Origin: Thermoproteota archaeon
Lineage (GTDB): Archaea; Korarchaeota; Korarchaeia; Korarchaeales; Korarchaeaceae
NCBI GenBank assembly: GCA_027492205.1
Contig: JAOZFN010000006.1
Location: 69,369-133,368, forward strand
Reading direction: 5' to 3'
DNA: 64,000 nt
In this document: one piece after another, positions 1-64,000 of the stretch
How the letters are laid out: each line of letters starts with the position of its first letter
Position numbering within the stretch: position 1 is the stretch's first letter
Notes under the pieces: generated by a model
The model's input: the letters and a program-made list of their open reading frames with translations, nothing else
Database searches by the model: none
Told to the model about the DNA's origin: nothing
Program-made: the position numbers and the translations under genes

Positions 1-1
1 A

Positions 2-652
2 CTCCTCTCCAGGACCTCAATCGAGTATTCTGACGCGCTTGGTAACCCGAGGAACGTGACCAGGGAATCCTACGTGACAGTGAGGAGACCGATGGTCTCA
101 ATGGAGCTGAACGCCACTGAGCTGGCAATAGAGTGGGGGAAGACGAGGGCATTCACCGTCACGCTGACGAACGACGGAAACGCGGAGAGTAAAGAGGTTG
201 TGGTAGTCGCCACGGGAAACCCCAAGGTCTCCATATCTGTGCTGACCGAGTCCTCCTCTAACGCAACGGTGACGGCCCCGTCCGAGAGGGAGAGGAGAAT
301 AAAGCTGGGACCACTGGAGCCAGGGGGCTCGTTCACCTTCACGGTGATCGCCAGAGCTGGCTCATTCTATCTATCTCCCAAGCAGGGCGATATCATCTCC
401 CTGAGCATGAGGTACTCGGACCCGGGCGGGCAGGTCTTCAAAGGGTTCTCGGACGGAGCCGTGGTCGAGGTCACGGTGCTGATGTCCGCTAAGTTCAAGG
501 TCATCTTTGCAGCCGTCGCCCTGCTGGCGATCACGCTCTTGACGGTGAGGGTGATCAGCTGGAGGCGGGCCAGGGCGCGACATAGGAGGAGACGTTATCC
601 GACAAGGAGGAGGCCAGCCAGGAGGTCTACCAGGAGGATTCGCAGGATATGA
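2..652 (+). CDS. C-terminal part of a CARDB-like surface protein (5' end outside window)
   Basis: The reading frame is open to the left edge, so only the C-terminal part is visible; an internal GTG at 56 is probably not the real start. The visible part is a beta-rich extracellular domain of the CARDB/COG1361 type (phrases such as LTNDGNAE, then a second strand-rich stretch). It is followed by one membrane helix at about codons 165-183 and a cytoplasmic tail of about 30 residues that is mostly arginine. The fold and topology resemble the larger protein at 1493-3631, which suggests a tandem surface or S-layer-associated pair. The next gene begins at or just after the stop (ATGA), so the two are probably cotranscribed. 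The ligand is unknown. Confidence 0.7.
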   Translation, partial: LLSRTSIEYSDALGNPRNVTRESYVTVRRPMVSMELNATELAIEWGKTRAFTVTLTNDGNAESKEVVVVATGNPKVSISVLTESSSNATVTAPSERERRIKLGPLEPGGSFTFTVIARAGSFYLSPKQGDIISLSMRYSDPGGQVFKGFSDGAVVEVTVLMSAKFKVIFAAVALLAITLLTVRVISWRRARARHRRRRYPTRRRPARRSTRRIRRI

Positions 653-705
653 GGAGGCGTCTCTTGCAATGGCCCACCGTCGACGTTCTGATTCGGGAGG
701 TCGTC

Positions 706-1347
706 ATGATGTCGAAGAGTCGTTCCAGGTTTGATGCCCGCGTGGGGGCTCTTCTCGCGGCGGTGATACTAGGGGCCGTCGGGGCAACGTACGCCTATTT
801 GGCCTTCGTCTCCTCGAGGACGAGCGTTCCGTTCTCGATGGTCCTCATATTCGATCCGCAAATAGCGGCCAATCACGTGGAGCTCTACTCTAAGATATCC
901 TACTCCCTCTCTGTCGTAGCCAACGTCATGACCGCCGGGGCCTTCGGTAACACCTCGCACCTGATCGTACTCGAGCTGAACAGGATGGCCGAAGCCCCAC
1001 GAACCAACTCGTCGTTTCTCGTCGTCAGAGGCCCTGAGGGCTGGCACCTGGAATCTGGCATCTACGTCATTAGAGAGAATTCAACCGTCGTCGTGGCCGG
1101 GAGAAGCGAAGAGGACTTGGCCATGGCGTTTGACAGGCTCCTCCTTTGTCTAACCGGAAAGTACGCGATAGATGTTGACCCCATTGGCCAGTACCTCGTG
1201 GTTGAGGTTCCCGGGAAGGGTCACAAGGTTGGCATACCGTGGTTGAGCGGGCGCCGGATCAACGAGGTACTCGGGGTCCCCGTCTTCGGCGGGACCGAGC
1301 AAGACGCCGCGCGCACCCTCCTGGACGGCCTGGTGGTCAACGGCTGA
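706..1347 (+). CDS. membrane-anchored hypothetical protein
   Basis: I do not recognise this family. The protein has a basic N-terminus, one hydrophobic helix at about residues 11-32 and then an extracellular domain of about 180 residues with several Asn-X-Ser/Thr sequons, so it looks like a type II or signal-anchored surface protein. I chose ATG 706 because a clean GGGAGG lies five bases upstream. An in-frame ATG at 649 overlaps the preceding stop (ATGA) and also has an AGGAGG upstream, which would add 19 residues. It is likely cotranscribed with the upstream surface protein and may act with it at the cell envelope. Confidence 0.6.
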   Translation: MMSKSRSRFDARVGALLAAVILGAVGATYAYLAFVSSRTSVPFSMVLIFDPQIAANHVELYSKISYSLSVVANVMTAGAFGNTSHLIVLELNRMAEAPRTNSSFLVVRGPEGWHLESGIYVIRENSTVVVAGRSEEDLAMAFDRLLLCLTGKYAIDVDPIGQYLVVEVPGKGHKVGIPWLSGRRINEVLGVPVFGGTEQDAARTLLDGLVVNG

Positions 1348-1350
1348 TGG

Positions 1351-1425
1351 CGGGCCCGGGGGGACTCGAACCCCCGACCTGCGGCTTAGAAGGCCGCCGC
1401 TCTATCCTTGCTGAGCTACGGGCCC
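1351..1425 (-). tRNA. tRNA-Arg (anticodon TCT)
   Basis: On the minus strand the sequence folds as a complete cloverleaf: acceptor GGGCCCG with CGGGCCC, D stem GCTC with GAGC, anticodon stem GCGGC with GCCGC around the loop CTTCTAA, and T arm GGGGG with CCCCC around TTCGAGT. The anticodon is TCT, reading AGA/AGG. There is no intron and no encoded CCA. A TATA-like AT box at 1448-1457 lies about 28 bp upstream of the 5' end. Confidence 0.95.
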
Positions 1426-1447
1426 TACGTCTCTGGCCGAAGTCTGG

Positions 1448-1457
1448 AAATTAATAG
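1448..1457. promoter_or_regulatory. TATA-like box between tRNA-Arg(TCT) and the surface-protein gene
   Basis: AAATTAATAG is the only AT-rich element in this gap. Its centre is about 28 bp from the 5' end of the tRNA on the minus strand and about 40 bp from the ATG at 1493 on the plus strand, where a GGAGGG lies between. It fits a TATA box for the tRNA and probably also for the divergent protein gene. Confidence 0.55.
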
Positions 1458-1492
1458 TTGACCAAGGCGCAGGGCCGGAGGGTGGCCTCCAT

Positions 1493-3631
1493 ATGGGAAA
1501 TCCTAGAGCTAGTGCGCTTGCGGCGCTAATCGTGTTGACGCTCTTCACGCCTGCACAGGCATTTAGTCCCGTTATGCCCGTCTGCGCGGCCACCAAGACG
1601 TACGACTGGTTGGACATAGAGCTAGCCAACAACAGCGAGATGATGGTTGGACCCTTCAGGATAGTTGCCCACGTCTCGGCTGGCGTCGTCAACATCTACA
1701 TGCTTGAGATCTGGAAGGAACAGGAAGTCTGTGGAATATTTCAAGCCTCAAACCAGCAGGAGGAGGTGAAGGGAGTTGTAAAGGCCTACTGCAGAGGGGG
1801 AGGTCCCGCGGTATTCGAGATCCACCTCTACGGTACGGAGTCCACGACGGCGGAAGGAGGAAAGGTGAAGTTTGATGTAAAGAACAGCGTCTACTCACCA
1901 GAGACGAGGCTCACACTTCACCCAGTCACCCCGACTCAGCTGGTCTTCAACCAGACCTCGACAGTCGTGGACTTGACGGTCACGGTGCTGAATGAGGGGA
2001 GCGGCACACCCAAGTGGGCCAGGCTGACGACCGCTCACGGGCGGGTCGAGGGATCGGAAAACGCCACGATTGAATTGGTGGCAACACTCCCACCCGTGGA
2101 GAACCCGACGAACTTCTCGATACCGCCGCCGAGGCCGGGGGAGGGCTCGAACTACACGTTCGAGTTCTCCGCCTCGGCAAACGGTAAGGCGTACGCGAAG
2201 CTGGTCGCGACCATCGGCGTGAGCTACCCGGCTGATTTCAAGAAGGACGAGGAGCATAGCACTTCCACGCACGAGGTGTGGGTGTACGACCCGGGGAGGG
2301 TTGAGAGCCGCTCGGCGCGCTTCTACATAGTGGTGGGGGACAAATACAGGGACGTGGGCGTCCCGGAGGTCAGGATCAACCTCAACCACTCATCCCTGAC
2401 AGTTAAACCAGGCGACCAGGTGTCGTTTGAGTTTACGCTCAAGAACGCAGGGACCGGAGACGCGTTCAACGTGTCCATATGGCTGAGCGTCCAGCCGCCT
2501 CTGCCTCAGATCCTGGTTGTGAGCCCAGAGGTTCCCGGCCTGACGGGTAAACCATTCACGGGCTCCATGACGACTCCAATGCTGGTCCCGAGACTGCCCA
2601 AGGACGCCGTTACTGAGAAGATCAAGTTCAAGGTGATATTCCCCGAGGACATCACGATAATGGGCTCGTACTTCAACGCGACGATCTTGGTGGAGTGGCA
2701 GGACAAGGTGGGCAAGAACTTTCAGGCCAAGGTGAGCAAGGTCATCATCGTCAGCGAGCCGGAGCTGCCGGCGATATCGATAAGCAAGCAAGCATCTCCG
2801 TCGGAGGTGAGCGTCAACGGGACGGTCAACGTGATCGTCAAGGTCATGAACGAGGGCGGGGCGCCCGCGACCGACGTGACCGTGACTGACACATTCCCCG
2901 AGGAGTACTTTGAACTGGTCCAGGGAAAGACATCGGCCTCGGTCAAGAACCTTGCCCCGGGGAAGAGCATGACCCTCTCATACAAGCTGAAGGCCAAGAA
3001 GGAGGGATCGGCCACGCTCCCTGCGGCCGAAGTGCAGTACAAGGAGAGGGACGTTCCCCAGCTCAAGTACTCCAACACCCTCATCGTAAGGATCGTGAAG
3101 CCCGCTGTTGGCTTGGAGCTGATAACGTCCCCCCCGAGCAGGCTGATAGTGGGCGACCTGGCCGAGATGGTCTTCAGCGTGTCGAACGACGGGAGCGGTC
3201 AGGCCAGGGACATAAAGCTGACCCTGGAGATCCCACCGGGGATAGACCTCCTCGAATCCGAAGGGCCGGTGACCACGCAGGAGAGGACCGAGGAGGGAGG
3301 TTGGAGGGTCACATTCAGGGCGGACAGCATAGACCCAGGCGCCTCAGTTGAGTTCAGCATGAGGATGAGGGTCCAGAGGATGGGGGCCTACAACATCTCC
3401 ATGATCAACGCGACGTTCAAGGGCGAGGCCGGAGAGCAGGAGTACAAGATTGGGGGAGCTGACGCGCTGGAAGTCTCATTCCTCGTGGAGGTCCCCAGGT
3501 CCCAGAAGATCATAGTCACTGCCGCTTTGATAGGCATGGTGGGCGCCGTGGCCGCGGCCTCATTCTTCGCGGCCAGGGGAATGCCCAGCCGCTACGCCTC
3601 TAGGAGACCCCGCCTCGGACTGCCGAGGTAG
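1493..3631 (+). CDS. secreted CARDB/DUF11-repeat surface protein with C-terminal membrane anchor
   Basis: The 712-residue protein starts with a signal peptide (hydrophobic ALAALIVLTLF, cleavage expected near AQA). The ectodomain contains at least four immunoglobulin-like modules of the CARDB/COG1361 type, recognisable by NEG or NDG turns near residues 165, 455 and 565 and KNAGTGDAF near 320. It carries many Asn-X-Ser/Thr sequons. One membrane helix near residue 680 precedes a short arginine-rich tail. The start is supported by GGAGGG about eight bases upstream. The architecture matches archaeal cell-surface adhesion or S-layer-associated proteins; the ligand cannot be read from sequence. It is probably a paralogue of the partial gene at the window start. 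Confidence 0.75.
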   Translation: MGNPRASALAALIVLTLFTPAQAFSPVMPVCAATKTYDWLDIELANNSEMMVGPFRIVAHVSAGVVNIYMLEIWKEQEVCGIFQASNQQEEVKGVVKAYCRGGGPAVFEIHLYGTESTTAEGGKVKFDVKNSVYSPETRLTLHPVTPTQLVFNQTSTVVDLTVTVLNEGSGTPKWARLTTAHGRVEGSENATIELVATLPPVENPTNFSIPPPRPGEGSNYTFEFSASANGKAYAKLVATIGVSYPADFKKDEEHSTSTHEVWVYDPGRVESRSARFYIVVGDKYRDVGVPEVRINLNHSSLTVKPGDQVSFEFTLKNAGTGDAFNVSIWLSVQPPLPQILVVSPEVPGLTGKPFTGSMTTPMLVPRLPKDAVTEKIKFKVIFPEDITIMGSYFNATILVEWQDKVGKNFQAKVSKVIIVSEPELPAISISKQASPSEVSVNGTVNVIVKVMNEGGAPATDVTVTDTFPEEYFELVQGKTSASVKNLAPGKSMTLSYKLKAKKEGSATLPAAEVQYKERDVPQLKYSNTLIVRIVKPAVGLELITSPPSRLIVGDLAEMVFSVSNDGSGQARDIKLTLEIPPGIDLLESEGPVTTQERTEEGGWRVTFRADSIDPGASVEFSMRMRVQRMGAYNISMINATFKGEAGEQEYKIGGADALEVSFLVEVPRSQKIIVTAALIGMVGAVAAASFFAARGMPSRYASRRPRLGLPR

Positions 3632-3640
3632 GGGGACAAA

Positions 3641-3650
3641 CCTTTTTTAT
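3641..3650 (+). promoter_or_regulatory. TATA box of rpl12
   Basis: CCTTTTTTAT lies about 43 bp upstream of the rpl12 ATG. This leaves a leader of about 17 nt that contains an AGGTGG Shine-Dalgarno-like element. Confidence 0.5.
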
Positions 3651-3689
3651 CGCGGCAGTGGGTGACGACGCCGAGCAGGTGGTTGATCT

Positions 3690-4010
3690 ATGGGGCTCGA
3701 GTACGTGTACGCCGCCCTGTTGCTCCACGAACTGGGCAAGGAGATAGACGAGAACTCGGTCAGCTCCGTCCTCAAGGCCGCCGGGGTTGAGCCCGATCCC
3801 GCCAGGGTTAAGCAGCTCGTTGAGGCTTTGGAGGGAGTGGACATCGAGGAGGTGATCAAGTCCGCGGCGGTGCCCCCCGTGGCCGCCGCGCCGACGCCCG
3901 CCGCGGAGGCGACAGCGGAGGAGAAGCCAACAGAGGAGAAGAAGGAGGAAGAGAAGAAGGAGGAGGAAGAGGAGGCGGCCATAGCCGGGCTCGGCGCGCT
4001 GTTCGGCTGA
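3690..4010 (+). CDS. rpl12: ribosomal protein P1 (archaeal L12)
   Basis: This is the acidic stalk protein of the large ribosomal subunit, which recruits translation factors. The 106 residues show the usual order: helical dimerisation domain (start [19 protein letters not shown]), Ala/Pro hinge, highly charged Glu/Lys segment and the invariant C-terminal GLGALFG. The gene is followed by alaS. The L11-L1-L10 genes that commonly precede it are not present immediately upstream, where surface-protein genes lie instead. It has its own TATA box, so it can be transcribed separately. Confidence 0.95.
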
Positions 4011-4062
4011 GCCCCCTAACTACCTTATTTTATTCGATCGGTCAGCGCCCTTCCCGATTAAC

Positions 4063-6807
4063 ATGGCGAGGAGGCCGGACCCTGGAGAGTCCCTCAGGCT
4101 CGAATTCTTCGAGGAGAGGGGCTACGTGCGCAAGAGATGCCCCAAGTGCGGGGAGTACTTCTGGACGCTGGACCCTGACAGGGAGGTCTGCGGCGAGGCG
4201 CCCTGCGAGCCGTACGGTTTCATAGGCGGCGGACTATCGAGAAAGCTGACGATTGAGGAGGCCCGCGAGGGATTTCTCTCGTTCATGGAGTCCCGCGGGC
4301 ACACTAGGATAAGGAGATACCCGGTGGTGGCCAGGTGGAGGGACGACCTCTTCCTCACCAGCGCGTCTATAGTGGACTTCCAGCCATACGTAACGGCCGG
4401 CCTCGTTCCTCCCCCGGCCAACCCGCTCACGATCTCGCAGCCCTGCATACGGCTCAAGGACATCGACAAGGTCGGCCTGACCATGGGCCGCCATCTCACC
4501 ATATTCGAGATGATGGCACACCACGCCTTCAACAGGCCCGGGCAGGAGATCTACTGGAAGGAGAGAACCCTCGAGCTGTTCCACGAGTACGCGACCAGGG
4601 TTCTTGGGATACCGGAGGAGGAGATAATCTACAAGGAGGGCTGGTGGGAGGGGGGAGGCAACGCGGGCCCTGACGTGGAGCCAATAGTGAGGGGACTCGA
4701 GATAGCGACCTTGGTGTTCATGGAGTACAAGGTCACGGACAGCAGATACGAGAAGATGGACACCAGGGTGGTGGACACGGGGTACGGGCTGGAGAGGATA
4801 GTCTGGCTCTCCCAGGGGACTCCAACCGCATTCGACGCGATCTACGGGAGTCTGACGGACGCCTTCCTCGACAGGCTGGGGGTGCGGCGGCCGGACGTCG
4901 ACCTCCTGAACCGCTACTCAACGCTCTCCTCGCTGACCGCAAAGGTCGAGAGGGGGAGTAAGCTCCGCGAGCTCAGGAGGGCAATAGCGGCTCAGCTGGA
5001 GGTGGACCCGGAGGAGCTTGACGCCGCCCTGACTCCCCTCGAACTCGCCTACTCGGTCCTGGATCACACGAAGACGATCGCCTTCATGCTGGCAGACGGA
5101 CTCGTTCCGTCGAACACCAAGGAGGGCTACCTCGGCAGGCTCGTGATTAGGAGGGCCCTGAGGGCCATGAGGGCCCTGGAGGCCGAGGTCCAGCTGGCCG
5201 AGCTGGTCGACCTCCAGCTGAACTACTGGGGCAGGCAGTTCCCCGAGCTCCTGGAAAAGAGGGAGAGGATCTTGGACATGGTTCAGGTCGAGGAGCAGAG
5301 GTTCAGGGAGACCCTCCAGAAGGGGCTCCAGCTGATAGAGAGGGAGCTCAAGCGGAGGAGAGAGAAGGGCCTCACGCTCGACTTCCTGACGGAGCTCTAC
5401 GACTCTCACGGCGTACCCCCTGAGCTGGCCGCAGACGTCGCCAAGAGGCACGGGATAGAGCTGGAGGTGCCGGACAACTTCTACGAGCTGATAGCCGCCA
5501 GGCACGAGGCGCCTGAGGTCAGGCCCCCGGAACTCCCCAAGTACGTTGAGGAGGTGGAGGCGCTCCCGAAGACCGAGCTCCTCTACTACGAGGACCCCTA
5601 CGCCCTGAGGTTCGGGGCGAGGGTGGTCGGCGTCTTGGGTGGGGAAGCCGTGGTGCTGGACAGGACGGCCTTCTACCCCGAGGGGGGAGGCCAGCCCTCC
5701 GATGTGGGGTTCCTCAGGCTGGAGGGCGGCGGGGCCTTGGAGGTGGTCAGGGCGGAGAAGGTCAAGGACCGGGTCGTCCACTACGTCAAGGGAGACCTGT
5801 CCAAGGTGGCGGTGGGGCAGAGGGTCGAGGGGGAGATAGACTGGCCGAGGAGGCTCTCCCTCATGAGGCACCACACAGGCACCCACGTCCTGCTCGAGTC
5901 CGCGAAGAGGGTGCTGGGCGACCACGTCTGGCAGTGGGGAGCCCAGAAGGGAGAGAAGGAGAGCAGACTCGACATAACTCACTACAAGTCGGTGAGCGAC
6001 GAGGAACTCAGGAGGATAGAGTTCCTGGCCAACCAGATTGTGATGGAGAATAGGCCGGTCAGGACGAAGTGGATGCCCAGGCAGGAGGCCGAGAGGATAT
6101 ACGGGTTCGAGATCTACCAAGGCGGCGTCGTCCCGGACCTCACCCTGAGGATCGTGGAGATAGAAGACTTCAACGTGCAGGCGTGCGCCGGGACTCACGT
6201 CAGGAGGACTGGCGAGATAGGGCCCATCAAGGTCTGGAGGGCTAGGAGGATTCAGGACGGAGTCGTGAGGCTGGAGTTCAGCTCCGGGATGGCGGCCGTG
6301 GAGAGGCTCTTGGAGGCCTACGACAGGGTCAAGAGGATCTCCGCGCTGGTGGGGTCCCCGCTGGAGAAGGTGGAGTCCGCGGTCGAGAGCCTCGTCAACG
6401 AGAACCGCGATCTCAGCAAGAGACTCACAGCCGCCCTGGAGAGGCTCTTGGAGTTCAGCATAAGGGAGAGCTCGCCCAGGGAGGTGAGCGGCCTGGAGCT
6501 GCGGGTAGTTCCCGTGGACCTCACCGACAGGAAGGCGCTCACCGACGCCGCCGACTCGTTCGCCCGCTCCAATCCGAGAGCGGTCCTCTGCCTGCTGGGA
6601 GGGTCCGGCCAGAGGCAGGTCGTCCTGGCCGTCGGAGAGGAGGCCGCGAAGAGGGGGCTACATGCGGGCAAGCTCCTATCGAGCGTCCTCAAGAGGGTTG
6701 GAGGCAGGGGAGGCGGCCAGGAGAGGATGGCCTGGGGCTCCGTGCCCGCCGAGGTCACGCCCGAGAGACTGGCGGAGGAGATAGCGGAGGGGATGAGGAG
6801 TCTCTGA
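4063..6807 (+). CDS. alaS: alanyl-tRNA synthetase, archaeal type
   Basis: This enzyme charges tRNA-Ala. The 914 residues match the archaeal form, which has an N-terminal zinc-binding extension (CPKC at about 26-29 and further Cys near 46 and 51). The class II catalytic domain shows GGGNAGPD and DTGYGLERIVW. The editing domain has HHTGTH near residue 603 and CAGTH near 707, the zinc ligands that clear Ser- and Gly-tRNA-Ala. A C-terminal dimerisation/C-Ala region follows. The stop overlaps the next start (TGATG), which suggests translational coupling. A TATA-like TTATTTTATT lies near 4024-4033. Confidence 0.96.
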   Translation: MARRPDPGESLRLEFFEERGYVRKRCPKCGEYFWTLDPDREVCGEAPCEPYGFIGGGLSRKLTIEEAREGFLSFMESRGHTRIRRYPVVARWRDDLFLTSASIVDFQPYVTAGLVPPPANPLTISQPCIRLKDIDKVGLTMGRHLTIFEMMAHHAFNRPGQEIYWKERTLELFHEYATRVLGIPEEEIIYKEGWWEGGGNAGPDVEPIVRGLEIATLVFMEYKVTDSRYEKMDTRVVDTGYGLERIVWLSQGTPTAFDAIYGSLTDAFLDRLGVRRPDVDLLNRYSTLSSLTAKVERGSKLRELRRAIAAQLEVDPEELDAALTPLELAYSVLDHTKTIAFMLADGLVPSNTKEGYLGRLVIRRALRAMRALEAEVQLAELVDLQLNYWGRQFPELLEKRERILDMVQVEEQRFRETLQKGLQLIERELKRRREKGLTLDFLTELYDSHGVPPELAADVAKRHGIELEVPDNFYELIAARHEAPEVRPPELPKYVEEVEALPKTELLYYEDPYALRFGARVVGVLGGEAVVLDRTAFYPEGGGQPSDVGFLRLEGGGALEVVRAEKVKDRVVHYVKGDLSKVAVGQRVEGEIDWPRRLSLMRHHTGTHVLLESAKRVLGDHVWQWGAQKGEKESRLDITHYKSVSDEELRRIEFLANQIVMENRPVRTKWMPRQEAERIYGFEIYQGGVVPDLTLRIVEIEDFNVQACAGTHVRRTGEIGPIKVWRARRIQDGVVRLEFSSGMAAVERLLEAYDRVKRISALVGSPLEKVESAVESLVNENRDLSKRLTAALERLLEFSIRESSPREVSGLELRVVPVDLTDRKALTDAADSFARSNPRAVLCLLGGSGQRQVVLAVGEEAAKRGLHAGKLLSSVLKRVGGRGGGQERMAWGSVPAEVTPERLAEEIAEGMRSL

Positions 6808-7460
6808 TGCCCGTCCGGATAGACCTCGTGGGGAGGGCCGCCAGGGAGGTCCTCGTCCTAGCCGCCCTGTCGCTCCCCAAGAGGAGGTCCGTCGACTTAG
6901 TGGGCGACAAGCTAGCCCTCACCAGGGCGGAGAGGGCGGCCGTCGAGAGGCTCGTCAGGTGGCCCGAGGAGGTTGCCCTCGCCGCCTCGAAGTTGACCCC
7001 CCCGAGCCTGGCGTCCGGCAGGTCGATCGGAGTCGACGGCTACAACGTGCTGATCACAGTCGAGGCCATGCTCCTGGGTGAGCCGGTCTTCCTTTGCACC
7101 GACGGGCTTCTCCGAGACCTTAGAGGGGTTTTCTCGTCATACAGGCCGTCGGACGTCACCGAGAGGGCGATAGAACTCATCGTGGACGCGCTCGGCGGGC
7201 TGAGTCCCGCCGAGGTGGTCCTCGCCTTCGATGAGCCGATGAGCCGCAGTGGAGAGCTGGCCGCCATGGCCAGGGAGAAGATTTCCGAGGCCGGGCTGAC
7301 CGGGACGTCGGTTACACACCGCCAGGTGGACACCCTGATATCGGGCTTCGAGATCGCCGCGAGTTCGGACGTGGCGGTGATCGAGAGGGCCCGCGCTGTG
7401 ATAGACCTGCCGGCGCTGGTGGCGGATTCCATCGGGTGCAGGCCTAACGTTATCTGGTAG
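6807..7460 (+). CDS. DUF434/DUF5616 (COG2454) protein
   Basis: The N-terminal third resembles the small DUF434 domain. The C-terminal two thirds match DUF5616, with the characteristic IGVDGYNVLITVEA and CTDGLLRDLRGVFSSY stretches. Acidic residues in DGYN, DDGLLRD-like and AFDEPMS positions give the second domain the look of a PIN/NYN-type metal-binding fold, but no activity has been established to my knowledge. It starts inside the alaS stop (TGATG), so it is cotranslated with alaS. A role in RNA or tRNA processing is only inferred from this context. Confidence 0.75.
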   Translation: MPVRIDLVGRAAREVLVLAALSLPKRRSVDLVGDKLALTRAERAAVERLVRWPEEVALAASKLTPPSLASGRSIGVDGYNVLITVEAMLLGEPVFLCTDGLLRDLRGVFSSYRPSDVTERAIELIVDALGGLSPAEVVLAFDEPMSRSGELAAMAREKISEAGLTGTSVTHRQVDTLISGFEIAASSDVAVIERARAVIDLPALVADSIGCRPNVIW

Positions 7461-7495
7461 CTTCCGCGATCATCTCGCGGGAGGTTGGAGGAGAG

Positions 7496-8563
7496 ATGCC
7501 GCCCGCGCTTCCCTGGACCGTCAGGCTCGAGGGCGACAAGGTCGTCCTGATAGATCAGACGGCCCTCCCCGAACGGCTCAGGTTCGTGGAGTGTCGGGAC
7601 GTCGAGTGCGTGGCCCGCGCCATAGAGACCATGGTGGTCAGGGGCGCCCCGGCCATAGGGGCGACGGCCGCGTACGGGCTGGCCCTGGCCGCGATTACGT
7701 CCCCCTCTAGGGACCCCGGGGGTCTCATGAGGGACCTCGAGGCCGCGGCCGAGAGGCTGAGGAGGACCAGGCCCACCGCGGTCAACCTCTTCTGGGCCAT
7801 CGAGAGGATCATGAGGGCCGCAAGGTCCGCGTCGGAGTCCGGGGATGCGGGTGAGATAAGGAGGACGGTCGTCTCGGAGGCCGAGAGGATAGCCCAGGAG
7901 GATGTGGAGGCCAACAGGTCTATAGGGAGACACGGAGCCCAGCTGATCGAGGACGGCATGACGGTGATGACGATCTGCAACGCGGGCACCCTCGCGACGG
8001 TGTGGTACGGGACGGTGACCGCGCCAATATACACGGCCTGGGACGAGGGCAAGAGGTTCTCCGTGATCGCGCTCGAGACGAGACCCGTCCTACAGGGGGC
8101 GAGGCTCACCGCCTACGAGCTCCACGCCGCCGGGATACCGGTGACCCTGATAGTCGACGGGGCCGCCGCGCACACGATCCGCGAGAGGGGGGTGGACCTC
8201 ATCCTCGTCGGCGCTGACAGGATCCTGAGGGACGGGACGGTCTACAACAAGATCGGCACCTACTCGCTCGCCCTCGCCGCCAGGGCTCACGGCGTCCCCT
8301 TCTTCTCGGTGGCCCCCACCAGCACCTTCGATCTGGAGTCAAGTCGCTCGGACGTGAAGATAGAGGAGAGGAGGCCGGAGGAGGTCACCACGGTGAGGGG
8401 CGTGAGGATAGCCCCAGAGGGTATCGACGTCTACAACCCGGCGTTCGACATGACGCCCCCCCACCTGCTCACGGGGATAGTCACCGAGAGGGGGATACTC
8501 TACCAGCCGCTCAGGTTGAGCATAGCCAGGGCGTTCAAAGAGTCAGCGGACGCCGGTCACTAG
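7496..8563 (+). CDS. mtnA: methylthioribose-1-phosphate isomerase (MtnA/eIF2B-alpha family)
   Basis: This is predicted to isomerise 5-methylthioribose 1-phosphate to the ribulose form in methionine salvage. Sugar-phosphate isomerase motifs are present: VRGAPAIGATAAYG, the catalytic Cys in TICNAG near residue 161, and the catalytic Asp in GADRI near residue 240 followed by NKIGTY. The length of 355 is normal. A related archaeal enzyme, ribose-1,5-bisphosphate isomerase, shares the fold, but the N-terminal part here fits MtnA better. Its 3' end overlaps the convergent gene on the minus strand by 21 bp. A GGAGG lies upstream of the ATG at 7496. Confidence 0.88.
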   Translation: MPPALPWTVRLEGDKVVLIDQTALPERLRFVECRDVECVARAIETMVVRGAPAIGATAAYGLALAAITSPSRDPGGLMRDLEAAAERLRRTRPTAVNLFWAIERIMRAARSASESGDAGEIRRTVVSEAERIAQEDVEANRSIGRHGAQLIEDGMTVMTICNAGTLATVWYGTVTAPIYTAWDEGKRFSVIALETRPVLQGARLTAYELHAAGIPVTLIVDGAAAHTIRERGVDLILVGADRILRDGTVYNKIGTYSLALAARAHGVPFFSVAPTSTFDLESSRSDVKIEERRPEEVTTVRGVRIAPEGIDVYNPAFDMTPPHLLTGIVTERGILYQPLRLSIARAFKESADAGH

Positions 8564-9643
8564 GATTCTCGGGAGGGCCCACAGATCCGTGACCTGGGGG
8601 GCGCCGAGGGGAATCTCGGCCTCCCTCCCCCTCCTGTTCACCCACACCCCCCTCACGCCGGCGGACTGCGCCGACAGGACGTCCGACTTCAGGACGTCCC
8701 CGACCGCGATCGCCCCGTCCGGCCGCGCGCCCACCACCCTCAGGGCCCGACGAAACGCCTCCGGACTCGTCTTGTTGACCCCCAGGTCCTCTGACGTAAG
8801 GACCGCCTCGAAGTAGTGCTCTAACCCTATGGCCCTTAGCTTCTCCCTCTGCCAGCGGGATCCGCCGTCAGTCAGGAGCACCAGCCTGATCCCCCTCCTC
8901 CTGAGCTCTCTCAGGGACGCGACGTCTGGGTAAGGCCTCACGATCTCTAGGACCTCCCGCCAGTACTCTTCCTCCGCCTCCTCCGGCGGGGGAATCGCGC
9001 CGAGCCTGGCCCCAAGCCTCTCAAAGAGCAGGCGCTTCGAGTACCTCTCCGGTGAGTCCCCCAACTCTGCGTAGATCTCCCTCCTGACGGCCTCGTACTC
9101 CGACACGAGGGTCTCGGGGTCGACCCCCCACTTCGGCGCGAGCTTCCTGAGGGCGTCGTGCCTCTTCACGTCGTAGTCGCAGAGCGTGCCGTCTAGGTCC
9201 ACGAAGACCAGATCACCCCGCTCGTAGTACTCCGGCGTGAGCCCCAGCTTCCTAACGGCGCGCTCGCACTCCCTCCTGGCGGATGTGAGGTCCCGTCCGA
9301 GGTACTTGAGGTGCGTCTCCGCTCGGGAGTCGCTGCACCCGAACCGCCTGACCGGCTCCCCCGTCACCTCCTCCGCTAGGAGGTCCTCCAGTCTGGGGTC
9401 GTCCGTTCGGCCGACTATGGCCGTCATCGGGGCGAACTCGATCCTGCTGGTGAGCCAGTCGACGTGCCACCTCACGCGACTCGGCCTGAGGAGATGCCTC
9501 CTTATCCGCGCGGACAGCCCCCTCATCGCCCGACCGACGTAGGCGTAGTAGCCGGCCTCGAAGCCAAAACTGCCGAGTGCCCCGACCCGGTACTCTCCCC
9601 CCTTTCTGCAAGAGATCAACAGTGCGTAGACGCCGGAGTCCAA
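8543..9643 (-). CDS. fusion of GIY-YIG (DUF123) nuclease-like domain and HAD hydrolase
   Basis: Residues 1-130 are a DUF123/COG1833 GIY-YIG-like domain (VYALLI, then GYYAYVGRA at 31-39, with conserved basic and Cys/His residues around 100-112). Residues 145-366 are a haloacid-dehalogenase domain: motif I DLDGT with D149 and D151, motif II near LLTDGGS, motif III Lys in the NKTSPEAF region and motif IV in GDVLKSD. The TTG start at 9643 is supported by GAGGAGGT a few bases upstream and by the start of the GIY motif. Each half exists alone in many archaea; this covalent union is unusual. HAD substrate is unknown. Confidence 0.8.
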   Translation of the reverse strand: MDSGVYALLISCRKGGEYRVGALGSFGFEAGYYAYVGRAMRGLSARIRRHLLRPSRVRWHVDWLTSRIEFAPMTAIVGRTDDPRLEDLLAEEVTGEPVRRFGCSDSRAETHLKYLGRDLTSARRECERAVRKLGLTPEYYERGDLVFVDLDGTLCDYDVKRHDALRKLAPKWGVDPETLVSEYEAVRREIYAELGDSPERYSKRLLFERLGARLGAIPPPEEAEEEYWREVLEIVRPYPDVASLRELRRRGIRLVLLTDGGSRWQREKLRAIGLEHYFEAVLTSEDLGVNKTSPEAFRRALRVVGARPDGAIAVGDVLKSDVLSAQSAGVRGVWVNRRGREAEIPLGAPQVTDLWALPRILVTGVR

Positions 9644-9710
9644 GGTAACCTCCTCTCTTCTGGCCGCCAGCCTTGGGCCTAGAAAAAGGGAGAGAGGGAA
9701 AAATCGCGCG

Positions 9711-10709
9711 TCAACCGAAGCCTGGCGGCCTCACGTTCACTACGTCCTTGTTGACGAGGGTGGGCGGGACCTTGCCCTCCTTAAACGCGATCAGGTTCTC
9801 GGCCACTATGTCGGCCATCTTGGACCTGGTCTCTATGCTGGCGCTGGCGGCGTGCGGGGCGAGGACGACATTCTTGAGCTGTAGCAGCGGGTCGTCGGGC
9901 GGTATAGGCTCCCGCTCGAACACGTCCAGCGCGGCCCCGGCGATCCAGCCCTCCTTCAAGGCCCTGTAGAGGGCCTTCTGGTCGACCACCTTGCCCCTGG
10001 CCGTGTTGATGAGGAAGGCGGTGGGCTTCATCATCTTCAGCTCCCCCTCCCCTATCATGTGATAGGTCTCGGGGAGGAGCGGCACGTGGAGGCTCACGAA
10101 GTCCGACTCCTTGAGGAGGGTCTCCAGGTCCACCCTCTTGGCGCCCACTTCCTTCTCTATCTCAGGTCTCGGCACCACGTCGTAGTAGAGGATCTTCATG
10201 CCGAACCCCTTGGCCCTCCTCGCGACGGCCTGACCTATCCTCCCCATGCCGACGATGCCTAGGGTCGCGCCGTGCACGTCTGTGCCCAGCATCATGAGCG
10301 GATGCCAGGCCACCTTCCACTGGCCGGATCTGACGTAGTGGTCGGCCTCGACTAGCCTCCTGGCGACTGCCAGCAGGAGGGCGAACGCGAAGTCCGCGAC
10401 GGTCTCAGTCAGGACGCCCGGCGTGTTGGTCACGTAGATTCCCCTCTCGGTGGCGGCCTTCACGTCGATGTTGTCGAATCCAACGGCGTACTGGGAGATT
10501 ATCCTCAGGTTCGGCGCGGCGTCCATCACCTCGGCGTCTATCGGGTCCGTCAGCAGCGAGACGAGCGCGTCCTTGTCCTTGACCCTCTCGATTATCACGT
10601 CCTTCGGGGGCGGGGCCTCCTCCGGCCAGAGATCGACCTCGAAGTGCTCCTTGATCTTCTTGAGGCCCCTCTCGGGGATCTCCCTGGTCATGAACAGCTT
10701 GGGCTTCAT
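9711..10709 (-). CDS. gyaR: D-2-hydroxyacid dehydrogenase (glyoxylate/hydroxypyruvate reductase type)
   Basis: This NAD(P)H-dependent reductase belongs to the family of archaeal glyoxylate reductases. The 332 residues show the Rossmann motif GIVGMGRIG near residue 154 and the catalytic triad: Arg in NTARG, Glu in FEREP and His in APHAAS. The start is followed by the typical [12 protein letters not shown]. An AT element TTATAGGTTAAAC (minus strand, about 10736-10748) lies about 28 bp upstream of the ATG. Pyrimidine-rich runs after the stop probably terminate it. Phosphoglycerate dehydrogenase is less likely because no ACT domain follows. Confidence 0.87.
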
Positions 10710-10752
10710 GGGCTCACCCAGGCTCGCCGGCGAGTTTAACCTATAAACAGGC

Positions 10753-11388
10753 TCACCTGAAGACGAAGCCGGTCTTCATGTACCACATGTAGAGGTCCAG
10801 CTCGGCCAGGCTGAGGCCAGCCTCTGCTGCAACCCCCCGAAGGATCTCCTCCAGCTGGAGGTACCTCCCCCTCGTCAGGCTCCTGGGAATGTCCCCTATG
10901 AGCCCATACTCGCGCATGACCCTCACTATGTGCCGGTCGATTATGGCTACGTCTTTCCTCCCGGTGTTCCTCAGGAAGTGGCTGGACTCCTTCATCCCCA
11001 GCCCCCGCACGTTCTCCCTCAGCCACTCCCTCGCCCTCTCAGAGCTCAGCCTAGGCACCACCTCCCTAATGCGCCGGAGGAGGGGTCTGTTCGACACTAC
11101 GTACTCGGCCCGGGTCCTCGGGAACCTGTGTCCCATGGAGCGCAGGATCTCTTCGACCTCGCTCACTGGGGCCTCAAAGAGCGCGCCGGTCTCCCACAGG
11201 CGGCTGGCCATCCGGAAAGCCTCGACGGCCTTGAAGTTGGCGGCCAAGACGCAGAAAGCCAGCTCTCTGGCCCACAGCCTCCAGTCCCCTCGCCCTATCT
11301 CCTCGAACTCCCTGATCCTCTCCCTCACCGTTCTCCCGACCCCGGGATCTTTTGCGAGTTCCTGAACGGCGTAGACGAGCCCTCTCAT
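10753..11388 (-). CDS. ogg: archaeal N-glycosylase/DNA lyase (8-oxoguanine, Ogg2 type)
   Basis: This enzyme removes 8-oxoguanine and cleaves the strand by beta-elimination. The helix-hairpin-helix catalytic region is clear: [15 protein letters not shown] carries the Schiff-base lysine and IIDRHI the catalytic aspartate. [11 protein letters not shown] closes the protein as in archaeal Ogg2. I prefer ATG 11388 because the only AT box (11414-11421) would then sit about 29 bp upstream; an in-frame ATG at 11415 touches that box and would add nine residues. It is divergent to radA, another DNA repair gene, and shares its promoter region. Confidence 0.88.
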
Positions 11389-11413
11389 TTGGTCAAACTT
11401 TCTCACGCGCGAC

Positions 11414-11421
11414 ATTATTAT
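11414..11421. promoter_or_regulatory. shared TATA box of ogg and radA
   Basis: ATTATTAT is the only AT-rich stretch between the divergent genes. Its centre is about 28 bp from the radA ATG (11445) and about 29 bp from the ogg ATG (11388). Both distances fit a TATA box for leaderless transcription, one in each direction. Confidence 0.6.
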
Positions 11422-11444
11422 CCCCGCGCCGCCGCGCAGCGGGG

Positions 11445-12494
11445 ATGCCAAGGGCCAAGAAGAAGGTGGAGCCCGAGGAGGGAGAGGGGGGAGAGGGGGC
11501 CCAAGAGGAGCCCGAGTCCCCCCCGCTTGACGAGCTGGACGGGGCCGAGGCCATCGAGGAGGTCGACCTCACCACCCTGAGCGGGGTCGGGCCGACCATA
11601 GCGAAGAGGCTCACGGAGGCTGGCTTCACGACCCTCGAGTCGATAGCCCTCACGTCCCCGGCGGAGCTCTCCGCCGCGGCCGGGATCCCTATGTCCACGG
11701 CCAGCAAGATCATCGCGTCGGCCAGGAAGATACTGAAGGTCGATGTGATGACCGCCTTCGATTACTACCAGAAGAGGAAGAGCGTTCAGAGGATAACGAC
11801 CGGCACCAAGGCCCTAGACGACTTGCTTGGAGGGGGGGTTGAGACCCAGGCTATAACGGAGATTTACGGCCCCTATGGGAGCGGGAAGACTCAGCTCTGT
11901 CATCAGATGGCCGTGACGGTTCAGCTGCCCGTCGAGAGGGGCGGGCTCGGTCGCAGGTGCCTCTACATTGACACCGAGGGGACGTTCAGGCCCGAGAGGA
12001 TCGTTCAGATAGCTGAGAGATTCGAGCTCGACCCGGAGACTACCCTGAAGAACATTCTGGTAGCCAGGGCCTTCACCGCCGACCACCAGATGGTCGTGAC
12101 GGAGAAGGCGGAGCCGTACCTGAAGAAGTACAACATCGGCCTGATCATCGTGGACTCGCTGATAAGCCACTTCAGAGGGGAGTTCGTCGGCAGAGAAAAC
12201 TTGGCCGCGCGTCAGCAGAAGCTGAACAAGTACCTCCACAAGCTCCTGAGGTACGCCCTGGGGTACAACCTGGCGGTGCTGGTTACCAACCAGGTCCTCG
12301 CCCAGCCGGATGCCTTCTTCGGGGACCCCAACAGGCCGGCGGGAGGCCACGTCTTGGGGCACGGGGTGACCGCCAGACTCTACATAAAGCGGGCCAAGGG
12401 GAACCGCAGGCTGGTCAAGCTGGTCAAGAGCCCCTACCTGCCAGAGGACTCGGCGGAGGTCGCGATCACAGGGGGCGGCGTCGAGGACGTGTGA
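11445..12494 (+). CDS. radA: DNA repair and recombination protein RadA
   Basis: This archaeal RecA/Rad51 recombinase forms filaments on single-stranded DNA. An acidic N-terminal tail precedes the helix-hairpin-helix domain (SGVGPTIAKRLTEAG). The ATPase core has Walker A GPYGSGKTQ near residue 142 and Walker B LIIVDS near 231. The ATG at 11445 fits the shared TATA box and gives the typical MPRAKKK start. A longer frame from a GTG upstream exists but would start inside ogg. The stop overlaps the following small gene, suggesting one operon with the thiolation genes. Confidence 0.95.
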   Translation: MPRAKKKVEPEEGEGGEGAQEEPESPPLDELDGAEAIEEVDLTTLSGVGPTIAKRLTEAGFTTLESIALTSPAELSAAAGIPMSTASKIIASARKILKVDVMTAFDYYQKRKSVQRITTGTKALDDLLGGGVETQAITEIYGPYGSGKTQLCHQMAVTVQLPVERGGLGRRCLYIDTEGTFRPERIVQIAERFELDPETTLKNILVARAFTADHQMVVTEKAEPYLKKYNIGLIIVDSLISHFRGEFVGRENLAARQQKLNKYLHKLLRYALGYNLAVLVTNQVLAQPDAFFGDPNRPAGGHVLGHGVTARLYIKRAKGNRRLVKLVKSPYLPEDSAEVAITGGGVEDV

Positions 12495-12505
12495 GGGCCC
12501 ATCAA

Positions 12506-12715
12506 ATGAGGCGGCAGGTTCGAGTTCGGCTGGAGGGAGAGGAGGTATCGGTCGACGCCCACATGAGGATATCTGAACTCATGCGCGAACTCGGCTATCA
12601 CCCTGAGGCCCACGTTCCCTTCGTGAACGGATCTCCTGCGCCTGAGAGAATGTACCTCTCCAATGGGGACGATGTGAGGTTCGTCAGGATCACCGTGCAC
12701 CACCCGGGCGTGTGA
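12506..12715 (+). CDS. ubiquitin-like (MoaD/ThiS/TtuB-type) protein without C-terminal GG
   Basis: The 69-residue product has the beta-grasp pattern of sulfur carriers and the last strands GDDVRFVRITVHHPG as in TtuB/ThiS-like proteins. It ends in PGV rather than the diglycine that is normally adenylated and thiocarboxylated. It lies directly between radA and the tRNA thiolase gene, where an archaeal sulfur donor is expected. I chose ATG 12506 because GAGGGC lies about six bases upstream; a GTG at 12491, overlapping the radA stop, is the alternative. The missing GG makes a direct carrier role uncertain. Confidence 0.7.
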   Translation: MRRQVRVRLEGEEVSVDAHMRISELMRELGYHPEAHVPFVNGSPAPERMYLSNGDDVRFVRITVHHPGV

Positions 12716-12721
12716 TGAACC

Positions 12722-13702
12722 TTGCGTCCCGCCTGTGACCGGTGTGGATCGAGAGAGGCCATTCACACGGTTCATCTCACCAACGAGAACCTCTGCGGCG
12801 AGTGCCTCGTTCAAGACGTCCGGAGAAGGGTATTCTCGCTGCTCGACAGGCTCGTCGAGGACGGAGATCGGGTCGCCGTGGCGCTCTCGGGCGGGAAAGA
12901 TAGCTCCCTCACGCTGCACCTCTTGGCGGAGTACCAGAGCGTCGAGCGAAGGAAGTTTGACCTGATGGCCATCACGGTGGACGAGGGGACCGCTTACAGA
13001 AGGTCCGGCATAGAAGCCGCCCGCAAGCTGACCCGAAGGCTGGGCGTGGGGCACGTCGTTGTGGGGATGAGGGACATCCACGGGATAGACGTGGCGGAGG
13101 TCAGGGCGATCCTCCCCAGGCGCTGGAGGAGGTCGGCCTGTACCTACTGCGGAGTCCTGAGGCGGTGGGCAATTAACAAGGTGGCCAGGGAGGAGGGCGC
13201 CACCAAGGTGGCGACCGGCCACAACCTAGACGACGTACTTCAGACTCACCTAATGAACCTGGCTCGGGGCGACGTCCCCGCCATGGTGAGGTCCGGTCAG
13301 GGGGTAAAGTCTCCGTCTCCCCTCATGGTTCCGAGGATCAGACCGCTTGCTGGGGTGAGGGAGAGGGAGGTGGCGGCCGCCGCCCTCCATCTGGGCCTCC
13401 CGGCGCACTTCGGTAAGTGTCCCCTGACCACTGGCATGAGGGTTGGGGTCAGGAGGTCGATCGACGAGCTCGAGCTCGCCATCCCCGGCATCAAGGAGGA
13501 CCTACTCTCGGGCCTGTGGGCCGTGATAGGAGAGGTTAGGGCCTCCGGGGCGATTGGTGTCGAGTTAAGGTCGTGTAAGCTGTGCGGTGAGCCAACGACT
13601 GGTGAGATCTGCAAGACTTGCCAAATGAAGCTGGAGCTGCAGGACCTGGCCCACAGGCCCCTCCTCTTTCCGCGTCAACCCCAGGCTAACTCAAATTATT
13701 AG
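12722..13702 (+). CDS. ttuA: tRNA 2-thiolation enzyme, TtuA/Ncs6 family
   Basis: This predicted enzyme thiolates a tRNA uridine using a ubiquitin-like sulfur donor. The 326 residues show an N-terminal zinc site (CDRC at 5-8 and CGEC at 22-25), the PP-loop SGGKDS near 56-61, CTYCG near 140, GHNLDDVLQT, and a C-terminal CKLC...CKTC zinc finger. The first cysteines immediately follow the start, so the TTG at 12722 is needed; no other in-frame start would keep them. The small ubiquitin-like gene ends six bases upstream, which supports a functional pair. Confidence 0.9.
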   Translation: MRPACDRCGSREAIHTVHLTNENLCGECLVQDVRRRVFSLLDRLVEDGDRVAVALSGGKDSSLTLHLLAEYQSVERRKFDLMAITVDEGTAYRRSGIEAARKLTRRLGVGHVVVGMRDIHGIDVAEVRAILPRRWRRSACTYCGVLRRWAINKVAREEGATKVATGHNLDDVLQTHLMNLARGDVPAMVRSGQGVKSPSPLMVPRIRPLAGVREREVAAAALHLGLPAHFGKCPLTTGMRVGVRRSIDELELAIPGIKEDLLSGLWAVIGEVRASGAIGVELRSCKLCGEPTTGEICKTCQMKLELQDLAHRPLLFPRQPQANSNY

Positions 13703-13738
13703 CAACTGAGGCAACGATTGGTCGAGGTAGTTGGCGAA

Positions 13739-14515
13739 ATGGGCTGGCTGAAGTTCTCCATACTCGGTGAACCGGCAGGGGGCTACGGGCTGGCCATAGC
13801 CGGGTACCCCGGGGTGGCCAATGTCGGGGCAGGCGTGGTCACCTACCTCTCGGAGGAGCTGGGAGCCGAGCCGCTGGCGAGGCTTTACTCGGAGTACCTG
13901 TTCCTCCCGGGTAACGTTGCCGGCATATCGATATCCGAAGACGGCAGCTTCGAACTGCCCTCGATTGACATTTATCACACCAGAGAGGAAGTCTCGAGTG
14001 TCGGGAGACTCCTCTTGATCACGAGTCAGGTCCAGCCGGTCCCTTGGGGCCAGCTCGAGGTCGCGTCCAAGCTCTTGGGGAAATTGAAGTCCCTCGGGGC
14101 CAGCTCGCTTCTCGTCGTGACCGGCTTTGCGGATCCGGACATCGCGGGGCGGGTGCTGGCCTTTGGAACCAATTCAGACCTGCTCCAGAGGATCATCTCC
14201 GCCGGCGCCGAGGAGAAGACTCCCATGAAGTCCATAGTCGGTCTGGCAGGAGCCACTCTCGCGTCTGCCAAGCTCTTTGACCTGCCGTACGTTTCCTTGA
14301 CGGGGGTCTCCGAGACCTCGGCCCCAGACTTCAGGGCGGCAGGGGAGGTTCTGAAGATTCTGAACTCAGCCCTGGACCTTCAACTAAACTTGGGGAGCAT
14401 AGAAAGGAGGATAAGAGAGTTCGAGGAGATGAAGAGGAGCATCCTACGTCAGCTTGAGGAGCAGATATCCTCCATGACATCGACCGGTTCGGATGAGACG
14501 GGATACGTGGGGTGA
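13739..14515 (+). CDS. PAC2-family protein (proteasome assembly chaperone-like), first copy
   Basis: The product belongs to the PAC2/DUF75 superfamily: AIAGYPGVANVGAGVVTYL at the start, SQVQPVPWGQ in the middle, and GLAGATLASAKLF. Archaeal homologues include PbaA/PbaB-like proteasome chaperones, but this C-terminus (GYVG) lacks the HbYX tail that contacts the proteasome. A coiled-coil-like segment precedes the C-terminus. I use ATG 13739; a TTG at 13718 is in frame. AAATTATT at 13694-13701 may be its TATA box. It overlaps the PadR gene (TGATG), so the two and the glycosyltransferase gene form an operon. Confidence 0.75.
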   Translation: MGWLKFSILGEPAGGYGLAIAGYPGVANVGAGVVTYLSEELGAEPLARLYSEYLFLPGNVAGISISEDGSFELPSIDIYHTREEVSSVGRLLLITSQVQPVPWGQLEVASKLLGKLKSLGASSLLVVTGFADPDIAGRVLAFGTNSDLLQRIISAGAEEKTPMKSIVGLAGATLASAKLFDLPYVSLTGVSETSAPDFRAAGEVLKILNSALDLQLNLGSIERRIREFEEMKRSILRQLEEQISSMTSTGSDETGYVG

Positions 14516-14862
14516 TGGCTACGCCCATCGAGAGGCTCAAGAGGAAGCTCACGATAGAGAACCTCTGGCTATACATACTCACTCTACTCAAGGACGGGCC
14601 GAAGTACCCCTACGAAATACCGGATCTCATGGAGAAGAGATTTGGCTGGAAGCCTGCGCGCGTAACGGGCTACATCGTCATGAAGAGACTCGAGATGGAC
14701 GGGTACATCCGCATAGTGAGGAGGAAGAGCAGCCAGGGGAGAGTCAGGAACTACTACGAGCTAACCGACAAGGGCAGGGAGGCGCTGAGGGAGGCAGAGA
14801 ACTTCCTGAGGGGCCTCGTGAACTCCCTCTTCGGACCGGGAGAGGAGAGTGTGGGGAGTTGA
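14515..14862 (+). CDS. PadR-like winged-helix transcriptional regulator
   Basis: The 115-residue protein has the PadR core: NLWLYILTLLKDGPKYPYEI forms the first helices, a VMKRLEMDGYI recognition-helix region follows, and RNYYELTDKGREAL forms the wing and C-terminal helix. The ATG at 14515 overlaps the stop of the upstream PAC2 gene (TGATG), and its own stop overlaps the TTG start of the next gene. This tight coupling suggests it regulates its own operon. The ligand is unknown. Confidence 0.85.
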   Translation: MATPIERLKRKLTIENLWLYILTLLKDGPKYPYEIPDLMEKRFGWKPARVTGYIVMKRLEMDGYIRIVRRKSSQGRVRNYYELTDKGREALREAENFLRGLVNSLFGPGEESVGS

Positions 14863-15902
14863 GGATTTGGATAGACGTGATGACCCCCAAGCAGGCCAGG
14901 GTGTTCTCTCAGGTCTATCGAGTCGCCAGATCTAGGGGCCACGAGGTCCTCCTGACGACCCGCCTCCACGGAGAGACCACGCAGATTCTCTCTATGGAGG
15001 GGGTCCCTCACATCTCCGTTGGTAGACACGGAGGGAGGGAACTGCTCTCAAAGCTCAAGGCGTACGCCCACAGGGCCCTGGATCTAGTCGATCTCGTAAC
15101 CGAGTTTGAGCCACACGTCCTGATGAGCCTGTCCTCTCCAGAGGCAGTCAGGGTGGCATTTGGCCTTGGCGTGAGGGTGATCTCGCTGAACGACACCCCC
15201 CACTCCGTACACGTGGGGAGGTTAACTCTCCCCCTCACCGACCGCCTCGTCTACCCGGCGGCAGTTCCCGCCTACAGGTGGCTCAGTCTAGGCGCGAGGG
15301 CTGAGACGCTGAGACCCTACTACGGGGTAGACGAGGTGTCTTGGGTTCTCCCGGCCTTGGAGCGACTCCGATTTAGATGCAGAGAAGGGGGCTTGGCCGT
15401 AGTTAGACCTGAGGAGTCGCACGCGGCATATCTGACCGGCGGAGCCGGCCAAGCCAGCGTCGTTGAGCCGTGCCTCGAGTTCCTCCTTGACAGAGGGTAC
15501 AGGGTCGTGCTCCTCCCTAGGTACGATGACCAGGGTGAGTACTTTCGGAGGAGGTACGGAGATCGCGTTGTGATCCCCGACAGGGCGGTTGATCCCGTCC
15601 CCCTCTACTCCACTGCGGACGTCGTCATCTCGGGGGGCGGCACCATGTCGAGGGAGGCGGCGATGTTCGGGACGCCCGCCATCTCTCTATTTCCGCTGGA
15701 AGACCCACTGTACGTCGACGAGTTCCTTGCATCTCTGGGGCTGCCCCTATTCAGATCCAGGGATCCGAGGGACGCGCTGACTCTCCTGGGGAGAATCGTC
15801 CACGACCCCGACGAGTTCAGAGTCGACCCTCGACCCGTGCTCTCCCTACTCGAGAGCCCGGTGGAGGTCCTGCTCCAGGAGGCAGAGCGCCTAGCGGGAT
15901 GA
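14859..15902 (+). CDS. DUF354-family glycosyltransferase-like protein
   Basis: The protein matches the DUF354/COG1817 family, a GT-B-like group related to UDP-GlcNAc epimerase and glycosyltransferases. The start RIWIDVMTPKQARVF, the segment EFEPHVLMSLSSPEAVRVAF, and VDPVPLYSTADVVISGGGTMSREAAMFGTP with its glycine-rich nucleotide-sugar loop are characteristic. The start is TTG 14859, which overlaps the PadR stop and has GGGGAG just upstream. The acceptor is unknown. The gene ends nine bases before the convergent gene. Confidence 0.82.
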   Translation: MRIWIDVMTPKQARVFSQVYRVARSRGHEVLLTTRLHGETTQILSMEGVPHISVGRHGGRELLSKLKAYAHRALDLVDLVTEFEPHVLMSLSSPEAVRVAFGLGVRVISLNDTPHSVHVGRLTLPLTDRLVYPAAVPAYRWLSLGARAETLRPYYGVDEVSWVLPALERLRFRCREGGLAVVRPEESHAAYLTGGAGQASVVEPCLEFLLDRGYRVVLLPRYDDQGEYFRRRYGDRVVIPDRAVDPVPLYSTADVVISGGGTMSREAAMFGTPAISLFPLEDPLYVDEFLASLGLPLFRSRDPRDALTLLGRIVHDPDEFRVDPRPVLSLLESPVEVLLQEAERLAG

Positions 15903-15911
15903 GCGCCCTCC

Positions 15912-17231
15912 CTATGGGGCCATCCTGAACCTCCTCAAGACGCTGTCCGCGAGCACGGTCAGGGGCTCACTGACCGGCGTGAGGAGTGGGTGATAGGCGA
16001 ACTCCGTGGTCAAGAGATCCTGAAGACTCATCCCACTCAGTATCGCCAGCGCGGCCGATGATACCCTCCCCCACACCTCCCTGGCACCCCAGAACTGAGC
16101 CCCGATCAGGCGTCCCTCCTTGGTGGCAACCAGCCAGGAGAGTACCCTATCCACGCCGGGGGCGAACCTCTCCAAGTCAAGCGTAGAGAGTCTGCCGGTA
16201 ACGTGCTCCAGCCCCCACCTCGTGGCTTGGGTGGCGGACAGGCCGACGCCGCCCAACAGGCGATCTCCGACGTGAATCACGTATGGAGAGAGGGCGCCGC
16301 GATACCTCAGGTCCCCCCCAACGGCGTTTCGGCCAGCTATCCTCCCCTGAACAAGGGCCGTGGAGACTAGCCCGGTGACCACGGGACGACCTGTGACGTA
16401 CTCCCTGACCTCCGCCACGTCTCCGGCGGCGTAAACTCTCGGGGCGGCCCTCATCCTGTCGTCAACCCTGATTCCACCGGTCTCCCCTACGGGTATACCC
16501 GCCTCCGCCGCCAGCTTGGAGTTCGGCCTCACGCCCGCCGCGACTATGACGGTATCCGCCTCTATCACACGGTCTCCCGCCAGAACCTCGGAGGCCCTCC
16601 CGGTGGGCCCCCTGATCTCCTTGACGGGAGACTTCAGCAGCACCCTCACGCCCAGCGAGCGCAGGTACTTGGCCACGGTCGAAGCCACCGGCGGGTCCAC
16701 CTTCCCCGGCATGAGCTGCTCCATCATCTCGACGAGCCACACATCCTTTCCACCCTTGGCGAGCGCGCCGGCCACCTCCAAACCCGTGGCGCTGCCCCCA
16801 ACGACGACTATCCGCTCTCCCATGTGCTTCAGGATGTACTCCGCATCCTCGACGTCCCAGAGGAGCCTCACCCCCTCGAGATCTAGCCCCGAGATCGGCG
16901 GCCTCGTGGGCCTGAGCCCAGTCGCTATAACGAGAGCGTCGTACTCCAGCGACTCCTGAGAGCCGTCCTTGGAGAAGTGAACCTTCTTTCCCTCCAAGTC
17001 GATCCCCTCTACCTCGGCTGATGTGATGACCTCTATACCGGGCCTCGGAACCCTGTCAACGACGCTCTCGAGAGGGATTTCCCCCGCCACCACGTAAGGC
17101 AGGGCGCACGGGTGGTAAGATGGGTAAGGGTGTCTCTCTAGGACGATCACTTCGCTCTCGGGGCTGTCCTTCTTGGCGAACCCGGCTGCTGTCTGCCCGG
17201 CCGTCCCGTTCCCGACGACGACTACTCTCAT
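15912..17231 (-). CDS. CoA-disulfide reductase/NADH oxidase-like flavoprotein
   Basis: This belongs to the pyridine nucleotide-disulfide oxidoreductase class with a single active-site cysteine. It shows the FAD motif VVVGNGTAGQTAA at the N-terminus, CALPYVVAGE with the redox Cys near residue 43, the NAD(P) motif VVVGGSATGLEVA, and the second FAD motif VYAAGDVAEV. The C-terminal dimerisation domain is complete. Substrate could be CoA disulfide, oxygen or polysulfide. I chose ATG 17231 because a TATA box at 17255-17261 then sits about 27 bp upstream; an ATG at 17252 is almost inside the box. Confidence 0.85.
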   Translation of the reverse strand: MRVVVVGNGTAGQTAAGFAKKDSPESEVIVLERHPYPSYHPCALPYVVAGEIPLESVVDRVPRPGIEVITSAEVEGIDLEGKKVHFSKDGSQESLEYDALVIATGLRPTRPPISGLDLEGVRLLWDVEDAEYILKHMGERIVVVGGSATGLEVAGALAKGGKDVWLVEMMEQLMPGKVDPPVASTVAKYLRSLGVRVLLKSPVKEIRGPTGRASEVLAGDRVIEADTVIVAAGVRPNSKLAAEAGIPVGETGGIRVDDRMRAAPRVYAAGDVAEVREYVTGRPVVTGLVSTALVQGRIAGRNAVGGDLRYRGALSPYVIHVGDRLLGGVGLSATQATRWGLEHVTGRLSTLDLERFAPGVDRVLSWLVATKEGRLIGAQFWGAREVWGRVSSAALAILSGMSLQDLLTTEFAYHPLLTPVSEPLTVLADSVLRRFRMAP

Positions 17232-17254
17232 CGTCCCGCCCGTCAACACCATAG

Positions 17255-17261
17255 GTTAAAA
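17255..17261. promoter_or_regulatory. shared TATA box of the flavoprotein gene and the second PAC2 gene
   Basis: GTTAAAA is centred about 26 bp from the ATG at 17284 on the plus strand and about 27 bp from the ATG at 17231 on the minus strand. It is the only AT-rich element in the 52-bp gap. Confidence 0.6.
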
Positions 17262-17283
17262 GCCCGCATGCGTCGGCAGGGCG

Positions 17284-18072
17284 ATGCCCCACCTAGAGCT
17301 GGTCAGGGTTGCTGAGGTGAAGCCCAAGCGCAAACTGGTGCTCGTCCAGGGGGTGCCGGGGCTGGGGCTAGTTGGAAAGATTGCGGTTCAGTACCTCATA
17401 GACAACGCCGGCCCGAGGCTCGTAGCTAGGATCTTCAGCGACTATCTCCCGCTCCCCGACGGGAGCGCGGGAGTCCGCGTCTCGGACGGGGACGTGGTGC
17501 CCCCCACTTATGACCTCTACTACCTCAGCCAACCCAGCGCTGAGGTGGACTTCCTCCTCCTCACCTCAGACGTTCAACCCATTCCGTGGGGCCAGTACTC
17601 GGTTGGCGAACTCGTTCTCGACTATGCTCAGGAGCTGGGGGTCGAGGAGCTACTGACCTTCGGCGGCTATGTGCCGGGGAGCCCCGATGTGGAGGGCGTG
17701 TTCGCCGCCTCCAACGACGACTCGCTCTGGGAGAAGCTGGAGGCGGCTGGGGTGATGAGGCTCCAGGGGGGGTTCGTCACGGGTGCAGCAGGTTTGCTGG
17801 TTGGGCTGGGTCACCTGCGGGGCATCCCCAGCGCCTGCGTCTTGAGCACCACCGAGGGGCAGAGACCGGATCCCAGGGCCTCTAAGAGACTCATCCTCCT
17901 GTTAGGGAAGCTGTATGGGTTGAACGTCGATCTTTCCGGGCTGGACGAGCTGATAAAGGAGGAGGAGTCCGTGAGATCCCTGCTTGAGGAGAAGGCTAGG
18001 CAGGCCTTGGAGAGAAGGCGGGAGTGGGAGGAGAGAAAGGAAGGCGAGGAGGGTCTCCCATATCACCTGTGA
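17284..18072 (+). CDS. PAC2-family protein, second copy
   Basis: This second PAC2-superfamily protein lies 2.8 kb from the first. It shows GVPGLGLVGKIAVQYL, TSDVQPIPWGQYS and GAAGLLVGLGHLRGIPS. The C-terminal third is a charged helix rich in Glu, Arg and Lys (EEEESVRSLLEEKARQ-like). It ends in LPYHL, so it lacks a canonical HbYX proteasome-docking tail. The start is set by the TATA box 26 bp upstream, giving a leaderless mRNA. Its end lies five bases from the convergent hsp20 gene. Confidence 0.8.
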   Translation: MPHLELVRVAEVKPKRKLVLVQGVPGLGLVGKIAVQYLIDNAGPRLVARIFSDYLPLPDGSAGVRVSDGDVVPPTYDLYYLSQPSAEVDFLLLTSDVQPIPWGQYSVGELVLDYAQELGVEELLTFGGYVPGSPDVEGVFAASNDDSLWEKLEAAGVMRLQGGFVTGAAGLLVGLGHLRGIPSACVLSTTEGQRPDPRASKRLILLLGKLYGLNVDLSGLDELIKEEESVRSLLEEKARQALERRREWEERKEGEEGLPYHL

Positions 18073-18077
18073 GGGCC

Positions 18078-18671
18078 CTACTCCACCTTGACCTTCTTCT
18101 CCCTCACCTTGGTCCTCTTGCCCTCCCTCTTCGGCAGCCGCACCTCCAATATGCCGTTGCTGTAAGTGGCCTTCGCCCCCTCGGGCTTCACCTCGGCGGG
18201 CAGATCCACCTTAGCGCTGTAGGGCTTGGCCCTTATCGTGAGCCTCCTCTCGGTCGCCGACACGTCTATGTCCTCCTTGCTGACCCCAGGGATCTCTGCC
18301 ACGACCACGATCTCGTCCCCAAAGTCCATGACGTCGAGTACGGGCTCCCTCGTAGCTTCCTCCTCTCTCCTAGTCTCGATCTCCTCGATCTCGCTCTCCC
18401 TAACCTCTTCTCTGGTGGGGACGTTTCCGAACCTCCTTATTATCGGCTTTCCGTCGGGTCCGATGGTCATGTAGTAGCCGTATACGAATGGAGCGCGGAA
18501 CTCCATCCCGCTGGGAGTCTTGAACACCGGAAGCCTGTCCTCCAGCTCTTCTAGGTCATCGAGGGACATTAGCTCCTCCAGCTGCCTCTCCATGTCCTTC
18601 TGGACCTCTCGAATGAACCTCATGATCTCCCTAATCCACTCCTCAAAGGGGTCCCTGCTGCTCTCGCCCAT
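18078..18671 (-). CDS. small heat-shock protein Hsp20 family
   Basis: The C-terminal 90 residues form an alpha-crystallin domain: VVVAEIPGVSKEDIDVSATERRLTIRA is split over strands typical of Hsp20, and YSNGILEVRLPKR is the A-x-x-x-n-G-x-L-like signature. The N-terminal half is long, acidic and partly coiled-coil, as in archaeal Hsp20 proteins with a conserved 'MxxxGPDGKP' segment. GAGGCGGTG precedes the ATG. A TTAAC element lies about 36 bp upstream, and the gene can be transcribed separately from the rad50 operon. Confidence 0.87.
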   Translation of the reverse strand: MGESSRDPFEEWIREIMRFIREVQKDMERQLEELMSLDDLEELEDRLPVFKTPSGMEFRAPFVYGYYMTIGPDGKPIIRRFGNVPTREEVRESEIEEIETRREEEATREPVLDVMDFGDEIVVVAEIPGVSKEDIDVSATERRLTIRAKPYSAKVDLPAEVKPEGAKATYSNGILEVRLPKREGKRTKVREKKVKVE

Positions 18672-18717
18672 CGCACCGCCTCTCGGTTATGGGGGGTACC
18701 CCACCTTAACTGTTTTC

Positions 18718-21411
18718 CTAGCCCATGCTCACCGAGGGCATCACCACCGAAGTTCCGCCCCTCTTCTCGATCGTGTAGAGTGAGCTGGCGACCTCCTCAA
18801 ATTCTCCAGAGTGGGTGACAACGATCACCTGGGGCAGGTCCAGCTCTCCAATGGCTGACACGAGCTCCCTCCTCCTCTCTGAGTCGAGGTGAACCGTCGG
18901 CTCGTCGAGCAAGATGGACTCCAGCGAGGTCCCGGCCATGGCCTTAGCCAGCCCCAGCCTGAGGGAGAGGGCGAGAGCGACCTGTTCTCCACCGCTGAGC
19001 TGGCGGAAGGAAAACCTCTCACCCCCTCTGATTAGGGAGACCTCGTAGTCCTCCGACAGCTCCAGGCGGTCAAAGTCGACGCCGAACTTGGAGAGTATCT
19101 CGTTGGCGTAGTGCTCCAGCACGGGCCTCGCCGCCTCCCTGAGGGCCCTCTGTATGCCCTCTCTCCCGAAGGACCGCCTGACCTCTTCTAGCGCTCTGAC
19201 AAAACTCACCAGCTTATCCCTTTCCTTCTTCGCCTCACCGAGCGAGCTCTTCAGGCGTTTTACCTCCGCGAGCTGTCTCATGAGCTCTTCCCTCTTCCCC
19301 CTCAGGTTCTCCCTCTTGGCCACGAGTTCTTGGACCTCCTCCCTCAGGCGTGTGAGTTCTTCCAAGAGCTCAGAGTAGCGGTCCTCGTCGAAGCCAAGGG
19401 CTTCTATGCTGACGCTTATCTCGCTCAGCCTCCTCTCGATCTCATCCTCCCTCCTCTTCTCTTCGCTCAGCAGGGCGCTGAGCTTCCCCCTACTCTCAAT
19501 GCGCTCCTCAAGTTCCTTGAGCCTCCTTCTCGCCTCCTTCGCCTGCCTCAACGCCGAGTCAACGTCTCGGACCGCCGCCCCCAGCTTCGCGAGGAGTTCG
19601 TCCCTCCTCCCCCTGATCTCGTTAATCTCGTGCTTGAGGGTCTCGATCCTCGCAAGTCGGTCTTCCTCCCTGGGACTGAGTCTCTTAACCAGAGACTCGG
19701 CCGCTCCCAGCTCAACGAGCCTGTTCTGAAGCTCTGACAACCTCGCTTGGAGTTCTGCTCGACGCGCGGCCATTTCATCCCTCTTCCGAAGGTCGGCCTC
19801 GAGCGCACGCAGCTCCCCCTCGAACTCCTCTACCTTCTCAACCAGGGCCGCTCTCTCAGCTATCGCACTTTGAAGGTCTGCCTCCTCCGCGAGTCTCTCA
19901 AACTCCTCCAGGGCCTCCCTCAGTTCCGAGATGCGAGACAGCTCGGCCTCCGCGCTGCCGAACTCAGCTTTACCCCTCTCGAGTTCGGCCCTAAGCCTAC
20001 CCCTTACCCTGCTGACGCCCCCCGCGTCCAGCCGAGATCCGCAGAGGGGACACTCATCTGGGGCGCTGTCAAGCGCGCTCAGGAGTTCCTGCGGAAACTT
20101 CATCCACCCCTTGGCGTACTCGATCCTCTTCTCCAGTTCGGTGAGAGCCCTTCCCACGCGTCTTGCCTCGGAGAGGAGCCTCCCACCCTCGCGACAAAGC
20201 GAGTCGAGGTCTCCCAACCCCAGGTAGGGAGGCAGCCTCTTCAGCAGCCCTCGCAGCCTACCCTCAACCCTCTGCAGGCGCTCCCTAGCCTCTCTCAACT
20301 GGGCCCAGAGCCGCTCAGCTCTTTGGGCCTTTGCCTCCACCATCACTAGGCTCTTTGAGACGCTCTCAAGCTCAAGCGAGATCCTCTCATACTCCTTACG
20401 CAAGGCCCCCAGGCGCTCCACGTTCCTCCTCGCCTCATCCAGAGACCTCTGCTCGCGCTCTAGGCTGGAGAGCTCGGCCCTCAAGGCGTTTTCCGATCTG
20501 ATCAGCGAGTCGAGTTCCGTCAGAAGCGGCTCAAGCTCGGCGAGCGACTTTAATTCGTCAAGCCGAACTAGCTCCTGATCCAAACTTTCAAGCTGCGAGC
20601 TGATCTGGGAGATCTTCCTCCTACAATCCCTCAGGTCGAGTTCAGCTTGCTCTCTGGCCTGCGTGAGCTTCAGGTAGGCGTCCCTCAGCGCCCGCAGCTT
20701 CTTCTCCTCACGCTCGACCGACTTAAGCCTCGTCTCTAGGCTGCCCAGCCGGCCCTCGATCCCCTCAAGCTCAGCCTCCACGCTTGAGAGGTCCTCCCTC
20801 AACTGGTCCGTCGCCTTCAGCTGTCTCTCCAGGGTGGAGATCTCGCCCTCCAGCCGCTCGAGTCGCGACCTGAACCTGCCCAGCGCCTCCCCGAGGTCCC
20901 TCTCCATCCTGTCGAAGAGCTCCCCTCCCAGCAGGCGGTTTATCGTTTTCATCCGCTCGGCGGCCTTCTTTTCCAGGAAGCCGAAGATCTCCCCCTGCCT
21001 GACGTACATCGCCGTGACGAAGGCCTCTGGATTAGTTCCAAGTATCCTGGCCAGCTCCGCACTGACGTCCCTCTGCGAGGTCTGCAGCAGGCTCCACCCC
21101 GAGTCCCGCCTAATCATCAGACGCGCCTGTGGGCCTGAGCGATCCCTCTTCCGCCAGACCAGGTACCACCTGCCGCCCTGCTCGAACTCGAGCTCGACCT
21201 CCATGGAGCTGGAGCCTCTTCGAGTGAGGTCAGAGGTGACGCCCCTGAATAGCTCCGGAAACAGCGCGTAGGCGATCCCCTCCAGTAGGGAAGTCTTCCC
21301 GGCGCCGTTCTGACCGATTATTGCGTTGACCCCGAAGTCGAACACCACCTCGGTCTCCGCGTGAGACCTGAAGTTCCTGAGCCTGACTCGCCTTATCCTC
21401 AAGGCGCCCAC
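18718..21411 (-). CDS. rad50: DNA double-strand break repair ATPase Rad50
   Basis: Rad50 works with Mre11 in processing DNA ends. The 897-residue protein has Walker A GQNGAGKTS near residue 37, long antiparallel coiled coils, and the zinc hook CPLC near residue 453. At the C-terminus are the ABC signature LSGGEQ, Walker B SILLDEPT and the switch His in VVTHS. Length and layout are typical for archaea. It starts within the 3' end of mre11 (13-bp overlap), so it is the fourth gene of the nurA-herA-mre11-rad50 operon. Confidence 0.96.
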   Translation of the reverse strand: MGALRIRRVRLRNFRSHAETEVVFDFGVNAIIGQNGAGKTSLLEGIAYALFPELFRGVTSDLTRRGSSSMEVELEFEQGGRWYLVWRKRDRSGPQARLMIRRDSGWSLLQTSQRDVSAELARILGTNPEAFVTAMYVRQGEIFGFLEKKAAERMKTINRLLGGELFDRMERDLGEALGRFRSRLERLEGEISTLERQLKATDQLREDLSSVEAELEGIEGRLGSLETRLKSVEREEKKLRALRDAYLKLTQAREQAELDLRDCRRKISQISSQLESLDQELVRLDELKSLAELEPLLTELDSLIRSENALRAELSSLEREQRSLDEARRNVERLGALRKEYERISLELESVSKSLVMVEAKAQRAERLWAQLREARERLQRVEGRLRGLLKRLPPYLGLGDLDSLCREGGRLLSEARRVGRALTELEKRIEYAKGWMKFPQELLSALDSAPDECPLCGSRLDAGGVSRVRGRLRAELERGKAEFGSAEAELSRISELREALEEFERLAEEADLQSAIAERAALVEKVEEFEGELRALEADLRKRDEMAARRAELQARLSELQNRLVELGAAESLVKRLSPREEDRLARIETLKHEINEIRGRRDELLAKLGAAVRDVDSALRQAKEARRRLKELEERIESRGKLSALLSEEKRREDEIERRLSEISVSIEALGFDEDRYSELLEELTRLREEVQELVAKRENLRGKREELMRQLAEVKRLKSSLGEAKKERDKLVSFVRALEEVRRSFGREGIQRALREAARPVLEHYANEILSKFGVDFDRLELSEDYEVSLIRGGERFSFRQLSGGEQVALALSLRLGLAKAMAGTSLESILLDEPTVHLDSERRRELVSAIGELDLPQVIVVTHSGEFEEVASSLYTIEKRGGTSVVMPSVSMG

Positions 21412-22589
21412 CCCTCGTAGATCCTCTCGAGCTCTCTGATGAGCTCCCTGCTCCCCTTACCCTCTAGATACAGCCTGTAGATCTCTATGGCGAGCCTCCT
21501 CACATTCTCGGCAGGTATTATCTCCTCAAAGACCCTCTCAACGTCGATCTTGGGCTCTATCGAGACTTCAGCCCCCTCGAGCCTCTCGTCCAGGCGCCTG
21601 AGCCTCACGAACACCTTAAGGACTCTCTGGCCGAGGGAGTCTCTGAGGGCGTCCTGGAAGTCCTTCACGTCTCTGGGGTCCAACCTGGCGGAGGACAGGG
21701 ACACCCTGACCACCGGGGGCTTGGCCCAAGTCCCACCCGCGACCCTCGCCTCGATCTTGGAGGCCAGCTTCTCGAGCCCCCTCGCGCTGTCGACCCTCTC
21801 CCTGAAGACGAGAAACGGCCTTATCGAGCCGAGGTTCACCGGAGAAATGCTCGCCTCCTCGCCGTCGAGCTCGACGACGTAGAATCCCTTACCGTAGACC
21901 TCGAGCTTGTCGGCCTCCCGCTCCTCCACCACCTCCAGTGAGCCGGAGTAGGCTATCGGTCTCCTCTGCGACGTCCTTCTCGGAAAGTTCCTGTCGTGGA
22001 CGTGGCCCATGGCGTAGTAGCCGAAGGCCAGCCTGTCCAGTACCGTCCTGTCGATCTCCGCCTTCTGAGGCGGAACGATCGGCTTGACGGCCTGGTGGAG
22101 GATCAGCACCACCTGGGCCGAGCCCATCTGGACCCGCTTGGAGATGGCGTCCAGGGCCGACTTGAGCGCCTCCACCTCCTGCCGCGGGGTGTACGGGAGG
22201 CCGGCGACGAAAACGCCGTCGAGCCGCTCAACGGGGCGCGAGTAGCTCAGGTTCACCAGCCCACCCTCCAGCGCCTTCTCGAACAGGGGGAGGGGCGAGG
22301 ACCTGCCGCCCCCTGGCACCGGACCCAGGTCGTGGTTCCCCGCGACCGCGAAGACCCTCGCGCCGGAGTCCACGATCCTCTTCAGCCCCACGAAGGCGCT
22401 CACCAGCGTGGTCGGGGAGGGCCTGTAGGAGTCGAACAGGTCGCCCGAGAACACGACGAACTCAGGCCTGGCCTCGATCGTCCGATCCACCGTCTCGTTG
22501 AACGCCTCGAGGAAGTCCCTCTCCCTCTCCTCCAGACCGTACTGCCTCCTTCCCAGGTGGGCGTCGGCCAGGTGAACGAACCTCACCAA
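21399..22589 (-). CDS. mre11: DNA double-strand break repair nuclease Mre11
   Basis: This is the nuclease partner of Rad50. The metallophosphoesterase motifs are all visible: DAHLG near residue 9, GDLFD near 49, GNHD near 84, and GHVHD further on. A C-terminal capping and Rad50-binding region follows. The length of 396 residues is typical. The gene lies between herA (six-base gap) and rad50 (overlap) on the same strand, so it is translated within the resection operon. Confidence 0.95.
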   Translation of the reverse strand: MVRFVHLADAHLGRRQYGLEERERDFLEAFNETVDRTIEARPEFVVFSGDLFDSYRPSPTTLVSAFVGLKRIVDSGARVFAVAGNHDLGPVPGGGRSSPLPLFEKALEGGLVNLSYSRPVERLDGVFVAGLPYTPRQEVEALKSALDAISKRVQMGSAQVVLILHQAVKPIVPPQKAEIDRTVLDRLAFGYYAMGHVHDRNFPRRTSQRRPIAYSGSLEVVEEREADKLEVYGKGFYVVELDGEEASISPVNLGSIRPFLVFRERVDSARGLEKLASKIEARVAGGTWAKPPVVRVSLSSARLDPRDVKDFQDALRDSLGQRVLKVFVRLRRLDERLEGAEVSIEPKIDVERVFEEIIPAENVRRLAIEIYRLYLEGKGSRELIRELERIYEGWAP

Positions 22590-22595
22590 GGGGGC

Positions 22596-24263
22596 TCACC
22601 TCACCAGGTCGGCGTACCCGCCGGGGGGGCTGCCGGGACCTCGACCCCCGGCCCTGGCCCACTCCTCGGTGGCCCTGAGGCTCTCCCCCCCTCTGACCCC
22701 GCCGAACAGGTCGACCTTGACGATCGCGGGGAGCCTCACCATGGGGCCGACTATTACCGCCTCACCCACGTTCAGGGACGGGAGGTACCCGATCAGGTCC
22801 TCGCTCAGGAATTCCGTGGCCCTGCGGACGTAGGCCTGGTCCTCGGGCTCGACGACCTTGAGGATTATCTTGTTGATCATCTGGGATAGCACGTCGGGGT
22901 CGAGCCTCTTTGGCCTCTGGCTCACCAGCGTGAGCCCTACACCGAACTTCCTGCCCTCCCTCGCCACGCGCGAGGCGGCGTGCCTCGTGTAGGTGTCCCT
23001 GTCTCCGGGGATGAGTATGTGCGCCTCCTCCAAGACCACCATGACCGGGAGGGGAGGCGCGTCCTCGGGCGGCCTCCCCCCGGCCCGTCGGGCGGCGATC
23101 GCCTGCTTGGCCCTGGATAGCAGCGTAGTGAGCGTGTGCCCCACCAGAACGTCGGCGGCGTCCTCCCCGAGGGGTCCCATGTCAACCACCACGGCTCGAC
23201 CGTTGTCCAGCAGCGACACGATCTCGGGGGCGGCGGCAGAGAGGAGCGCCCTCTTGGTCTCCTTCAGGTGGGTGAGCCTCGACAGCAGGCCGTAGAGGCT
23301 GTTCCTGGCGTCCCTGTCCACCGCGAAGCTCACCCCGGGCCCCAGCGGAACGGAGCCCGAGGCCTCGCCAGCTTCGACGGCGTCCTTCACGACCTCGGCG
23401 ATCGCTATCATCCCATCCAGTATATTCCCCGGCTCCGGATCGTCCACACCCGCCTCTCTGACCACGGAATCGAGCAGGTCCCTCCCTCGGAGCGACCACG
23501 CGGCCCTCCAGAGCCTCCTCAGGTAGATGTACTGCCTCGCCGCCTTCTCGAAGTTTATGCCGAGGAGGTAGGAGAACTCCGAGAGGCTCAGCGAGTTGAC
23601 GTTGATCTTCGGATCGACGGTGACCACGCTCCCCGAGGCGCCGGGGCTAAGCGTCATGCCGCTGTATTCGGAGTGCGGGTCGAAGAGGAGGACGACCCCG
23701 TTGAGCTCCAGGACCTTCTCCACGATCACGGCCACGGCGTTCGACTTCCCTGCTCCGGTCACCGCCAGCACGGCGAGGTGTCGAGAGATCATCTCGTTCG
23801 GGTCGAGCAGGACCCTCACGTCCCCGCGGGTGAGCAGGTGCCCGATGTCCACACCGGGCCCCCGCGGCGCGAAGACCCTCCTGAGGGCCTGGGCCGGGGC
23901 CCTGTAAACCCCGGCGCCGCTGGGTGGAGGCGTCCTGGGGAGGACCAGGCCGACGTCCCCGTCTCCGCGCTCCACAACTCGCCCTAAGAGCTTGACCCTC
24001 GCCCTGGACCAGTGGGAGGGCTCTCCAACGAGCTCTATGATCCTGTCGGCCTCGGAGGCGGACAGCAGGCTCTTCCCGGAGAGCTCCCTGCTCCCACGCT
24101 CCACGTGGGTTATCATCCCCAGGATCCACGAGCCGTCCCCGTGCACCACGGCCACGTAATCTCCGATCTCCGGCACGACACCCTCCTCTGCGACGAACTC
24201 CACCTGGGAGGGGGTGGTCACCTCCACGACCGTACCCAGCCTGTCGACCTCCCTCAGACCCAC
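22596..24263 (-). CDS. herA: DNA translocase/helicase HerA
   Basis: HerA is a hexameric ATP-driven DNA translocase that acts with NurA to resect DNA ends. The 555 residues contain the N-terminal HAS-barrel (VVEVTTPSQVEFV), Walker A VTGAGKSNA near residue 170, DPHSEY, Walker B MVVLEEAHILIP, and the arginine-finger region SQRPKRLD. The start overlaps the nurA stop by ten bases. All key motifs appear intact. Confidence 0.95.
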   Translation of the reverse strand: MGLREVDRLGTVVEVTTPSQVEFVAEEGVVPEIGDYVAVVHGDGSWILGMITHVERGSRELSGKSLLSASEADRIIELVGEPSHWSRARVKLLGRVVERGDGDVGLVLPRTPPPSGAGVYRAPAQALRRVFAPRGPGVDIGHLLTRGDVRVLLDPNEMISRHLAVLAVTGAGKSNAVAVIVEKVLELNGVVLLFDPHSEYSGMTLSPGASGSVVTVDPKINVNSLSLSEFSYLLGINFEKAARQYIYLRRLWRAAWSLRGRDLLDSVVREAGVDDPEPGNILDGMIAIAEVVKDAVEAGEASGSVPLGPGVSFAVDRDARNSLYGLLSRLTHLKETKRALLSAAAPEIVSLLDNGRAVVVDMGPLGEDAADVLVGHTLTTLLSRAKQAIAARRAGGRPPEDAPPLPVMVVLEEAHILIPGDRDTYTRHAASRVAREGRKFGVGLTLVSQRPKRLDPDVLSQMINKIILKVVEPEDQAYVRRATEFLSEDLIGYLPSLNVGEAVIVGPMVRLPAIVKVDLFGGVRGGESLRATEEWARAGGRGPGSPPGGYADLVR

Positions 24264-25444
24264 TCTCCCAACGCCTCCCTTCCGGTGAACTCCGGCACGA
24301 AGCCGATCGACCTGAGGCCTGCCTCCATGTCTGACCTCGTTATCTTCGCCAGCTCGTGGGCCCGCCTGAGGGGGTAGGGGTATCCCAGGACGGCTATGCC
24401 GGCCAGATTCCCGACAAGCTCGTCTACCTCGTCTTCCTCAAGGTCCCCAAGTATCTCCAACTTCACGGGCGCCGCCGACCGGGCCAGCCTGGCGTAGAGG
24501 GTGGTCAGCCGGACGGCGGCGCCCACCCCAGGGCCGACGATGGCCCTGGCCGCCCTGAGGATGTGCCTGCCGACCTCCACTTCCCTCACTCGGCAGGGGG
24601 TTCTTCCCGGCCCCCTCGTGTACCTCTGGACTATGACCAGGTCGGGCTTCGTGGACCTGAAGTGCGACCTCGCCGAGGACCTCTTCGCCACCGCCACGAC
24701 CCTCACGCCCGCCCTCTCGGCTGCCGCCACTAGGGCGAGCAGCGAGACCCCTTGCTCCAGCCGCTCCATGGCGGAGACCGCCAGCAGGGGCTTTCTCCCC
24801 TCGCCCTCCCCGTCACCCCCCACTATGTCTCTCGCCGCCTCCTCGAGAGTTGCCTGCGTCGCCGCCGTGGCCGTGATCACGGTGAGGGCAGACGCCAGCG
24901 GGAGGTTCCTCACGACCCTAAGGAAAGCCGAAACGATGAGTTCCCTCTCCTCCTCGCTGAGGCCCGCATATCCCCCGGGGCGGGCCCCTCTGAACACCGG
25001 CTCCGCAGCGAGGTTGGCCTCCAGGGACCCATCAAGCAGGACGTAGTCCACCTCACGCCCGATCGCGAGCACCGCGGCCATCTTCGCCTCCAGGGCCTCC
25101 CTGTATATCCGAACCCTATCCTCCGCCTTGAAGAAGTCAATCACACCGACCTGGAACACTCGACGCGGCTCGGGCCTCTCCCCGGCCCTGAAGGCGACGG
25201 AGGCGGAACTCACGGCGAAGAGGCTCTGGCCCAGGTTCACCTCCACGAGGTGGCTTCCGCCGTCTATCCCCGCTATGGAGCCCATCCTCTCCAGAGCGTC
25301 CCTCGGGCTCAGATCCGTCCTTACGGGAAGCCACGCGGCGGATAGCTCTTCGAACCTGGGGCCGACCCCCAGGGCCCTCTCGATGTCGCCCCTCGCGCTC
25401 AAGAAGGCCTCAACTATGTCCATGAAGCGGGCCTCTTCGGCCAT
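24254..25444 (-). CDS. nurA: 5'-3' nuclease NurA
   Basis: NurA degrades DNA as a dimer on the HerA hexamer. Metal-binding acidic residues of the RNase H-like fold are seen in GIDGGSHLVEV near residue 58 and LLDGSLEA near 137. The C-terminal YPYPLRRAHELAKIT motif is characteristic. It is the first gene of the four-gene resection operon and has a TATA box at 25468-25475, 28 bp upstream of its ATG. In many archaea nurA is last in this cluster, so the order differs here. Confidence 0.93.
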   Translation of the reverse strand: MAEEARFMDIVEAFLSARGDIERALGVGPRFEELSAAWLPVRTDLSPRDALERMGSIAGIDGGSHLVEVNLGQSLFAVSSASVAFRAGERPEPRRVFQVGVIDFFKAEDRVRIYREALEAKMAAVLAIGREVDYVLLDGSLEANLAAEPVFRGARPGGYAGLSEEERELIVSAFLRVVRNLPLASALTVITATAATQATLEEAARDIVGGDGEGEGRKPLLAVSAMERLEQGVSLLALVAAAERAGVRVVAVAKRSSARSHFRSTKPDLVIVQRYTRGPGRTPCRVREVEVGRHILRAARAIVGPGVGAAVRLTTLYARLARSAAPVKLEILGDLEEDEVDELVGNLAGIAVLGYPYPLRRAHELAKITRSDMEAGLRSIGFVPEFTGREALGEWV

Positions 25445-25467
25445 TCGGCATGACTCCCCTGACCTGC

Positions 25468-25475
25468 CTTTTAAG
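25468..25475. promoter_or_regulatory. shared TATA box of the nurA operon and the acyl-CoA synthetase gene
   Basis: CTTTTAAG is centred 28 bp from the nurA ATG (25444, minus) and 28-29 bp from the GTG at 25500 (plus). It is the only AT box in the gap, so both transcripts are predicted to be leaderless. Confidence 0.6.
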
Positions 25476-25499
25476 GTGAGGGAGTGGTCCGTCAGCTCG

Positions 25500-26900
25500 G
25501 TGCGGTGGATGGCCAGGGAGCTCGCCGCCTTCTTCGAGCCGGAGTCGATAGCGGTGGTCGGGGCGTCTCGGAGTCCTGAGAAGCTCGGTCACGTGGTCCT
25601 GAGGCAGCTGCTCGAGGGCTTCAGGGGCCGGGTCTACCCGGTCAACCCCAAGGCGGAGGAGATACTCGGCGTCAGGTGCTATCCCAGCGTCGCCGACCTG
25701 CCTGAGCCCGTCGACCTGGCAGTGGTCGTGGTGCCGGCCCCGGTTACCCCGAGGGTCGTGGAAGACTGCGGGAGGAGGGGGGTCAAAGCCGCCATAGTGA
25801 TCTCGGGGGGATTCTCGGAGGTCGGGAACGAGGAGCTAGAGCGCGAGCTGAGGGAGGCGGCCAGGAGGAGCGGGGTCAGGCTGATCGGCCCGAACTGCAT
25901 GGGGATATACAGGCCCAGCGTCGGGCTCGACACCCTCTTCACCCCTTCCGACAGGCTTCCGAGGCCCGGCCCAGGGGACGTGGCGATACTCACCCAGAGC
26001 GGGAGCTTCGGCGGCGCAATCCTGACGTGGCTGGCCATGGAGGGGAGGGGGATAAGCGCCTTCGTGAGCTACGGCAACAGGGCTGACGTGGACGAGGCCG
26101 ACCTGCTCCGCTACTTCGCCGAGGATCCGGAGACTAGGGTGATAGCGATCTACGTCGAGGGCCTCAGGGACGGGAGGGGGTTCATGGAGGCGGCGCGGGA
26201 GGTGACCCCCTCGAAGCCCGTGGTGGTGTTCAAGGCGGGCAGGAGCCAGAGGGGGGCGAGTGCAGTCAGGAGTCACACGGGATCCCTGGCCGGATCCGAC
26301 GCGGCGTACGAGGCGGCTTTCAAGCAGTGCGGCGTCGTCAGGACTTACTCGACGGAGGAGTTCTTGGACGCCTCGCGGGCCCTGGCCAGGCTGCCCACGC
26401 CCAGGGGGCCAAGGGTCGGAATAATCACGAACGGGGGAGGATACGGGGTCATAGCCGTCGACGCGCTGGAGGAGCGCGGAATGGAGGTCCCTGAACTGGA
26501 CGAGGCCACCGCCGAGAGGCTCAGGGAGAGGCTCCCGCCCTTCTACCCCGTGGGAAACCCCCTAGACCTGACCGGAAGCTCGACGCCGGAGCAGTACCTC
26601 GCCGGTATGGTGGAGATGGCCAGGTCTGACGTGATCGACGCGCTGACAGTGATGGCGCTCTACTCGGTGCCGCTCATGGAGCCGAGGAGGACGACCGACT
26701 ACATCCTCCAAGTGCTGAGGGACTACGGCAAGCCCATAGTCGTCGTGTCGCTGGACGTCACGCCGGAGGTGGCCAGGGAGAACTCCAGGCTGGAGGCGGA
26801 GGGCGTGCCTGTGTTTCCGTCCCCCGAGAGAGCGGCCTCCGCGCTGGCCGCCCTCTGGAGGTACGCTAGGCTAACGCAGCCCCTGAGGCTCAGGCGGTAG
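25500..26900 (+). CDS. acdA: ADP-forming acyl-CoA synthetase, alpha subunit
   Basis: This enzyme makes ATP from acyl-CoA, ADP and phosphate at the end of sugar or peptide fermentation. The CoA-binding domain (VVGASRSPEKLGHVVLRQL, VYPVNPKAEEILG) is followed by the two ligase-CoA domains, with ILTQSGSFGGAILTWLA and the phospho-His segment VRSHTGSLAGSDAAYEAAF. At 466 residues it is the stand-alone alpha subunit; the ATP-grasp beta subunit is not in this window. The start is GTG 25500, favoured by the TATA distance; ATG 25509 is the alternative. It overlaps tldE convergently by 11 bp. Confidence 0.87.
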   Translation: MRWMARELAAFFEPESIAVVGASRSPEKLGHVVLRQLLEGFRGRVYPVNPKAEEILGVRCYPSVADLPEPVDLAVVVVPAPVTPRVVEDCGRRGVKAAIVISGGFSEVGNEELERELREAARRSGVRLIGPNCMGIYRPSVGLDTLFTPSDRLPRPGPGDVAILTQSGSFGGAILTWLAMEGRGISAFVSYGNRADVDEADLLRYFAEDPETRVIAIYVEGLRDGRGFMEAAREVTPSKPVVVFKAGRSQRGASAVRSHTGSLAGSDAAYEAAFKQCGVVRTYSTEEFLDASRALARLPTPRGPRVGIITNGGGYGVIAVDALEERGMEVPELDEATAERLRERLPPFYPVGNPLDLTGSSTPEQYLAGMVEMARSDVIDALTVMALYSVPLMEPRRTTDYILQVLRDYGKPIVVVSLDVTPEVARENSRLEAEGVPVFPSPERAASALAALWRYARLTQPLRLRR

Positions 26901-28242
26901 CGGCCGTAAACGCCACGTCCCTGACCGCGATCACCGGCGTCACGACGGGCGGCCCGAACTCCGCCCACCAGTGGGTCATCTGTCTGGTCTCCCTGCCGAC
27001 AGCGTACACGTTGGACAGCAGGCGGAGGACGTTCTCGCTGAGCCTGAGCCCCCTGACCTCCCCCTTTATCTCGCCGCCCTCGACGAGGAAGACCCCATCC
27101 CTTATCACAGCCGAGAAGTCCCCGGTCCTGTAGTTCTGGAACCTGAGGTAGGTGGCGTTCCTCACGACGACCCCCCTGCCCAGGTCTTCGAGGATCTCCC
27201 CCTCGGTCCTGTCTCCGGGTGACATTGTGAGGAACCAGGGTCTGGGGAACACCCAGCCCGCGTTCGCCGTGGATCTGACCCTGAAGTGGGCCGCCGTGAG
27301 CCTGTTGTGGAGCAGGGTCTTCAGGACCCCGCCCTCGATGATCACGTTCCTCCTCGTGGGCAGGCCCTCCAGGTCGAACGACCGTGAGGCGTACCCGCCG
27401 TCGATCAAGGGGTCGTCGACGATGGTCACCAGCTCGGTCCCTACCCTCTGGCCCAGCTTGTCGACGTAGGGGGTCATCTGCATCAGGGCCCGGAGGCCAG
27501 ACGCCATGGAGCCGAACACCCCCAAGAGGGTGGTCATGGCGCTCCACCAGAAGGCGGCGTTGTGCCTCCCGGCCGGGAGGTCGACCACCTTGCTGGCCAG
27601 GACGGCATCTCTACCCGCCTCTGACCCGGCCCTCCGCGGGTCGAGCCCGTCCAGTGACCTGGAGCAGGTGACCCCGTGTCCTGTGGCCTCATCGTCCACC
27701 AGGGCCCTGACCTCCATGTTGACCCTGCTGAAGCGCTCGCAGACCTCCGCCCCCCCGGAGGTGAGGAGGCACTCGTGGCCCGCGTAGGACCTGACCACTC
27801 CCGCCACCCTCTCGGCGCCCTCCGCCAGGGCTGAGTCGATCCCCTCCTTGGCCGCGTCCACCAGCTCCTCCTGAGCCTCCTCTAGGCGAGGGTCGTAGGT
27901 GCCCTGAATCACTGGGTAGTCGAACGGCCCCTCCGGAAGTGGGACATAGACGTCCCTAGCCGGCACCCTCTTCAGCCGCTCAAACGCCCGCTCGACGAAG
28001 CCCTCCAGGGACCTCTCCTCCGGTGGGGAGGTCGTGGAGACCACGGCCACCCTCCTGTCGAGGGCGATCTGCACCTCCACGAGCGTCTCGATCCAGGTCT
28101 TCACCACGTCGACCGAGCTGTTGGAGAACCTCACCTGCCTAGCCCCGTTCGACACCACGTGCACGGCCACATCGTCGGCTCCCCTGGCCTGAGCGAGCTG
28201 GAGGATTCGCTCGGCCAGCCCGATGCTCTCCTCGTGGAACAT
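26890..28242 (-). CDS. tldE: TldE/PmbA-like subunit of the TldD/E protease
   Basis: The 450-residue protein is the non-catalytic-type partner of TldD: it has the same two-domain fold (VRFSNSSVDVVKTW in the N-terminal half; IVDDPLIDGGYASRSFDLEG and VIIEGGVLKTLLHNR in the C-terminal half) but no HExxxH zinc motif. It begins one base after the tldD stop, so the two subunits are coupled. The heterodimer cleaves small or unfolded peptides and matures some peptide products in bacteria. The archaeal substrate is unknown. Confidence 0.9.
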   Translation of the reverse strand: MFHEESIGLAERILQLAQARGADDVAVHVVSNGARQVRFSNSSVDVVKTWIETLVEVQIALDRRVAVVSTTSPPEERSLEGFVERAFERLKRVPARDVYVPLPEGPFDYPVIQGTYDPRLEEAQEELVDAAKEGIDSALAEGAERVAGVVRSYAGHECLLTSGGAEVCERFSRVNMEVRALVDDEATGHGVTCSRSLDGLDPRRAGSEAGRDAVLASKVVDLPAGRHNAAFWWSAMTTLLGVFGSMASGLRALMQMTPYVDKLGQRVGTELVTIVDDPLIDGGYASRSFDLEGLPTRRNVIIEGGVLKTLLHNRLTAAHFRVRSTANAGWVFPRPWFLTMSPGDRTEGEILEDLGRGVVVRNATYLRFQNYRTGDFSAVIRDGVFLVEGGEIKGEVRGLRLSENVLRLLSNVYAVGRETRQMTHWWAEFGPPVVTPVIAVRDVAFTAATA

Positions 28243-28243
28243 C

Positions 28244-29665
28244 TCAAGTACCTCCCAGACCGACGCCCCTGAGCCTGACGCTGGGTCCGCCCGTCCACAC
28301 GGGAACCCCCTGACCCGGGTCCCCCTTGCCGCAAGTGGCCGCCTCGAACTCTAGGTCCTTGGCGACGGCGTCCACCGACATGTAGAACGCAGGGGTGGTG
28401 ACCTCCAGCACGGGGTTCAGAACGGGCTCGGCGAGCCGCCCGCCCCTTATCGCGTAGGCCTCCGAGCCGACGTACCTCTGGTTGTATCTGCGGTCGTCTA
28501 TGTTCCACTCCATGAACCTCTTCAGGTAGACCCCCTCGGAGACGCCCTCGATGAGTTCCTCCACGGACACGTCGCCGGGCGCTATGTACGTGTTTGCCAT
28601 CCTCACTATGGGCTCCCTGTCGAACCTGTTGGCCCTAGCGGCGGCGTTGCTGCTGACGCCCATCTCGGCCGCGGTCTCCCTGTTGTGGAGGAACTCGTTT
28701 ATCAGGCCCTCCCTCATCAGGGCCCTCGGCCTGGCCCTGACTCCCTCGTGGTCGTAGAGATAGAATCCGTAGCTGCCCGGTATAGTCGGGTCGTCTATCA
28801 CGGTCACCGCGGGGGATCCGATCCGCTGCCCCAGCATGTAGGGCTTCACGAAGGACTCCCCGGCCTGGGCGGCCTCTCTCCCCAGTATCCGATCGGCCTC
28901 GTACGGGTGGCCGGTGGACTCGTGCGCTATCAGGCCGGCGACCTGGGGCCCAACTATCACGTCCACCTTAACGCCCCTCGGGGCGGGGACACCCTTCTCC
29001 AGCCTCTCCTTCATGGAGTCCGACAGGTACGCGACCTTCTCGTCCAGGCGCCAGCCGTCGACGATCTCCCATCCGCCGCTCCCCCCCGGCTGGGTGAACT
29101 CCTGCGTGGCCCCGGCCCCGGAGATGTGGGTGAGCCTGACCATCAGGGTCACCCGTCTCACGTCCCCCTTGACCTCGGCCCCCTCGCTGTTCACGAAGTG
29201 GACCACCGACCTGGAGGATAGCAGCCATAGCACCCGGGCGGCTATCCCCCTCTCGGCGGCCGGGGAGTCCACCGACTTCATGTACTCCACTTTCTCGTCT
29301 ACCGGCACCTCCATGGGGTCTACCCTGTACGGTGAGGAGAACTCCGTCCTCCCAAAGCTCTCCCTCGAGAGAGCCACCTTCTTTCCGACCTTGGAGGCGG
29401 CTAGGGCGTTCTTGTACGCCTCTTCGATCATGGAACTCAGGGAGTCGGGTCTGTTCGTTGACGCAAAGCCAAGCCCGCCGTTTACGAGCATCCTGACCGA
29501 GATGCCCGAGGTCGAGTCCAGCGAAAAGGCCTCAACGACTCCGTTCCGCATGAACAGTCCATCGGACACGTCTAGCTGGGCCCTCACCTCGAAGTACGTC
29601 GCGTCATATCTTCTGGCCATCTCCTGAGCTCTATCAACCAGAGAGAGCAGGCTATCCAGCTCCAT
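28244..29665 (-). CDS. tldD: TldD metalloprotease subunit
   Basis: This is the zinc-bearing subunit of the TldD/TldE protease. The 473 residues show the conserved HESTGH motif at about 248-253, preceded by VDVIVGPQVAGLI and followed by VIDDPTIPGSYGFY, DHEGVRARP and the C-terminal Cys in EAATCGKGDPGQ. The order tldD-tldE on one strand is the usual archaeal one. Its ATG lies about 28 bp from the AT box at 29689-29697, giving a leaderless transcript. Confidence 0.93.
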   Translation of the reverse strand: MELDSLLSLVDRAQEMARRYDATYFEVRAQLDVSDGLFMRNGVVEAFSLDSTSGISVRMLVNGGLGFASTNRPDSLSSMIEEAYKNALAASKVGKKVALSRESFGRTEFSSPYRVDPMEVPVDEKVEYMKSVDSPAAERGIAARVLWLLSSRSVVHFVNSEGAEVKGDVRRVTLMVRLTHISGAGATQEFTQPGGSGGWEIVDGWRLDEKVAYLSDSMKERLEKGVPAPRGVKVDVIVGPQVAGLIAHESTGHPYEADRILGREAAQAGESFVKPYMLGQRIGSPAVTVIDDPTIPGSYGFYLYDHEGVRARPRALMREGLINEFLHNRETAAEMGVSSNAAARANRFDREPIVRMANTYIAPGDVSVEELIEGVSEGVYLKRFMEWNIDDRRYNQRYVGSEAYAIRGGRLAEPVLNPVLEVTTPAFYMSVDAVAKDLEFEAATCGKGDPGQGVPVWTGGPSVRLRGVGLGGT

Positions 29666-29688
29666 TGAGCCGTTTGACCCGGGAGTCC

Positions 29689-29697
29689 AATAATAAA
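29689..29697. promoter_or_regulatory. shared TATA box of tldD-tldE and the nucleoside phosphorylase gene
   Basis: AATAATAAA is centred about 26 bp from the ATG at 29719 (plus) and about 28 bp from the ATG at 29665 (minus). No other AT-rich element lies in the 53-bp gap. Confidence 0.6.
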
Positions 29698-29718
29698 CTT
29701 CCGAGGGAGCGTTAGACC

Positions 29719-30459
29719 ATGCCCAAGCTGGGGAGGCTCCTTCACCTGAGGATGCAGCCCGATGAGGTTCCGGAGAGGGTCGTTCTGACGGGCGATCCCG
29801 GTAGGGTGGATAGGATCGCCGGGCTGCTCGACGAGCCCAGGGTCCTGGCCCACAACAGGGAGTTCCGGTCTGTGAAGGGGGAGTACGAGGGCGTGGAGAT
29901 TCTGATCTGCTCGACTGGAATTGGGGGGCCCTCGACCGCGATCGCTGTCAACGAACTCCTAGAGGCCGGCGCGGAACTCCTGATCCGGGTGGGGACGACC
30001 GGCGCCCTCCAGAGGGGGATCGAGATAGGGTCGCTCGTCGTGCCCCACGGCTCCCTCCGGATGGATGGGGCCTCGGAGTTCTACGCCCCCGCGGAGTACC
30101 CGGCGGTTCCCGACCCGAGGCTCGCGCTTGCGCTGTCGAGAGAGGCCAGGCTGAAAGGGCTCACGGTTTACGAGGGCGTAATCGCGACCCTGGACGCCTT
30201 CTACGTGGACGAAGAGTGGCTGATCGAGCAGGCCGGTGAGCTCAACCTACTCTCCGTGGAGATGGAGTGCAGCACGATATTCGTCCTCTCTCGTCTATTG
30301 GGCGCCAGATCGGCCGCCGTCCTGGTGGTCGATGGGAACATCGCCGAGGGGACGGGCAAGGCGGAGATCAGGCCGTCAGCCTCTGAGCTGCCTGAGGAGT
30401 CGCAGGACGCGCTGATGCGCGCGGCCGAGGTCGCGCTCAGAGTTCTCTCCTCGGAGTAG
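29719..30459 (+). CDS. udp: nucleoside phosphorylase, uridine-phosphorylase type
   Basis: The product belongs to the NP-I family of hexameric nucleoside phosphorylases. It shows the phosphate-binding GDPGRVDRIAGLL, ICSTGIGGPSTAIAVNEL, and LIRVGTTGALQ. The base-binding segment LLSVEMECSTIFVLSRL is typical of uridine phosphorylase, and VVDGN near the C-terminus supplies the catalytic Asp. It is predicted to cleave uridine to uracil and ribose 1-phosphate; other pyrimidine or purine nucleosides remain possible. Length of 246 is normal. Confidence 0.85.
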   Translation: MPKLGRLLHLRMQPDEVPERVVLTGDPGRVDRIAGLLDEPRVLAHNREFRSVKGEYEGVEILICSTGIGGPSTAIAVNELLEAGAELLIRVGTTGALQRGIEIGSLVVPHGSLRMDGASEFYAPAEYPAVPDPRLALALSREARLKGLTVYEGVIATLDAFYVDEEWLIEQAGELNLLSVEMECSTIFVLSRLLGARSAAVLVVDGNIAEGTGKAEIRPSASELPEESQDALMRAAEVALRVLSSE

Positions 30460-30516
30460 CTCCCACGCCGACTCAAGATTTTTATCCCGTGGCGGGGTGT
30501 GAGAATCAGATTGCCC

Positions 30517-31227
30517 ATGACTGGTTTCTGGGATCGCCTGGTTGCAAGCATAGAGGCGAAACTCAACAAGCTTCTGGACCGCTTTGAAGACCCGAGGGAG
30601 CAGCTGGACTACGCCTACGACAAGCTGGTCCAGCAGCTCCACGACGTAGACATGGCCCTCGCGAGGGCCATGACGGCCCGGAAGAAGCTTGAGTTCAACG
30701 CCGAGAGGATTCGCGAGAAGGTTGAGGACCTCGACGAGAAGGCCAGGAGGGCCCTCGAGCTGGGCAGGGAGGATCTGGCCAAGAAGGCCCTCGAGCGGAA
30801 GCACGTGCTGCAGGCCGAGCTGGAGTCCCTCGAGCGGAAGATAGAGGAGATGAAGGAGGACGAAGAGAAGCTGAAGCAGGTCAGGGAGACCCTCCAGACG
30901 AGGATAGAACTCTTCCGCGCCAAGAAGGAGAAGCTCAAGGCCGAGTACGAGGTGTCCAAGGCTCAGGTCGAGGTCAAGGAGAGCCTCTCCGGCCTGTCCG
31001 ACGACATGCTCTCGGCGGCGAGGGCCATCGAGAGGGCGGAGAGCAAGGTGGAGGACATGAGGGCCCGCGCGGCCGCGATAGACGAGCTCGTGGCCGCAGG
31101 GGGAGAGCTGGACATTCTGGAGCCCGAGGAGAGAGATGAGATAGAGAAGGAGCTCAAGACCCTTGAGATTCAGAAGGCCGTCGAGGACGACCTGGCGAAG
31201 CTGAAGCAGGAGCTCGGAAGGGCCTGA
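30517..31227 (+). CDS. PspA/IM30-like coiled-coil protein
   Basis: The 236-residue, almost wholly helical protein matches the PspA/Vipp1 (ESCRT-III-like) family: an amphipathic N-terminus (MTGFWDRLVASIEAKLNKLL), the conserved FEDPREQLDYAYDKL segment, and a long coiled coil rich in Lys, Glu and Arg. Such proteins protect or remodel membranes. I chose ATG 30517 because the TATA-like TTTTTATC near 30478-30485 lies about 36 bp upstream; a GTG at 30499 is too close. The next gene, ten bases downstream, encodes a membrane winged-helix protein that may be its partner. Confidence 0.82.
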   Translation: MTGFWDRLVASIEAKLNKLLDRFEDPREQLDYAYDKLVQQLHDVDMALARAMTARKKLEFNAERIREKVEDLDEKARRALELGREDLAKKALERKHVLQAELESLERKIEEMKEDEEKLKQVRETLQTRIELFRAKKEKLKAEYEVSKAQVEVKESLSGLSDDMLSAARAIERAESKVEDMRARAAAIDELVAAGGELDILEPEERDEIEKELKTLEIQKAVEDDLAKLKQELGRA

Positions 31228-31237
31228 GGGGGATCCA

Positions 31238-31627
31238 ATGAGGGACGCCCCATCCCTCATCCTCATCGGGGCGGCCGCGCTCTTCGGCCTCCTGGGCATA
31301 GTTTTCGCGGTGGCCGCGGCCTACAATCCGGTGAGGGTGTTCCCCTCCCTCATCTTTCTGTTCCTGGCGGGGGCCTCGATCTACCTCCTGAGGATCAGGC
31401 AGAGGTCCGGCGTGGCGCTTGGGCGCATCGAGGCCGAGACCCTCAGGGTGGCCAAGGAGAAGGGAGGAAGACTTACGGCGGAGGAGCTCGCCCTAGAGCT
31501 CGGCATTCCGGTCGACGTGGCTGTGAGCATCCTCAGGTCTCTCGAGAGGAAGGGCGTCGCCTACCTGGACTTTGAGGAAATAGAGGACAGGGGAGTGGAG
31601 GTCTACCGCTTCCCGGCACTGGGCTAA
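31238..31627 (+). CDS. two-helix membrane protein with cytoplasmic winged-helix domain
   Basis: The 129-residue protein has two membrane helices (about residues 6-28 and 33-50) and then a winged-helix domain (AEELALELGIPVDVAVSILRSLERKGVAYLDFE). I do not know a named family. It follows the PspA-like gene by ten bases on the same strand, so the pair is probably cotranscribed. A membrane-tethered DNA-binding-like domain beside a membrane-stress protein suggests a sensor or adaptor; this is an inference. Confidence 0.7.
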   Translation: MRDAPSLILIGAAALFGLLGIVFAVAAAYNPVRVFPSLIFLFLAGASIYLLRIRQRSGVALGRIEAETLRVAKEKGGRLTAEELALELGIPVDVAVSILRSLERKGVAYLDFEEIEDRGVEVYRFPALG

Positions 31628-31637
31628 CCTCCTGGCG

Positions 31638-31964
31638 TCACAGGACCTTGCTGCCGGGCGGCACCGGCTTGTCTGGCCTGAGCAGGACGGGCCTGCCGTC
31701 CACATCCGCCGCCAGCAGCATCCCCTGAGACCACACCCCCCTGATCTTCCTGGGCTGCAGGTTGGCCACTACGACTATCTGGGTGCCGACCAGCTCCTCG
31801 GGGGGGTAGTACTCGGCTATTCCCGCCACGATCTGCCTCTTTTCGCCTCCCAGGTCTATCTCGAGGACAAGGAGCTTGTCGGCCCCCTCCACCTTCTTGG
31901 CGGAGAGAATCTGCGCCACCCTGAGGTCGAGCTTCGAGAAATCTTGGTAGGATACGAACTCCAT
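31638..31964 (-). CDS. stand-alone tRNA-binding (EMAP/CsaA/MetRS C-terminal-like) protein
   Basis: The 108-residue protein is a single OB-fold tRNA-binding domain: FSKLDLRVAQILSAKKVEGADKLLVLEIDLG, with IVAGIAEYYPPEELVG and NLQPRKIRGVWSQGMLLAA in conserved positions. Such a domain is fused to the C-terminus of many MetRS enzymes or encoded separately as a beta subunit. ATG 31964 is favoured over in-frame starts further upstream because a GGGGAGGGGG precedes it and conservation begins there. It is convergent with the winged-helix gene (10-bp gap). A TATTTAAG element lies about 33 bp upstream. Confidence 0.85.
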   Translation of the reverse strand: MEFVSYQDFSKLDLRVAQILSAKKVEGADKLLVLEIDLGGEKRQIVAGIAEYYPPEELVGTQIVVVANLQPRKIRGVWSQGMLLAADVDGRPVLLRPDKPVPPGSKVL

Positions 31965-32091
31965 GGTTGACCCCCTCCCCCCGAGGGGCCGCACTTAAAT
32001 AGTGAGGCGCCGCAGTAGAGCGTGAGAAGGCGGGGCCCGAGGACAGCGAGCCTCGGAGACCACCGCCGTGTTGAAGGGAGTGAGCTGAGAC

Positions 32092-33366
32092 ATGAGCAAG
32101 ATGTCAGTTTCCGTGCTCAGTGGGCACAATGAGGTTGGACGCTCGGCCGTTCTCGTCGAGGCGGGCGATACTAGGATCCTTCTGGACTACGGGATGAAGC
32201 TGATCCCCAAGAGCCAGCCGCTCTTCCCGCCTGAGGTGGAGAACGTCGACGCGGTGCTGCTCTCCCACGCCCACCTAGACCACTCGGGCGCCATACCTGC
32301 GCTGTTCAGGTCTGGGGGGAAGTGGCCGAAGGTCTACGCCTTGGACATCACCAGGGACTACAGCGACGTCCTGCTGGCGGACGCCATCAAGGTGGCGAAG
32401 GCCAGGGGGCACACGCTGCCCTACGGGATGAGGGAGGTCAGGCAGTCCCTGGCGAACTTCAGGCAGGTGGAGTTCGGCGTCCCCTTTAGGGTTGGGGACG
32501 TCGAGATCACGGCCTACAACGCTGGCCACATACCTGGGAGCGCCATGTTCTACCTCAGGTACGACGGGAAGTCCGTACTCTACACGGGAGACCTCAACAT
32601 GCGCGAGACGAGGCTTATGCCCCCCGCGGACACGTCCATACCGAAGGTCGACCTCCTGATCATGGAGTCCACGTACGCGTTCAAGGAGCACCCCCGAAGG
32701 GAGGGGCAGGAGATGCTCCTGAAGGAGGTCGTTGACGAGACCCTAAGGAGCGGCGGCGTGGCGGTCATAGCGGGCTTCGCCATAGGCAGGCTGCTGGAGA
32801 TCGCCATGGCGCTGAAGGCCAGGGGCTTCAGGGGCAGGATGTTCCTCGACGGGATGGCCAGGAGGGGCGCCGAGATAACCGACGCCTACCCGGACAGGGT
32901 CAGGGACCCGGACATCCTGAGGTACGTCGAGAGGTTCATCAAGCCCGTGGACGGCTGGAGACTCAGGAAGAAGCTCGTCAAGAGACCCAACGTGATACTG
33001 ACCACCTCCGGGATGCTGGAGGGTGGACCGGTGCACTTCTACCTCAAGGAGCTGAAGGACGACCCCAAGAGCTCCGTCACCCTCACCGGCTACCAGATTG
33101 AGGGTACGGAAGGTAGGAGGCTCATTGAGGAGGGCAGGATGACCGTAGACGGCGAGGAGGTCGAGATACAGATGAAGGTGAACCAGCTGAACTTCTCCGC
33201 TCACGCCAGCGACAGCGGGCTGAGGAGGTTCGTCAAGCAGCTCGAGCCGGAGGCCATAATGACGATCCACGGAGAGTACTCCGCAAGGTTCGCCAAGGAT
33301 ATCACCGAGGAGTTCGGGATATCCGCAATCTCCCCCTCAGAGGCGGGCGAGGAGATACTGGTCTGA
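32092..33366 (+). CDS. beta-CASP RNase, aCPSF2-type
   Basis: This metallo-beta-lactamase/beta-CASP nuclease is predicted to cut RNA, probably in 3' end formation or decay. Motif 2 is HAHLDHSG near residue 61, GHIPGSAMF and YTGDLN supply further ligands, ESTYAF near 200 opens the beta-CASP part, and TTSGMLEGGP, FSAHASDSG and IHGEY follow. There is no N-terminal KH extension, so it is aCPSF2-like rather than aCPSF1; the HAHLDHSG form argues against archaeal RNase J. The nearest TATA-like box (31994-32001) is about 94 bp upstream, implying an unusually long leader. Confidence 0.88.
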   Translation: MSKMSVSVLSGHNEVGRSAVLVEAGDTRILLDYGMKLIPKSQPLFPPEVENVDAVLLSHAHLDHSGAIPALFRSGGKWPKVYALDITRDYSDVLLADAIKVAKARGHTLPYGMREVRQSLANFRQVEFGVPFRVGDVEITAYNAGHIPGSAMFYLRYDGKSVLYTGDLNMRETRLMPPADTSIPKVDLLIMESTYAFKEHPRREGQEMLLKEVVDETLRSGGVAVIAGFAIGRLLEIAMALKARGFRGRMFLDGMARRGAEITDAYPDRVRDPDILRYVERFIKPVDGWRLRKKLVKRPNVILTTSGMLEGGPVHFYLKELKDDPKSSVTLTGYQIEGTEGRRLIEEGRMTVDGEEVEIQMKVNQLNFSAHASDSGLRRFVKQLEPEAIMTIHGEYSARFAKDITEEFGISAISPSEAGEEILV

Positions 33367-33377
33367 GCCGCAGAGGG

Positions 33378-34598
33378 TCAGCCGCTCCGCCCGCCCCCCT
33401 CTTCCCTCTCCTTCCCGCGCCTCGCAACGTAGGCGAGGGGGTACTCCGCTAGAACCATTCGGTCGTCGAGCGGGGCAACCTCGACGAGTTCTCCCTCGAG
33501 GCCGAGCGACACGAGTTCCTCAGCCAGGTCAATCAGGGCCTCAGGGGCCACCCTTATCTCGCCCCGCTTGATCAGGATTCGCTCCTTCGGAACCCCCCTC
33601 CCCCTCAGTAGATCCAGCGCTAGGGAGAGCGCCTCTTCGTTCCCCTTCAACACGCCGTATACGAGGGACCCGCGCTCTTCCAGAGACTCGTAGGGCTCGG
33701 CGACGTTCTTGGCGCGCCTTCGCCACCTCATCCACATCTGGTGGTCCTTCTGCTGGGCTGGGCAGAAGTACCCGTCGATGCCCGTCTCTCGCTCGATGAA
33801 CTCCAGAACCCTCATGGCAGCCTCCCTGCTGCCCATGGCGGCCACCTCGCTGTCTGGCCTCGGCCTCATACCCATAGCCAGCAGGGACCGCCTGTTTCCC
33901 TCGGTGAACTCTAGCTCGTTCAGGTTCATGAACTCGGCCCCGGCCGAATCGAGGAACACCGCGAGGTCCCTCAGACGATCCTCCCAGGGGGAGCCAGGGA
34001 TGGCGGGCATCTCGGCGCCGACCCTCAGGTCGAACTCCACCGCCAGCCTGATCTTCTGCCAGCCGACCTCGTCCCAGATGTGGAACCTTATCTCGTCCAG
34101 CCCGGCGTCGACCCACCTGGCTAGGACCTCCTCTGTGATCCCCCATCCGTTGGTGTAGAGGTGGGCGTGGAATCCCTCCCCGAACTCACCCTTCAGAACA
34201 CGCAGGTAGTGCTCCACCCTCTTCGGAACCACCGAAGGCTCTCCACCCGTTATCCCGACTCCCCGAGCCTCGATGAGTCGAGCCTCCCTGAGAACGTCTT
34301 CGTCGGACTTCACCTCGACCTCATCGGCGTAGATCACATCTCTGTTCCGTCTCCAAGGGGAGATCGTGCAGTACGGACACTCGTCATACTTGGGACAGGC
34401 CCCGGTGACGAAGAGGACCATCTTCGCCCCTCGCCAACATATCTCGCAGCCCCTGCTCCAACCCCTAACCCTGAGCGCGCCTAGGTCGAGTTCCTCCGTC
34501 CAAGACCCCTCCCTCAGAGCTTCTTTCTGACCACGACCCTCCAGAAGCCCCCCCGATCCTCCAGCCTCGTTATCTTGTTGCCAGTCCTCTCGGCCCAC
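33378..34598 (-). CDS. radical SAM protein, COG2108 family
   Basis: The radical SAM cluster motif is CPKYDECPYC (Cys-x5-Cys-x2-Cys) near residues 68-77, preceded by a conserved extra pair CEIC near 51-54 and GAKMVLFVTGA. VGITGGEPSVV supplies the SAM-binding GGE. The C-terminal part is less conserved and has FCPAQQKDHQMW. The family has no established product that I know. The frame has only one start that keeps the CEIC pair: GTG 34598, which lies inside the tusA-like gene (85-nt overlap). The next ATG (34421) would remove that motif. Confidence 0.78.
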   Translation of the reverse strand: MGREDWQQDNEAGGSGGLLEGRGQKEALREGSWTEELDLGALRVRGWSRGCEICWRGAKMVLFVTGACPKYDECPYCTISPWRRNRDVIYADEVEVKSDEDVLREARLIEARGVGITGGEPSVVPKRVEHYLRVLKGEFGEGFHAHLYTNGWGITEEVLARWVDAGLDEIRFHIWDEVGWQKIRLAVEFDLRVGAEMPAIPGSPWEDRLRDLAVFLDSAGAEFMNLNELEFTEGNRRSLLAMGMRPRPDSEVAAMGSREAAMRVLEFIERETGIDGYFCPAQQKDHQMWMRWRRRAKNVAEPYESLEERGSLVYGVLKGNEEALSLALDLLRGRGVPKERILIKRGEIRVAPEALIDLAEELVSLGLEGELVEVAPLDDRMVLAEYPLAYVARRGKEREEGGGRSG

Positions 34599-34750
34599 TT
34601 CTGGATGTCCTCCAGCGACCTCAGGTCGTCTACGAGGAACTCGGCGCTCGTCCCCGGCTTGATCTTCTTAACGACCTTCGCGACCTTGACCACCGGGAGG
34701 GGCGACTTCCTCCCCCTCAGGTCCACCCTTGGCGGGGATGCGCGGGACAT
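34514..34750 (-). CDS. TusA/SirA-like protein with Ser in place of the active Cys
   Basis: The 78-residue product has the TusA fold signature: VDLRGRKSPLPVVKVAKVVKKIKPG, then SAEFLVDD and a closing WRVVVRKK strand. In sulfur-carrier TusA proteins the second position of the loop is Cys-Pro; here it is Ser16-Pro17, so it cannot form a persulfide at that site. It lies just downstream of rimI on the same strand, and the radical SAM gene begins inside it in another frame. A regulatory or structural role is possible; the function is unknown. Confidence 0.75.
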   Translation of the reverse strand: MSRASPPRVDLRGRKSPLPVVKVAKVVKKIKPGTSAEFLVDDLRSLEDIQKWAERTGNKITRLEDRGGFWRVVVRKKL

Positions 34751-34774
34751 CCTCGCGCCGGGCCCACCCCTTTG

Positions 34775-35317
34775 CTAATTTACTTGCCTAACCCTGCTCC
34801 CCAGCGCCCGCCTGATCCTGTCGGGGGTGGCGGCCCTCGAGGTCGGCTTGTACATGAGGTAGGCGTCCTCCCCGTCGGCGTAGTACATCGGGATGACCCC
34901 CAGGATCTCGTACCCTATCTTCCTGTAGAGGGAGATGGCTGGCGTGTTCGACACGCGCACCTCAAGGTACATCAGGTCGACCCCCCTCTCCTCCACCAGA
35001 TTCCTCTCCGCCTCCAGCATAAGCCCTCTCCCAATACCCCTCCTCCTGTGGGCCCTGTCCACCGCCACGGAGAGGACGTGACCCATCCTGAGCGTGATGT
35101 CGTCCGTGAATCTCGTCTCGACCCTGCACATGATGTACCCGACTATGGAGCCGTCGGCGGCCTCTGCTACAAGGAACCCCTCGGGGCACCGCCTGTGATT
35201 TTCGACGAAGAAGTATGAGGGGTAATTCTCCGGGAGGAAGACCCGATTTAACCTCATAACGCTGCTGAGATCTTCAGATGGATCGAAGCGGCGGATCCTG
35301 TATTCGCCCCCCTCCAA
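34775..35317 (-). CDS. rimI: RimI-like N-acetyltransferase (GNAT)
   Basis: The protein is a GNAT-family acetyltransferase of the archaeal Ard1/RimI type that acetylates protein N-termini. Visible features are FVAEAADGSIVGYIMCRVE-like strands, the acetyl-CoA loop VAVDRAHRRRGIGRGLMLEAE, and LEVRVSNTPAISLYRKIGYE. The start is uncertain. I chose TTG 35317 because GAGGGGGATC precedes it; a GTG at 35350 touches the AT box at 35351-35358. Sequence upstream of that does not look conserved. Confidence 0.83.
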   Translation of the reverse strand: MEGGEYRIRRFDPSEDLSSVMRLNRVFLPENYPSYFFVENHRRCPEGFLVAEAADGSIVGYIMCRVETRFTDDITLRMGHVLSVAVDRAHRRRGIGRGLMLEAERNLVEERGVDLMYLEVRVSNTPAISLYRKIGYEILGVIPMYYADGEDAYLMYKPTSRAATPDRIRRALGSRVRQVN

Positions 35318-35350
35318 CAGATCCCCCTCACCGGGGTCGCGTCGAGCCAC

Positions 35351-35358
35351 ATTTTTAA
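35351..35358. promoter_or_regulatory. shared AT box between rimI and the M50 protease gene
   Basis: ATTTTTAA is the only AT-rich element in the divergent gap. Its centre is about 35 bp from the ATG at 35390 and about 38 bp from the TTG at 35317. Both genes then have leaders of about 8-11 nt, with purine-rich ribosome sites (GAAAGG and GAGGGGG). Confidence 0.5.
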
Positions 35359-35389
35359 CCCCCCGCGCCGGGGAGAAATCCGAAAGGCG

Positions 35390-36490
35390 ATGTTCGAGCC
35401 CCTCTTTGACGATCCAATTCGTGCGGTGTCCAAGCACTTCAACGTCCTGGAGGTCAGAGAGGTCTCTGGAGGATACGACTTTCTCGTTACTCCCCTGCCC
35501 GGGTCCGACCTGAAGCAGGAGTTCCGCCTCCTCGTTGAGGATCTGGACGAGCTTGACATGCTACCTAAGCTCCTTCGAACGGAGCAGGGGGCCTACCTGA
35601 TCCTCGTCAGGAGGGTCAGGAGACCCAGCCCCCTGGCCGCATGGAAGAGCCTTCTCTCGCTCGTCGTGAGCGCCGCCACGGTTTGGATCAGCGGTTGGAT
35701 GTTGTCCTCCAGCTTCAGGGACCTCGTGACCAGAGTCGATGTTCAGTTCGTCAGCGAACTCGGGAGATCGATGAAGCTGATAGATCCGATCTTCTTCGTG
35801 ATCCCCCTGTTCGCCATACTGGGCGTGCACGAGCTGGGGCATATGATGGCCACTAGGTGGTGGGGGGGCGACTGGGAACCCCCTATATTCATCCCCGGGC
35901 CCCCTCCGCTGGGCACGTTCGGCGCCGTCATCAGAAGCGCAAAGGTCCCGGTAAACAGGGACGAGGTGTTTGACATGGGCATCTCCGGTCCACTCTCCGG
36001 CTTCATTCCCGCCGTGGCCGTCACGGTCATAGGCCTGCTGACCTCCCCGGTCCTGCCCTCGGAGGTTGCCGCTCAGCTGGCCAAGGAGGAGGGGCTACAA
36101 TTCGTTCCCACGCCCCTGCTGTTCGGCCTGATCCAGAGGGGCCTCTCGGTTCCCGAGGGGACTGCGCTAATCATGTCCCCCATCGCGTTCGCCGGGTGGG
36201 CGGGCCTCATACTGACGTTCCTCAACCTGCTGCCGGCTGGCCAGCTAGACGGAGGTCACGTCATATACGCCATAATTCCCAGCGGTAGGGCGAGGGCGGC
36301 CCTGGGTATGCTGGCCGTACTCGTGGCCATGATTTACAGCCCCTTCATGGCCCTCCTGGTGGCGCTGTTTACGTTCACGAGGCACCCTCCCCCGCTCGAC
36401 GAGGTGAGCTCGCTCTCGACCTCGAGGAAGGTCGTGGGCTCCCTGGTGTACTTAGCGGTACTCCTCCTAACGGCCCCGCTTCCCCTCTAG
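35390..36490 (+). CDS. M50-family intramembrane metalloprotease (site-2 protease-like)
   Basis: A soluble N-terminal domain of about 85 residues is followed by a polytopic membrane domain of at least five helices. The zinc motif HELGH lies in GVHELGHMMATRW near residue 145, and the second ligand motif is LLPAGQLDGGHV near 280. Such enzymes cut membrane-bound substrates. The N-terminal domain resembles that of archaeal and cyanobacterial M50B proteins. The gene's 3' end overlaps the convergent CoA-binding gene by 24 bp. The substrate is unknown. Confidence 0.86.
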   Translation: MFEPLFDDPIRAVSKHFNVLEVREVSGGYDFLVTPLPGSDLKQEFRLLVEDLDELDMLPKLLRTEQGAYLILVRRVRRPSPLAAWKSLLSLVVSAATVWISGWMLSSSFRDLVTRVDVQFVSELGRSMKLIDPIFFVIPLFAILGVHELGHMMATRWWGGDWEPPIFIPGPPPLGTFGAVIRSAKVPVNRDEVFDMGISGPLSGFIPAVAVTVIGLLTSPVLPSEVAAQLAKEEGLQFVPTPLLFGLIQRGLSVPEGTALIMSPIAFAGWAGLILTFLNLLPAGQLDGGHVIYAIIPSGRARAALGMLAVLVAMIYSPFMALLVALFTFTRHPPPLDEVSSLSTSRKVVGSLVYLAVLLLTAPLPL

Positions 36491-36943
36491 CCGACCGGTC
36501 CAAACCTCGGGGGGGACTATCCCCTTCTTCAAACTCTCTTCCATCATGCAGACTCCCCAAACGACCTTCATACCGGCCCTCAGACACGTTCGAATAGCCT
36601 CCTCGTCCTCCGATCCTGGCTGGAACCATATTTTCTCGATCCCGAGTTCCGCAGCCTCTTTGGCGATCCTTCGACTGACCTCAGGGGGCACCACAACGTT
36701 GACCACGTCCGGCCTCTCCGGGAGCCTGTCTAGAGACGGGTAGGCTCTGTCTCCGTCGACGGTCTCGGCTTTCGGGTTCACGGGATAGACCCTCTTGTAG
36801 CCCGCATCTTTGAAGAACTTGTAGAGCTTGTACCCCCACTTCTCAGGGTTTCTAGACGCGCCGACTACTGCTACGACGTTGTTCACGTTCAGAAACTCGC
36901 CTAGCAGGCTATTCAGGTTTGACGGAACGGGAGGCAGATCCAT
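36467..36943 (-). CDS. CoA-binding domain protein (YccU-like)
   Basis: The 158-residue protein is a single Rossmann-type CoA-binding domain: VVAVVGASRNPEKWGYKLYKF, VYPVNPKAETVDGDRAYPSL, PDVVNVVVPPEVSRRIAKEA, and IEKIWFQPGSEDEEA. It resembles the N-terminal domain of the ADP-forming acyl-CoA synthetase at 25.5 kb but lacks ligase domains. A strong TATA box (36973-36982) lies 34 bp upstream. It ends 24 bp inside the convergent M50 gene. Its physiological role is not known. Confidence 0.85.
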   Translation of the reverse strand: MDLPPVPSNLNSLLGEFLNVNNVVAVVGASRNPEKWGYKLYKFFKDAGYKRVYPVNPKAETVDGDRAYPSLDRLPERPDVVNVVVPPEVSRRIAKEAAELGIEKIWFQPGSEDEEAIRTCLRAGMKVVWGVCMMEESLKKGIVPPEVWTGRLEGKRGR

Positions 36944-36972
36944 TTCTCTTCAAACCGGCCAAGAGGTGAGGG

Positions 36973-36982
36973 TTATATAAAT
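36973..36982 (-). promoter_or_regulatory. TATA box of the CoA-binding protein gene
   Basis: On the minus strand the sequence reads ATTTATATAA, the best consensus TATA box in the window. It is centred about 34 bp upstream of the ATG at 36943. Confidence 0.6.
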
Positions 36983-37036
36983 CACGGTTGCTCCGCAAAC
37001 CTGATATAGGCGTGGTGAGCCCCCCACACGATCGGC

Positions 37037-37276
37037 ATGAGTTCGCAGGTCACCGAGAAGAAGGTCAGGGCTCCAGATGTCACACCTGAACTCCTAGAGG
37101 AGATAACGAAGTACGTCCAGCGGGCGAGGGTCGTTACCCCTCAGTCGCTCGCGCTGAAGTACGACATCAGGGTCAGCGTGGCGAAGAGGCTCCTTCGACG
37201 CTTTGAGAAGGAGGGCCTGGTTGTCTACGTGGATGGAAACTCCAAGCTGAGGATTTACCGCGGCGCCAAGGCCTGA
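37037..37276 (+). CDS. rps25e: ribosomal protein eS25
   Basis: The 79-residue protein is a winged-helix protein of the small ribosomal subunit: DVTPELLEEITKYVQRARVVTPQSL and YDIRVSVAKRLLRRFEKEGLVVYV match eS25. This ribosomal protein is found in TACK-type archaea and eukaryotes but is generally missing from Euryarchaeota, which is useful for placing the organism. GATATAGG near 37002-37009 may be its TATA box, about 33 bp upstream of the ATG. Confidence 0.92.
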   Translation: MSSQVTEKKVRAPDVTPELLEEITKYVQRARVVTPQSLALKYDIRVSVAKRLLRRFEKEGLVVYVDGNSKLRIYRGAKA

Positions 37277-37361
37277 GAGCCCTCGCCCCCACCCGGGGCG
37301 AGTGTTTTATTATGGAGGAGCCCCACATAATCACAGGCCCCGCTTTTTCGCTACCCGGGAG

Positions 37362-37751
37362 GTGTGGGGGCTGGTTGAGTCCGTTGAGAGTTACGTGGTA
37401 GAGGTGGTAATGCCGTCAGGGACGGCTGATATCGAGATAAAGCGTCACTTATCCCCACTGACAGCCGAGAGGCTCTACAGGAATCTCCCCAAGAGGGCTC
37501 TGGTCGTCAGAGACGGCCCAAAGGTCTACCTCTTCGTTGAGATGACTTCAAAGCTGGAGAAGGGTAGGCGCGAGCTCCGCCGTGGGGAGGTCGCCTTCGT
37601 TCCCTCCAAGGAGGCCCTGCTCATCGCGCTGAAGAGGATGAGGCTCCCTGCACCCGTCCTGCTTCTGGGAAAGGTCGTCTCTGGCCTAGAAGCCTTTGAG
37701 TCAGCTGCCACGGGTCAGACCGCTCAGGTTAGGAGGAAGGAGGAGCCTTGA
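37362..37751 (+). CDS. cyclophilin-like (DUF369/COG2164) protein
   Basis: The protein resembles the small archaeal cyclophilin-like family of COG2164: ADIEIKRHLSPLTAERLYRNLP and RALVVRDGPKVYLFVEM are the recognisable parts, followed by GEVAFVPSKEALLIAL. Peptidyl-prolyl isomerase activity has not been shown for the family to my knowledge. The start is GTG 37362, preceded by GGGAG; a longer frame from 37302 exists but lies over a TATA-like TTTTATTA. Its stop overlaps the TTG start of the next gene, so both are coupled. Confidence 0.7.
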   Translation: MWGLVESVESYVVEVVMPSGTADIEIKRHLSPLTAERLYRNLPKRALVVRDGPKVYLFVEMTSKLEKGRRELRRGEVAFVPSKEALLIALKRMRLPAPVLLLGKVVSGLEAFESAATGQTAQVRRKEEP

Positions 37752-38440
37752 TCCGGGGAACTGAGGCAATAGGCTGGGTGCTGAGGGAGCGTAACTCCTT
37801 CTACATCAGGCTGCCGTCCTGCATCCTGCTCAATCTGGAGTCCCGCCTGATCCTGCTAGACCCGGGATCGCAGCTGTCGGGGGAGGAGATAGGGGCGATA
37901 GAGAGGTTAGACGTCATAGCGGTGACTCAGGACCGAAGCTATCACTACAGCAGAGACCTCGTCGTGAGGCTCGCCAGGCAGACGGACGCGGCCGTGGTGA
38001 CGAATAAGGCGGTGTTCAAGGACCTGAGGAGGCTCGTTCCCGATGAGAATATCGCGCGGCTGAGGCCGGGAGATTCCGTAGACCTGGACGGACTCAGAAT
38101 CCACGCCCTCAGGGCGGTTCACCCTGGGCTGAACCCGCTTGTGTTTCTGATAGAGACCGACGGGGCCGCTGCGTTCCACGGGTCGGGGACCGCCTACTCA
38201 ACGGCGTTCCGGGCCTTCGCTCCCGTGGACATCGCATTCGTCCCGGTTGGAGGGACCTCCCCGACCGCCAGCGTCAACGACGCGATAAGGATAGCGAGAA
38301 TCCTCAGCGCCTCCACGGCAGTCCCAATAAACGGGAGCGAGGACGAACTGGCGAAGTTCGCCGAGAGGGCCAAGAAGGCCCTTCCCTCCGTCAACGTGAT
38401 AGTTCCGGAGGACGGGGCCGCCTACAGAATTCCCCTATAG
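37748..38440 (+). CDS. degenerate metallo-beta-lactamase-fold protein
   Basis: The 230-residue protein follows the UlaG-like metallo-beta-lactamase fold: LESRLILLDPG, LDVIAVTQ, then AVHPGLNPLVFLIETDG and VDIAFVPVGG. The HxHxDH metal site is replaced by Q61-D-R63-S-Y65-H66, and the usual Gly-Asp-Thr ligand is Gly-Ser-Gly-Thr near 145-148. It therefore probably does not bind a dinuclear metal centre. The TTG start overlaps the previous stop (TTGA) and has AGGAGG upstream. It is convergent with thiL (6-bp overlap). Confidence 0.72.
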   Translation: MIRGTEAIGWVLRERNSFYIRLPSCILLNLESRLILLDPGSQLSGEEIGAIERLDVIAVTQDRSYHYSRDLVVRLARQTDAAVVTNKAVFKDLRRLVPDENIARLRPGDSVDLDGLRIHALRAVHPGLNPLVFLIETDGAAAFHGSGTAYSTAFRAFAPVDIAFVPVGGTSPTASVNDAIRIARILSASTAVPINGSEDELAKFAERAKKALPSVNVIVPEDGAAYRIPL

Positions 38441-39415
38441 GCGCCCCGCGACGGAGTCCCATCCCCCTTCCCTCAGGGGGACGGCCTCGCCTTCCAGCTC
38501 GAGGTAGACCCCCTCCCCCGCCTCGACCCTCCCTATCTCAATCAGCTCGTACCCCCTGGAGCGAAGTCGCTGCCTCGCCGTTCTGAACTCGGCCGGGTCG
38601 ACGGACACGGCCAGGTGGAACTCCTCCCCACCGTAGAATACGGCGTCCACTGGGTCGACCCCCTCCGACGACATGAAGTCCTCCAGCTCCGGGTCCACGG
38701 GTAGTTCGACGACCACGATCCTGACGCCGCTCGCCTTGGCGATCGAGTACAGGGTCTTGAACAGGCCGTCGCTGCTGTCGGCCGAGGCCCTGACGCCCTC
38801 AAGAGACCCCAAGATCTTGCCCTGCTCGATCGAGGCCCGCGGCTCGTAGACGGCCGCCAGCGCCCTCTCTCTAATCCGATCTGGGGCGTCTATTTGGCCG
38901 AGGGCGATCCTGTACCCGAGCCAGGTCCACCCAAATGTTCCGGTGACCGCGATCACGTCGCCCGGCCTCGCCCCCCCTCTGGGCACCACTCGGCCCGCGG
39001 ACCTGCCCACGCCGACGCCCGTCAGGACAAGCTCGCCGGAGGAGTCAACGTCCCCTCCCATGAGCTGGGCATCCACCTCCTCCAGTCCCCACTCAATTCC
39101 CCGCGCCACCTCGTCAAGTTCAGCCCTCCCGAAGGAGCTGGGGATACACATAGACAGGAAGAAGTGCTGGGGCGTGGCACCCTTGGCGGCCACGTCGGAG
39201 AAGGTCTGGACGACGACCTTCCTCGCGAGTCTGCGCAGCCCCATGCCCGGGAGAAGGTCGGCGCTCTCGGTCACTGTGTCGATGTTCACCACGTAGGTTC
39301 CCTCAAGTCGGAGGGCCGTGGCGTCGTCCACGCCAATGGGGAGGAGGCCCCCTCTCTCGGCCCGGCTGATTGAAGCCAGCCTGGAGATAACCTCGACCTC
39401 GCTGAGTCCCCTCAC
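38435..39415 (-). CDS. thiL: thiamine-monophosphate kinase
   Basis: ThiL phosphorylates thiamine phosphate to thiamine diphosphate. The protein shows IGVDDATALRLEG, VVNIDTVTESADLLPG, VVVQTFSDVAAKGATPQHFFLSMCIP, the AIR-synthase-like GGDVDSSGELVLTGVGVG, and ASADSSDGLFKTLYSIA. The GTG at 39415 is favoured because the ATG-initiated upstream extension is not conserved and an AT box (39440-39452) lies about 30 bp upstream. It is divergent from cpgS. Confidence 0.88.
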   Translation of the reverse strand: MRGLSEVEVISRLASISRAERGGLLPIGVDDATALRLEGTYVVNIDTVTESADLLPGMGLRRLARKVVVQTFSDVAAKGATPQHFFLSMCIPSSFGRAELDEVARGIEWGLEEVDAQLMGGDVDSSGELVLTGVGVGRSAGRVVPRGGARPGDVIAVTGTFGWTWLGYRIALGQIDAPDRIRERALAAVYEPRASIEQGKILGSLEGVRASADSSDGLFKTLYSIAKASGVRIVVVELPVDPELEDFMSSEGVDPVDAVFYGGEEFHLAVSVDPAEFRTARQRLRSRGYELIEIGRVEAGEGVYLELEGEAVPLREGGWDSVAGRL

Positions 39416-39485
39416 GAACTCACCGTGCTCGGCAGCAGCTAAAGATTTTGAGCACTTTGGCGGGCCGCCGCTCCGGTGTCCTGCC

Positions 39486-40823
39486 ATGGGTGAGCGGGTT
39501 CGGCGGGTCGTGATCATGGGAGCCGCCGGCAGGGACTTCCACAACTTCAACGTCTTCTTCAGGGACAACCCAGATTACAGGGTTGTCGCCTTCACAGCCG
39601 CACAGCTCCCCGACATCTGGGGTAGGAAGTATCCCCCCGAGCTGGCCGGCAGCCTCTACCCCGACGGGATCCCGATCCTGAGGGAGGAGGACCTCCCAGA
39701 GATAATCAGGAGGGAGAAGGTCGATCTCGTTGTGTTCGCCTACAGCGACGTCTCCCACCAGTACCTGATGGAGAGGGCGGCCATCGCCCAGGCGGCCGGG
39801 GCCGACTTCATGCTCCTGGGACCCGAGAGCACCATGCTGAAGTCAAACAAGCCCGTCATAGCGGTTACGGCCGTCAGGACCGGCGCCGGCAAGAGCCCCA
39901 CCAGCAGGAGGGTCGCCGCCATCCTGAAGGAGAGGGGGCTGAGGGTAGCGGTGATAAGGCACCCAATGCCATACGGCGACCTGAGGAAGCAGATAGTTCA
40001 GAGGTTCGCCTCCCTGGAGGATCTCGACAGGCACGAGTGCACCGTCGAGGAGAGGGAAGACTACGAGCCCCACATCAAGATGGGCAATGTGGTGTTCGCG
40101 GGAGTCGACTACGAGAAGATCCTGAGGGAGGCCGAGAAGGAGGCCGACGTGATACTGTGGGACGGTGGCAACAATGACTTCCCGTTCTACGTGCCAGACC
40201 TCTGGATCACGGTCGCCGATCCACTCAGGGCCGGTCACGAACTCACCTACTGGCCGGGCTCCGTCAACGTCAGGGCGGCCGACGTGGTCATAATCAGCAA
40301 GGAGAACGTGGCCAGCGCCGACCAGATCGAGTGCGTGAGGGGCAACGTGATGAGGGTCAACCCGGGGGCCACCATAATAGAGGCCGCCATGCCCCTGACG
40401 GTCGACGCCCCCGAGCTCATCGAGGGCAAGAGGGTGCTGGTGGTCGAGGACGGCCCCACGGTCACCCACGGGGAGATGGGCTACGGCGCGGGCTACATGG
40501 CCGCCAGGAGGTTCGGCGCCGCCGAGATCGTTGACCCTAGGCCCTACGCCGTCGGATCGATAAGGGAGACCTACCAGAAGTACACCCACCTTGGGCCAGT
40601 CCTCCCAGCGGTGGGCTACAGCGACCGCCAGATGAGGGAGCTCGAGGAGACAATCAACAACGCCGACGCCGACACGGTCATCTTGGGGACGCCCACAGAC
40701 CTCAGCAGGTACCTGCGGATAGACAAGCCCGCGGTGCACGTGAGGTACGAGCTTCAGGAGATCGGCAGGCCGAACTTGGAGGACGTTATAGACGAGTTCC
40801 TCTCGAAGGTCGGCCTGAGGTGA
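39486..40823 (+). CDS. cpgS: cyclic 2,3-diphosphoglycerate synthetase-like P-loop protein
   Basis: The 445-residue protein matches the CpgS family, which makes cyclic 2,3-diphosphoglycerate from 2,3-diphosphoglycerate in methanogens. Features are MGAAGRDFHNFNVFFRDNP near the start, the P-loop AVRTGAGKSPTSRR near 135-147, RHPMPYGDLRKQ, ILWDGGNNDFPFY and YVLQEIGRP-like sequence at the end. Many non-methanogenic archaea carry this homologue and the product there is not established. It is the first gene of an operon with creatininase and pyruvate kinase. The true start is ATG 39486. Confidence 0.78.
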   Translation: MGERVRRVVIMGAAGRDFHNFNVFFRDNPDYRVVAFTAAQLPDIWGRKYPPELAGSLYPDGIPILREEDLPEIIRREKVDLVVFAYSDVSHQYLMERAAIAQAAGADFMLLGPESTMLKSNKPVIAVTAVRTGAGKSPTSRRVAAILKERGLRVAVIRHPMPYGDLRKQIVQRFASLEDLDRHECTVEEREDYEPHIKMGNVVFAGVDYEKILREAEKEADVILWDGGNNDFPFYVPDLWITVADPLRAGHELTYWPGSVNVRAADVVIISKENVASADQIECVRGNVMRVNPGATIIEAAMPLTVDAPELIEGKRVLVVEDGPTVTHGEMGYGAGYMAARRFGAAEIVDPRPYAVGSIRETYQKYTHLGPVLPAVGYSDRQMRELEETINNADADTVILGTPTDLSRYLRIDKPAVHVRYELQEIGRPNLEDVIDEFLSKVGLR

Positions 40824-41602
40824 GTCGGTTGGGGAGCGAGAGGGAGCTGCGGATCTGGCGCCTGCCCTGGCCGGAGTTCGCGAACCTCCTAGGCGACACG
40901 GACTTGGTCATACTGCCGGTGGGGGTCGTCGAGGCCCACGGCCCCCACCTTCCACTGGGCACAGACTTCATGCTGCCCGAGAGGCTGGCGCAAGACCTGG
41001 CGCCCAGGCTCAACGCGGCCGTGGCGCCCGCGATTCCCTACGGCGTGGTGGGCTCCCTCTCGGCCTACCCCGGCACTATGGGAATATCCCAGTCGACGCT
41101 CGAGTCGCTCCTGTTTGAGGTCCTCAGGGCCCTCGCGGAGAACGGCTTTGACCGCGTCATTCTGATCAACGGGCACGGCGGGTCGGAGCACGTGGCAGCC
41201 ATCAAGTCCGCCACGAGGCGCGCGTGGAGGGAGCTGGGAGTCAGGACGGTCGTCGTCCACTGGTGGATCTACGCCGAGACCCTGGCCAGGGAGTCCATAG
41301 GCGGGGGCCACGCGGCGGGAGTTGAGGCCGCGGCGGTGATGGCCGCCTATCCCGAGCTCGTGAAGGCCGGCAAGCCGGCCGCCAGAGAGGTGTACAGGGT
41401 CCGCGAGGGCATTGAGCCCTTCCCCGCGCCCGGCTCAGTCCTCCTCTACGGGGACCAGCCTGCTGACGTCCCAAGTGAAGAGGTCTCTCGGGAGTTCTAC
41501 TCTAAGCTCTTGGATAGCCTCGCAGCCGAGCTCGAGAGGGTCTTAGACGGCTGGGACTATCAGGAGATACCGATTGGTGAGGGGGTTGAGGAAGAGGGCT
41601 AA
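40820..41602 (+). CDS. creatininase-family amidohydrolase
   Basis: The protein belongs to the creatininase superfamily, which also holds archaeal FAPy deformylase ArfB and mycofactocin MftE-like enzymes. Metal ligands are seen in VVEAHGPHLPLGTD near residue 38, GHGGSEHV near 118, and HAAGVEAA near 160. The GTG start overlaps the cpgS stop (GTGA). It overlaps the following pyk start by up to 29 bp. The substrate cannot be assigned from sequence. Confidence 0.82.
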   Translation: MSRLGSERELRIWRLPWPEFANLLGDTDLVILPVGVVEAHGPHLPLGTDFMLPERLAQDLAPRLNAAVAPAIPYGVVGSLSAYPGTMGISQSTLESLLFEVLRALAENGFDRVILINGHGGSEHVAAIKSATRRAWRELGVRTVVVHWWIYAETLARESIGGGHAAGVEAAAVMAAYPELVKAGKPAAREVYRVREGIEPFPAPGSVLLYGDQPADVPSEEVSREFYSKLLDSLAAELERVLDGWDYQEIPIGEGVEEEG

Positions 41603-42974
41603 GATCATCGCCACGCTGGGCCCCTCCTCGGCCAGTGGGGAGACCGTCGCAGCCATGATGAGGGCGGGAGCTGACGCCTTCAGGATAAACTTCTCGCACG
41701 GGAGCGAGGAAGACTGGAAGAATTACGCTAGGGCTGTTAGGAGCGCCGAGCGAAGGCTGGGGCGCTGGGTAGCCCTGATAGGGGATCTGACTGGTCCTTC
41801 GGTCAGGCTTGGCGACCTGATCAAGCCAATCTACGTGAAGAGAGGCGAAGTAGTCGAGCTGAGGATGGCGCGCGAGTCCGACGGAGAATACGTGCCCGTC
41901 CCCCTGGAAGAGTTCTTCGACGGCGTGGAGGAGGGGGATGAGCTGCTCGTCGACGAGGGGAGGGTGAGACTGAGGGTCTTGGAGGTGGGAGTCGATCGCG
42001 TGAAGGCTCAGGCGGTCGTCGACGGCGTCATCAAGTCCAGGAAGAGCCTGGCAATATTCGGCAAGGAGCTCGGCATACCCACCTTCACGGAGCGAGACGC
42101 CCGCTGCGCGAGGATCGCGATCGAACAAGGCTTTGACTACGTGGCCATGAGCTTCGTCCGCTCCGGCGCCGACGTGAGGCTCCTCAGAGACTTCCTGTCG
42201 ACTGAGGGCGGCGAGGAAGTGAAGGTGATCTCCAAGATAGAGACCAAGGCCGGTGTTGAGAGACTTGAGGAGATAGCGGCCGAGTCCGACGCCATAATGG
42301 TAGCGAGAGGGGACCTGGGCAACTTCTTTCCCCTAGAGGAGATCCCCCGCCTCCAGAGGGAGATCATAGACACTTCGCTGGACCTCGGGAGGCCCGTCAT
42401 CATAGCCACGCAGCTGCTGGAGAGCCTGATGTACAGCCCAGTCCCAACCAGGAGCGAGGTGGTCGACGTCATGGTGGCCGTCAGGGAGGGGGTGGACGCA
42501 CTCATGCTTGCGGGGGAGACCGCGGCGGGCAGGTATCCAGTCGAGGCCGTCAGGTGGATGAGGCGGATAATAGAGCGGACGGAGTTCGAACAGCGGCCCA
42601 TGCAGCAGGGTTTTGGAACCGCGGAGGGCTTATACGACAGATTTGCGAGGGGGATAGCGCTCTTGGCCGAGAGCCTCGGCGCCAAGATAGCGGTCTACAC
42701 AAGAAGTGGGCGGACTGCCGCGAGGATCTCCCGGTACAGGCCACCGACCGACATCCATGCTGGCTCGAGCAGCGAGCGCGTCGCGAGACAGCTCTCAGTC
42801 CTCTGGGGAGTCTCTCCCATCGTGCTCGGTCGATTAAAGAGCCGGGAGGAAGCTCTAGAGGCGCTGATCACCAAACTGAGGGAGGAGAGGGCGGTCTCCT
42901 TCGGTGACATTGTCGTGTTGGCTTACGGTATAAGAGAGGGGGCCACGGAAGCCGTCAGGATAGTTCAGGTGTGA
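41574..42974 (+). CDS. pyk: pyruvate kinase
   Basis: The enzyme converts phosphoenolpyruvate and ADP to pyruvate and ATP. The catalytic motifs are present: KIIATLGPSSAS, FRINFSHG, KVISKIETKAG with the catalytic Lys and metal Glu, IMVARGDLG with the metal Asp, and ATQLLESLMYSPVPTRSEVVDV. The loop after GDLG reads NFF instead of the usual VEI-like residues. The start lies in the 3' end of the creatininase gene; TTG 41574, GTG 41577 and TTG 41586 are all possible. It is the third gene of the cpgS operon. Confidence 0.93.
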   Translation: MVRGLRKRAKIIATLGPSSASGETVAAMMRAGADAFRINFSHGSEEDWKNYARAVRSAERRLGRWVALIGDLTGPSVRLGDLIKPIYVKRGEVVELRMARESDGEYVPVPLEEFFDGVEEGDELLVDEGRVRLRVLEVGVDRVKAQAVVDGVIKSRKSLAIFGKELGIPTFTERDARCARIAIEQGFDYVAMSFVRSGADVRLLRDFLSTEGGEEVKVISKIETKAGVERLEEIAAESDAIMVARGDLGNFFPLEEIPRLQREIIDTSLDLGRPVIIATQLLESLMYSPVPTRSEVVDVMVAVREGVDALMLAGETAAGRYPVEAVRWMRRIIERTEFEQRPMQQGFGTAEGLYDRFARGIALLAESLGAKIAVYTRSGRTAARISRYRPPTDIHAGSSSERVARQLSVLWGVSPIVLGRLKSREEALEALITKLREERAVSFGDIVVLAYGIREGATEAVRIVQV

Positions 42975-43498
42975 TCTGGCTATTCTAGCCTTGGAGAATA
43001 GTTCTTGAAATGTCCACACAGAGAGGCATCCCGTGCGATAGAGGCGCTTCCTCCGAGATAACTTTGTTAGAGTTCCATAGATAGGTAAATTTTCTTCAAA
43101 CATATCCAAGGGGACCCGTCCGATCGAGGGGCCAGATTCACGCCTCGGACCTCTTAGTCGATTAACGTAAGACACCGAAATTAGGTGTGACCATCCAGCT
43201 CACCCGCATGGGTCGACCGCGCATCGAATAGTGATCTGGGCCGCCCCCGAGCCGCCAAGACAAGGGTTGAAAGACTCAATTAGTTAACGGCCGATTAGTG
43301 CTTTTTTGACCTTTAAATCCCCGCCTATTACGGGTATTAATCTAGCCAGAATTCACTTATACAATATCGCAATGTGTTCGGCCGAGAGCGCCTCCCACTC
43401 GTGGATCCAATTTCGATGTGAAGACCGTGGGCTCAACGACTCTCGCCTAATTTTGCAATCAACGAACAAGTCCCTCTGTGGAGGTTTGATGCGAAGAG

Positions 43499-43508
43499 CT
43501 TAAATATA
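43499..43508 (+). promoter_or_regulatory. TATA box of the histone gene
   Basis: CTTAAATATA is a strong archaeal TATA match. Initiation about 26 bp downstream would fall near 43530, exactly at the start of the CCCCG...CGGGG hairpin (43531-43546) in the leader. Confidence 0.65.
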
Positions 43509-43530
43509 GAAGGTCTTCTTACTAATCAGG

Positions 43531-43546
43531 CCCCGCGACGCCGGGG
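43531..43546 (+). other. hairpin at the predicted 5' end of the histone mRNA
   Basis: CCCCG pairs with CGGGG around a six-base loop. The stem lies at the predicted transcription start and about 35 nt before the ATG, leaving the AGGGGG ribosome site free. Confidence 0.45.
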
Positions 43547-43580
43547 TCAAGGTGTAACAGGATATAGGGGGTGTATGTGT

Positions 43581-43811
43581 ATGCCTCAGAGGTCTGCCAA
43601 GCACCTGCCCCTGGCTCCGGTCTACCGGATAATCAAGGAGGCCGGCGCCGAGAGGGTGAGCGACGCCGCCAAGGAGAGGCTCGCCTACTACCTCGAGAAG
43701 TTCGGGTCCGAGGTCGCCAAGTACGCGGCCGACCTCGCCCGGCACGCCAAGAGGAAGACCGTTACCGACAGAGACATCGAGCTGGCTGTGGAGGCCGTTT
43801 GGAAGAAGTGA
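43581..43811 (+). CDS. archaeal histone
   Basis: The 76-residue protein has the histone fold and is expected to wrap DNA as dimers and longer multimers. It shows LPLAPVYRIIKEAGAERVSDAA, LAYYLEKFGSEVAKYAADLARHAKRKTV and the RD-pair TDRDIELAVE. I chose ATG 43581 because AGGGGG lies about ten bases upstream; an in-frame ATG at 43575 would add Met-Cys. It has a strong promoter and a leader of about 50 nt. Histones occur in Euryarchaeota and several TACK lineages but not in Sulfolobales. Confidence 0.95.
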   Translation: MPQRSAKHLPLAPVYRIIKEAGAERVSDAAKERLAYYLEKFGSEVAKYAADLARHAKRKTVTDRDIELAVEAVWKK

Positions 43812-43849
43812 GCCGGCCTCCAACCCTTCTCCCTTTTTTGATAGTGAAT

Positions 43850-44272
43850 TCAGCTTTTTGTCGCCTGAACGCTCGTTGGGGGGTAGGATCCGAGCATTTC
43901 CTCTAGGAGGCTTATGATCTTCTCGGCCGAGCGAATGGCCGCCTCAGAGTCCAGCCTCGTACACGAACCCTCCTCTGGACCCGAGATCGGCCTCTCGAGC
44001 CTGGCATCGCAGGCCATGGTAATCCACACGGACTCCCCGCACGCCTCCTTAAGTATCCTCTGAAGGCTCTCCTTGTAGTCGGCGGGTATTCTGCTCAGGT
44101 GGTCGGACAGCGCTCCGGTGGGCTCGATGCCCAGGCTCTCCAAGAATCCCCTCAGCGCGACCTTAACAGACTCCTGGGACTTCCTTATGGACGAGGCGCA
44201 CTTGTCCTCTGAGTGGAGTTTCTTCGCCTCTTCTAGTATCTCCCTGGCCTCTTCTAACTTCACGCGGCTCAC
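43850..44272 (-). CDS. HEPN-domain protein
   Basis: The 140-residue helical protein matches the HEPN fold: LEEAREILEEAKKLHSEDKCASSIRKSQESVKVALRGFLESLGIEP is split over the first two helices, followed by a third helical pair. The canonical R-x4-6-H ribonuclease motif is not complete. No MNT nucleotidyltransferase partner lies beside it; the neighbour is a divergent radical SAM gene that shares the AT box at 44298-44304. The GTG at 44272 is favoured because that box lies about 29 bp upstream. Confidence 0.65.
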   Translation of the reverse strand: MSRVKLEEAREILEEAKKLHSEDKCASSIRKSQESVKVALRGFLESLGIEPTGALSDHLSRIPADYKESLQRILKEACGESVWITMACDARLERPISGPEEGSCTRLDSEAAIRSAEKIISLLEEMLGSYPPTSVQATKS

Positions 44273-44297
44273 CCCGATGCGCCTGACGATAGTTTTC

Positions 44298-44304
44298 GTA
44301 ATAA
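44298..44304. promoter_or_regulatory. shared AT box between HEPN and radical SAM genes
   Basis: GTAATAA is centred about 29 bp from the GTG at 44272 (minus) and about 36 bp from the ATG at 44337 (plus). It lies within a short AT-rich island of the gap. Confidence 0.45.
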
Positions 44305-44336
44305 GCTCTCCACCCACCCCCGCCACGGAGTTCAAT

Positions 44337-45386
44337 ATGCTCAAGTTCCCACCCGTCCCCCGGCGGCGCCCCCGGCCCTGTGGACTCACCATCCACCCAT
44401 CCCTGGGGTGCAACGTCGGGTGCGCCTACTGCTACCTGTGGGAAATGGGGCTGATCGTCCCGTCGCCTCAAGTGAATCCCCTCCCTCCCGGGCGACTCAT
44501 TCTCGAACTGAGAAGGAACCCGTACTTCGTAGAATCTCGAGGGGGGACCTTTTTGGCCCTTGGAAGTCTGGGGGAACCGTTCCTCACTCCCAAAATTGCC
44601 CAGAGGACGCTCGAATACCTGAGCGCGCTGAAGGCGCTGGGCAACCCCCTTCAAGTCTCGACAAAGCTGAAGCTCCCGCTGGACGACCGCCTGGCGGGCG
44701 TGAACGTCTTGGTGACCGTGGTCGCCTGGGAATCGTACAGGTCCTTGGAGCCGGCGGCTCCGCCCCCGTGGGACAGGCTGAACTCAGCGGCCGAGGCCGC
44801 CGAAGTCGGCGCCGTTCCCACGCTGTTCGTGAGGCCCATAATTCCCGGTGTCACCCTGAGCGAGCTGCCGGACGTCTTGGACTACGCCAGGAAGAGCGGC
44901 ATAGAGAGCGTAGTGTTTGGATCGCTCAGGGTGTCTCCCCAGATCCTTAAGAGGCTCAAAAAGGCCGGAGTCGACGTCTCAGAGATTGAGCGGCGTGTGA
45001 GGGCTCCCCTCCACGACGGAGAGCAGGTCTACGTCTCATCGGCCGACCTCAAGGCGTGCGCCATGGAGGAGGCCCGGAGGAGGGGGATGATCGCGCTGGG
45101 CTCAGCCTGCTGCGCCAGCGCCCTGGCTCATGGAGTACCGTGCTTCGATGCGAAGTGGCTCCACCACATGTGCACAGGCTGTCCCAACGACTGCCTCTCC
45201 AAGCTCCCCCGTGAGTCTGAGGTCCTGAGCCTGCTCGAGGAGTGGGGGCTGGAGGGCCGGGTTGAGGAGGACAGGGTGATACTCTCCCCGGACTCTTGGA
45301 GCAGGCTGAGGGGGCCGGACAGGCACAGGCTCGAGGTCCTCACGAGGAGAATGGTGGTGAGAGGTGGCGGGCCCGGCGGGACTTGA
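44337..45386 (+). CDS. radical SAM protein, SPL-like (COG1533)
   Basis: The cluster motif is C-x3-C-x2-C in GCNVGCAYCYLWE near residue 25, with TIHPSLGCN preceding it as in spore-photoproduct-lyase-like proteins. A second cysteine-rich region (ACCASALAHGVPC and MCTGCPNDC) near residues 260-290 could bind another cluster. The product is unknown. The start at ATG 44337 places conserved sequence close to the N-terminus. The 3' end overlaps the tRNA-Arg(TCG) gene by 19 bp on the other strand. Confidence 0.78.
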   Translation: MLKFPPVPRRRPRPCGLTIHPSLGCNVGCAYCYLWEMGLIVPSPQVNPLPPGRLILELRRNPYFVESRGGTFLALGSLGEPFLTPKIAQRTLEYLSALKALGNPLQVSTKLKLPLDDRLAGVNVLVTVVAWESYRSLEPAAPPPWDRLNSAAEAAEVGAVPTLFVRPIIPGVTLSELPDVLDYARKSGIESVVFGSLRVSPQILKRLKKAGVDVSEIERRVRAPLHDGEQVYVSSADLKACAMEEARRRGMIALGSACCASALAHGVPCFDAKWLHHMCTGCPNDCLSKLPRESEVLSLLEEWGLEGRVEEDRVILSPDSWSRLRGPDRHRLEVLTRRMVVRGGGPGGT

Positions 45387-45443
45387 ACCCGCGACCACCG
45401 GCTCCGAAGGCCGGCGCTCTGATCCTTGCTGAGCTACGGGCCC
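45368..45443 (-). tRNA. tRNA-Arg (anticodon TCG)
   Basis: The minus strand folds into a full cloverleaf: acceptor GGGCCCG with CGGGCCC, D stem GCTC with GAGC, anticodon stem CCGGC with GCCGG around CTTCGGA, and T stem GCGGG with CCCGC around TTCAAGT. The anticodon TCG reads CGA and CGG. No intron or CCA is encoded. A TATA-like GTAAATAC (minus strand, near 45465-45472) lies about 25 bp upstream, at the 3' end of the next gene. The acceptor and D arms match those of tRNA-Arg(TCT). Confidence 0.95.
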
Positions 45444-45468
45444 ACTTCATCAGGGGGGTGCCCAGTAT

Positions 45469-46680
45469 TTACCCTTCTCCCCCCTTGAGTAGGCGCCTTA
45501 TCCTACCCTTCGATGCGTATGCGGCGGCGCTTCCGAGGATGGCGGCCAATATCAGCAGGACCGGCCAGACCTCCCCCCTGGAGAGGAGGTTGCCGATGTA
45601 CCCGAACAGGGCGGCCCTCGGTATGAGGGCCACAAGGTTCGCGGCGAAGAAGTGGAGCGGGTTCATCCCGGTGAGCCCGGCCGCGTAGGAAATGAGGTCA
45701 ATCGGGCTGAAGGGGATGAGCCTCGCGATCACCACGGCCAGCGGACCCCACCTCCTGAACCACCGGTCCACTGAGTCCAGGACCTCGCCCCTGAAGGCCC
45801 TCTCCACGAAGGGCCTGCCCGCCAGCCTCGCGATGTAGAAGTTGGCCATCGCCCCGAGGGCGGACCCTACTCCGCCCACCACCCCGACCGTCCAGGCGTC
45901 CATGCCGAGGGCGCCGGCGGCCACGAGGATGGCGTCTGCCGGAATGGGAGAGATCACCGACTGCACGATCATGGCCAGGATGAGCCCCGTCGGGCCCCAC
46001 CTCCTCACCCACGACGCCACCCTCTGCGTGAGTTGGTCGTGGTACAGGCGCCTCTCGAGGAGGACCCTGACGCTCCCCGCGTTGGCCACTACGGTCGGAA
46101 TGGATATCGCTAACGACAGGGTGGTGGGCTTGACTCCCTCCAGGGCCCTCGAGGCGACCACGATCCCAACGGCCGAAACGGCGAGGGGGATCAGGGACTC
46201 CCACCCGACCCCGGACGCCAGCGCGACAGGAACCCCGGCGGCGGAGGAGACGACGAGCGCCTCCCTCAGCCGAACTCCCATCGCGGTCAGGGCGGCGACG
46301 CTGAGGCCGGAGCCGCCGAACCCCATCATGCTGAGCCCCTGGACGATGCCGGCCACCGCACCCTCTGCCATCCCTATTCCCCTGAACTCCGAGGTCTGGA
46401 GGAGGCCCAACCTCGTCATGAGGGCGCCGGCGGCAGCCATCACGCTAATGCCTAGTACGGCCACTCCCCCGAGTATCCAGTCGACCCTGAAGCCCAGCTT
46501 AATCCAGATGAGGGTAATGGTCACCGAGGTGGCGAGGGCCGAGGCCTCAGCGGGCATGAGATCTCTCGAGACGATGATCCTAGGGTCCGCCAGCAGCCCC
46601 GCGATGGCCTGAGATCTCTGCGACAGCTGAGCGGCCAGCGGCAGCCACTCCAGCGCCGCGTCCACTACGAGCCTCCACAT
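45469..46680 (-). CDS. membrane protein: UppP-like domain fused to DedA/VTT domain
   Basis: The C-terminal half (about residues 213-403) is a DedA/SNARE-associated (VTT) domain: GPTGLILAMIVQSVISPIPAD, the FYIARLAGRP motif and GPLAVVIARLIPFSPIDLISYAAG. The N-terminal half (1-205) looks like undecaprenyl-diphosphatase UppP/BacA: ALEWLPLAAQLS at 9-20 corresponds to the E-x-LP-x-SS segment, and GIVQGLSMMGFGGSG at 111-125 to the PGxSRSG segment. Several catalytic residues of UppP are replaced. Both families handle polyprenyl phosphates in bacteria. I use ATG 46680; frames from further upstream run through the promoter. Confidence 0.75.
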   Translation of the reverse strand: MWRLVVDAALEWLPLAAQLSQRSQAIAGLLADPRIIVSRDLMPAEASALATSVTITLIWIKLGFRVDWILGGVAVLGISVMAAAGALMTRLGLLQTSEFRGIGMAEGAVAGIVQGLSMMGFGGSGLSVAALTAMGVRLREALVVSSAAGVPVALASGVGWESLIPLAVSAVGIVVASRALEGVKPTTLSLAISIPTVVANAGSVRVLLERRLYHDQLTQRVASWVRRWGPTGLILAMIVQSVISPIPADAILVAAGALGMDAWTVGVVGGVGSALGAMANFYIARLAGRPFVERAFRGEVLDSVDRWFRRWGPLAVVIARLIPFSPIDLISYAAGLTGMNPLHFFAANLVALIPRAALFGYIGNLLSRGEVWPVLLILAAILGSAAAYASKGRIRRLLKGGEG

Positions 46681-46708
46681 TTCTCGACCGCCCTCTGCCG
46701 TTAACCTA

Positions 46709-46714
46709 CTTAAG
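46709..46714. promoter_or_regulatory. shared AT box between the fusion gene and the TIM-barrel gene
   Basis: CTTAAG is palindromic, and its centre is about 31 bp from the ATG at 46743 (plus) and 31 bp from the ATG at 46680 (minus). A second AT element, GTTAAC, lies five bases to the left. Confidence 0.5.
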
Positions 46715-46742
46715 ATCATGCGCGCCGTCGCTCAGCGGGCAA

Positions 46743-47546
46743 ATGCCGCTGAAGTTCGGCGCCATGAACAACCCCGCGAGAGACGTGCTCGAAGAACTTC
46801 GGGCGCTCAGCGAGCTCAATCTCGACTACTTGGAACTCACGGTCGAGTGGCCTGGCGCGAGCCTCGAGAGGATCCGAGAGGTCGAGGGGGACATCCTGAG
46901 CCTCCTCTCCACGAGGGACATAGATGTGGTCGTGCACGCCCCCTGGTACCTAGAGATAGCGAGCCCCTACGAGGGGGTCAGAGAGGGGGCGATGAAGTAC
47001 GCGGAGGGACTACTCAACCTGGCCGCCGAGCTGAACGCGCCTTTCATGACGGTTCACCCCTACACCCCCGGCTGGCTCGCCAGGTACAGGGACGAGGCCA
47101 GGCGGCTCAACCTGGAGGCCATGAGGAGGCTGGTGGCCAGGGGAATGGAAGTCGGGGTCAGGGTCCACGTGGAAAACGTTGATCACGGCGCCTTCAGTTC
47201 TGTCTCAGACGTTCTCTACCTGCTAGGGGCCCTTCCGGAGATGGGATTTACCCTTGACTTGGGACACGCATTCTTGGGAGGGGTGGAGAAGGTCAGGTCT
47301 TACATCGAGAAGGCCAGAGGGAGGATACTCCATGTGCACGCCCACGACAACTACGGCAAGGGTGACGACCACATGCCCGTCGGTGCGGGAAGGGTCCCCT
47401 GGGAGAGGGTCTTGTCTCACCTCAGGAGCATAGGGTACGAGGGGACCGTTACCCTCGAGATCCACTGCAGCGACTTGGAGTACGTGGAGGTATCGAGGAG
47501 GAAGTTCATCGAGTACTGGGAGAGGGCCGGGGGGTCTGAAGGGTGA
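46743..47546 (+). CDS. sugar phosphate isomerase/epimerase-like TIM-barrel protein (AP endonuclease 2 family)
   Basis: The 267-residue protein is a xylose-isomerase-like TIM barrel. The first strand is LKFGAMNNP, followed by VVHAPWYLEIASPYEG, FMTVHPYTPG, VRVHVENVDHG, FTLDLGHAFLGG, ILHVHAHDN and VTLEIHCSDLEYV, which supply the conserved His, Glu and Asp metal ligands. It could be an isomerase, epimerase or endonuclease IV-like enzyme; the substrate is unknown. It overlaps the dtdA start (GTGA). Confidence 0.82.
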   Translation: MPLKFGAMNNPARDVLEELRALSELNLDYLELTVEWPGASLERIREVEGDILSLLSTRDIDVVVHAPWYLEIASPYEGVREGAMKYAEGLLNLAAELNAPFMTVHPYTPGWLARYRDEARRLNLEAMRRLVARGMEVGVRVHVENVDHGAFSSVSDVLYLLGALPEMGFTLDLGHAFLGGVEKVRSYIEKARGRILHVHAHDNYGKGDDHMPVGAGRVPWERVLSHLRSIGYEGTVTLEIHCSDLEYVEVSRRKFIEYWERAGGSEG

Positions 47547-48385
47547 GGCTGGAGAGGGTGGCCTTCGTCGCCTCCAAGGTGGATCCTGCCGCAAACCTCA
47601 TGGCCGAGGAGCTCCTGAGCGAGACTGGTTCTGAGGAGTTCAGCGTGGGTTCCGTGAGGGCGTGGCTGTCCCGCCCGGAGGGTGAGGTTCTATACGCAAG
47701 GAGCGAGAGCGATCTGGGGGCCGACGGGGCCGATCTGATAGTCATACTGTCCAGGCACAGCGGGGTCCCCGGAAGCCCGGTCATCACGACGCACGTGTCC
47801 GGGAACTTCGGCCAGGCTCCCTACGGCGGGGAGCCGGAGGCCCTGTCGACGGCGTGCCCGCCCTTCATGAAGGCGTTCCTCCGCAGAGTCAACGACTCGG
47901 CCCTGGAGATCGGGTTTGAACCCGCGCAGGAGCCGACCCATCACGGCCCGACGCTCGAGACCCCTCTCGCGTTTGTCGAAGTGGGATCCAAGCCCGAGCA
48001 CTGGGAGATAAGGGAGGCGGCCAAGCTCGTCGTTCAGTCATCCCTGCAGGCTCTAACGGACTTGAGGAATTCTGAGGAGGCCGGCCCCACGTTCGGTTAC
48101 AAGCTGGCGGTCGGGTTCGGCGGCCCCCACATCAACCACTACTTCACGGAGATTCAGATCAAGTCCCCGGAGCTGGCCATCGGACACATCCTCAGGAGGC
48201 ACGACGCCTCCGCGGCGAGCGAAGAGGCGATCGCTCAAGCCTTCCGAAGGAGCTGCGGGCCCACCAACACGGCCATAGTCGACTGGAAGGGCCTCAGGGG
48301 AGAGGAGAGGGCGAGGATACTCGCCATTCTAGAGGACTTGGGCGTCAGGGTGCTGAGGGCGAGGAAGGTTGCCCACTCGCTTTGA
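47543..48385 (+). CDS. dtdA: D-aminoacyl-tRNA deacylase, archaeal/plant type
   Basis: DtdA removes D-amino acids wrongly attached to tRNA. The 280-residue protein shows VILSRHSG, THVSGNFG, THHGPTLETPLAFVEVGS and GFGGPHINHYFT, which are diagnostic for the GEK1/DtdA zinc-dependent family. The GTG start overlaps the previous stop. The next gene begins 17 bp before its end. Confidence 0.93.
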   Translation: MRLERVAFVASKVDPAANLMAEELLSETGSEEFSVGSVRAWLSRPEGEVLYARSESDLGADGADLIVILSRHSGVPGSPVITTHVSGNFGQAPYGGEPEALSTACPPFMKAFLRRVNDSALEIGFEPAQEPTHHGPTLETPLAFVEVGSKPEHWEIREAAKLVVQSSLQALTDLRNSEEAGPTFGYKLAVGFGGPHINHYFTEIQIKSPELAIGHILRRHDASAASEEAIAQAFRRSCGPTNTAIVDWKGLRGEERARILAILEDLGVRVLRARKVAHSL

Positions 48386-48782
48386 GGGGGGGCCGAAGAC
48401 CGGAGGTCGCCCGGTCGGCCGGCGAGCGAGGCCCAGATACAAGACGCTCTTTATGTTCGACAGGACCGTTCCGAGGGATCTCTACTATTCCATTCAGAGG
48501 AGGCTCAACTACCTGGGCTACGGCGCGGTTTGGGCGCCCAGATCCGCCGTCAGGGGGAGGAGGAGACCTGAGGATCTAGTGGACTACTGCTTGGCGAGGG
48601 GCATACTGGTCCTCGCGACATTCGACAGGAGGGCTAGCCTGCCAGAGAGGGCGCGTGGGAAGGTGGTGCTCCTGCGGCTGAAGGGCGGGAAGTCTCGGAC
48701 CGTGAACAAGATAGTGGCGGACATCTTTTCGGCCGTCCGGTGGCTCACAAGAACTTCCCCAAGCGAGAGGATAGACTGCTGA
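48369..48782 (+). CDS. PIN-like (DUF5615-type) protein
   Basis: The protein resembles short PIN-like DUF5615 domains: FMFDRTVPRDLYYSIQRRL carries the first-strand Asp, EDLVDYCLARGILVLATFDRR the second acidic site, and KVVLLRL closes the sheet. Related proteins are RNases, often in toxin systems; I see no antitoxin gene beside it. The TTG at 48369 with GAGGAAGG upstream keeps the first strand; ATG 48453 would cut into it. It overlaps dtdA by 17 bp, so the two are cotranscribed. Confidence 0.65.
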   Translation: MPTRFEGGPKTGGRPVGRRARPRYKTLFMFDRTVPRDLYYSIQRRLNYLGYGAVWAPRSAVRGRRRPEDLVDYCLARGILVLATFDRRASLPERARGKVVLLRLKGGKSRTVNKIVADIFSAVRWLTRTSPSERIDC

Positions 48783-48855
48783 GTGAGCGGCGCCCAGTGC
48801 ACCGAACTTATATATTGTGCCCTCGGGGGGTCCGAGGAGGAGGGAAGGAGGGCCG

Positions 48856-49176
48856 GTGTTCGGCTCTAGGTCGTCTGCGGAAGAGGACTCGCAGGTAGAG
48901 GAGAAGGAGGTACGCATAGTTAGACTGGTTCTGGACATCGTGAAGCCGCACAATCCCACCATAATCGAACTGGCAGAGGCCCTCAATGAACTTCCTGGGG
49001 TCTCGAGGGTTGAGATAGATGTTCAGGACTACGACACCAACATAGAGAGGCTCAAGGTCATCTTGGACGGGGAGGACCTCGACTACGAGGAGATAAGCCG
49101 AGTGGTCAAGTACTACGGCGGGAACATAGCCAGCCTTGACGGCGTCACCTCGGTCTCTGAGGATGAGTCGGATTAG
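48856..49176 (+). CDS. DUF211-family protein
   Basis: The protein matches DUF211/COG1888: IVRLVLDIVKPHNPTIIEL, then GVSRVEIDVQDYDT and IEGEDLDYEEI-like sequence followed by YYGGNIASLDGV. These are small ferredoxin-fold proteins reported to form ring-like oligomers, with no known function. The start is GTG 48856, supported by a strong purine-rich ribosome site (GGAGGAGGGAAGGAGG). A TATA-like CTTATATA at 48808-48815 lies upstream; the in-frame GTG at 48817 is too close to it. Confidence 0.83.
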   Translation: MFGSRSSAEEDSQVEEKEVRIVRLVLDIVKPHNPTIIELAEALNELPGVSRVEIDVQDYDTNIERLKVILDGEDLDYEEISRVVKYYGGNIASLDGVTSVSEDESD

Positions 49177-49233
49177 CCTCGGCCCTGGCGGGCGCGCCTC
49201 CTTATTAACCCGGACAGGCGGCGCCGCGTCGGA

Positions 49234-50622
49234 ATGGGCGGCCTCCGGAGGGTGTACATAGAGACCCACGGTTGCACCGCGAACAGGGCGGACTCCGACA
49301 TCATGGCGGCGCTGCTCGAGCGCGCCGGATTTCAGCTGGTGGAGTCCCCCCAGGCGGCAGACGTGATAATCCTCAACACCTGCAACGTGAAGAAGCCCAC
49401 CGAGGACAGGATGGCGCACCGGATCTCCCGGCTGGCGAGCACTGGTCGGCCGGTGGTAGCCGCCGGCTGCATGGCCCTCACCCAGCCGGGGAGGCTCAGA
49501 CCCCACGCGAAGGTCCTCCTCGGGCCCAAGTCCGTGCACAGGGTGGTAGACGCCGTTGAGATTGCCCTGCGCTGGGAGAGGGCCGAGTTCCTCGAGAGAG
49601 ATCCGCTCGACAAGGCGGGCTTGCCGAGGACTCGTGGTAGGGTTATCTCGGCTCCCCTGCCCATAGCGGAGGGCTGCCTGGGAGCCTGCACCTTCTGCAT
49701 CACCAGACTCGCCCGAGGAAGGCTGAAGAGCTTCCTTCCGGACGCGATCGTCGAGAGGGCCAGGGAACTACTCTCCGGAGGTGCGGTGGAGCTTCTGATA
49801 ACGGCTCAAGATACGGCTGCCTACGGCTGGGACACCGGCTGGACCTTGCCGGGGCTGCTCGAGAGGATCTTGAAGATCCCCGGCGAATACAGGTTGCGGG
49901 TGGGGATGGCCAACCCGAACACGCTCGCGAGGGTGATCGACGACCTCCTCGTCACCATGAGGGACCCGCGGGTGTATCGGTTCCTGCACGTTCCCGTGCA
50001 GAGCGGGAGCGATGACGTGCTGAGGAGGATGGCCAGGGGTTACAGAGCCGAGCTGTTCGAGAGGCTGGTTTCGAAGTTCCGGGCCGCCTTTCGCGACACC
50101 ACCCTGGCCACCGACGTAATCGTGGGCTTCCCCGGGGAGACCGAGGACGACTTCGAGATGACCGTTGGGCTGCTGGAGAGGACGAGGCCGGATGTCGTGA
50201 ACATAAGCAGATACGGACCCAGGCCTGGCACTCCGGCCTCGAGGTGGAAGTCCCCCGATCCTGCGACCGTCAAGCGGAGAAGCAGACTGATTTCCGAGCT
50301 CGTCAAAGAGATCAGCCGTAGGGGGAACGAGGCCTACGTTGGCGATGAACTCACGGTTCTCGCCCTGGAGCGTGGCCCCAAGGGGTACCAGGGCAGGACG
50401 GACTTCTACAGACCCGTTGCCCTGGTGGGGTCCGACGTGGAGCTCGGCAGCTTCTACGACGTGGTCATCGAGGAGGCCAGGCCCACCTACCTGGTGGGCA
50501 GGGTACTGGCCAAGAGGGAGGTGAAGCCGCTGGAGGTCACGTCAACAGTCACTCGGTCGGGAAGTAGTCGTAGATTGGCCACTGGGCGGGACGGAATCCC
50601 TCGGCGGCGCGCGGCTCCGTGA
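49234..50622 (+). CDS. mtaB: tRNA N6-threonylcarbamoyladenosine methylthiotransferase (MtaB/CDKAL1 type)
   Basis: This radical SAM enzyme adds a methylthio group to t6A37 in tRNA. The UPF0004 domain has Cys in ETHGCTANRADSD, NTCNVKKPT and AAGCMAL. The radical SAM motif is GCLGACTFC near residue 147, with the GGA-like IVGFPGETEDDFE segment later and a C-terminal TRAM-like domain. TATTAAC near 49203-49210 is about 28 bp upstream of the ATG. The last 24 codons overlap the convergent bpsA gene by 74 bp and have no conserved features. Confidence 0.92.
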   Translation: MGGLRRVYIETHGCTANRADSDIMAALLERAGFQLVESPQAADVIILNTCNVKKPTEDRMAHRISRLASTGRPVVAAGCMALTQPGRLRPHAKVLLGPKSVHRVVDAVEIALRWERAEFLERDPLDKAGLPRTRGRVISAPLPIAEGCLGACTFCITRLARGRLKSFLPDAIVERARELLSGGAVELLITAQDTAAYGWDTGWTLPGLLERILKIPGEYRLRVGMANPNTLARVIDDLLVTMRDPRVYRFLHVPVQSGSDDVLRRMARGYRAELFERLVSKFRAAFRDTTLATDVIVGFPGETEDDFEMTVGLLERTRPDVVNISRYGPRPGTPASRWKSPDPATVKRRSRLISELVKEISRRGNEAYVGDELTVLALERGPKGYQGRTDFYRPVALVGSDVELGSFYDVVIEEARPTYLVGRVLAKREVKPLEVTSTVTRSGSSRRLATGRDGIPRRRAAP

Positions 50623-51643
50623 GCACCAATACGTAGAGGTTGCTGGAGTAGCCCGCCACGGAGTCCGCCAGGTTCGGTCTGCCCATCGCCTTGGCGACCT
50701 CTTCCGCGAGCCAGTAGATTGGGCTGTCCCTCGCGACTAGATAGTGGTTGAGCCCAACGGCGACCCTCTCGACCGCAAAGCCCATCTCCCCGAAGCTCCT
50801 GAATACCCGGCTGATGTGGGACCCGAGTTCGTCGGGCAGGATGCAGACGTATCCCCTGCGCCCCCTCTCTTTTACCAGCGCCTCCCAACCCCTCAGCGTG
50901 AATGTCTGGACCCCGGGGAGGGTGTACGTCGGATCTGCCACGAAGACGTCGTGTCTGTCTCGCAGATCCTCCGGGAGTGGCTTTGTCAGGTCGTGCTTCA
51001 CCACCCTGATGCTGAGCCCCTCTCGCCTCGCTATGTCCTCTATCCTCCGAATGACCCGCTCGTCGAGTTCGAACACGGTTACGCTGACGTCGAAGCTGGC
51101 AGCGAGCACCACGCTCTGGAAGTCGTCATCCCCCATCACCGCGACGCTCTTGCCGTCAAGGGGGACGTCAGACGCGATCTCCGCAATCCTCTCGAGGAGG
51201 CTCTCCTTCGACACTTGGAGCTGGTCGAACTCGTAGTTCACATCTATCTGGGGCACCAGTCCTAGGACGCCGGGGTCCGGAGAGGTCTTGCCGAATGGGT
51301 TGACCCTGAACTCGACCTCCCCGTTTGAACCGATTTCAACGAGGCCGACCTCTTCGAGCGACCTGGCCAGGTTGAGCGCCCTCTCCGGTATGAGAGGGAC
51401 CTCCTTAATGAGCCCTCTTAGGCTTCCAATCTGGTGGAGCCTGTACGCTAGAACCTCGTACTGAAAGAAGGACAGCCTGTGAACCAACTCCCACGAGAGT
51501 CGTCCCTCTTCCGGCGACTTCCTCCCGTACACCGTGCCCGCCGCCTTGACGGTGGACTCCATGTCGTAGCGGGAGAAGAGTTCGAAGGCCCTCCTCAGGG
51601 CCTCCCTGGGGGATCCCCCCCGGGGAGAGGCGGGATCACTCAT
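50549..51643 (-). CDS. bpsA: branched-chain polyamine synthase (BpsA family)
   Basis: BpsA makes N4-bis(aminopropyl)spermidine by transferring aminopropyl groups, and such branched polyamines stabilise nucleic acids in hyperthermophiles. The 364-residue protein has an N-terminal winged-helix part and a Rossmann domain with AVMGDDDFQSVVLAA and DVFVADPTYTLPG, matching the family's GDDD and DPPY-like motifs (here DPTY). It follows the SpeD-like gene with an eight-base overlap, so decarboxylated SAM supply would be expected to be linked. The mtaB gene overlaps its 3' end. Confidence 0.88.
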   Translation of the reverse strand: MSDPASPRGGSPREALRRAFELFSRYDMESTVKAAGTVYGRKSPEEGRLSWELVHRLSFFQYEVLAYRLHQIGSLRGLIKEVPLIPERALNLARSLEEVGLVEIGSNGEVEFRVNPFGKTSPDPGVLGLVPQIDVNYEFDQLQVSKESLLERIAEIASDVPLDGKSVAVMGDDDFQSVVLAASFDVSVTVFELDERVIRRIEDIARREGLSIRVVKHDLTKPLPEDLRDRHDVFVADPTYTLPGVQTFTLRGWEALVKERGRRGYVCILPDELGSHISRVFRSFGEMGFAVERVAVGLNHYLVARDSPIYWLAEEVAKAMGRPNLADSVAGYSSNLYVLVLTEPRAAEGFRPAQWPIYDYFPTE

Positions 51644-52001
51644 TCTTCCTTACCCTTCCCGCGCTTATCTCGACTATGCTATCGGTCTCCGGCTTCAGCC
51701 TCTCCCTCAAGAACTCCAGGGCCCTCTTCGCCCAGTCAGACTCTCCCGGGGCGAAGTCGACTATGTTCACGGTCGCGTAATCGTGTTCTGGCCACGTGTG
51801 AAGGGCAACATATCCCCTCTCGGTGAGCAAGAGCGAACTGACGCCGTACGGCTCGAACTCATGTATGTGAAGGGCCTTCACTTCTGACCCCACCACCTCC
51901 GCGAGCTCCCTCAGCATGGCCTCCATCTTCCTAGGGGAGTCGAGTATCTCAGACTCCCCGACGTTGTAGAACTCGACAACCACGTGGTTCTCCAGGGACA
52001 T
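51636..52001 (-). CDS. SpeD/AdoMet-decarboxylase-like protein lacking catalytic residues
   Basis: The 121-residue protein aligns with archaeal AdoMet decarboxylases over PYGVSSLLLT, HTWPEHDYA and the C-terminal helix. In active enzymes the segment before HTWPE is SESH, where the Ser becomes pyruvoyl; here it is TERG, with R62 at the Ser and G63 at the His. The catalytic Cys of the TCG motif is replaced by F83. It is therefore unlikely to self-process. The ATG at 52001 lies about 29 bp from a TATA-like TTTTTTA near 52026-52033. It overlaps bpsA, which depends on decarboxylated AdoMet. Confidence 0.8.
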   Translation of the reverse strand: MSLENHVVVEFYNVGESEILDSPRKMEAMLRELAEVVGSEVKALHIHEFEPYGVSSLLLTERGYVALHTWPEHDYATVNIVDFAPGESDWAKRALEFLRERLKPETDSIVEISAGRVRKNE

Positions 52002-52048
52002 CTCGCCTGATGAGGTGATCCGACCTAAAAAAGGCCGCTGGGCGGGGC

Positions 52049-52732
52049 TCAAAGCCCCTCTGAAGATCCAGGAGTGAGCTCCACCACCTCAGCATCCACC
52101 TTCCGGGCCCTGATCTCGTCCCTGAGCTTGTCGGGAGAGCCCCACAGGACGGGGAATGTCCCGTAGTGGATGGGCAGGACCTTCGGACTGCCCAGGAGTT
52201 CGAGGGCTTTCGCCGCCTCTCTGGGCCCCATGGTAAAGTGCCCGCCGATGGGAAGGATGGCGAGCTCAGGGGAGTAGAGTTCACCTATCAGGCTCATCCC
52301 CGGGAATATGCCGGTGTCTCCAGCGTGATAGACCGTGAACCCGTCGGGGAACTTCACGACGGCGCCGGTCGGCGCCCCCAAGGGGGAGCTGTGGAGCGCC
52401 TCGGTCAGGATGACCTCGACGTCCCCGACCTTGAAGGGCCCCCCGATGTTCGCCCCCACGGCGTCTGCCCCCTTCTCAGAGGCGTGGTTCGCCAGCTCAA
52501 ATATCCCCACGACCTTCCCTCCCCTCGTCTTCGAGAGCCTTATGGCGTCCTCGAGTCCGTGGTCGCCGTGCCCGTGGGTCACGACGTAGGCCAAGACGCC
52601 GTCGGGCTCCCCCATGCCCTTGGGGTAGGCCGGGTTCCCCTGTATCCAGGGGTCAAAGAGAACCCTAACGCCCCCGGACTCGATAAGCACGTTTGCGTGT
52701 CCCAGAAAGGTCACCCTCCCCATGGTCTCCAC
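52049..52732 (-). CDS. UlaG-like metal-dependent hydrolase (UPF0173)
   Basis: This metallo-beta-lactamase-fold protein has intact ligands: VTHGHGDHGLED near residue 52, TEALHSS, and VYHAGDTGIFPG, then LPIGGHFTMGP and LPIHYGTFP. Family members often hydrolyse phosphodiesters or lactones; the substrate is unknown. GTG 52732 fits a TATA-like GATTAAAATC centred about 29 bp upstream; ATG 52723 is an alternative. It contrasts with the degenerate paralogue at 37.7 kb. Confidence 0.88.
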   Translation of the reverse strand: METMGRVTFLGHANVLIESGGVRVLFDPWIQGNPAYPKGMGEPDGVLAYVVTHGHGDHGLEDAIRLSKTRGGKVVGIFELANHASEKGADAVGANIGGPFKVGDVEVILTEALHSSPLGAPTGAVVKFPDGFTVYHAGDTGIFPGMSLIGELYSPELAILPIGGHFTMGPREAAKALELLGSPKVLPIHYGTFPVLWGSPDKLRDEIRARKVDAEVVELTPGSSEGL

Positions 52733-52759
52733 CTTGGAGTGTGGGACGGGCCTCAGATT

Positions 52760-53398
52760 TTAATCAAAATTAGACTCAGGCGCCCGGCGCTCTAACAGGG
52801 AGATGAGCGCGGAGAGGATGCCGATCCGCACCTCCGGGTCTCTCTCCTTACTCAGCGCGGCCCCCAGCTCGGAGGTGATCACCTCCCCGACCTCGGGCCT
52901 CGACTCCGCTATGCCTAGGAGGCTCCAGAGCGCCGAGAGGCGAACCTTCTTGACCTCCCACTCGGCCCTCAGCACCTTCAGAACCCCTTCAAGCGCTCTC
53001 CTGTTTCCAAGCTCCGCGAGCGCCCCCAAGACCTTGACCGCCGCCACGCGGAGGTCCGGTTCCACCCGCTCGAGCCACTTCTCGGCCGAGTCCATGGCGA
53101 GCCCCTCGAACTCTGGCGCGAGGTCCACGAGCAAGACCGTGAGGGCCGCCCTCAACCCGGGATCCAGCTCTTCGAACAGGCTGTCCGTCAGCCTGGAGAG
53201 GTCCTCCCATCCAGATGCGTGTGCTTCACAGATTCGGGTGAAGATCTCCCCTCGCTTCGTCTTCACAGTCGGACGTCTGCCCCTGGCAAGGGCGGCGGCG
53301 ATGGCCTCGAGTTCCTCGGCCTCGCCGACCCCTCCGGAGTTCAGAGCGGCTGCCTCCGCTGCGAGCCGGAGCGCAATAGCCCGACGACGACCTTTCAA
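52760..53398 (-). CDS. HEAT-repeat-like helical protein
   Basis: I do not recognise a family. The 212 residues are almost wholly helical, with repeating Leu/Ala-rich helix pairs (for example LRVAAVKVLGALAELGNRRALEGVL) that resemble HEAT or Armadillo repeats, so it may be a protein-binding scaffold. The TTG at 53398 is supported by GGAGGTG about eight bases upstream. Its 3' end contains the promoter of the following hydrolase gene. Confidence 0.65.
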   Translation of the reverse strand: MKGRRRAIALRLAAEAAALNSGGVGEAEELEAIAAALARGRRPTVKTKRGEIFTRICEAHASGWEDLSRLTDSLFEELDPGLRAALTVLLVDLAPEFEGLAMDSAEKWLERVEPDLRVAAVKVLGALAELGNRRALEGVLKVLRAEWEVKKVRLSALWSLLGIAESRPEVGEVITSELGAALSKERDPEVRIGILSALISLLERRAPESNFD

Positions 53399-53494
53399 TC
53401 TCGCACCTCCGGAAAACTCTTAACGGTGATGATGGGAAAATACGATCTCCCTGTCGTCAACTTCGTGCTGCAGAGTGTCAAAAGGCCCGACAGA

Positions 53495-53503
53495 CTTTAA
53501 TTA
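53495..53503 (+). promoter_or_regulatory. TATA box of the Tes-family gene
   Basis: CTTTAATTA lies about 77 bp upstream of the ATG. Initiation near 53525 would give a leader of about 50 nt that contains the hairpin at 53531-53557. Confidence 0.5.
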
Positions 53504-53530
53504 CTTATCGAGGGGGGATAGTGGAAATCT

Positions 53531-53557
53531 GCCCGCCAGTCCGCTCGAGGGGCGGGC
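53531..53557 (+). other. GC hairpin in the leader of the Tes-family gene
   Basis: GCCCGCC (53531-53537) pairs perfectly with GGCGGGC (53551-53557) around a 13-base loop. It ends directly before the GGAGGG ribosome site. It could stabilise the mRNA or affect translation. Confidence 0.5.
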
Positions 53558-53575
53558 GGAGGGAGTTGGTGAAAT

Positions 53576-55288
53576 ATGGTGGAACAGAGCGTCGCAGAGA
53601 GGGTTGTCAGGGTAGCAGAGAGAGAAATACCAATTGGGGGCCCCACCCCGTCCGTGAGGGAGGGTGAGAAGCTCCTAAGGAGGACGCTCTCGCTGTGCCC
53701 CGAGTGCTACAGGCTGCTCCCGGCCGTGGTCTTTGAGAGGGACGGTAAGGTCTTCATTCGCAGAGTCTGCCCCGAACACGGGGAGATTGAGGAGCTCTAC
53801 TGGGGAGACGCTAGGTTCTACGAGAGGGCGTTCCGTTTCGAGGTTCCACCGATGAAGATTGAGCCGATCGTCCCCATGACTGCCCCGTGCCCGTTCAGCT
53901 GCGGCCTCTGCCCGGCCCACGGCGACATGACCGCCCTCGCGAACATAGTGCTGACCAACAGGTGCAACCTCGACTGCTGGTACTGCTTCTTCTACGCGGA
54001 GAGGGCTGGATTTGTCTACGAACCGTCTCTGGAGCAGATTAGGCAGATGGTGAGGGTTCTCAGGAGAGAGAGGCCCGTTCCAGGTCTGGCCGTCCAGCTA
54101 ACTGGGGGCGAGCCCACGCTGAGGGAGGATCTGGTCGACATCATCTTGATGATCAAGGAGGAGGGTGTAAGGCACATCCAGCTCAACACCCACGGCATAA
54201 CGTTCCTACAGAAGCCTGAGCTGATGAGGCAGGTCAGGCAGGCCGGAGTCAACACGATGTACCTGAGCTTCGACGGGGTCAGCCCGAAGACCAACGTGAA
54301 GAACCACTGGGAGATCCCCTACATCCTCGACATAGCCAGGGAGTCGGGCATGACCAGCATAGTGCTCGTTCCCACCGTGATAAACGGGTTCAACACGCAC
54401 GAGCTCGGAGACATCATTCGCTTCGCGGCCCTGAATATCGACGTCATCAGGGGGGTGAACTTCCAGCCCATCTCCCTGACCGGCAGGGTGCCTAGGTCAG
54501 AGAGGGAGAGGCTGAGGATCACGATCCCCGACGTGATAAGGCTCATCGAGGAGCAGACCAACGGCCAGATCCCGATGGACGCCTGGTACCCCGTGCCATT
54601 CGTGACATTCTTCAGCGACCTGGTCGAGGCCCTGACCGGCAAGCCCCAGTTCAAGATGACCAATCACCCGGCGTGCGGGGCGGCGACGTACGTGTTCCCC
54701 GAGTTCGAGCGCGTCGACGGGGAGAGGCGCGTGAAGAGGTTCGTCCCGATAACCGACTTCATAGACGTAGAGGGATTCAGGGAGTACGTGCTGGAGAAGG
54801 TAGAGGAACTCAGGGCCGGCGCCAACAGGTGGGTGACGCTCCTCAAGATCGCCGCCAACCTCTCCAGGTTCATCGACAGAGAGAGGCAGCCCGAGGGAAT
54901 CAACGTGCTGGCGCTCATGAGGCATGTCCTCCTCAGAAGGAACTACGATGCCCTGGCGGAGTTCCACTACAAGTCGCTGTTTCTCGGCATGATGCACTTC
55001 ATGGACCTCTACAACTACGATGTGCAGAGGGTTATGAGGTGCAACATCCACTACCTCTTGCCCGACGGGAGGGTGATCCCGTTCTGCACGTTCAACGTCC
55101 TGCCGGACCTCTACAGGGACTACATCCAGAGACGGCACGGAGTCCCCTTGGAGGAGTACGCCAGGACCCACGGGGCCAGGATGATCGGGCCTGAGAGCAA
55201 GTACAGGAGGGACGTGAAGAAGCTCGAGGCCGGAGAGCCCTACAAGAGGACCTACGCGCCCTTCATGCACCTCTGGAAGAAGTCCTGA
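53576..55288 (+). CDS. tes: tetraether lipid synthase (Tes)/GMAS-family radical SAM enzyme
   Basis: Tes joins the ends of two archaeol chains to make tetraether lipids; close relatives make macrocyclic archaeol. The 570-residue protein has the family layout: an N-terminal rubredoxin-like CPEC...CPEHG site near residues 41 and 65, CPFSCGLCPAHG near 105-115, and the radical SAM motif CNLDCWYC at 130-137. AVQLTGGEPTLRED and YLSFDGVSPKTNVKNHWEIP follow, and CGAATYVFPE and CNIHYLLPDGRVIPFC lie further on. The isozyme type cannot be decided by eye. A reductase-type lipid gene follows. Confidence 0.88.
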   Translation: MVEQSVAERVVRVAEREIPIGGPTPSVREGEKLLRRTLSLCPECYRLLPAVVFERDGKVFIRRVCPEHGEIEELYWGDARFYERAFRFEVPPMKIEPIVPMTAPCPFSCGLCPAHGDMTALANIVLTNRCNLDCWYCFFYAERAGFVYEPSLEQIRQMVRVLRRERPVPGLAVQLTGGEPTLREDLVDIILMIKEEGVRHIQLNTHGITFLQKPELMRQVRQAGVNTMYLSFDGVSPKTNVKNHWEIPYILDIARESGMTSIVLVPTVINGFNTHELGDIIRFAALNIDVIRGVNFQPISLTGRVPRSERERLRITIPDVIRLIEEQTNGQIPMDAWYPVPFVTFFSDLVEALTGKPQFKMTNHPACGAATYVFPEFERVDGERRVKRFVPITDFIDVEGFREYVLEKVEELRAGANRWVTLLKIAANLSRFIDRERQPEGINVLALMRHVLLRRNYDALAEFHYKSLFLGMMHFMDLYNYDVQRVMRCNIHYLLPDGRVIPFCTFNVLPDLYRDYIQRRHGVPLEEYARTHGARMIGPESKYRRDVKKLEAGEPYKRTYAPFMHLWKKS

Positions 55289-55344
55289 TTGCCCTCTGTC
55301 TCCCTCTTTCTCAATTTTTGTTCCCACCGTGGGAGAGGGTAGGG

Positions 55345-56481
55345 GTGAGCCGGGAGAGGCGCCACGTTGCCGTGGTGGGGGCCGGGCCGACGGGGATCAC
55401 GGCGGCGAATCTCCTCGCCGAGAGGGGTCTCGATGTGGTCCTGATATCCCGAGAGCGAGAGCCCGGCAGACCCACGATCTGCGGCGAGTTCATTCCGGAG
55501 CCAGGGTGGGCGAGGTCCATCCTCCCCGAGCACCTGTGGTGGGTCGTCGACTACACGTATGAGCTCCTGGATCTTCCGAGGACCACTCTGACGAGGATCG
55601 ACGTCCTGGAACTGAGGCTTGGATCGAGGAGGGTCGTCGAGCTGGAGTTCCCCTCCAGGGTCTTCGACAGGGCCAGATTCCTCCGCGCAGCCGCTCGCCG
55701 GGCCGAGAGGCTTGGCTCAGAGCTCAAGCTGGGAACCGCCGTGTCCGGGGTCGAGCTTCAGAGGGACGGCGTGAGGCTCTTCCTCAACGGGGGGAGGGGG
55801 GCCACCTCCCTGTACGTGGACTGGCTCGTGGCCGCGGACGGGGTCCCCTCCACCGCCGCCAGATCCGCGGGCCTGGGTCCGTATCGAGAGGTGGCCCTGG
55901 CGGTCAACCAGAGGAGGTCTCGGGTGAGGTACCCCGAGGACCGCCTGCTCATGTGGGTCGACTCCAGGGTGGCGCCCGGCGGGTACGCCTGGATAATCCC
56001 GAGGGGGAGGGGGACCGCAAATGTGGGGTTGGGTTACCCTCTCCCCTCCCCCCGCTCGGCGGCCGAGTACTTCTCGAACCTTGTCGCCAGGCTCCCTCAG
56101 CTATCCGACTCTTCGCCCGAGGATGAGCTCAGGGGCAGAATTCTCCCCGTGGCTGGCCTCAGGGACCGCCTTCACGTCGGTCGGCTTCTCCTCGCCGGTG
56201 ACGCCGCGGGGACGTGCATACCCTCCAACGGGGGCGGAATAAACACAGGGATGATATCGGGCGCGCTGGCCGGGAGCTCTATTGCCGACGGCGGAGGCGG
56301 AGCGGCCTACGAGTCAGCGATGAGGGCCCACATAGCGCCGATCCTGGGCAGGGCGCTGAGGTTCAGGAGGATCGCCACCCTCCTGATGAAATACGCGCCG
56401 GTCTGGGACCTGGTGTCGGCGATCCTTCCCAAAGGGCTGGTCAGGTCGGCGGTTACTCTCTCCGACTGGCCAGGGGCCTGA
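55345..56481 (+). CDS. geranylgeranyl reductase-family flavoprotein
   Basis: The product is an FAD-dependent enzyme of the type that saturates the isoprenoid chains of archaeal lipids. It has the dinucleotide-binding start VAVVGAGPTGITAANLLAERGLDVVL, the CGEFIPEPG segment carrying the conserved Cys near residue 45, and GDAAGTCIPSNGGGINTGMISGALAG near residue 290. The GTG at 55345 is preceded by an AT run (TCAATTTTTG) about 30 bp upstream. It follows the Tes-family gene on the same strand, and the 3' end overlaps a convergent gene by 29 bp. Confidence 0.82.
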   Translation: MSRERRHVAVVGAGPTGITAANLLAERGLDVVLISREREPGRPTICGEFIPEPGWARSILPEHLWWVVDYTYELLDLPRTTLTRIDVLELRLGSRRVVELEFPSRVFDRARFLRAAARRAERLGSELKLGTAVSGVELQRDGVRLFLNGGRGATSLYVDWLVAADGVPSTAARSAGLGPYREVALAVNQRRSRVRYPEDRLLMWVDSRVAPGGYAWIIPRGRGTANVGLGYPLPSPRSAAEYFSNLVARLPQLSDSSPEDELRGRILPVAGLRDRLHVGRLLLAGDAAGTCIPSNGGGINTGMISGALAGSSIADGGGGAAYESAMRAHIAPILGRALRFRRIATLLMKYAPVWDLVSAILPKGLVRSAVTLSDWPGA

Positions 56482-57700
56482 TATCTCTGAGCTTAATCCT
56501 CGCTCTCTTGGGCGGACTCCCCCAGACGACGAGCACCTCATCGCTCTCGAGCTTCCTCAGCTCTCGAAGGCTGTCCCTGTCGAAGAGTCTGAGTCCCCCC
56601 AAAACTTGAGACTGCCAGGAGACCCTCATCCCTGGGCAGAGAACCAGCACGGGGAAGGCGTCCCAAATCCTCGCATCGGCGCTCGAGTCCACGGCGAGGA
56701 TGAGGCCCCTCTCAGACATCTTGGAGATCAGGTCAATCAGCTCGGCCCTGAGTCTCCTGTCGGCGTCCCGAGACACAGACGCTGACAGCGCGGTAGCTAC
56801 GAGGAAGGATGGGTAGTCTGTGGAGAGCCCCTGCATTGCCACTAAGATGGCAGCCGACTCTCTGACCGTGGCGGGCTCAAGGGCTGAAAGGTCGACCACC
56901 AGCGCCCCGAACCTCGGCATCGCGTCTATTACCGAGACCCTCACCCCGCCGGAGAAGCTCCTTGCCAGCGTCCTAAGGTCAGGCGGAGAGGTGAGGTCCC
57001 TCGCCAGCGAGTCGAGTGACCTGTTCCTCAGCGCGGCCTCGACCGCCGCGGCGTTACCTCCGCAGGCCGCCGACAGTATGCTCGCGGCCTTGAGGTAGTG
57101 CTCTGGCCTGGCAGTGGGGCTGACCAGGTCCATATCCTCGGGGCCGACCTCTACATACGGAGAACCCAGCTCGTCGAGTTCCTCCTCTGCAACGCCGACC
57201 GTGTCCACCACCACAACCCTGAGGGGGGAGGCCGCGGCGGCCGCCGCCATCCTGAAGGCGACTCTGGCCGAGGACCTCAGGTCCGGACCGACGACGAGCA
57301 GGGACTCAAATGCCCGCGGGAGAGCGGGGATGCCACACCCCACCGACGCCTCCGCGACCCCTCCCCCCGAAGAACCTCGCTTCGCTCTTAAGAGGGGGGT
57401 TACGCCCTCAGTCCAGGGTTTGTACCCGGCGACGGCGGCCAGGGCGGCCCCCAGAAGCGGCGAGACCGTGTAGGCGATCGCCCCTCCGCCTATCAGCCCC
57501 AAGATGTCTGCCTGCCCGAGGCCCCTCCCCCTCCCTCCCCGAGTTGTCCAGGCCGAGGCTGTCCAAGCGAGGAGAACGGCCAGCGCCGGTGAGATCGCCA
57601 GACTGATGGGAGAATAGTGGACTTCGACGCTGAGCACGAAGAGGGCCGCGGCCAGGATAATGACTGCCTTGACGACCCGTCCTACAGCCAACACCGGCAC
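56453..57700 (-). CDS. unrecognised membrane protein with a degenerate P-loop-like cytoplasmic domain
   Basis: I do not recognise a family. The protein starts with two or three membrane helices (about residues 8-30, 35-50 and 65-85). A soluble part of about 300 residues follows. It contains LLVVGPDLRSSARVAF, which resembles a degenerate P-loop, and VLVLCPGMRVSWQSQVLGGLRLF near the end, which recalls the C-terminal part of HerA/VirB4-like ATPases. The Walker lysine is absent. The GTG at 57700 lies about 31 bp from an AT element; upstream codons lack support. Confidence 0.55.
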   Translation of the reverse strand: MPVLAVGRVVKAVIILAAALFVLSVEVHYSPISLAISPALAVLLAWTASAWTTRGGRGRGLGQADILGLIGGGAIAYTVSPLLGAALAAVAGYKPWTEGVTPLLRAKRGSSGGGVAEASVGCGIPALPRAFESLLVVGPDLRSSARVAFRMAAAAAASPLRVVVVDTVGVAEEELDELGSPYVEVGPEDMDLVSPTARPEHYLKAASILSAACGGNAAAVEAALRNRSLDSLARDLTSPPDLRTLARSFSGGVRVSVIDAMPRFGALVVDLSALEPATVRESAAILVAMQGLSTDYPSFLVATALSASVSRDADRRLRAELIDLISKMSERGLILAVDSSADARIWDAFPVLVLCPGMRVSWQSQVLGGLRLFDRDSLRELRKLESDEVLVVWGSPPKRARIKLRDIRPLASRRE

Positions 57701-57781
57701 CCGCTCTGCCGCAGGCCGGGGGGCACAGTTTTCAAAGCTTCCCAGCCATCCTGCCGGGACCGATGACTTAATAAGCCCCCT

Positions 57782-57809
57782 GTAAAACGGGCGTAATATA
57801 TCGTAAAAC
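57782..57809 (+). promoter_or_regulatory. TATA box flanked by a 21-bp-spaced GTAAAAC direct repeat
   Basis: GTAAAAC occurs at 57782-57788 and again at 57803-57809, exactly 21 bp apart (two helical turns). The TATA-like TAATATAT (57794-57801) sits between them, about 31 bp before the ATG at 57828. This looks like an operator for a dimeric or tandem-binding regulator, perhaps the HTH protein itself. Confidence 0.55.
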
Positions 57810-57827
57810 CCCGTGAAGGTGAAGCGC

Positions 57828-58262
57828 ATGATAGCTCAGCCCTGCGAACTCGTTGTAAAGACGCTGATCCCAGCGATAAGGGCGATGGTGGCGAGAGAGC
57901 TGGTTATGAACTCGGGGAAGAAGCAAGTTGAGGCGGCCGAACTCCTCGGAGTCACTCAGGCGGCCATTAGCCAGTACCTGAGGGGGACCAGGGGAGGAAA
58001 GCTGAGGCTGGACAAGTACCCAGAGGTGATCTCCATCGTGAAGAGGTTGGCCCGAGGATTGGCCGAGGGCAAGCTCGGGAAGGACGAGGCGGCGATCCTG
58101 GTCTGCGAGGCCTGCTACACGGCCCGTAAGCTCGGAGTCTTCTGCGACTCGGATGTCGGGTCCAGGGAAAAATACGCGGAGACGGCGCAGCTCATCTGCA
58201 AGTACGACGCCATGAGGCCTGAGCTACTCAAGAAGGTCTCTCCCAAAGGCTCTCTTGACTAG
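57828..58262 (+). CDS. cysteine-rich HTH transcriptional regulator (COG2522-like)
   Basis: The 144-residue protein has an N-terminal XRE-type helix-turn-helix (QVEAAELLGVTQAAISQYLRGTR at about 33-55) that follows a conserved PCELVVKTLIPAIRAMVA segment. The C-terminal part carries C93-x2-C96, C106 and C124, which could ligate an iron-sulfur cluster or zinc. The family is common in archaea, but its targets are not known to me. ATG 57828 is preferred because the TATA box sits 31 bp upstream; a GTG at 57813 is too close. Confidence 0.78.
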   Translation: MIAQPCELVVKTLIPAIRAMVARELVMNSGKKQVEAAELLGVTQAAISQYLRGTRGGKLRLDKYPEVISIVKRLARGLAEGKLGKDEAAILVCEACYTARKLGVFCDSDVGSREKYAETAQLICKYDAMRPELLKKVSPKGSLD

Positions 58263-58355
58263 CCCTAAACCAAAGTTACAATCCAAGAGGAAGGCCAACG
58301 GTCTCGCTCCGCCTGCCCTCAAGGGGCCAGAGAGATTGCTCAGACTCCAAAGGGG

Positions 58356-58367
58356 ATAATATTTTTA
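58356..58367 (+). promoter_or_regulatory. TATA-like box of the aminotransferase gene
   Basis: GATAATATTTTT is the main AT element upstream of the aminotransferase gene. The distance to TTG 58402 is about 40 bp, leaving a short leader; TTG 58375 would lie before the predicted start of transcription. Confidence 0.45.
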
Positions 58368-58401
58368 CGATTCATTGAGGGGGGGCTTCGGGTGTCGGCT
58401 C

Positions 58402-59748
58402 TTGGAGGAGGTTCCCAAGATACTTGTCGAGCCGCCCGGCCCCAAGGCCCGCAAACTCCTCGAACGGGATCAAAGGGTCATCTCGCCGTCCTACGTGAGG
58501 TTTTATCCCTTGGTGGTCGATCACGCTAAGGGTGCCCTCGTCTATGACGTTGACGGCAACGTGTACATAGACCTCAACTCGGGCCTGGCCGTCATGAACG
58601 TTGGCCACGGGCACCCCGAGGTCCTCAAGGCCATAAAGGAGCAGGCGGATCTCCTACTTCACTACTCGAACACGGACTTCTACTACGAGCCCTCCGTCAG
58701 GCTAGCCGAGAAGCTCGTCGAGATCACGCCGGGAGACTTCAGGAAGAGGGTCTACTTCGGGAACAGCGGGACAGAGGCAGTCGAGGCTGCGCTCAAGATG
58801 GCCCGCTGGCACACCAGGCGGCAGTACTTCATCGGCTTCATAGGGGCCTTTCACGGCAGGACCCTCGGCTCGTTGAGCCTGACGTCAAGCAAGCCCGTCC
58901 AGAGGGGGCGGTTCTCCCCGCTCATACCGAGCGTCGTCCACGTACCCTACCCCTACTGCTACAGATGTCCGTTCAGGCAACAGTTCCCGGACTGCGGGCT
59001 CTACTGCGTGGACTTCATCGAGGAGTGGGTGCTGAACAAGTATGTCCCTCCGGACGAGGTCGCGGCCTTCGTGATCGAGCCAATCCAGGGGGAGGGTGGC
59101 TACGTCCCGCCGCCCCGGGGGTACTTCGAGCGGCTCAGGAAGCTAGCAGACAGGCACGGGATCCTGCTGATAGTGGACGAGGTCCAGTCCGGCATGGGGC
59201 GGTCCGGCAAGTGGTGGGCCATCGAGCACTGGGGGGTGGTGCCCGACGCCATCACCTCGGCCAAGGCCCTCGGTGGAGGGCTGCCGCTCGGGGCACTGAT
59301 AGCGAAGGAGGAGCTTATGGACTGGGTCGGAGGGTCCCACGCCAGCACGTTCGGCGGCAACCCCGTCTCGTGCGCCGCCAGCCTCGCGACGATCTCCGTC
59401 ATCGAGAGGGAGAACCTGGTTGAGAGGGCAGCGAAGCTCGGAGAGGAGGTGAAGAAGCGGCTGGTGGACGCCATGAGCGAACACCCGCTGGTAGGAGACG
59501 TCAGGGGGAAGGGCTTCATGATAGGCGTCGAGCTCGTCAAGGACAGGGAGACCAAGGAGCCAGCGAAGAAGGAGGCGGCGGAGGTCATGATGCGGGCCTG
59601 GAAGAGCGGCGTAGCCGTGATCACGGCCGGCGTCAGCACAATCAGGATAGCCCCGCCCCTCAACATACCGGAGGAGTACCTCTGGAAGGCCATCGACATA
59701 ATCCTGGACAAGATGGGAGAGGTGGAGAGAGAGAAGGGGATGTCCTGA
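58402..59748 (+). CDS. class III PLP aminotransferase (archaeal 4-aminobutyrate/ornithine type or amino acid racemase)
   Basis: The protein is a fold-type I, class III aminotransferase. It shows DVDGNVYIDLNSGLAVMNVGH, YFGNSGTEAVEAALKMARW, the PLP Asp in LIVDEVQSGMGRSGKW, and the Schiff-base Lys in SAKALGGGLPLGA. The same group in Thermococcales includes ornithine aminotransferase and broad-specificity amino acid racemases, so the substrate is open. The start is uncertain: TTG 58402 is used here, TTG 58375 is in frame. A perfect hairpin plus T-run (59768-59793) follows the stop. Confidence 0.82.
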   Translation: MEEVPKILVEPPGPKARKLLERDQRVISPSYVRFYPLVVDHAKGALVYDVDGNVYIDLNSGLAVMNVGHGHPEVLKAIKEQADLLLHYSNTDFYYEPSVRLAEKLVEITPGDFRKRVYFGNSGTEAVEAALKMARWHTRRQYFIGFIGAFHGRTLGSLSLTSSKPVQRGRFSPLIPSVVHVPYPYCYRCPFRQQFPDCGLYCVDFIEEWVLNKYVPPDEVAAFVIEPIQGEGGYVPPPRGYFERLRKLADRHGILLIVDEVQSGMGRSGKWWAIEHWGVVPDAITSAKALGGGLPLGALIAKEELMDWVGGSHASTFGGNPVSCAASLATISVIERENLVERAAKLGEEVKKRLVDAMSEHPLVGDVRGKGFMIGVELVKDRETKEPAKKEAAEVMMRAWKSGVAVITAGVSTIRIAPPLNIPEEYLWKAIDIILDKMGEVEREKGMS

Positions 59749-59767
59749 GGGAACTTACTACCATAAG

Positions 59768-59793
59768 GCGGGCGTCGAGCGCCCGTCTTTTTT
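59768..59793 (+). terminator. hairpin with T-run after the aminotransferase gene
   Basis: CGGGCG (59768-59774 region) pairs with CGCCCG around the loop TCGAG, followed by TCTTTTTT. The form resembles an intrinsic terminator. The T-run also forms the TATA-like CTTTTTTAC centred about 25 bp before the GTG at 59816, so one element may end one gene and start the next. Confidence 0.5.
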
Positions 59794-59815
59794 ACCCTCG
59801 GTTTCGATACTGCAG

Positions 59816-60076
59816 GTGTCTCGGTTGGGAGGGTGGCCCAGGCGACTCGCCGCGATGGCGCTCGTGGCGGCGTTGGCGAGCACCACGGTAGCTCTAGCGA
59901 TCCCATATCAAGTCGTAGTCGTTTATCTACCTTATGAGAGGGTTTCCGAGGAGCACGTTGTCCATTGGACCGGGATAGGAGCACCTCAGCCGGCGCCCGA
60001 CCCCCCCGCGGCTATATGCGTGCCGCCTCATCCGCCGCTCAGGGGCCTGCTGACCTCCCTCCCCGCGCCGATCTGA
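59816..60076 (+). CDS. small secreted or membrane-anchored hypothetical protein
   Basis: I do not recognise a family. The 86 residues start with a basic stretch and a hydrophobic helix (AAMALVAALASTTVALA) that looks like a signal peptide, then a short proline-rich tail with PAPDPPAAICVPPHPP. A TATA-like box lies about 25 bp before the GTG, which supports a leaderless gene. The composition fits the neighbouring genes, but no other evidence shows that it is translated. Confidence 0.5.
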   Translation: MSRLGGWPRRLAAMALVAALASTTVALAIPYQVVVVYLPYERVSEEHVVHWTGIGAPQPAPDPPAAICVPPHPPLRGLLTSLPAPI

Positions 60077-60095
60077 CGCCGCCCCTCTCTACTGA

Positions 60096-60109
60096 ATTTT
60101 TTATTTTAT
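60096..60109 (+). promoter_or_regulatory. AT-rich promoter of the 75-residue protein gene
   Basis: ATTTTTTATTTTAT is a strong AT run. Initiation about 26 bp downstream would fall near 60130, at the start of the hairpin 60131-60149. Confidence 0.5.
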
Positions 60110-60130
60110 CTGAGAGAGACGGTGACCTAC

Positions 60131-60149
60131 AAGGAGGCCTCGCCTCCTT
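60131..60149 (+). other. perfect 8-bp hairpin in the leader, with AGGAGG inside the stem
   Basis: AAGGAGGC pairs perfectly with GCCTCCTT around a three-base loop (CTC). It stands at the predicted 5' end of the transcript. The stem sequesters a Shine-Dalgarno-like AGGAGG, while a second one, GGAGGGAGGG (60163-60172), lies free before the ATG at 60180. Confidence 0.6.
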
Positions 60150-60179
60150 AGCGGTACAAATTGGAGGGAGGGACGAGTC

Positions 60180-60407
60180 ATGGAGGCAAAGCTGGTTTCA
60201 GACGATGTAGCAGCCAAGCTGAGGGAGAGGGGATACGTCATCAAGAGGTACCCGACCAAGACCGTGGCCGAGTCCAGCTCGGGGTGCCTGGTGGTCTTCA
60301 AGCACGGCGGCTGGGTGTCCATATCCTACCAGGGCCGGGCGGTCAGCGCCCACCTGTCTCTCGATAAGGGCAAGCTTGAGGAGGAGGTTCGGGAGGCCTC
60401 CTCCTGA
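60180..60407 (+). CDS. small hypothetical protein (75 aa)
   Basis: I do not recognise a family. The protein begins with a helical, charged stretch (SDDVAAKLRERGYVIKRYP) and continues as a small beta-rich part (CLVVFKHGGWVSISYQGRAVSAHLSL). A strong ribosome site GGAGGGAGGG about eight bases upstream and its own AT-rich promoter support real expression. It is flanked by a small putative secreted protein gene and the inositol-phosphate synthase gene. Confidence 0.65.
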   Translation: MEAKLVSDDVAAKLRERGYVIKRYPTKTVAESSSGCLVVFKHGGWVSISYQGRAVSAHLSLDKGKLEEEVREASS

Positions 60408-60483
60408 ACTCACACTTTTCTTGCGGGGGTTCGACCCACCGGGCACGGGACGGTGCCGATTTTCGGCGACCTTACACGACCGC

Positions 60484-60494
60484 ATAATATAAAA
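60484..60494 (+). promoter_or_regulatory. TATA box of the inositol-phosphate synthase gene
   Basis: ATAATATAAAA is centred about 40 bp upstream of the ATG at 60529, with a GGGGGTG ribosome site in the short leader. Confidence 0.6.
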
Positions 60495-60528
60495 GCGGGG
60501 ATCTTATGCTTTACGTGGGGGTGATTGG

Positions 60529-61608
60529 ATGGGCAAGGTCAGGGTGGCCTTGGCGGGCGTCGGGAACGTTGCCTCCGCGATCGTGCAGGGTGTCTATTTC
60601 TACAGGGATGCCCCGGATGACAGCTTCGTTCCGGGGCTGATGCACGTCAAGTTCGGCCCTTACCACGTGTCTGACATCGAGTTCGTGGCGGCCTTTGACG
60701 TGGACGAGAGGAAGCTGGGTAAGGACCTGTCTGAGGCGATATTCTCACCTCCTAACTGCGTGCCCAAGTTCGCGGACGTTCCCAAGCTGGGGGTCGAGGT
60801 CCTCAAGGGGCCCGTGCTGGATGGGGTGGCCCCGCACATGAGGGACTTCAAGTACGGCGAGGGCTTCAAGGTGGACGACTCCAGGCCCAGCGTCAACGTC
60901 GCCGATGTCCTGAAGGAGGTCGGCGCCGATGTGCTCGTGAACCTGGTTCCCGTCGGCTCCTACGAGGCCAGCAGGGCATACGCCAGGGCGGCGCTGGAGT
61001 CGGGCACCGGATTCGTCAATGGGATACCCGAGTTCATCGTCAGCGACTCAGAGTGGGGCAAGAAGTTCGAGGAGGCTGGCGTGCCCGCCGCGGGCGACGA
61101 CTTCAAGAGCCAGCTCGGCGCGACCATTCTCCACAGGGCCATCGTCGACTTGGCCGTGGCCAGGGGCCTCAAGATTATCGAGACCTACCAGCTGAACATA
61201 GGAGGCAACACAGACTTCCTCAACATGATCGAGGAGGACAGGCTCACCACCAAGAGGATCAGCAAGACGGAGGCGGTCACCAGCCTCGTCCCGTATGAGG
61301 TCAAGGCAAGGATCGGCCCCAGCGACTTCGTTCCATTCCTCGGCGACAGGAAGGTCATGTACGTCTGGCTCAAGGCCGAGCAGTTCGGCGGGTTCCCGAT
61401 CTACATCGACGTCAAGCTGAGCGTCATGGACTCGCCGAACGCCGCAGGCGTGGCGATCGACGCGATCAGGGCCGTGAAGATAGCGAAGGACAGGGGAATC
61501 GCCGGGCCTCTGGTCGGGGTCAGCGCATACTTCTTCAAGCACCCGCCCAAACAGTACCCCGACCCGGTGGCCAGGCAGATGGTCGAGGACTTCATTAGGG
61601 GAGGCTGA
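60529..61608 (+). CDS. ino1: inositol-3-phosphate synthase
   Basis: This NAD-dependent enzyme converts glucose 6-phosphate to inositol 3-phosphate, which supplies archaeal inositol phospholipids. The 359-residue archaeal-type protein shows the Rossmann start VALAGVGNVASAIVQGV, VNLVPVGSYEASRAYARAA, GDDFKSQLGATILHR, and YQLNIGGNTDFLNM. The gene has its own promoter and a ribosome site. It is followed by mevalonate kinase, another lipid-precursor gene. Confidence 0.93.
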   Translation: MGKVRVALAGVGNVASAIVQGVYFYRDAPDDSFVPGLMHVKFGPYHVSDIEFVAAFDVDERKLGKDLSEAIFSPPNCVPKFADVPKLGVEVLKGPVLDGVAPHMRDFKYGEGFKVDDSRPSVNVADVLKEVGADVLVNLVPVGSYEASRAYARAALESGTGFVNGIPEFIVSDSEWGKKFEEAGVPAAGDDFKSQLGATILHRAIVDLAVARGLKIIETYQLNIGGNTDFLNMIEEDRLTTKRISKTEAVTSLVPYEVKARIGPSDFVPFLGDRKVMYVWLKAEQFGGFPIYIDVKLSVMDSPNAAGVAIDAIRAVKIAKDRGIAGPLVGVSAYFFKHPPKQYPDPVARQMVEDFIRGG

Positions 61609-61673
61609 CCCCTCAACCCCCTTTTTGGAACAGTCTTTTCCAATTCTGAGCCTGCCCCGGGCCGACCGGGGTG

Positions 61674-61683
61674 TTAATATATT
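61674..61683 (+). promoter_or_regulatory. TATA box of the mevalonate kinase gene
   Basis: TTAATATATT is centred about 29 bp upstream of the ATG at 61708, fitting a leaderless transcript. Confidence 0.6.
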
Positions 61684-61707
61684 CGGGCGACCGCTGACCA
61701 ACCAACA

Positions 61708-62712
61708 ATGCCCATCAGGGCCAGGGCATCAGCTCCCTCTCAGGCATTCCTGCTTGGAGAGCACGCCGTCCTATACAGGCAGCCGGCTCTGGCAGCCTCC
61801 ATAGACGTGAGGTCTCACGTCACGGTGGAGGTGACTTCCAAGCCGGGAGTGGTGGAGATAGAGTCTACAGCCTTCGAGTCCGGTCTCCTGGCCAGGCTGT
61901 CTGGGGGGTACTCGCTGGTCGATGTGAGGGGGCACCCGGCGCTCGAGCCCCTGGCCAGGGGAATTGCCGGATTCCTTGGGAGATGGATGGGGCGCGACGT
62001 CGGTCTCAAGGTGGAGATCGACTCGGACGTACCGGTCAACAGCGGGATGGCGAGTTCCGCGAGCGTCTCGGCCGCGCTGGTGGCCGCCGCCTCTAGGGCC
62101 CTCGGACTGGACCTCTCCCGTGAGGAGATCTTGGAGGAGACCTACTCTTTCGAGACCATTATACACGGGAAGGCCAGCAAGACGGGCCCAGCCTGCGCGG
62201 TCCTCGGAGGCATAATATGGATAGAGTGGTCGGACGGAGGTATGTCCGCCGAACCCCTTGGCGAGGCGCCGAGTCTGAGCTTCGTCATGGGGATTACCGG
62301 GAGGCCCAGCAGGACCAAGGAGATGATTGAGAGGGTTGCCAAGCTGGCAGAGGAGGTGCCCGCTCCCCACGCCAAGATAGTCTCCGCGATCGGAGATCTC
62401 GTCCGCTCCGGAAAGGAGGCGCTGATTTCCGGCGACGCGGCCGCCTTGGGGCGCCTCATGAACGTGAACCACGGCCTCCTCGCCGCCCTCGGCGTCTCCT
62501 CACCCGAGCTAGACCGCATAGTCTGGGCTGCCAGATCCGCCGGCGCGCTTGGCAGCAAGCTCTCGGGCGCCGGCGGTGGAGGCTGCGCCGTCTCGCTCAG
62601 CGAGAAGGGTGCGGCCGAGAGGATAGCCTCGGCCATAGAGGAGTGCGGCTTCAGGTCTCTCCCCGCCCCCCTGGCCGAGGAGGGCGTTCGAATCGAGGAG
62701 GTGGTATCGTGA
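61708..62712 (+). CDS. mvk: mevalonate kinase
   Basis: This GHMP kinase makes mevalonate 5-phosphate for isoprenoid lipids. The 334-residue protein shows ASAPSQAFLLGEHAVLY near the N-terminus, DSDVPVNSGMASSASVSAA (GHMP ATP-binding loop), the active-site Asp/Lys region in HGKASKTGPACAVLGG and GSKLSGAGGGGCAVSL. Normal archaeal length. Its stop overlaps the GTG start of thrS (GTGA), which suggests coupling. Confidence 0.9.
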   Translation: MPIRARASAPSQAFLLGEHAVLYRQPALAASIDVRSHVTVEVTSKPGVVEIESTAFESGLLARLSGGYSLVDVRGHPALEPLARGIAGFLGRWMGRDVGLKVEIDSDVPVNSGMASSASVSAALVAAASRALGLDLSREEILEETYSFETIIHGKASKTGPACAVLGGIIWIEWSDGGMSAEPLGEAPSLSFVMGITGRPSRTKEMIERVAKLAEEVPAPHAKIVSAIGDLVRSGKEALISGDAAALGRLMNVNHGLLAALGVSSPELDRIVWAARSAGALGSKLSGAGGGGCAVSLSEKGAAERIASAIEECGFRSLPAPLAEEGVRIEEVVS

Positions 62713-64000
62713 AGATATTCGCGCTTCATTCGGACAGGATCTGGTATAGGGTTAGGGATAGGGCCGTGGCCTCCGCCCCCGAGCCTGAGGAGCGCGAGGC
62801 CGAGTACGAGGAGGTTCTCGTCCTATTCACCGCCTTTGAGTCCTTTGACGACCAGAGTTCCGTTGACAGCGCGGTCTCAGAGGTCAAGACGCTGGCGAGC
62901 CGCCTCGGAGTGAGCGAACTCGTGCTGTATCCCTGGGTCCACCTCACCGAGGAGCCAGCCCCGTTCCAGAAAGCCCTGGATCTATACACCTCGCTGCTGA
63001 AGTCCTTGGCCGATACGGGCTTCACCGTTCACCCAGTGCCGATCGGCTGGTACAAGGAGTTCGAGATCAAGGTGAAGGGTCACCCACTGGCCGAGTCCCT
63101 GAGGACCATCCGCCCGGAAGGGGAGGGGGAGGCCTCGGTAGAGGAGGAGGCTGAGGAGGTCAGCAGGTTCGTAATTCTCTTTCCCGACGGAAGCGAGCGT
63201 GAAGTAGACGGCTGGGAGTGGATCGAGGACCCCGAGCTCAGGATAGTGGTGCGAAATGAGGTGTTCGGCAAGCCCCCATCCGGCAGGGAGCCCGAGCACA
63301 TACGGCTCATGAGGAGGCTGGAGCTGGTCGACTACGAGCCCTCCTCCGACGTCGGTCACTTCCGCTTCTACCCCGAGGGAACGCTGGTGAAGAGGCTCAT
63401 CGAGGACCTCGCGTTTGAGGTCGCCCACAGGATAGGGGCCATGGAGATCGAGACTCCCCTTCTCTACAGGCTCGACGACCCCGCCATAGCTGGCCAGGCG
63501 GCGAAGTTCAGGGAGAGGAACTACCAGATCCCCATGGGGAAGACCACCCTTATACTGAGGTTCGCCGGCGACTTCGGCCTCTTCTCCATGATGAGAGACA
63601 TGAACATCTCCTATAGGGATCTGCCCCTCAGCTTCTACGAGATCTCCCCATCCTTCAGGCTCGAGCAGAGGGGGGAGTGCGTCGGCCTGAGGAGGCTCAG
63701 GGCCTTCACGATGCCCGACATCCACTCCTTCGTGGCCGACGTGGATCAGGGGATGGAGATGTACGAGCGGTACTTCACGGAGTACCACCGCCTGCTGCGA
63801 GATCTCAACGTGGATTACGCGGTCGTGTTCAGGATCGTGGAGAGCTTCTACGAGAGGCTCAAGCCGGCAATCGTGAGGATGCTGTCGGCCGTAGGCAAGC
63901 CGGCCCTCATAGAGCTTCTCCCAAAGATGAAGCACTACTGGGCCCTAAAGCACGAGTTCCAGGTCGTCGACACCTCTGAGGGGAACGGCCAGCTCAGCAC
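62709..64000 (+). CDS. thrS: threonyl-tRNA synthetase, archaeal type (3' end outside window)
   Basis: The visible 430 codons run off the right edge without a stop. The N-terminal editing domain typical of archaeal ThrRS (KIFALHSDRIWYRVRD, LVLFTAFESFDD, LVLYPWVHLTE, VHPVPIGWYKEFEIKVKGHPLAE), which clears D-amino and Ser-tRNA, is complete. The class II catalytic core begins with RFYPEGTLVKRLIED and includes the zinc region EQRGECVGLRRLRAFTMPDIHSF. The GTG start overlaps the mvk stop. The archaeal N-terminal domain is missing from many Crenarchaeota, where editing is a separate protein. Confidence 0.92.
   Translation, partial: MKIFALHSDRIWYRVRDRAVASAPEPEEREAEYEEVLVLFTAFESFDDQSSVDSAVSEVKTLASRLGVSELVLYPWVHLTEEPAPFQKALDLYTSLLKSLADTGFTVHPVPIGWYKEFEIKVKGHPLAESLRTIRPEGEGEASVEEEAEEVSRFVILFPDGSEREVDGWEWIEDPELRIVVRNEVFGKPPSGREPEHIRLMRRLELVDYEPSSDVGHFRFYPEGTLVKRLIEDLAFEVAHRIGAMEIETPLLYRLDDPAIAGQAAKFRERNYQIPMGKTTLILRFAGDFGLFSMMRDMNISYRDLPLSFYEISPSFRLEQRGECVGLRRLRAFTMPDIHSFVADVDQGMEMYERYFTEYHRLLRDLNVDYAVVFRIVESFYERLKPAIVRMLSAVGKPALIELLPKMKHYWALKHEFQVVDTSEGNGQLS

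What the first reader, a model, noticed from the sequence alone, without database searches (positions are those of the whole stretch)
51636..52001. SpeD-family protein without pyruvoyl serine or catalytic cysteine, coupled to BpsA
The serine that becomes the pyruvoyl group is Arg62 and the following His is Gly63 (TERG instead of SESH, directly before HTWPE). The catalytic Cys region TCG reads D-F-A. Such a protein should not self-cleave. Yet it overlaps bpsA, which needs decarboxylated AdoMet, by eight bases. It might be a catalytically dead activator of a genuine AdoMet decarboxylase elsewhere, comparable to the trypanosome prozyme, or a new regulator of branched-polyamine synthesis.
Basis: partly seen in the sequence, partly recalled or inferred. 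Interest (0 to 1): 0.7.

Follow-up and report, generated by a model that had tools for sequence, protein, structure and literature searches.

The report
Two-gene archaeal AdoMet decarboxylase, predicted
In korarchaeal archaea a SpeD-like protein that cannot make its own cofactor is found with a second SpeD copy that has lost the opposite half of the active site, so the two very likely combine into one working enzyme for polyamine synthesis, a free-standing counterpart of the fused human enzyme.

Summary
The 121-aa protein at 51636-52001 (-) aligns without gaps to T. maritima AdoMetDC; the pyruvoyl Ser63 is Gly63 (not Arg62), His64 is Tyr64, Cys83 is Phe83. It overlaps bpsA by 8 bp. It is not an error: 21 korarchaeal genomes carry it with invariant Gly63/Tyr64 under purifying selection. 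The genome does hold a Ser-bearing paralog, 44 kb away. That paralog is itself degenerate in the complementary way: it keeps Glu62, Ser63, His64 and Cys83 but has lost Phe49, Pro51 and Ser55 in 18/18 genomes, often Glu72, and in four genomes (two genera) even the processing base His68. The dead copy keeps all of these, 21/21. None of 79 other archaeal SpeD homologs lacks Ser63, His68 or Cys83. In the eukaryotic enzyme these two residue sets sit on opposite halves of one active site. Best explanation: an obligate heterodimeric AdoMetDC, the Ser copy giving pyruvoyl and Cys, the dead copy giving the processing His and the AdoMet pocket. BpsA is incidental: 3 of 21 carriers have it. No activity was tested.

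The parts
51636..52001 (-). Dead SpeD paralog (acceptor subunit), 121 aa; numbering matches T. maritima AdoMetDC
   Evidence: AF2 model pLDDT 89.5, best PDB match T. maritima AdoMetDC 1tmi TM 0.81
51810..51815 (-). Codons for Gly63-Tyr64, in place of the pyruvoyl Ser63-His64; invariant in 21/21 genomes
51753..51755 (-). Phe83 in place of the catalytic Cys83 (F or Y in 21/21)
51786..51800 (-). Retained H68-T-W-P-E72 (processing His and ribose-binding Glu), 21/21
   Evidence: roles from PMC10407285 and PMC1282579
51837..51857 (-). Retained F49-E-P51-Y-G-V-S55 (F49, P51 and S55 invariant; S55 equals human Ser229), 21/21
   Evidence: PMC3975893
50549..51643 (-). bpsA, branched-chain polyamine synthase, overlaps the dead speD by 8 bp; in only 3 of 24 family genomes, next to the dead speD in each
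52049..52732 (-). UPF0173-type metallo-beta-lactamase-fold hydrolase, the conserved upstream neighbour of the dead speD

Best explanation
The protein is one subunit of a two-gene, heterodimeric AdoMet decarboxylase that arose by duplication of a class 1b SpeD in the korarchaeal stem, followed by reciprocal loss of active-site residues. The ancestral homodimer has two equivalent sites, each built from both protomers. Here one site is kept. The Ser-bearing paralog (L001 1480-1866, 44 kb away on the same contig) supplies Glu62, Ser63 (self-cleaves to the pyruvoyl) and Cys83. The protein in this window supplies His68 and Ser55 for processing, and Phe49 and Glu72 for the adenosine. The product, decarboxylated AdoMet, feeds the genome's spermidine synthase and, in the few lineages that have it, BpsA. 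Shown: the sequences, their conservation, co-occurrence, reciprocal losses and predicted fold. Inferred: heterodimer formation, self-cleavage of the partner in trans, and AdoMet as substrate.
For: Reciprocal pattern: dead copy G63 21/21, Y64 21/21, C83 lost 21/21, but F49, P51, S55, H68, W70, P71, E72 invariant; Ser copy E62, S63, H64, C83 invariant 18/18, but F49 and P51 lost 18/18, S55 -> I/L 18/18, E72 lost 10/18, H68 -> T/R in 4/18 (G004, G005, G008, G010). In 79 other archaeal homologs S63, H68 and C83 are 79/79 and position 55 is S/T/A 79/79, crenarchaeal pairs included, so the losses are lineage-specific. Co-occurrence: 18 of 21 carriers have both; in the other three (G014, G021, G022) the contig ends within 0.7-0.9 kb of the flanking gene, where the partner belongs. 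Both copies are under purifying selection and form sister clades (99/89). Both are predicted to fold like T. maritima AdoMetDC. SpeE is present in 19 of the 24 family genomes over the cut-off, the window's own included, so dcAdoMet is needed, and there is no third SpeD. Literature: halves of the eukaryotic enzyme contribute different residues to one site, and prokaryotic SpeD is the union of both (PMC1282579); human Ser229, equivalent to T. maritima Ser55, is needed for processing and His243 acts in its second step (PMC3975893); H68 and C83 are essential in T. maritima (PMC10407285).
Against: No complex, cleavage or activity was measured, and no dimer model could be run. In the window's own genome the Ser copy still has His68 and Glu72, so its homodimer might process itself; T. 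maritima S55A still self-processes (PMC3975893). The two genes are not in one operon. The sister grouping joins two long branches; alone, the dead clade goes to the same neighbour with weak support only. Loss of Pro51 and Phe49 in the Ser copy also occurs in some crenarchaeal homologs, so those two positions alone are weak evidence.
Confidence: 0.7

Rival explanations
1. Prozyme-like allosteric activator: the Ser copy forms complete sites on its own and the dead copy only switches it on or regulates it, without giving residues to the site.
For: A precedent exists in trypanosomatids (PMC5201418). In g1 and g3 the Ser copy retains His68.
Against: The Ser copy has lost Ser55 and Phe49 in all genomes and His68 in four, while the dead copy keeps exactly these residues invariant. 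A pure regulator need not keep the AdoMet-binding and processing residues.
Confidence: 0.12
2. The Ser copy is an arginine decarboxylase (SpeDA type) and the dead copy has another role, such as an AdoMet or dcAdoMet sensor or carrier.
For: The Ser copy lacks the proline said to mark AdoMetDC (PMC10407285, if that proline is Pro51). Several g3 genomes have no recognised ADC/ODC.
Against: It would leave SpeE without dcAdoMet. Crenarchaeal SpeD pairs, which by the literature include ADCs, keep Ser55 and His68. Genomes with an OKR decarboxylase (g1, g4, g5) or with PdaD (G017, G023) still keep the Ser copy. It scores above the TIGR03330 AdoMetDC cut-off in the window genome (81.1 vs 75.65).
Confidence: 0.1
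3. The dead SpeD is an accessory or dimerisation subunit of an aminopropyltransferase (BpsA here, SpeE elsewhere), like the AdoMetDC-fold N-terminal domain of human spermine synthase.
For: Overlapping genes with bpsA in g1 and adjacency in G004. Foldseek hits to human spermine synthase 3c6k rank directly after true class 1b AdoMetDCs.
Against: BpsA is missing from 18 of 21 carriers and speE is unlinked. The Ser copy hits 3c6k as well, so this is a fold-level match. It does not explain the reciprocal losses in the Ser copy.
Confidence: 0.06
4. Sequencing error, or a decaying pseudogene.
For: Key catalytic residues are missing.
Against: 21 genomes with invariant Gly63/Tyr64, purifying selection and conserved synteny.
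Confidence: 0.01

Closest known systems
Class 1b AdoMetDC (SpeD; T. maritima, B. subtilis, other archaea)
   Same: Size, fold, PF02675, retained F49/P51/S55/H68/W70/E72 side of the active site
   Different: No pyruvoyl Ser63 and no Cys83; predicted to work only together with a paralog that has the converse losses; the known enzymes are homodimers
Eukaryotic class 2 AdoMetDC (human, potato)
   Same: Division of labour: one half carries the pyruvoyl Ser and Cys, the other the Ser229/His243/ribose-Glu set and no cleavage site
   Different: Two separate genes, no fusion, no eukaryotic dimerisation domain; archaeal and independently evolved
Trypanosomatid prozyme / AdoMetDC
   Same: Catalytically dead AdoMetDC paralog expected to be needed by its partner
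   Different: Prozyme is a whole class 2 protein acting across a different interface by allostery on a complete active site; here each protein is one half-sandwich and residues are shared
SpeD-degraded SpeDC fusions (Victivallis vadensis, Lentisphaerota)
   Same: One live and one dead class 1b domain
   Different: Fused, bacterial, the dead domain derives from an ornithine decarboxylase; reciprocal degeneration of the live half was not described in the parts of the paper read here
AdoMetDC-fold N-terminal domain of human spermine synthase
   Same: A dead AdoMetDC-like fold tied to an aminopropyltransferase
   Different: Fused to that enzyme; the korarchaeal protein is free-standing and mostly occurs without BpsA

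Membership tests
Class 1b AdoMetDC (functional SpeD) | AdoMet_dc fold and family match | tested here: met
   PF02675 E=7e-22; AF2 model vs 1tmi TM 0.81
Class 1b AdoMetDC (functional SpeD) | Pyruvoyl-forming Ser63 | tested here: not met
   Gly63 in 21/21
Class 1b AdoMetDC (functional SpeD) | Catalytic Cys83 | tested here: not met
   Phe/Tyr in 21/21
Class 1b AdoMetDC (functional SpeD) | His68 and the Phe49/Ser55/Glu72 pocket | tested here: met
   invariant 21/21
Prozyme (trypanosomatid) | Dead paralog of an AdoMetDC present in the same genome | tested here: met
Prozyme (trypanosomatid) | Derived from a class 2 (two-half) AdoMetDC with dimerisation domain | tested here: not met
   121 aa, one half-sandwich, class 1b relatives
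Prozyme (trypanosomatid) | Heterodimer with, and activation of, its partner | not testable with these tools
   needs protein work; monomer models only
Class 2 AdoMetDC | Active-site residues divided between a cleaving and a non-cleaving half | tested here: met
   reciprocal residue table against PMC1282579 and PMC3975893
Class 2 AdoMetDC | Both halves fused in one chain | tested here: not met
   genes 44 kb apart
SpeDA/SpeDC (pyruvoyl Arg/Orn decarboxylases) | Retained Ser63, His68 and Cys83 | tested here: not met
   dead copy lacks S63 and C83; Ser copy lacks H68 in 4 of 18

The most novel reading that the evidence does not exclude
Korarchaeia make decarboxylated AdoMet with an obligate heterodimer of two reciprocally degenerate SpeD paralogs: the first prokaryotic AdoMetDC that depends on a pseudoenzyme, and a two-gene, archaeal counterpart of the intermediate proposed before the fusion that gave the eukaryotic enzyme.
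Probability: 0.62. Interest if true: 0.78.

Novelty: new variant of a known kind. Interest (0 to 1): 0.7.

Why it matters
Eukaryotic AdoMetDC is thought to derive from a duplicated and fused class 1b enzyme whose halves then specialised, but specialised unfused halves in a prokaryote were not described in the papers read here. Korarchaeia appear to hold this state as two genes conserved across the class, with stages visible (His68 of the Ser copy kept in g1 and g3, lost in g4 and g5). It is a clean case of duplication, complementary degeneration and probable obligate heteromerisation. It also warns that annotating the Ser copy alone as AdoMetDC, or the other as dead, would misread the pathway.

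Tried and rejected
BpsA-specific regulator: rejected as the general role, since BpsA is in 3 of 24 family genomes only. Sequencing error or pseudogene: rejected. True absence of the Ser partner in three genomes, which would have refuted the pair model: checked, the contigs end where it belongs. Ser copy as plain ADC: tested through other decarboxylases, weakened but not excluded. Dead-type copies outside Korarchaeia: none among the other best hits of the genome-collection scan (all keep Ser-His), 79 other archaeal homologs or 62 of 63 viral hits, one not parsed; both collection scans used motifs that could miss divergent forms. Literature searches for the T. maritima residue map by residue name and for Korarchaeum polyamines gave nothing useful.

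Full report
WHAT WAS CHECKED. The ORF at 51636-52001 on the minus strand encodes 121 aa from an ATG. It matches Pfam AdoMet_dc (E=7e-22) but falls short of the curated cut-off of the AdoMetDC equivalog TIGR03330. It overlaps bpsA by eight bases. The gap-free alignment to T. maritima AdoMetDC gives the same residue numbers in both proteins: Ser63 is Gly63, His64 is Tyr64, Glu62 is Arg62 and Cys83 is Phe83.

HOW WIDESPREAD. dN is far below dS in diverged pairs; the G000/G001 pair is too close to be informative. Gene order is conserved: MBL-fold hydrolase, then dead speD, then (convergent) a MiaB-like gene, in g1, g3, g4 and g5. bpsA stands between dead speD and the MiaB-like gene only in g1 and g4.

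THE PARTNER. The same genome holds one further SpeD homolog, L001 1480-1866 (+), 44 kb away on the same contig and outside the window. It has GESH and SSCKD. It is not an ordinary SpeD: across 18 genomes it keeps Glu62, Ser63, His64 and Cys83 without exception, but Phe49 and Pro51 are gone, Ser55 is Ile or Leu in all, Glu72 is changed in ten, and His68 is Thr or Arg in four genomes of two genera. Among 79 non-redundant homologs from other archaea Ser63, His68 and Cys83 are invariant and position 55 is Ser, Thr or Ala; this includes crenarchaeal genomes with two SpeD copies. The best hits outside the class in the genome-collection scan all have Ser-His at 63-64, and so do 62 of 63 viral relatives.

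CO-OCCURRENCE. 18 of 21 carriers of the dead copy also have the Ser copy. In the three that do not (G014, G021, G022) the contig breaks 0.7-0.9 kb from the neighbouring kinase-like gene, at the place where the Ser copy stands in its relatives. SpeE is found over the cut-off in 19 of 24 genomes and in the window's genome is a clear spermidine synthase, so decarboxylated AdoMet is required, and no third SpeD exists to make it.

MECHANISM. [quoted passage not shown] Human Ser229, equivalent to T. maritima Ser55, is needed for cleavage next to Ser68, and His243 for its second step (PMC3975893). T. maritima His68 and Cys83 take part in processing and catalysis (PMC10407285). The korarchaeal pair divides the residues along that same line. 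From this I infer a heterodimer with one live site: pyruvoyl and Cys from the Ser copy, His68/Ser55/Phe49/Glu72 from the copy in this window. That residues of these two sets face each other across the T. maritima dimer, and that Phe49 stacks on the adenine, is partly my own knowledge, supported by the cited texts but not measured here. AlphaFold2 monomer models of both are confident (pLDDT 89.5 and 88.7) and match T. maritima AdoMetDC best.

ORIGIN. A 117-sequence tree makes each copy one clade (100/99) and the two sisters (99/89), as a stem duplication would. The program warns of long branches; built separately, the Ser clade (support 96) and the dead clade (support 47) both attach to the same outside sequence. 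A common-duplication origin is therefore likely, not proven.

ALTERNATIVES. A pure prozyme-like activator is possible where the Ser copy keeps His68 (g1 and g3, including this genome), but does not explain why the dead copy preserves the residues its partner lost. The Ser copy as arginine decarboxylase is weakened by its retention in genomes that have a PLP Orn/Lys/Arg decarboxylase (g1, g4, g5) or PdaD (G017, G023), though g3 genomes without either remain unexplained. A role with aminopropyltransferases has a structural precedent in human spermine synthase but BpsA is mostly absent. Sequencing error is excluded.

LIMITS. Everything about complex formation, cleavage and substrate is inference. 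T. maritima S55A still processes itself (PMC3975893), so the loss of Ser55 alone is not decisive; the loss of His68 in g4 and g5 is the strongest single point, and it lies outside the window's own genome. Literature was searched only in an open-access library; no report on korarchaeal SpeD was found there, and an earlier description elsewhere cannot be ruled out.

Noticed in passing
L067 1459-1809 (+), genome G006: A divergent AdoMet_dc protein (GQSH...FETWPE) lies between helicase-like and primase/helicase-like ORFs, so looks phage-borne; the two g2 genomes lack the korarchaeal SpeD pair and a SpeE above the cut-off, though both are incomplete.
   Followed up: no
24 family genomes: The source of agmatine/putrescine is patchy: OKR-type decarboxylase in g1, g4, g5; PdaD in four g3 genomes; none recognised in many g3 genomes although SpeE and an agmatinase-family protein are present.
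   Followed up: partly
window 50549-50622: bpsA and the convergent MiaB-like gene (49234-50622 +) overlap at their 3' ends by 74 bp.
   Followed up: no
L001, L075, L062, L066: The Ser-bearing SpeD gene has a conserved neighbourhood across genera: an uncharacterised ~320-350 aa ORF upstream (no Pfam match for the L001 one) and a Cas6/RAMP-like ORF (my reading of the sequence, not searched) convergent downstream.
   Followed up: no
L225 (genome G094): Two adjacent SpeD-family genes in a small archaeal genome, one canonical and one strongly diverged but with Ser63, His68 and Cys83 kept.
   Followed up: no
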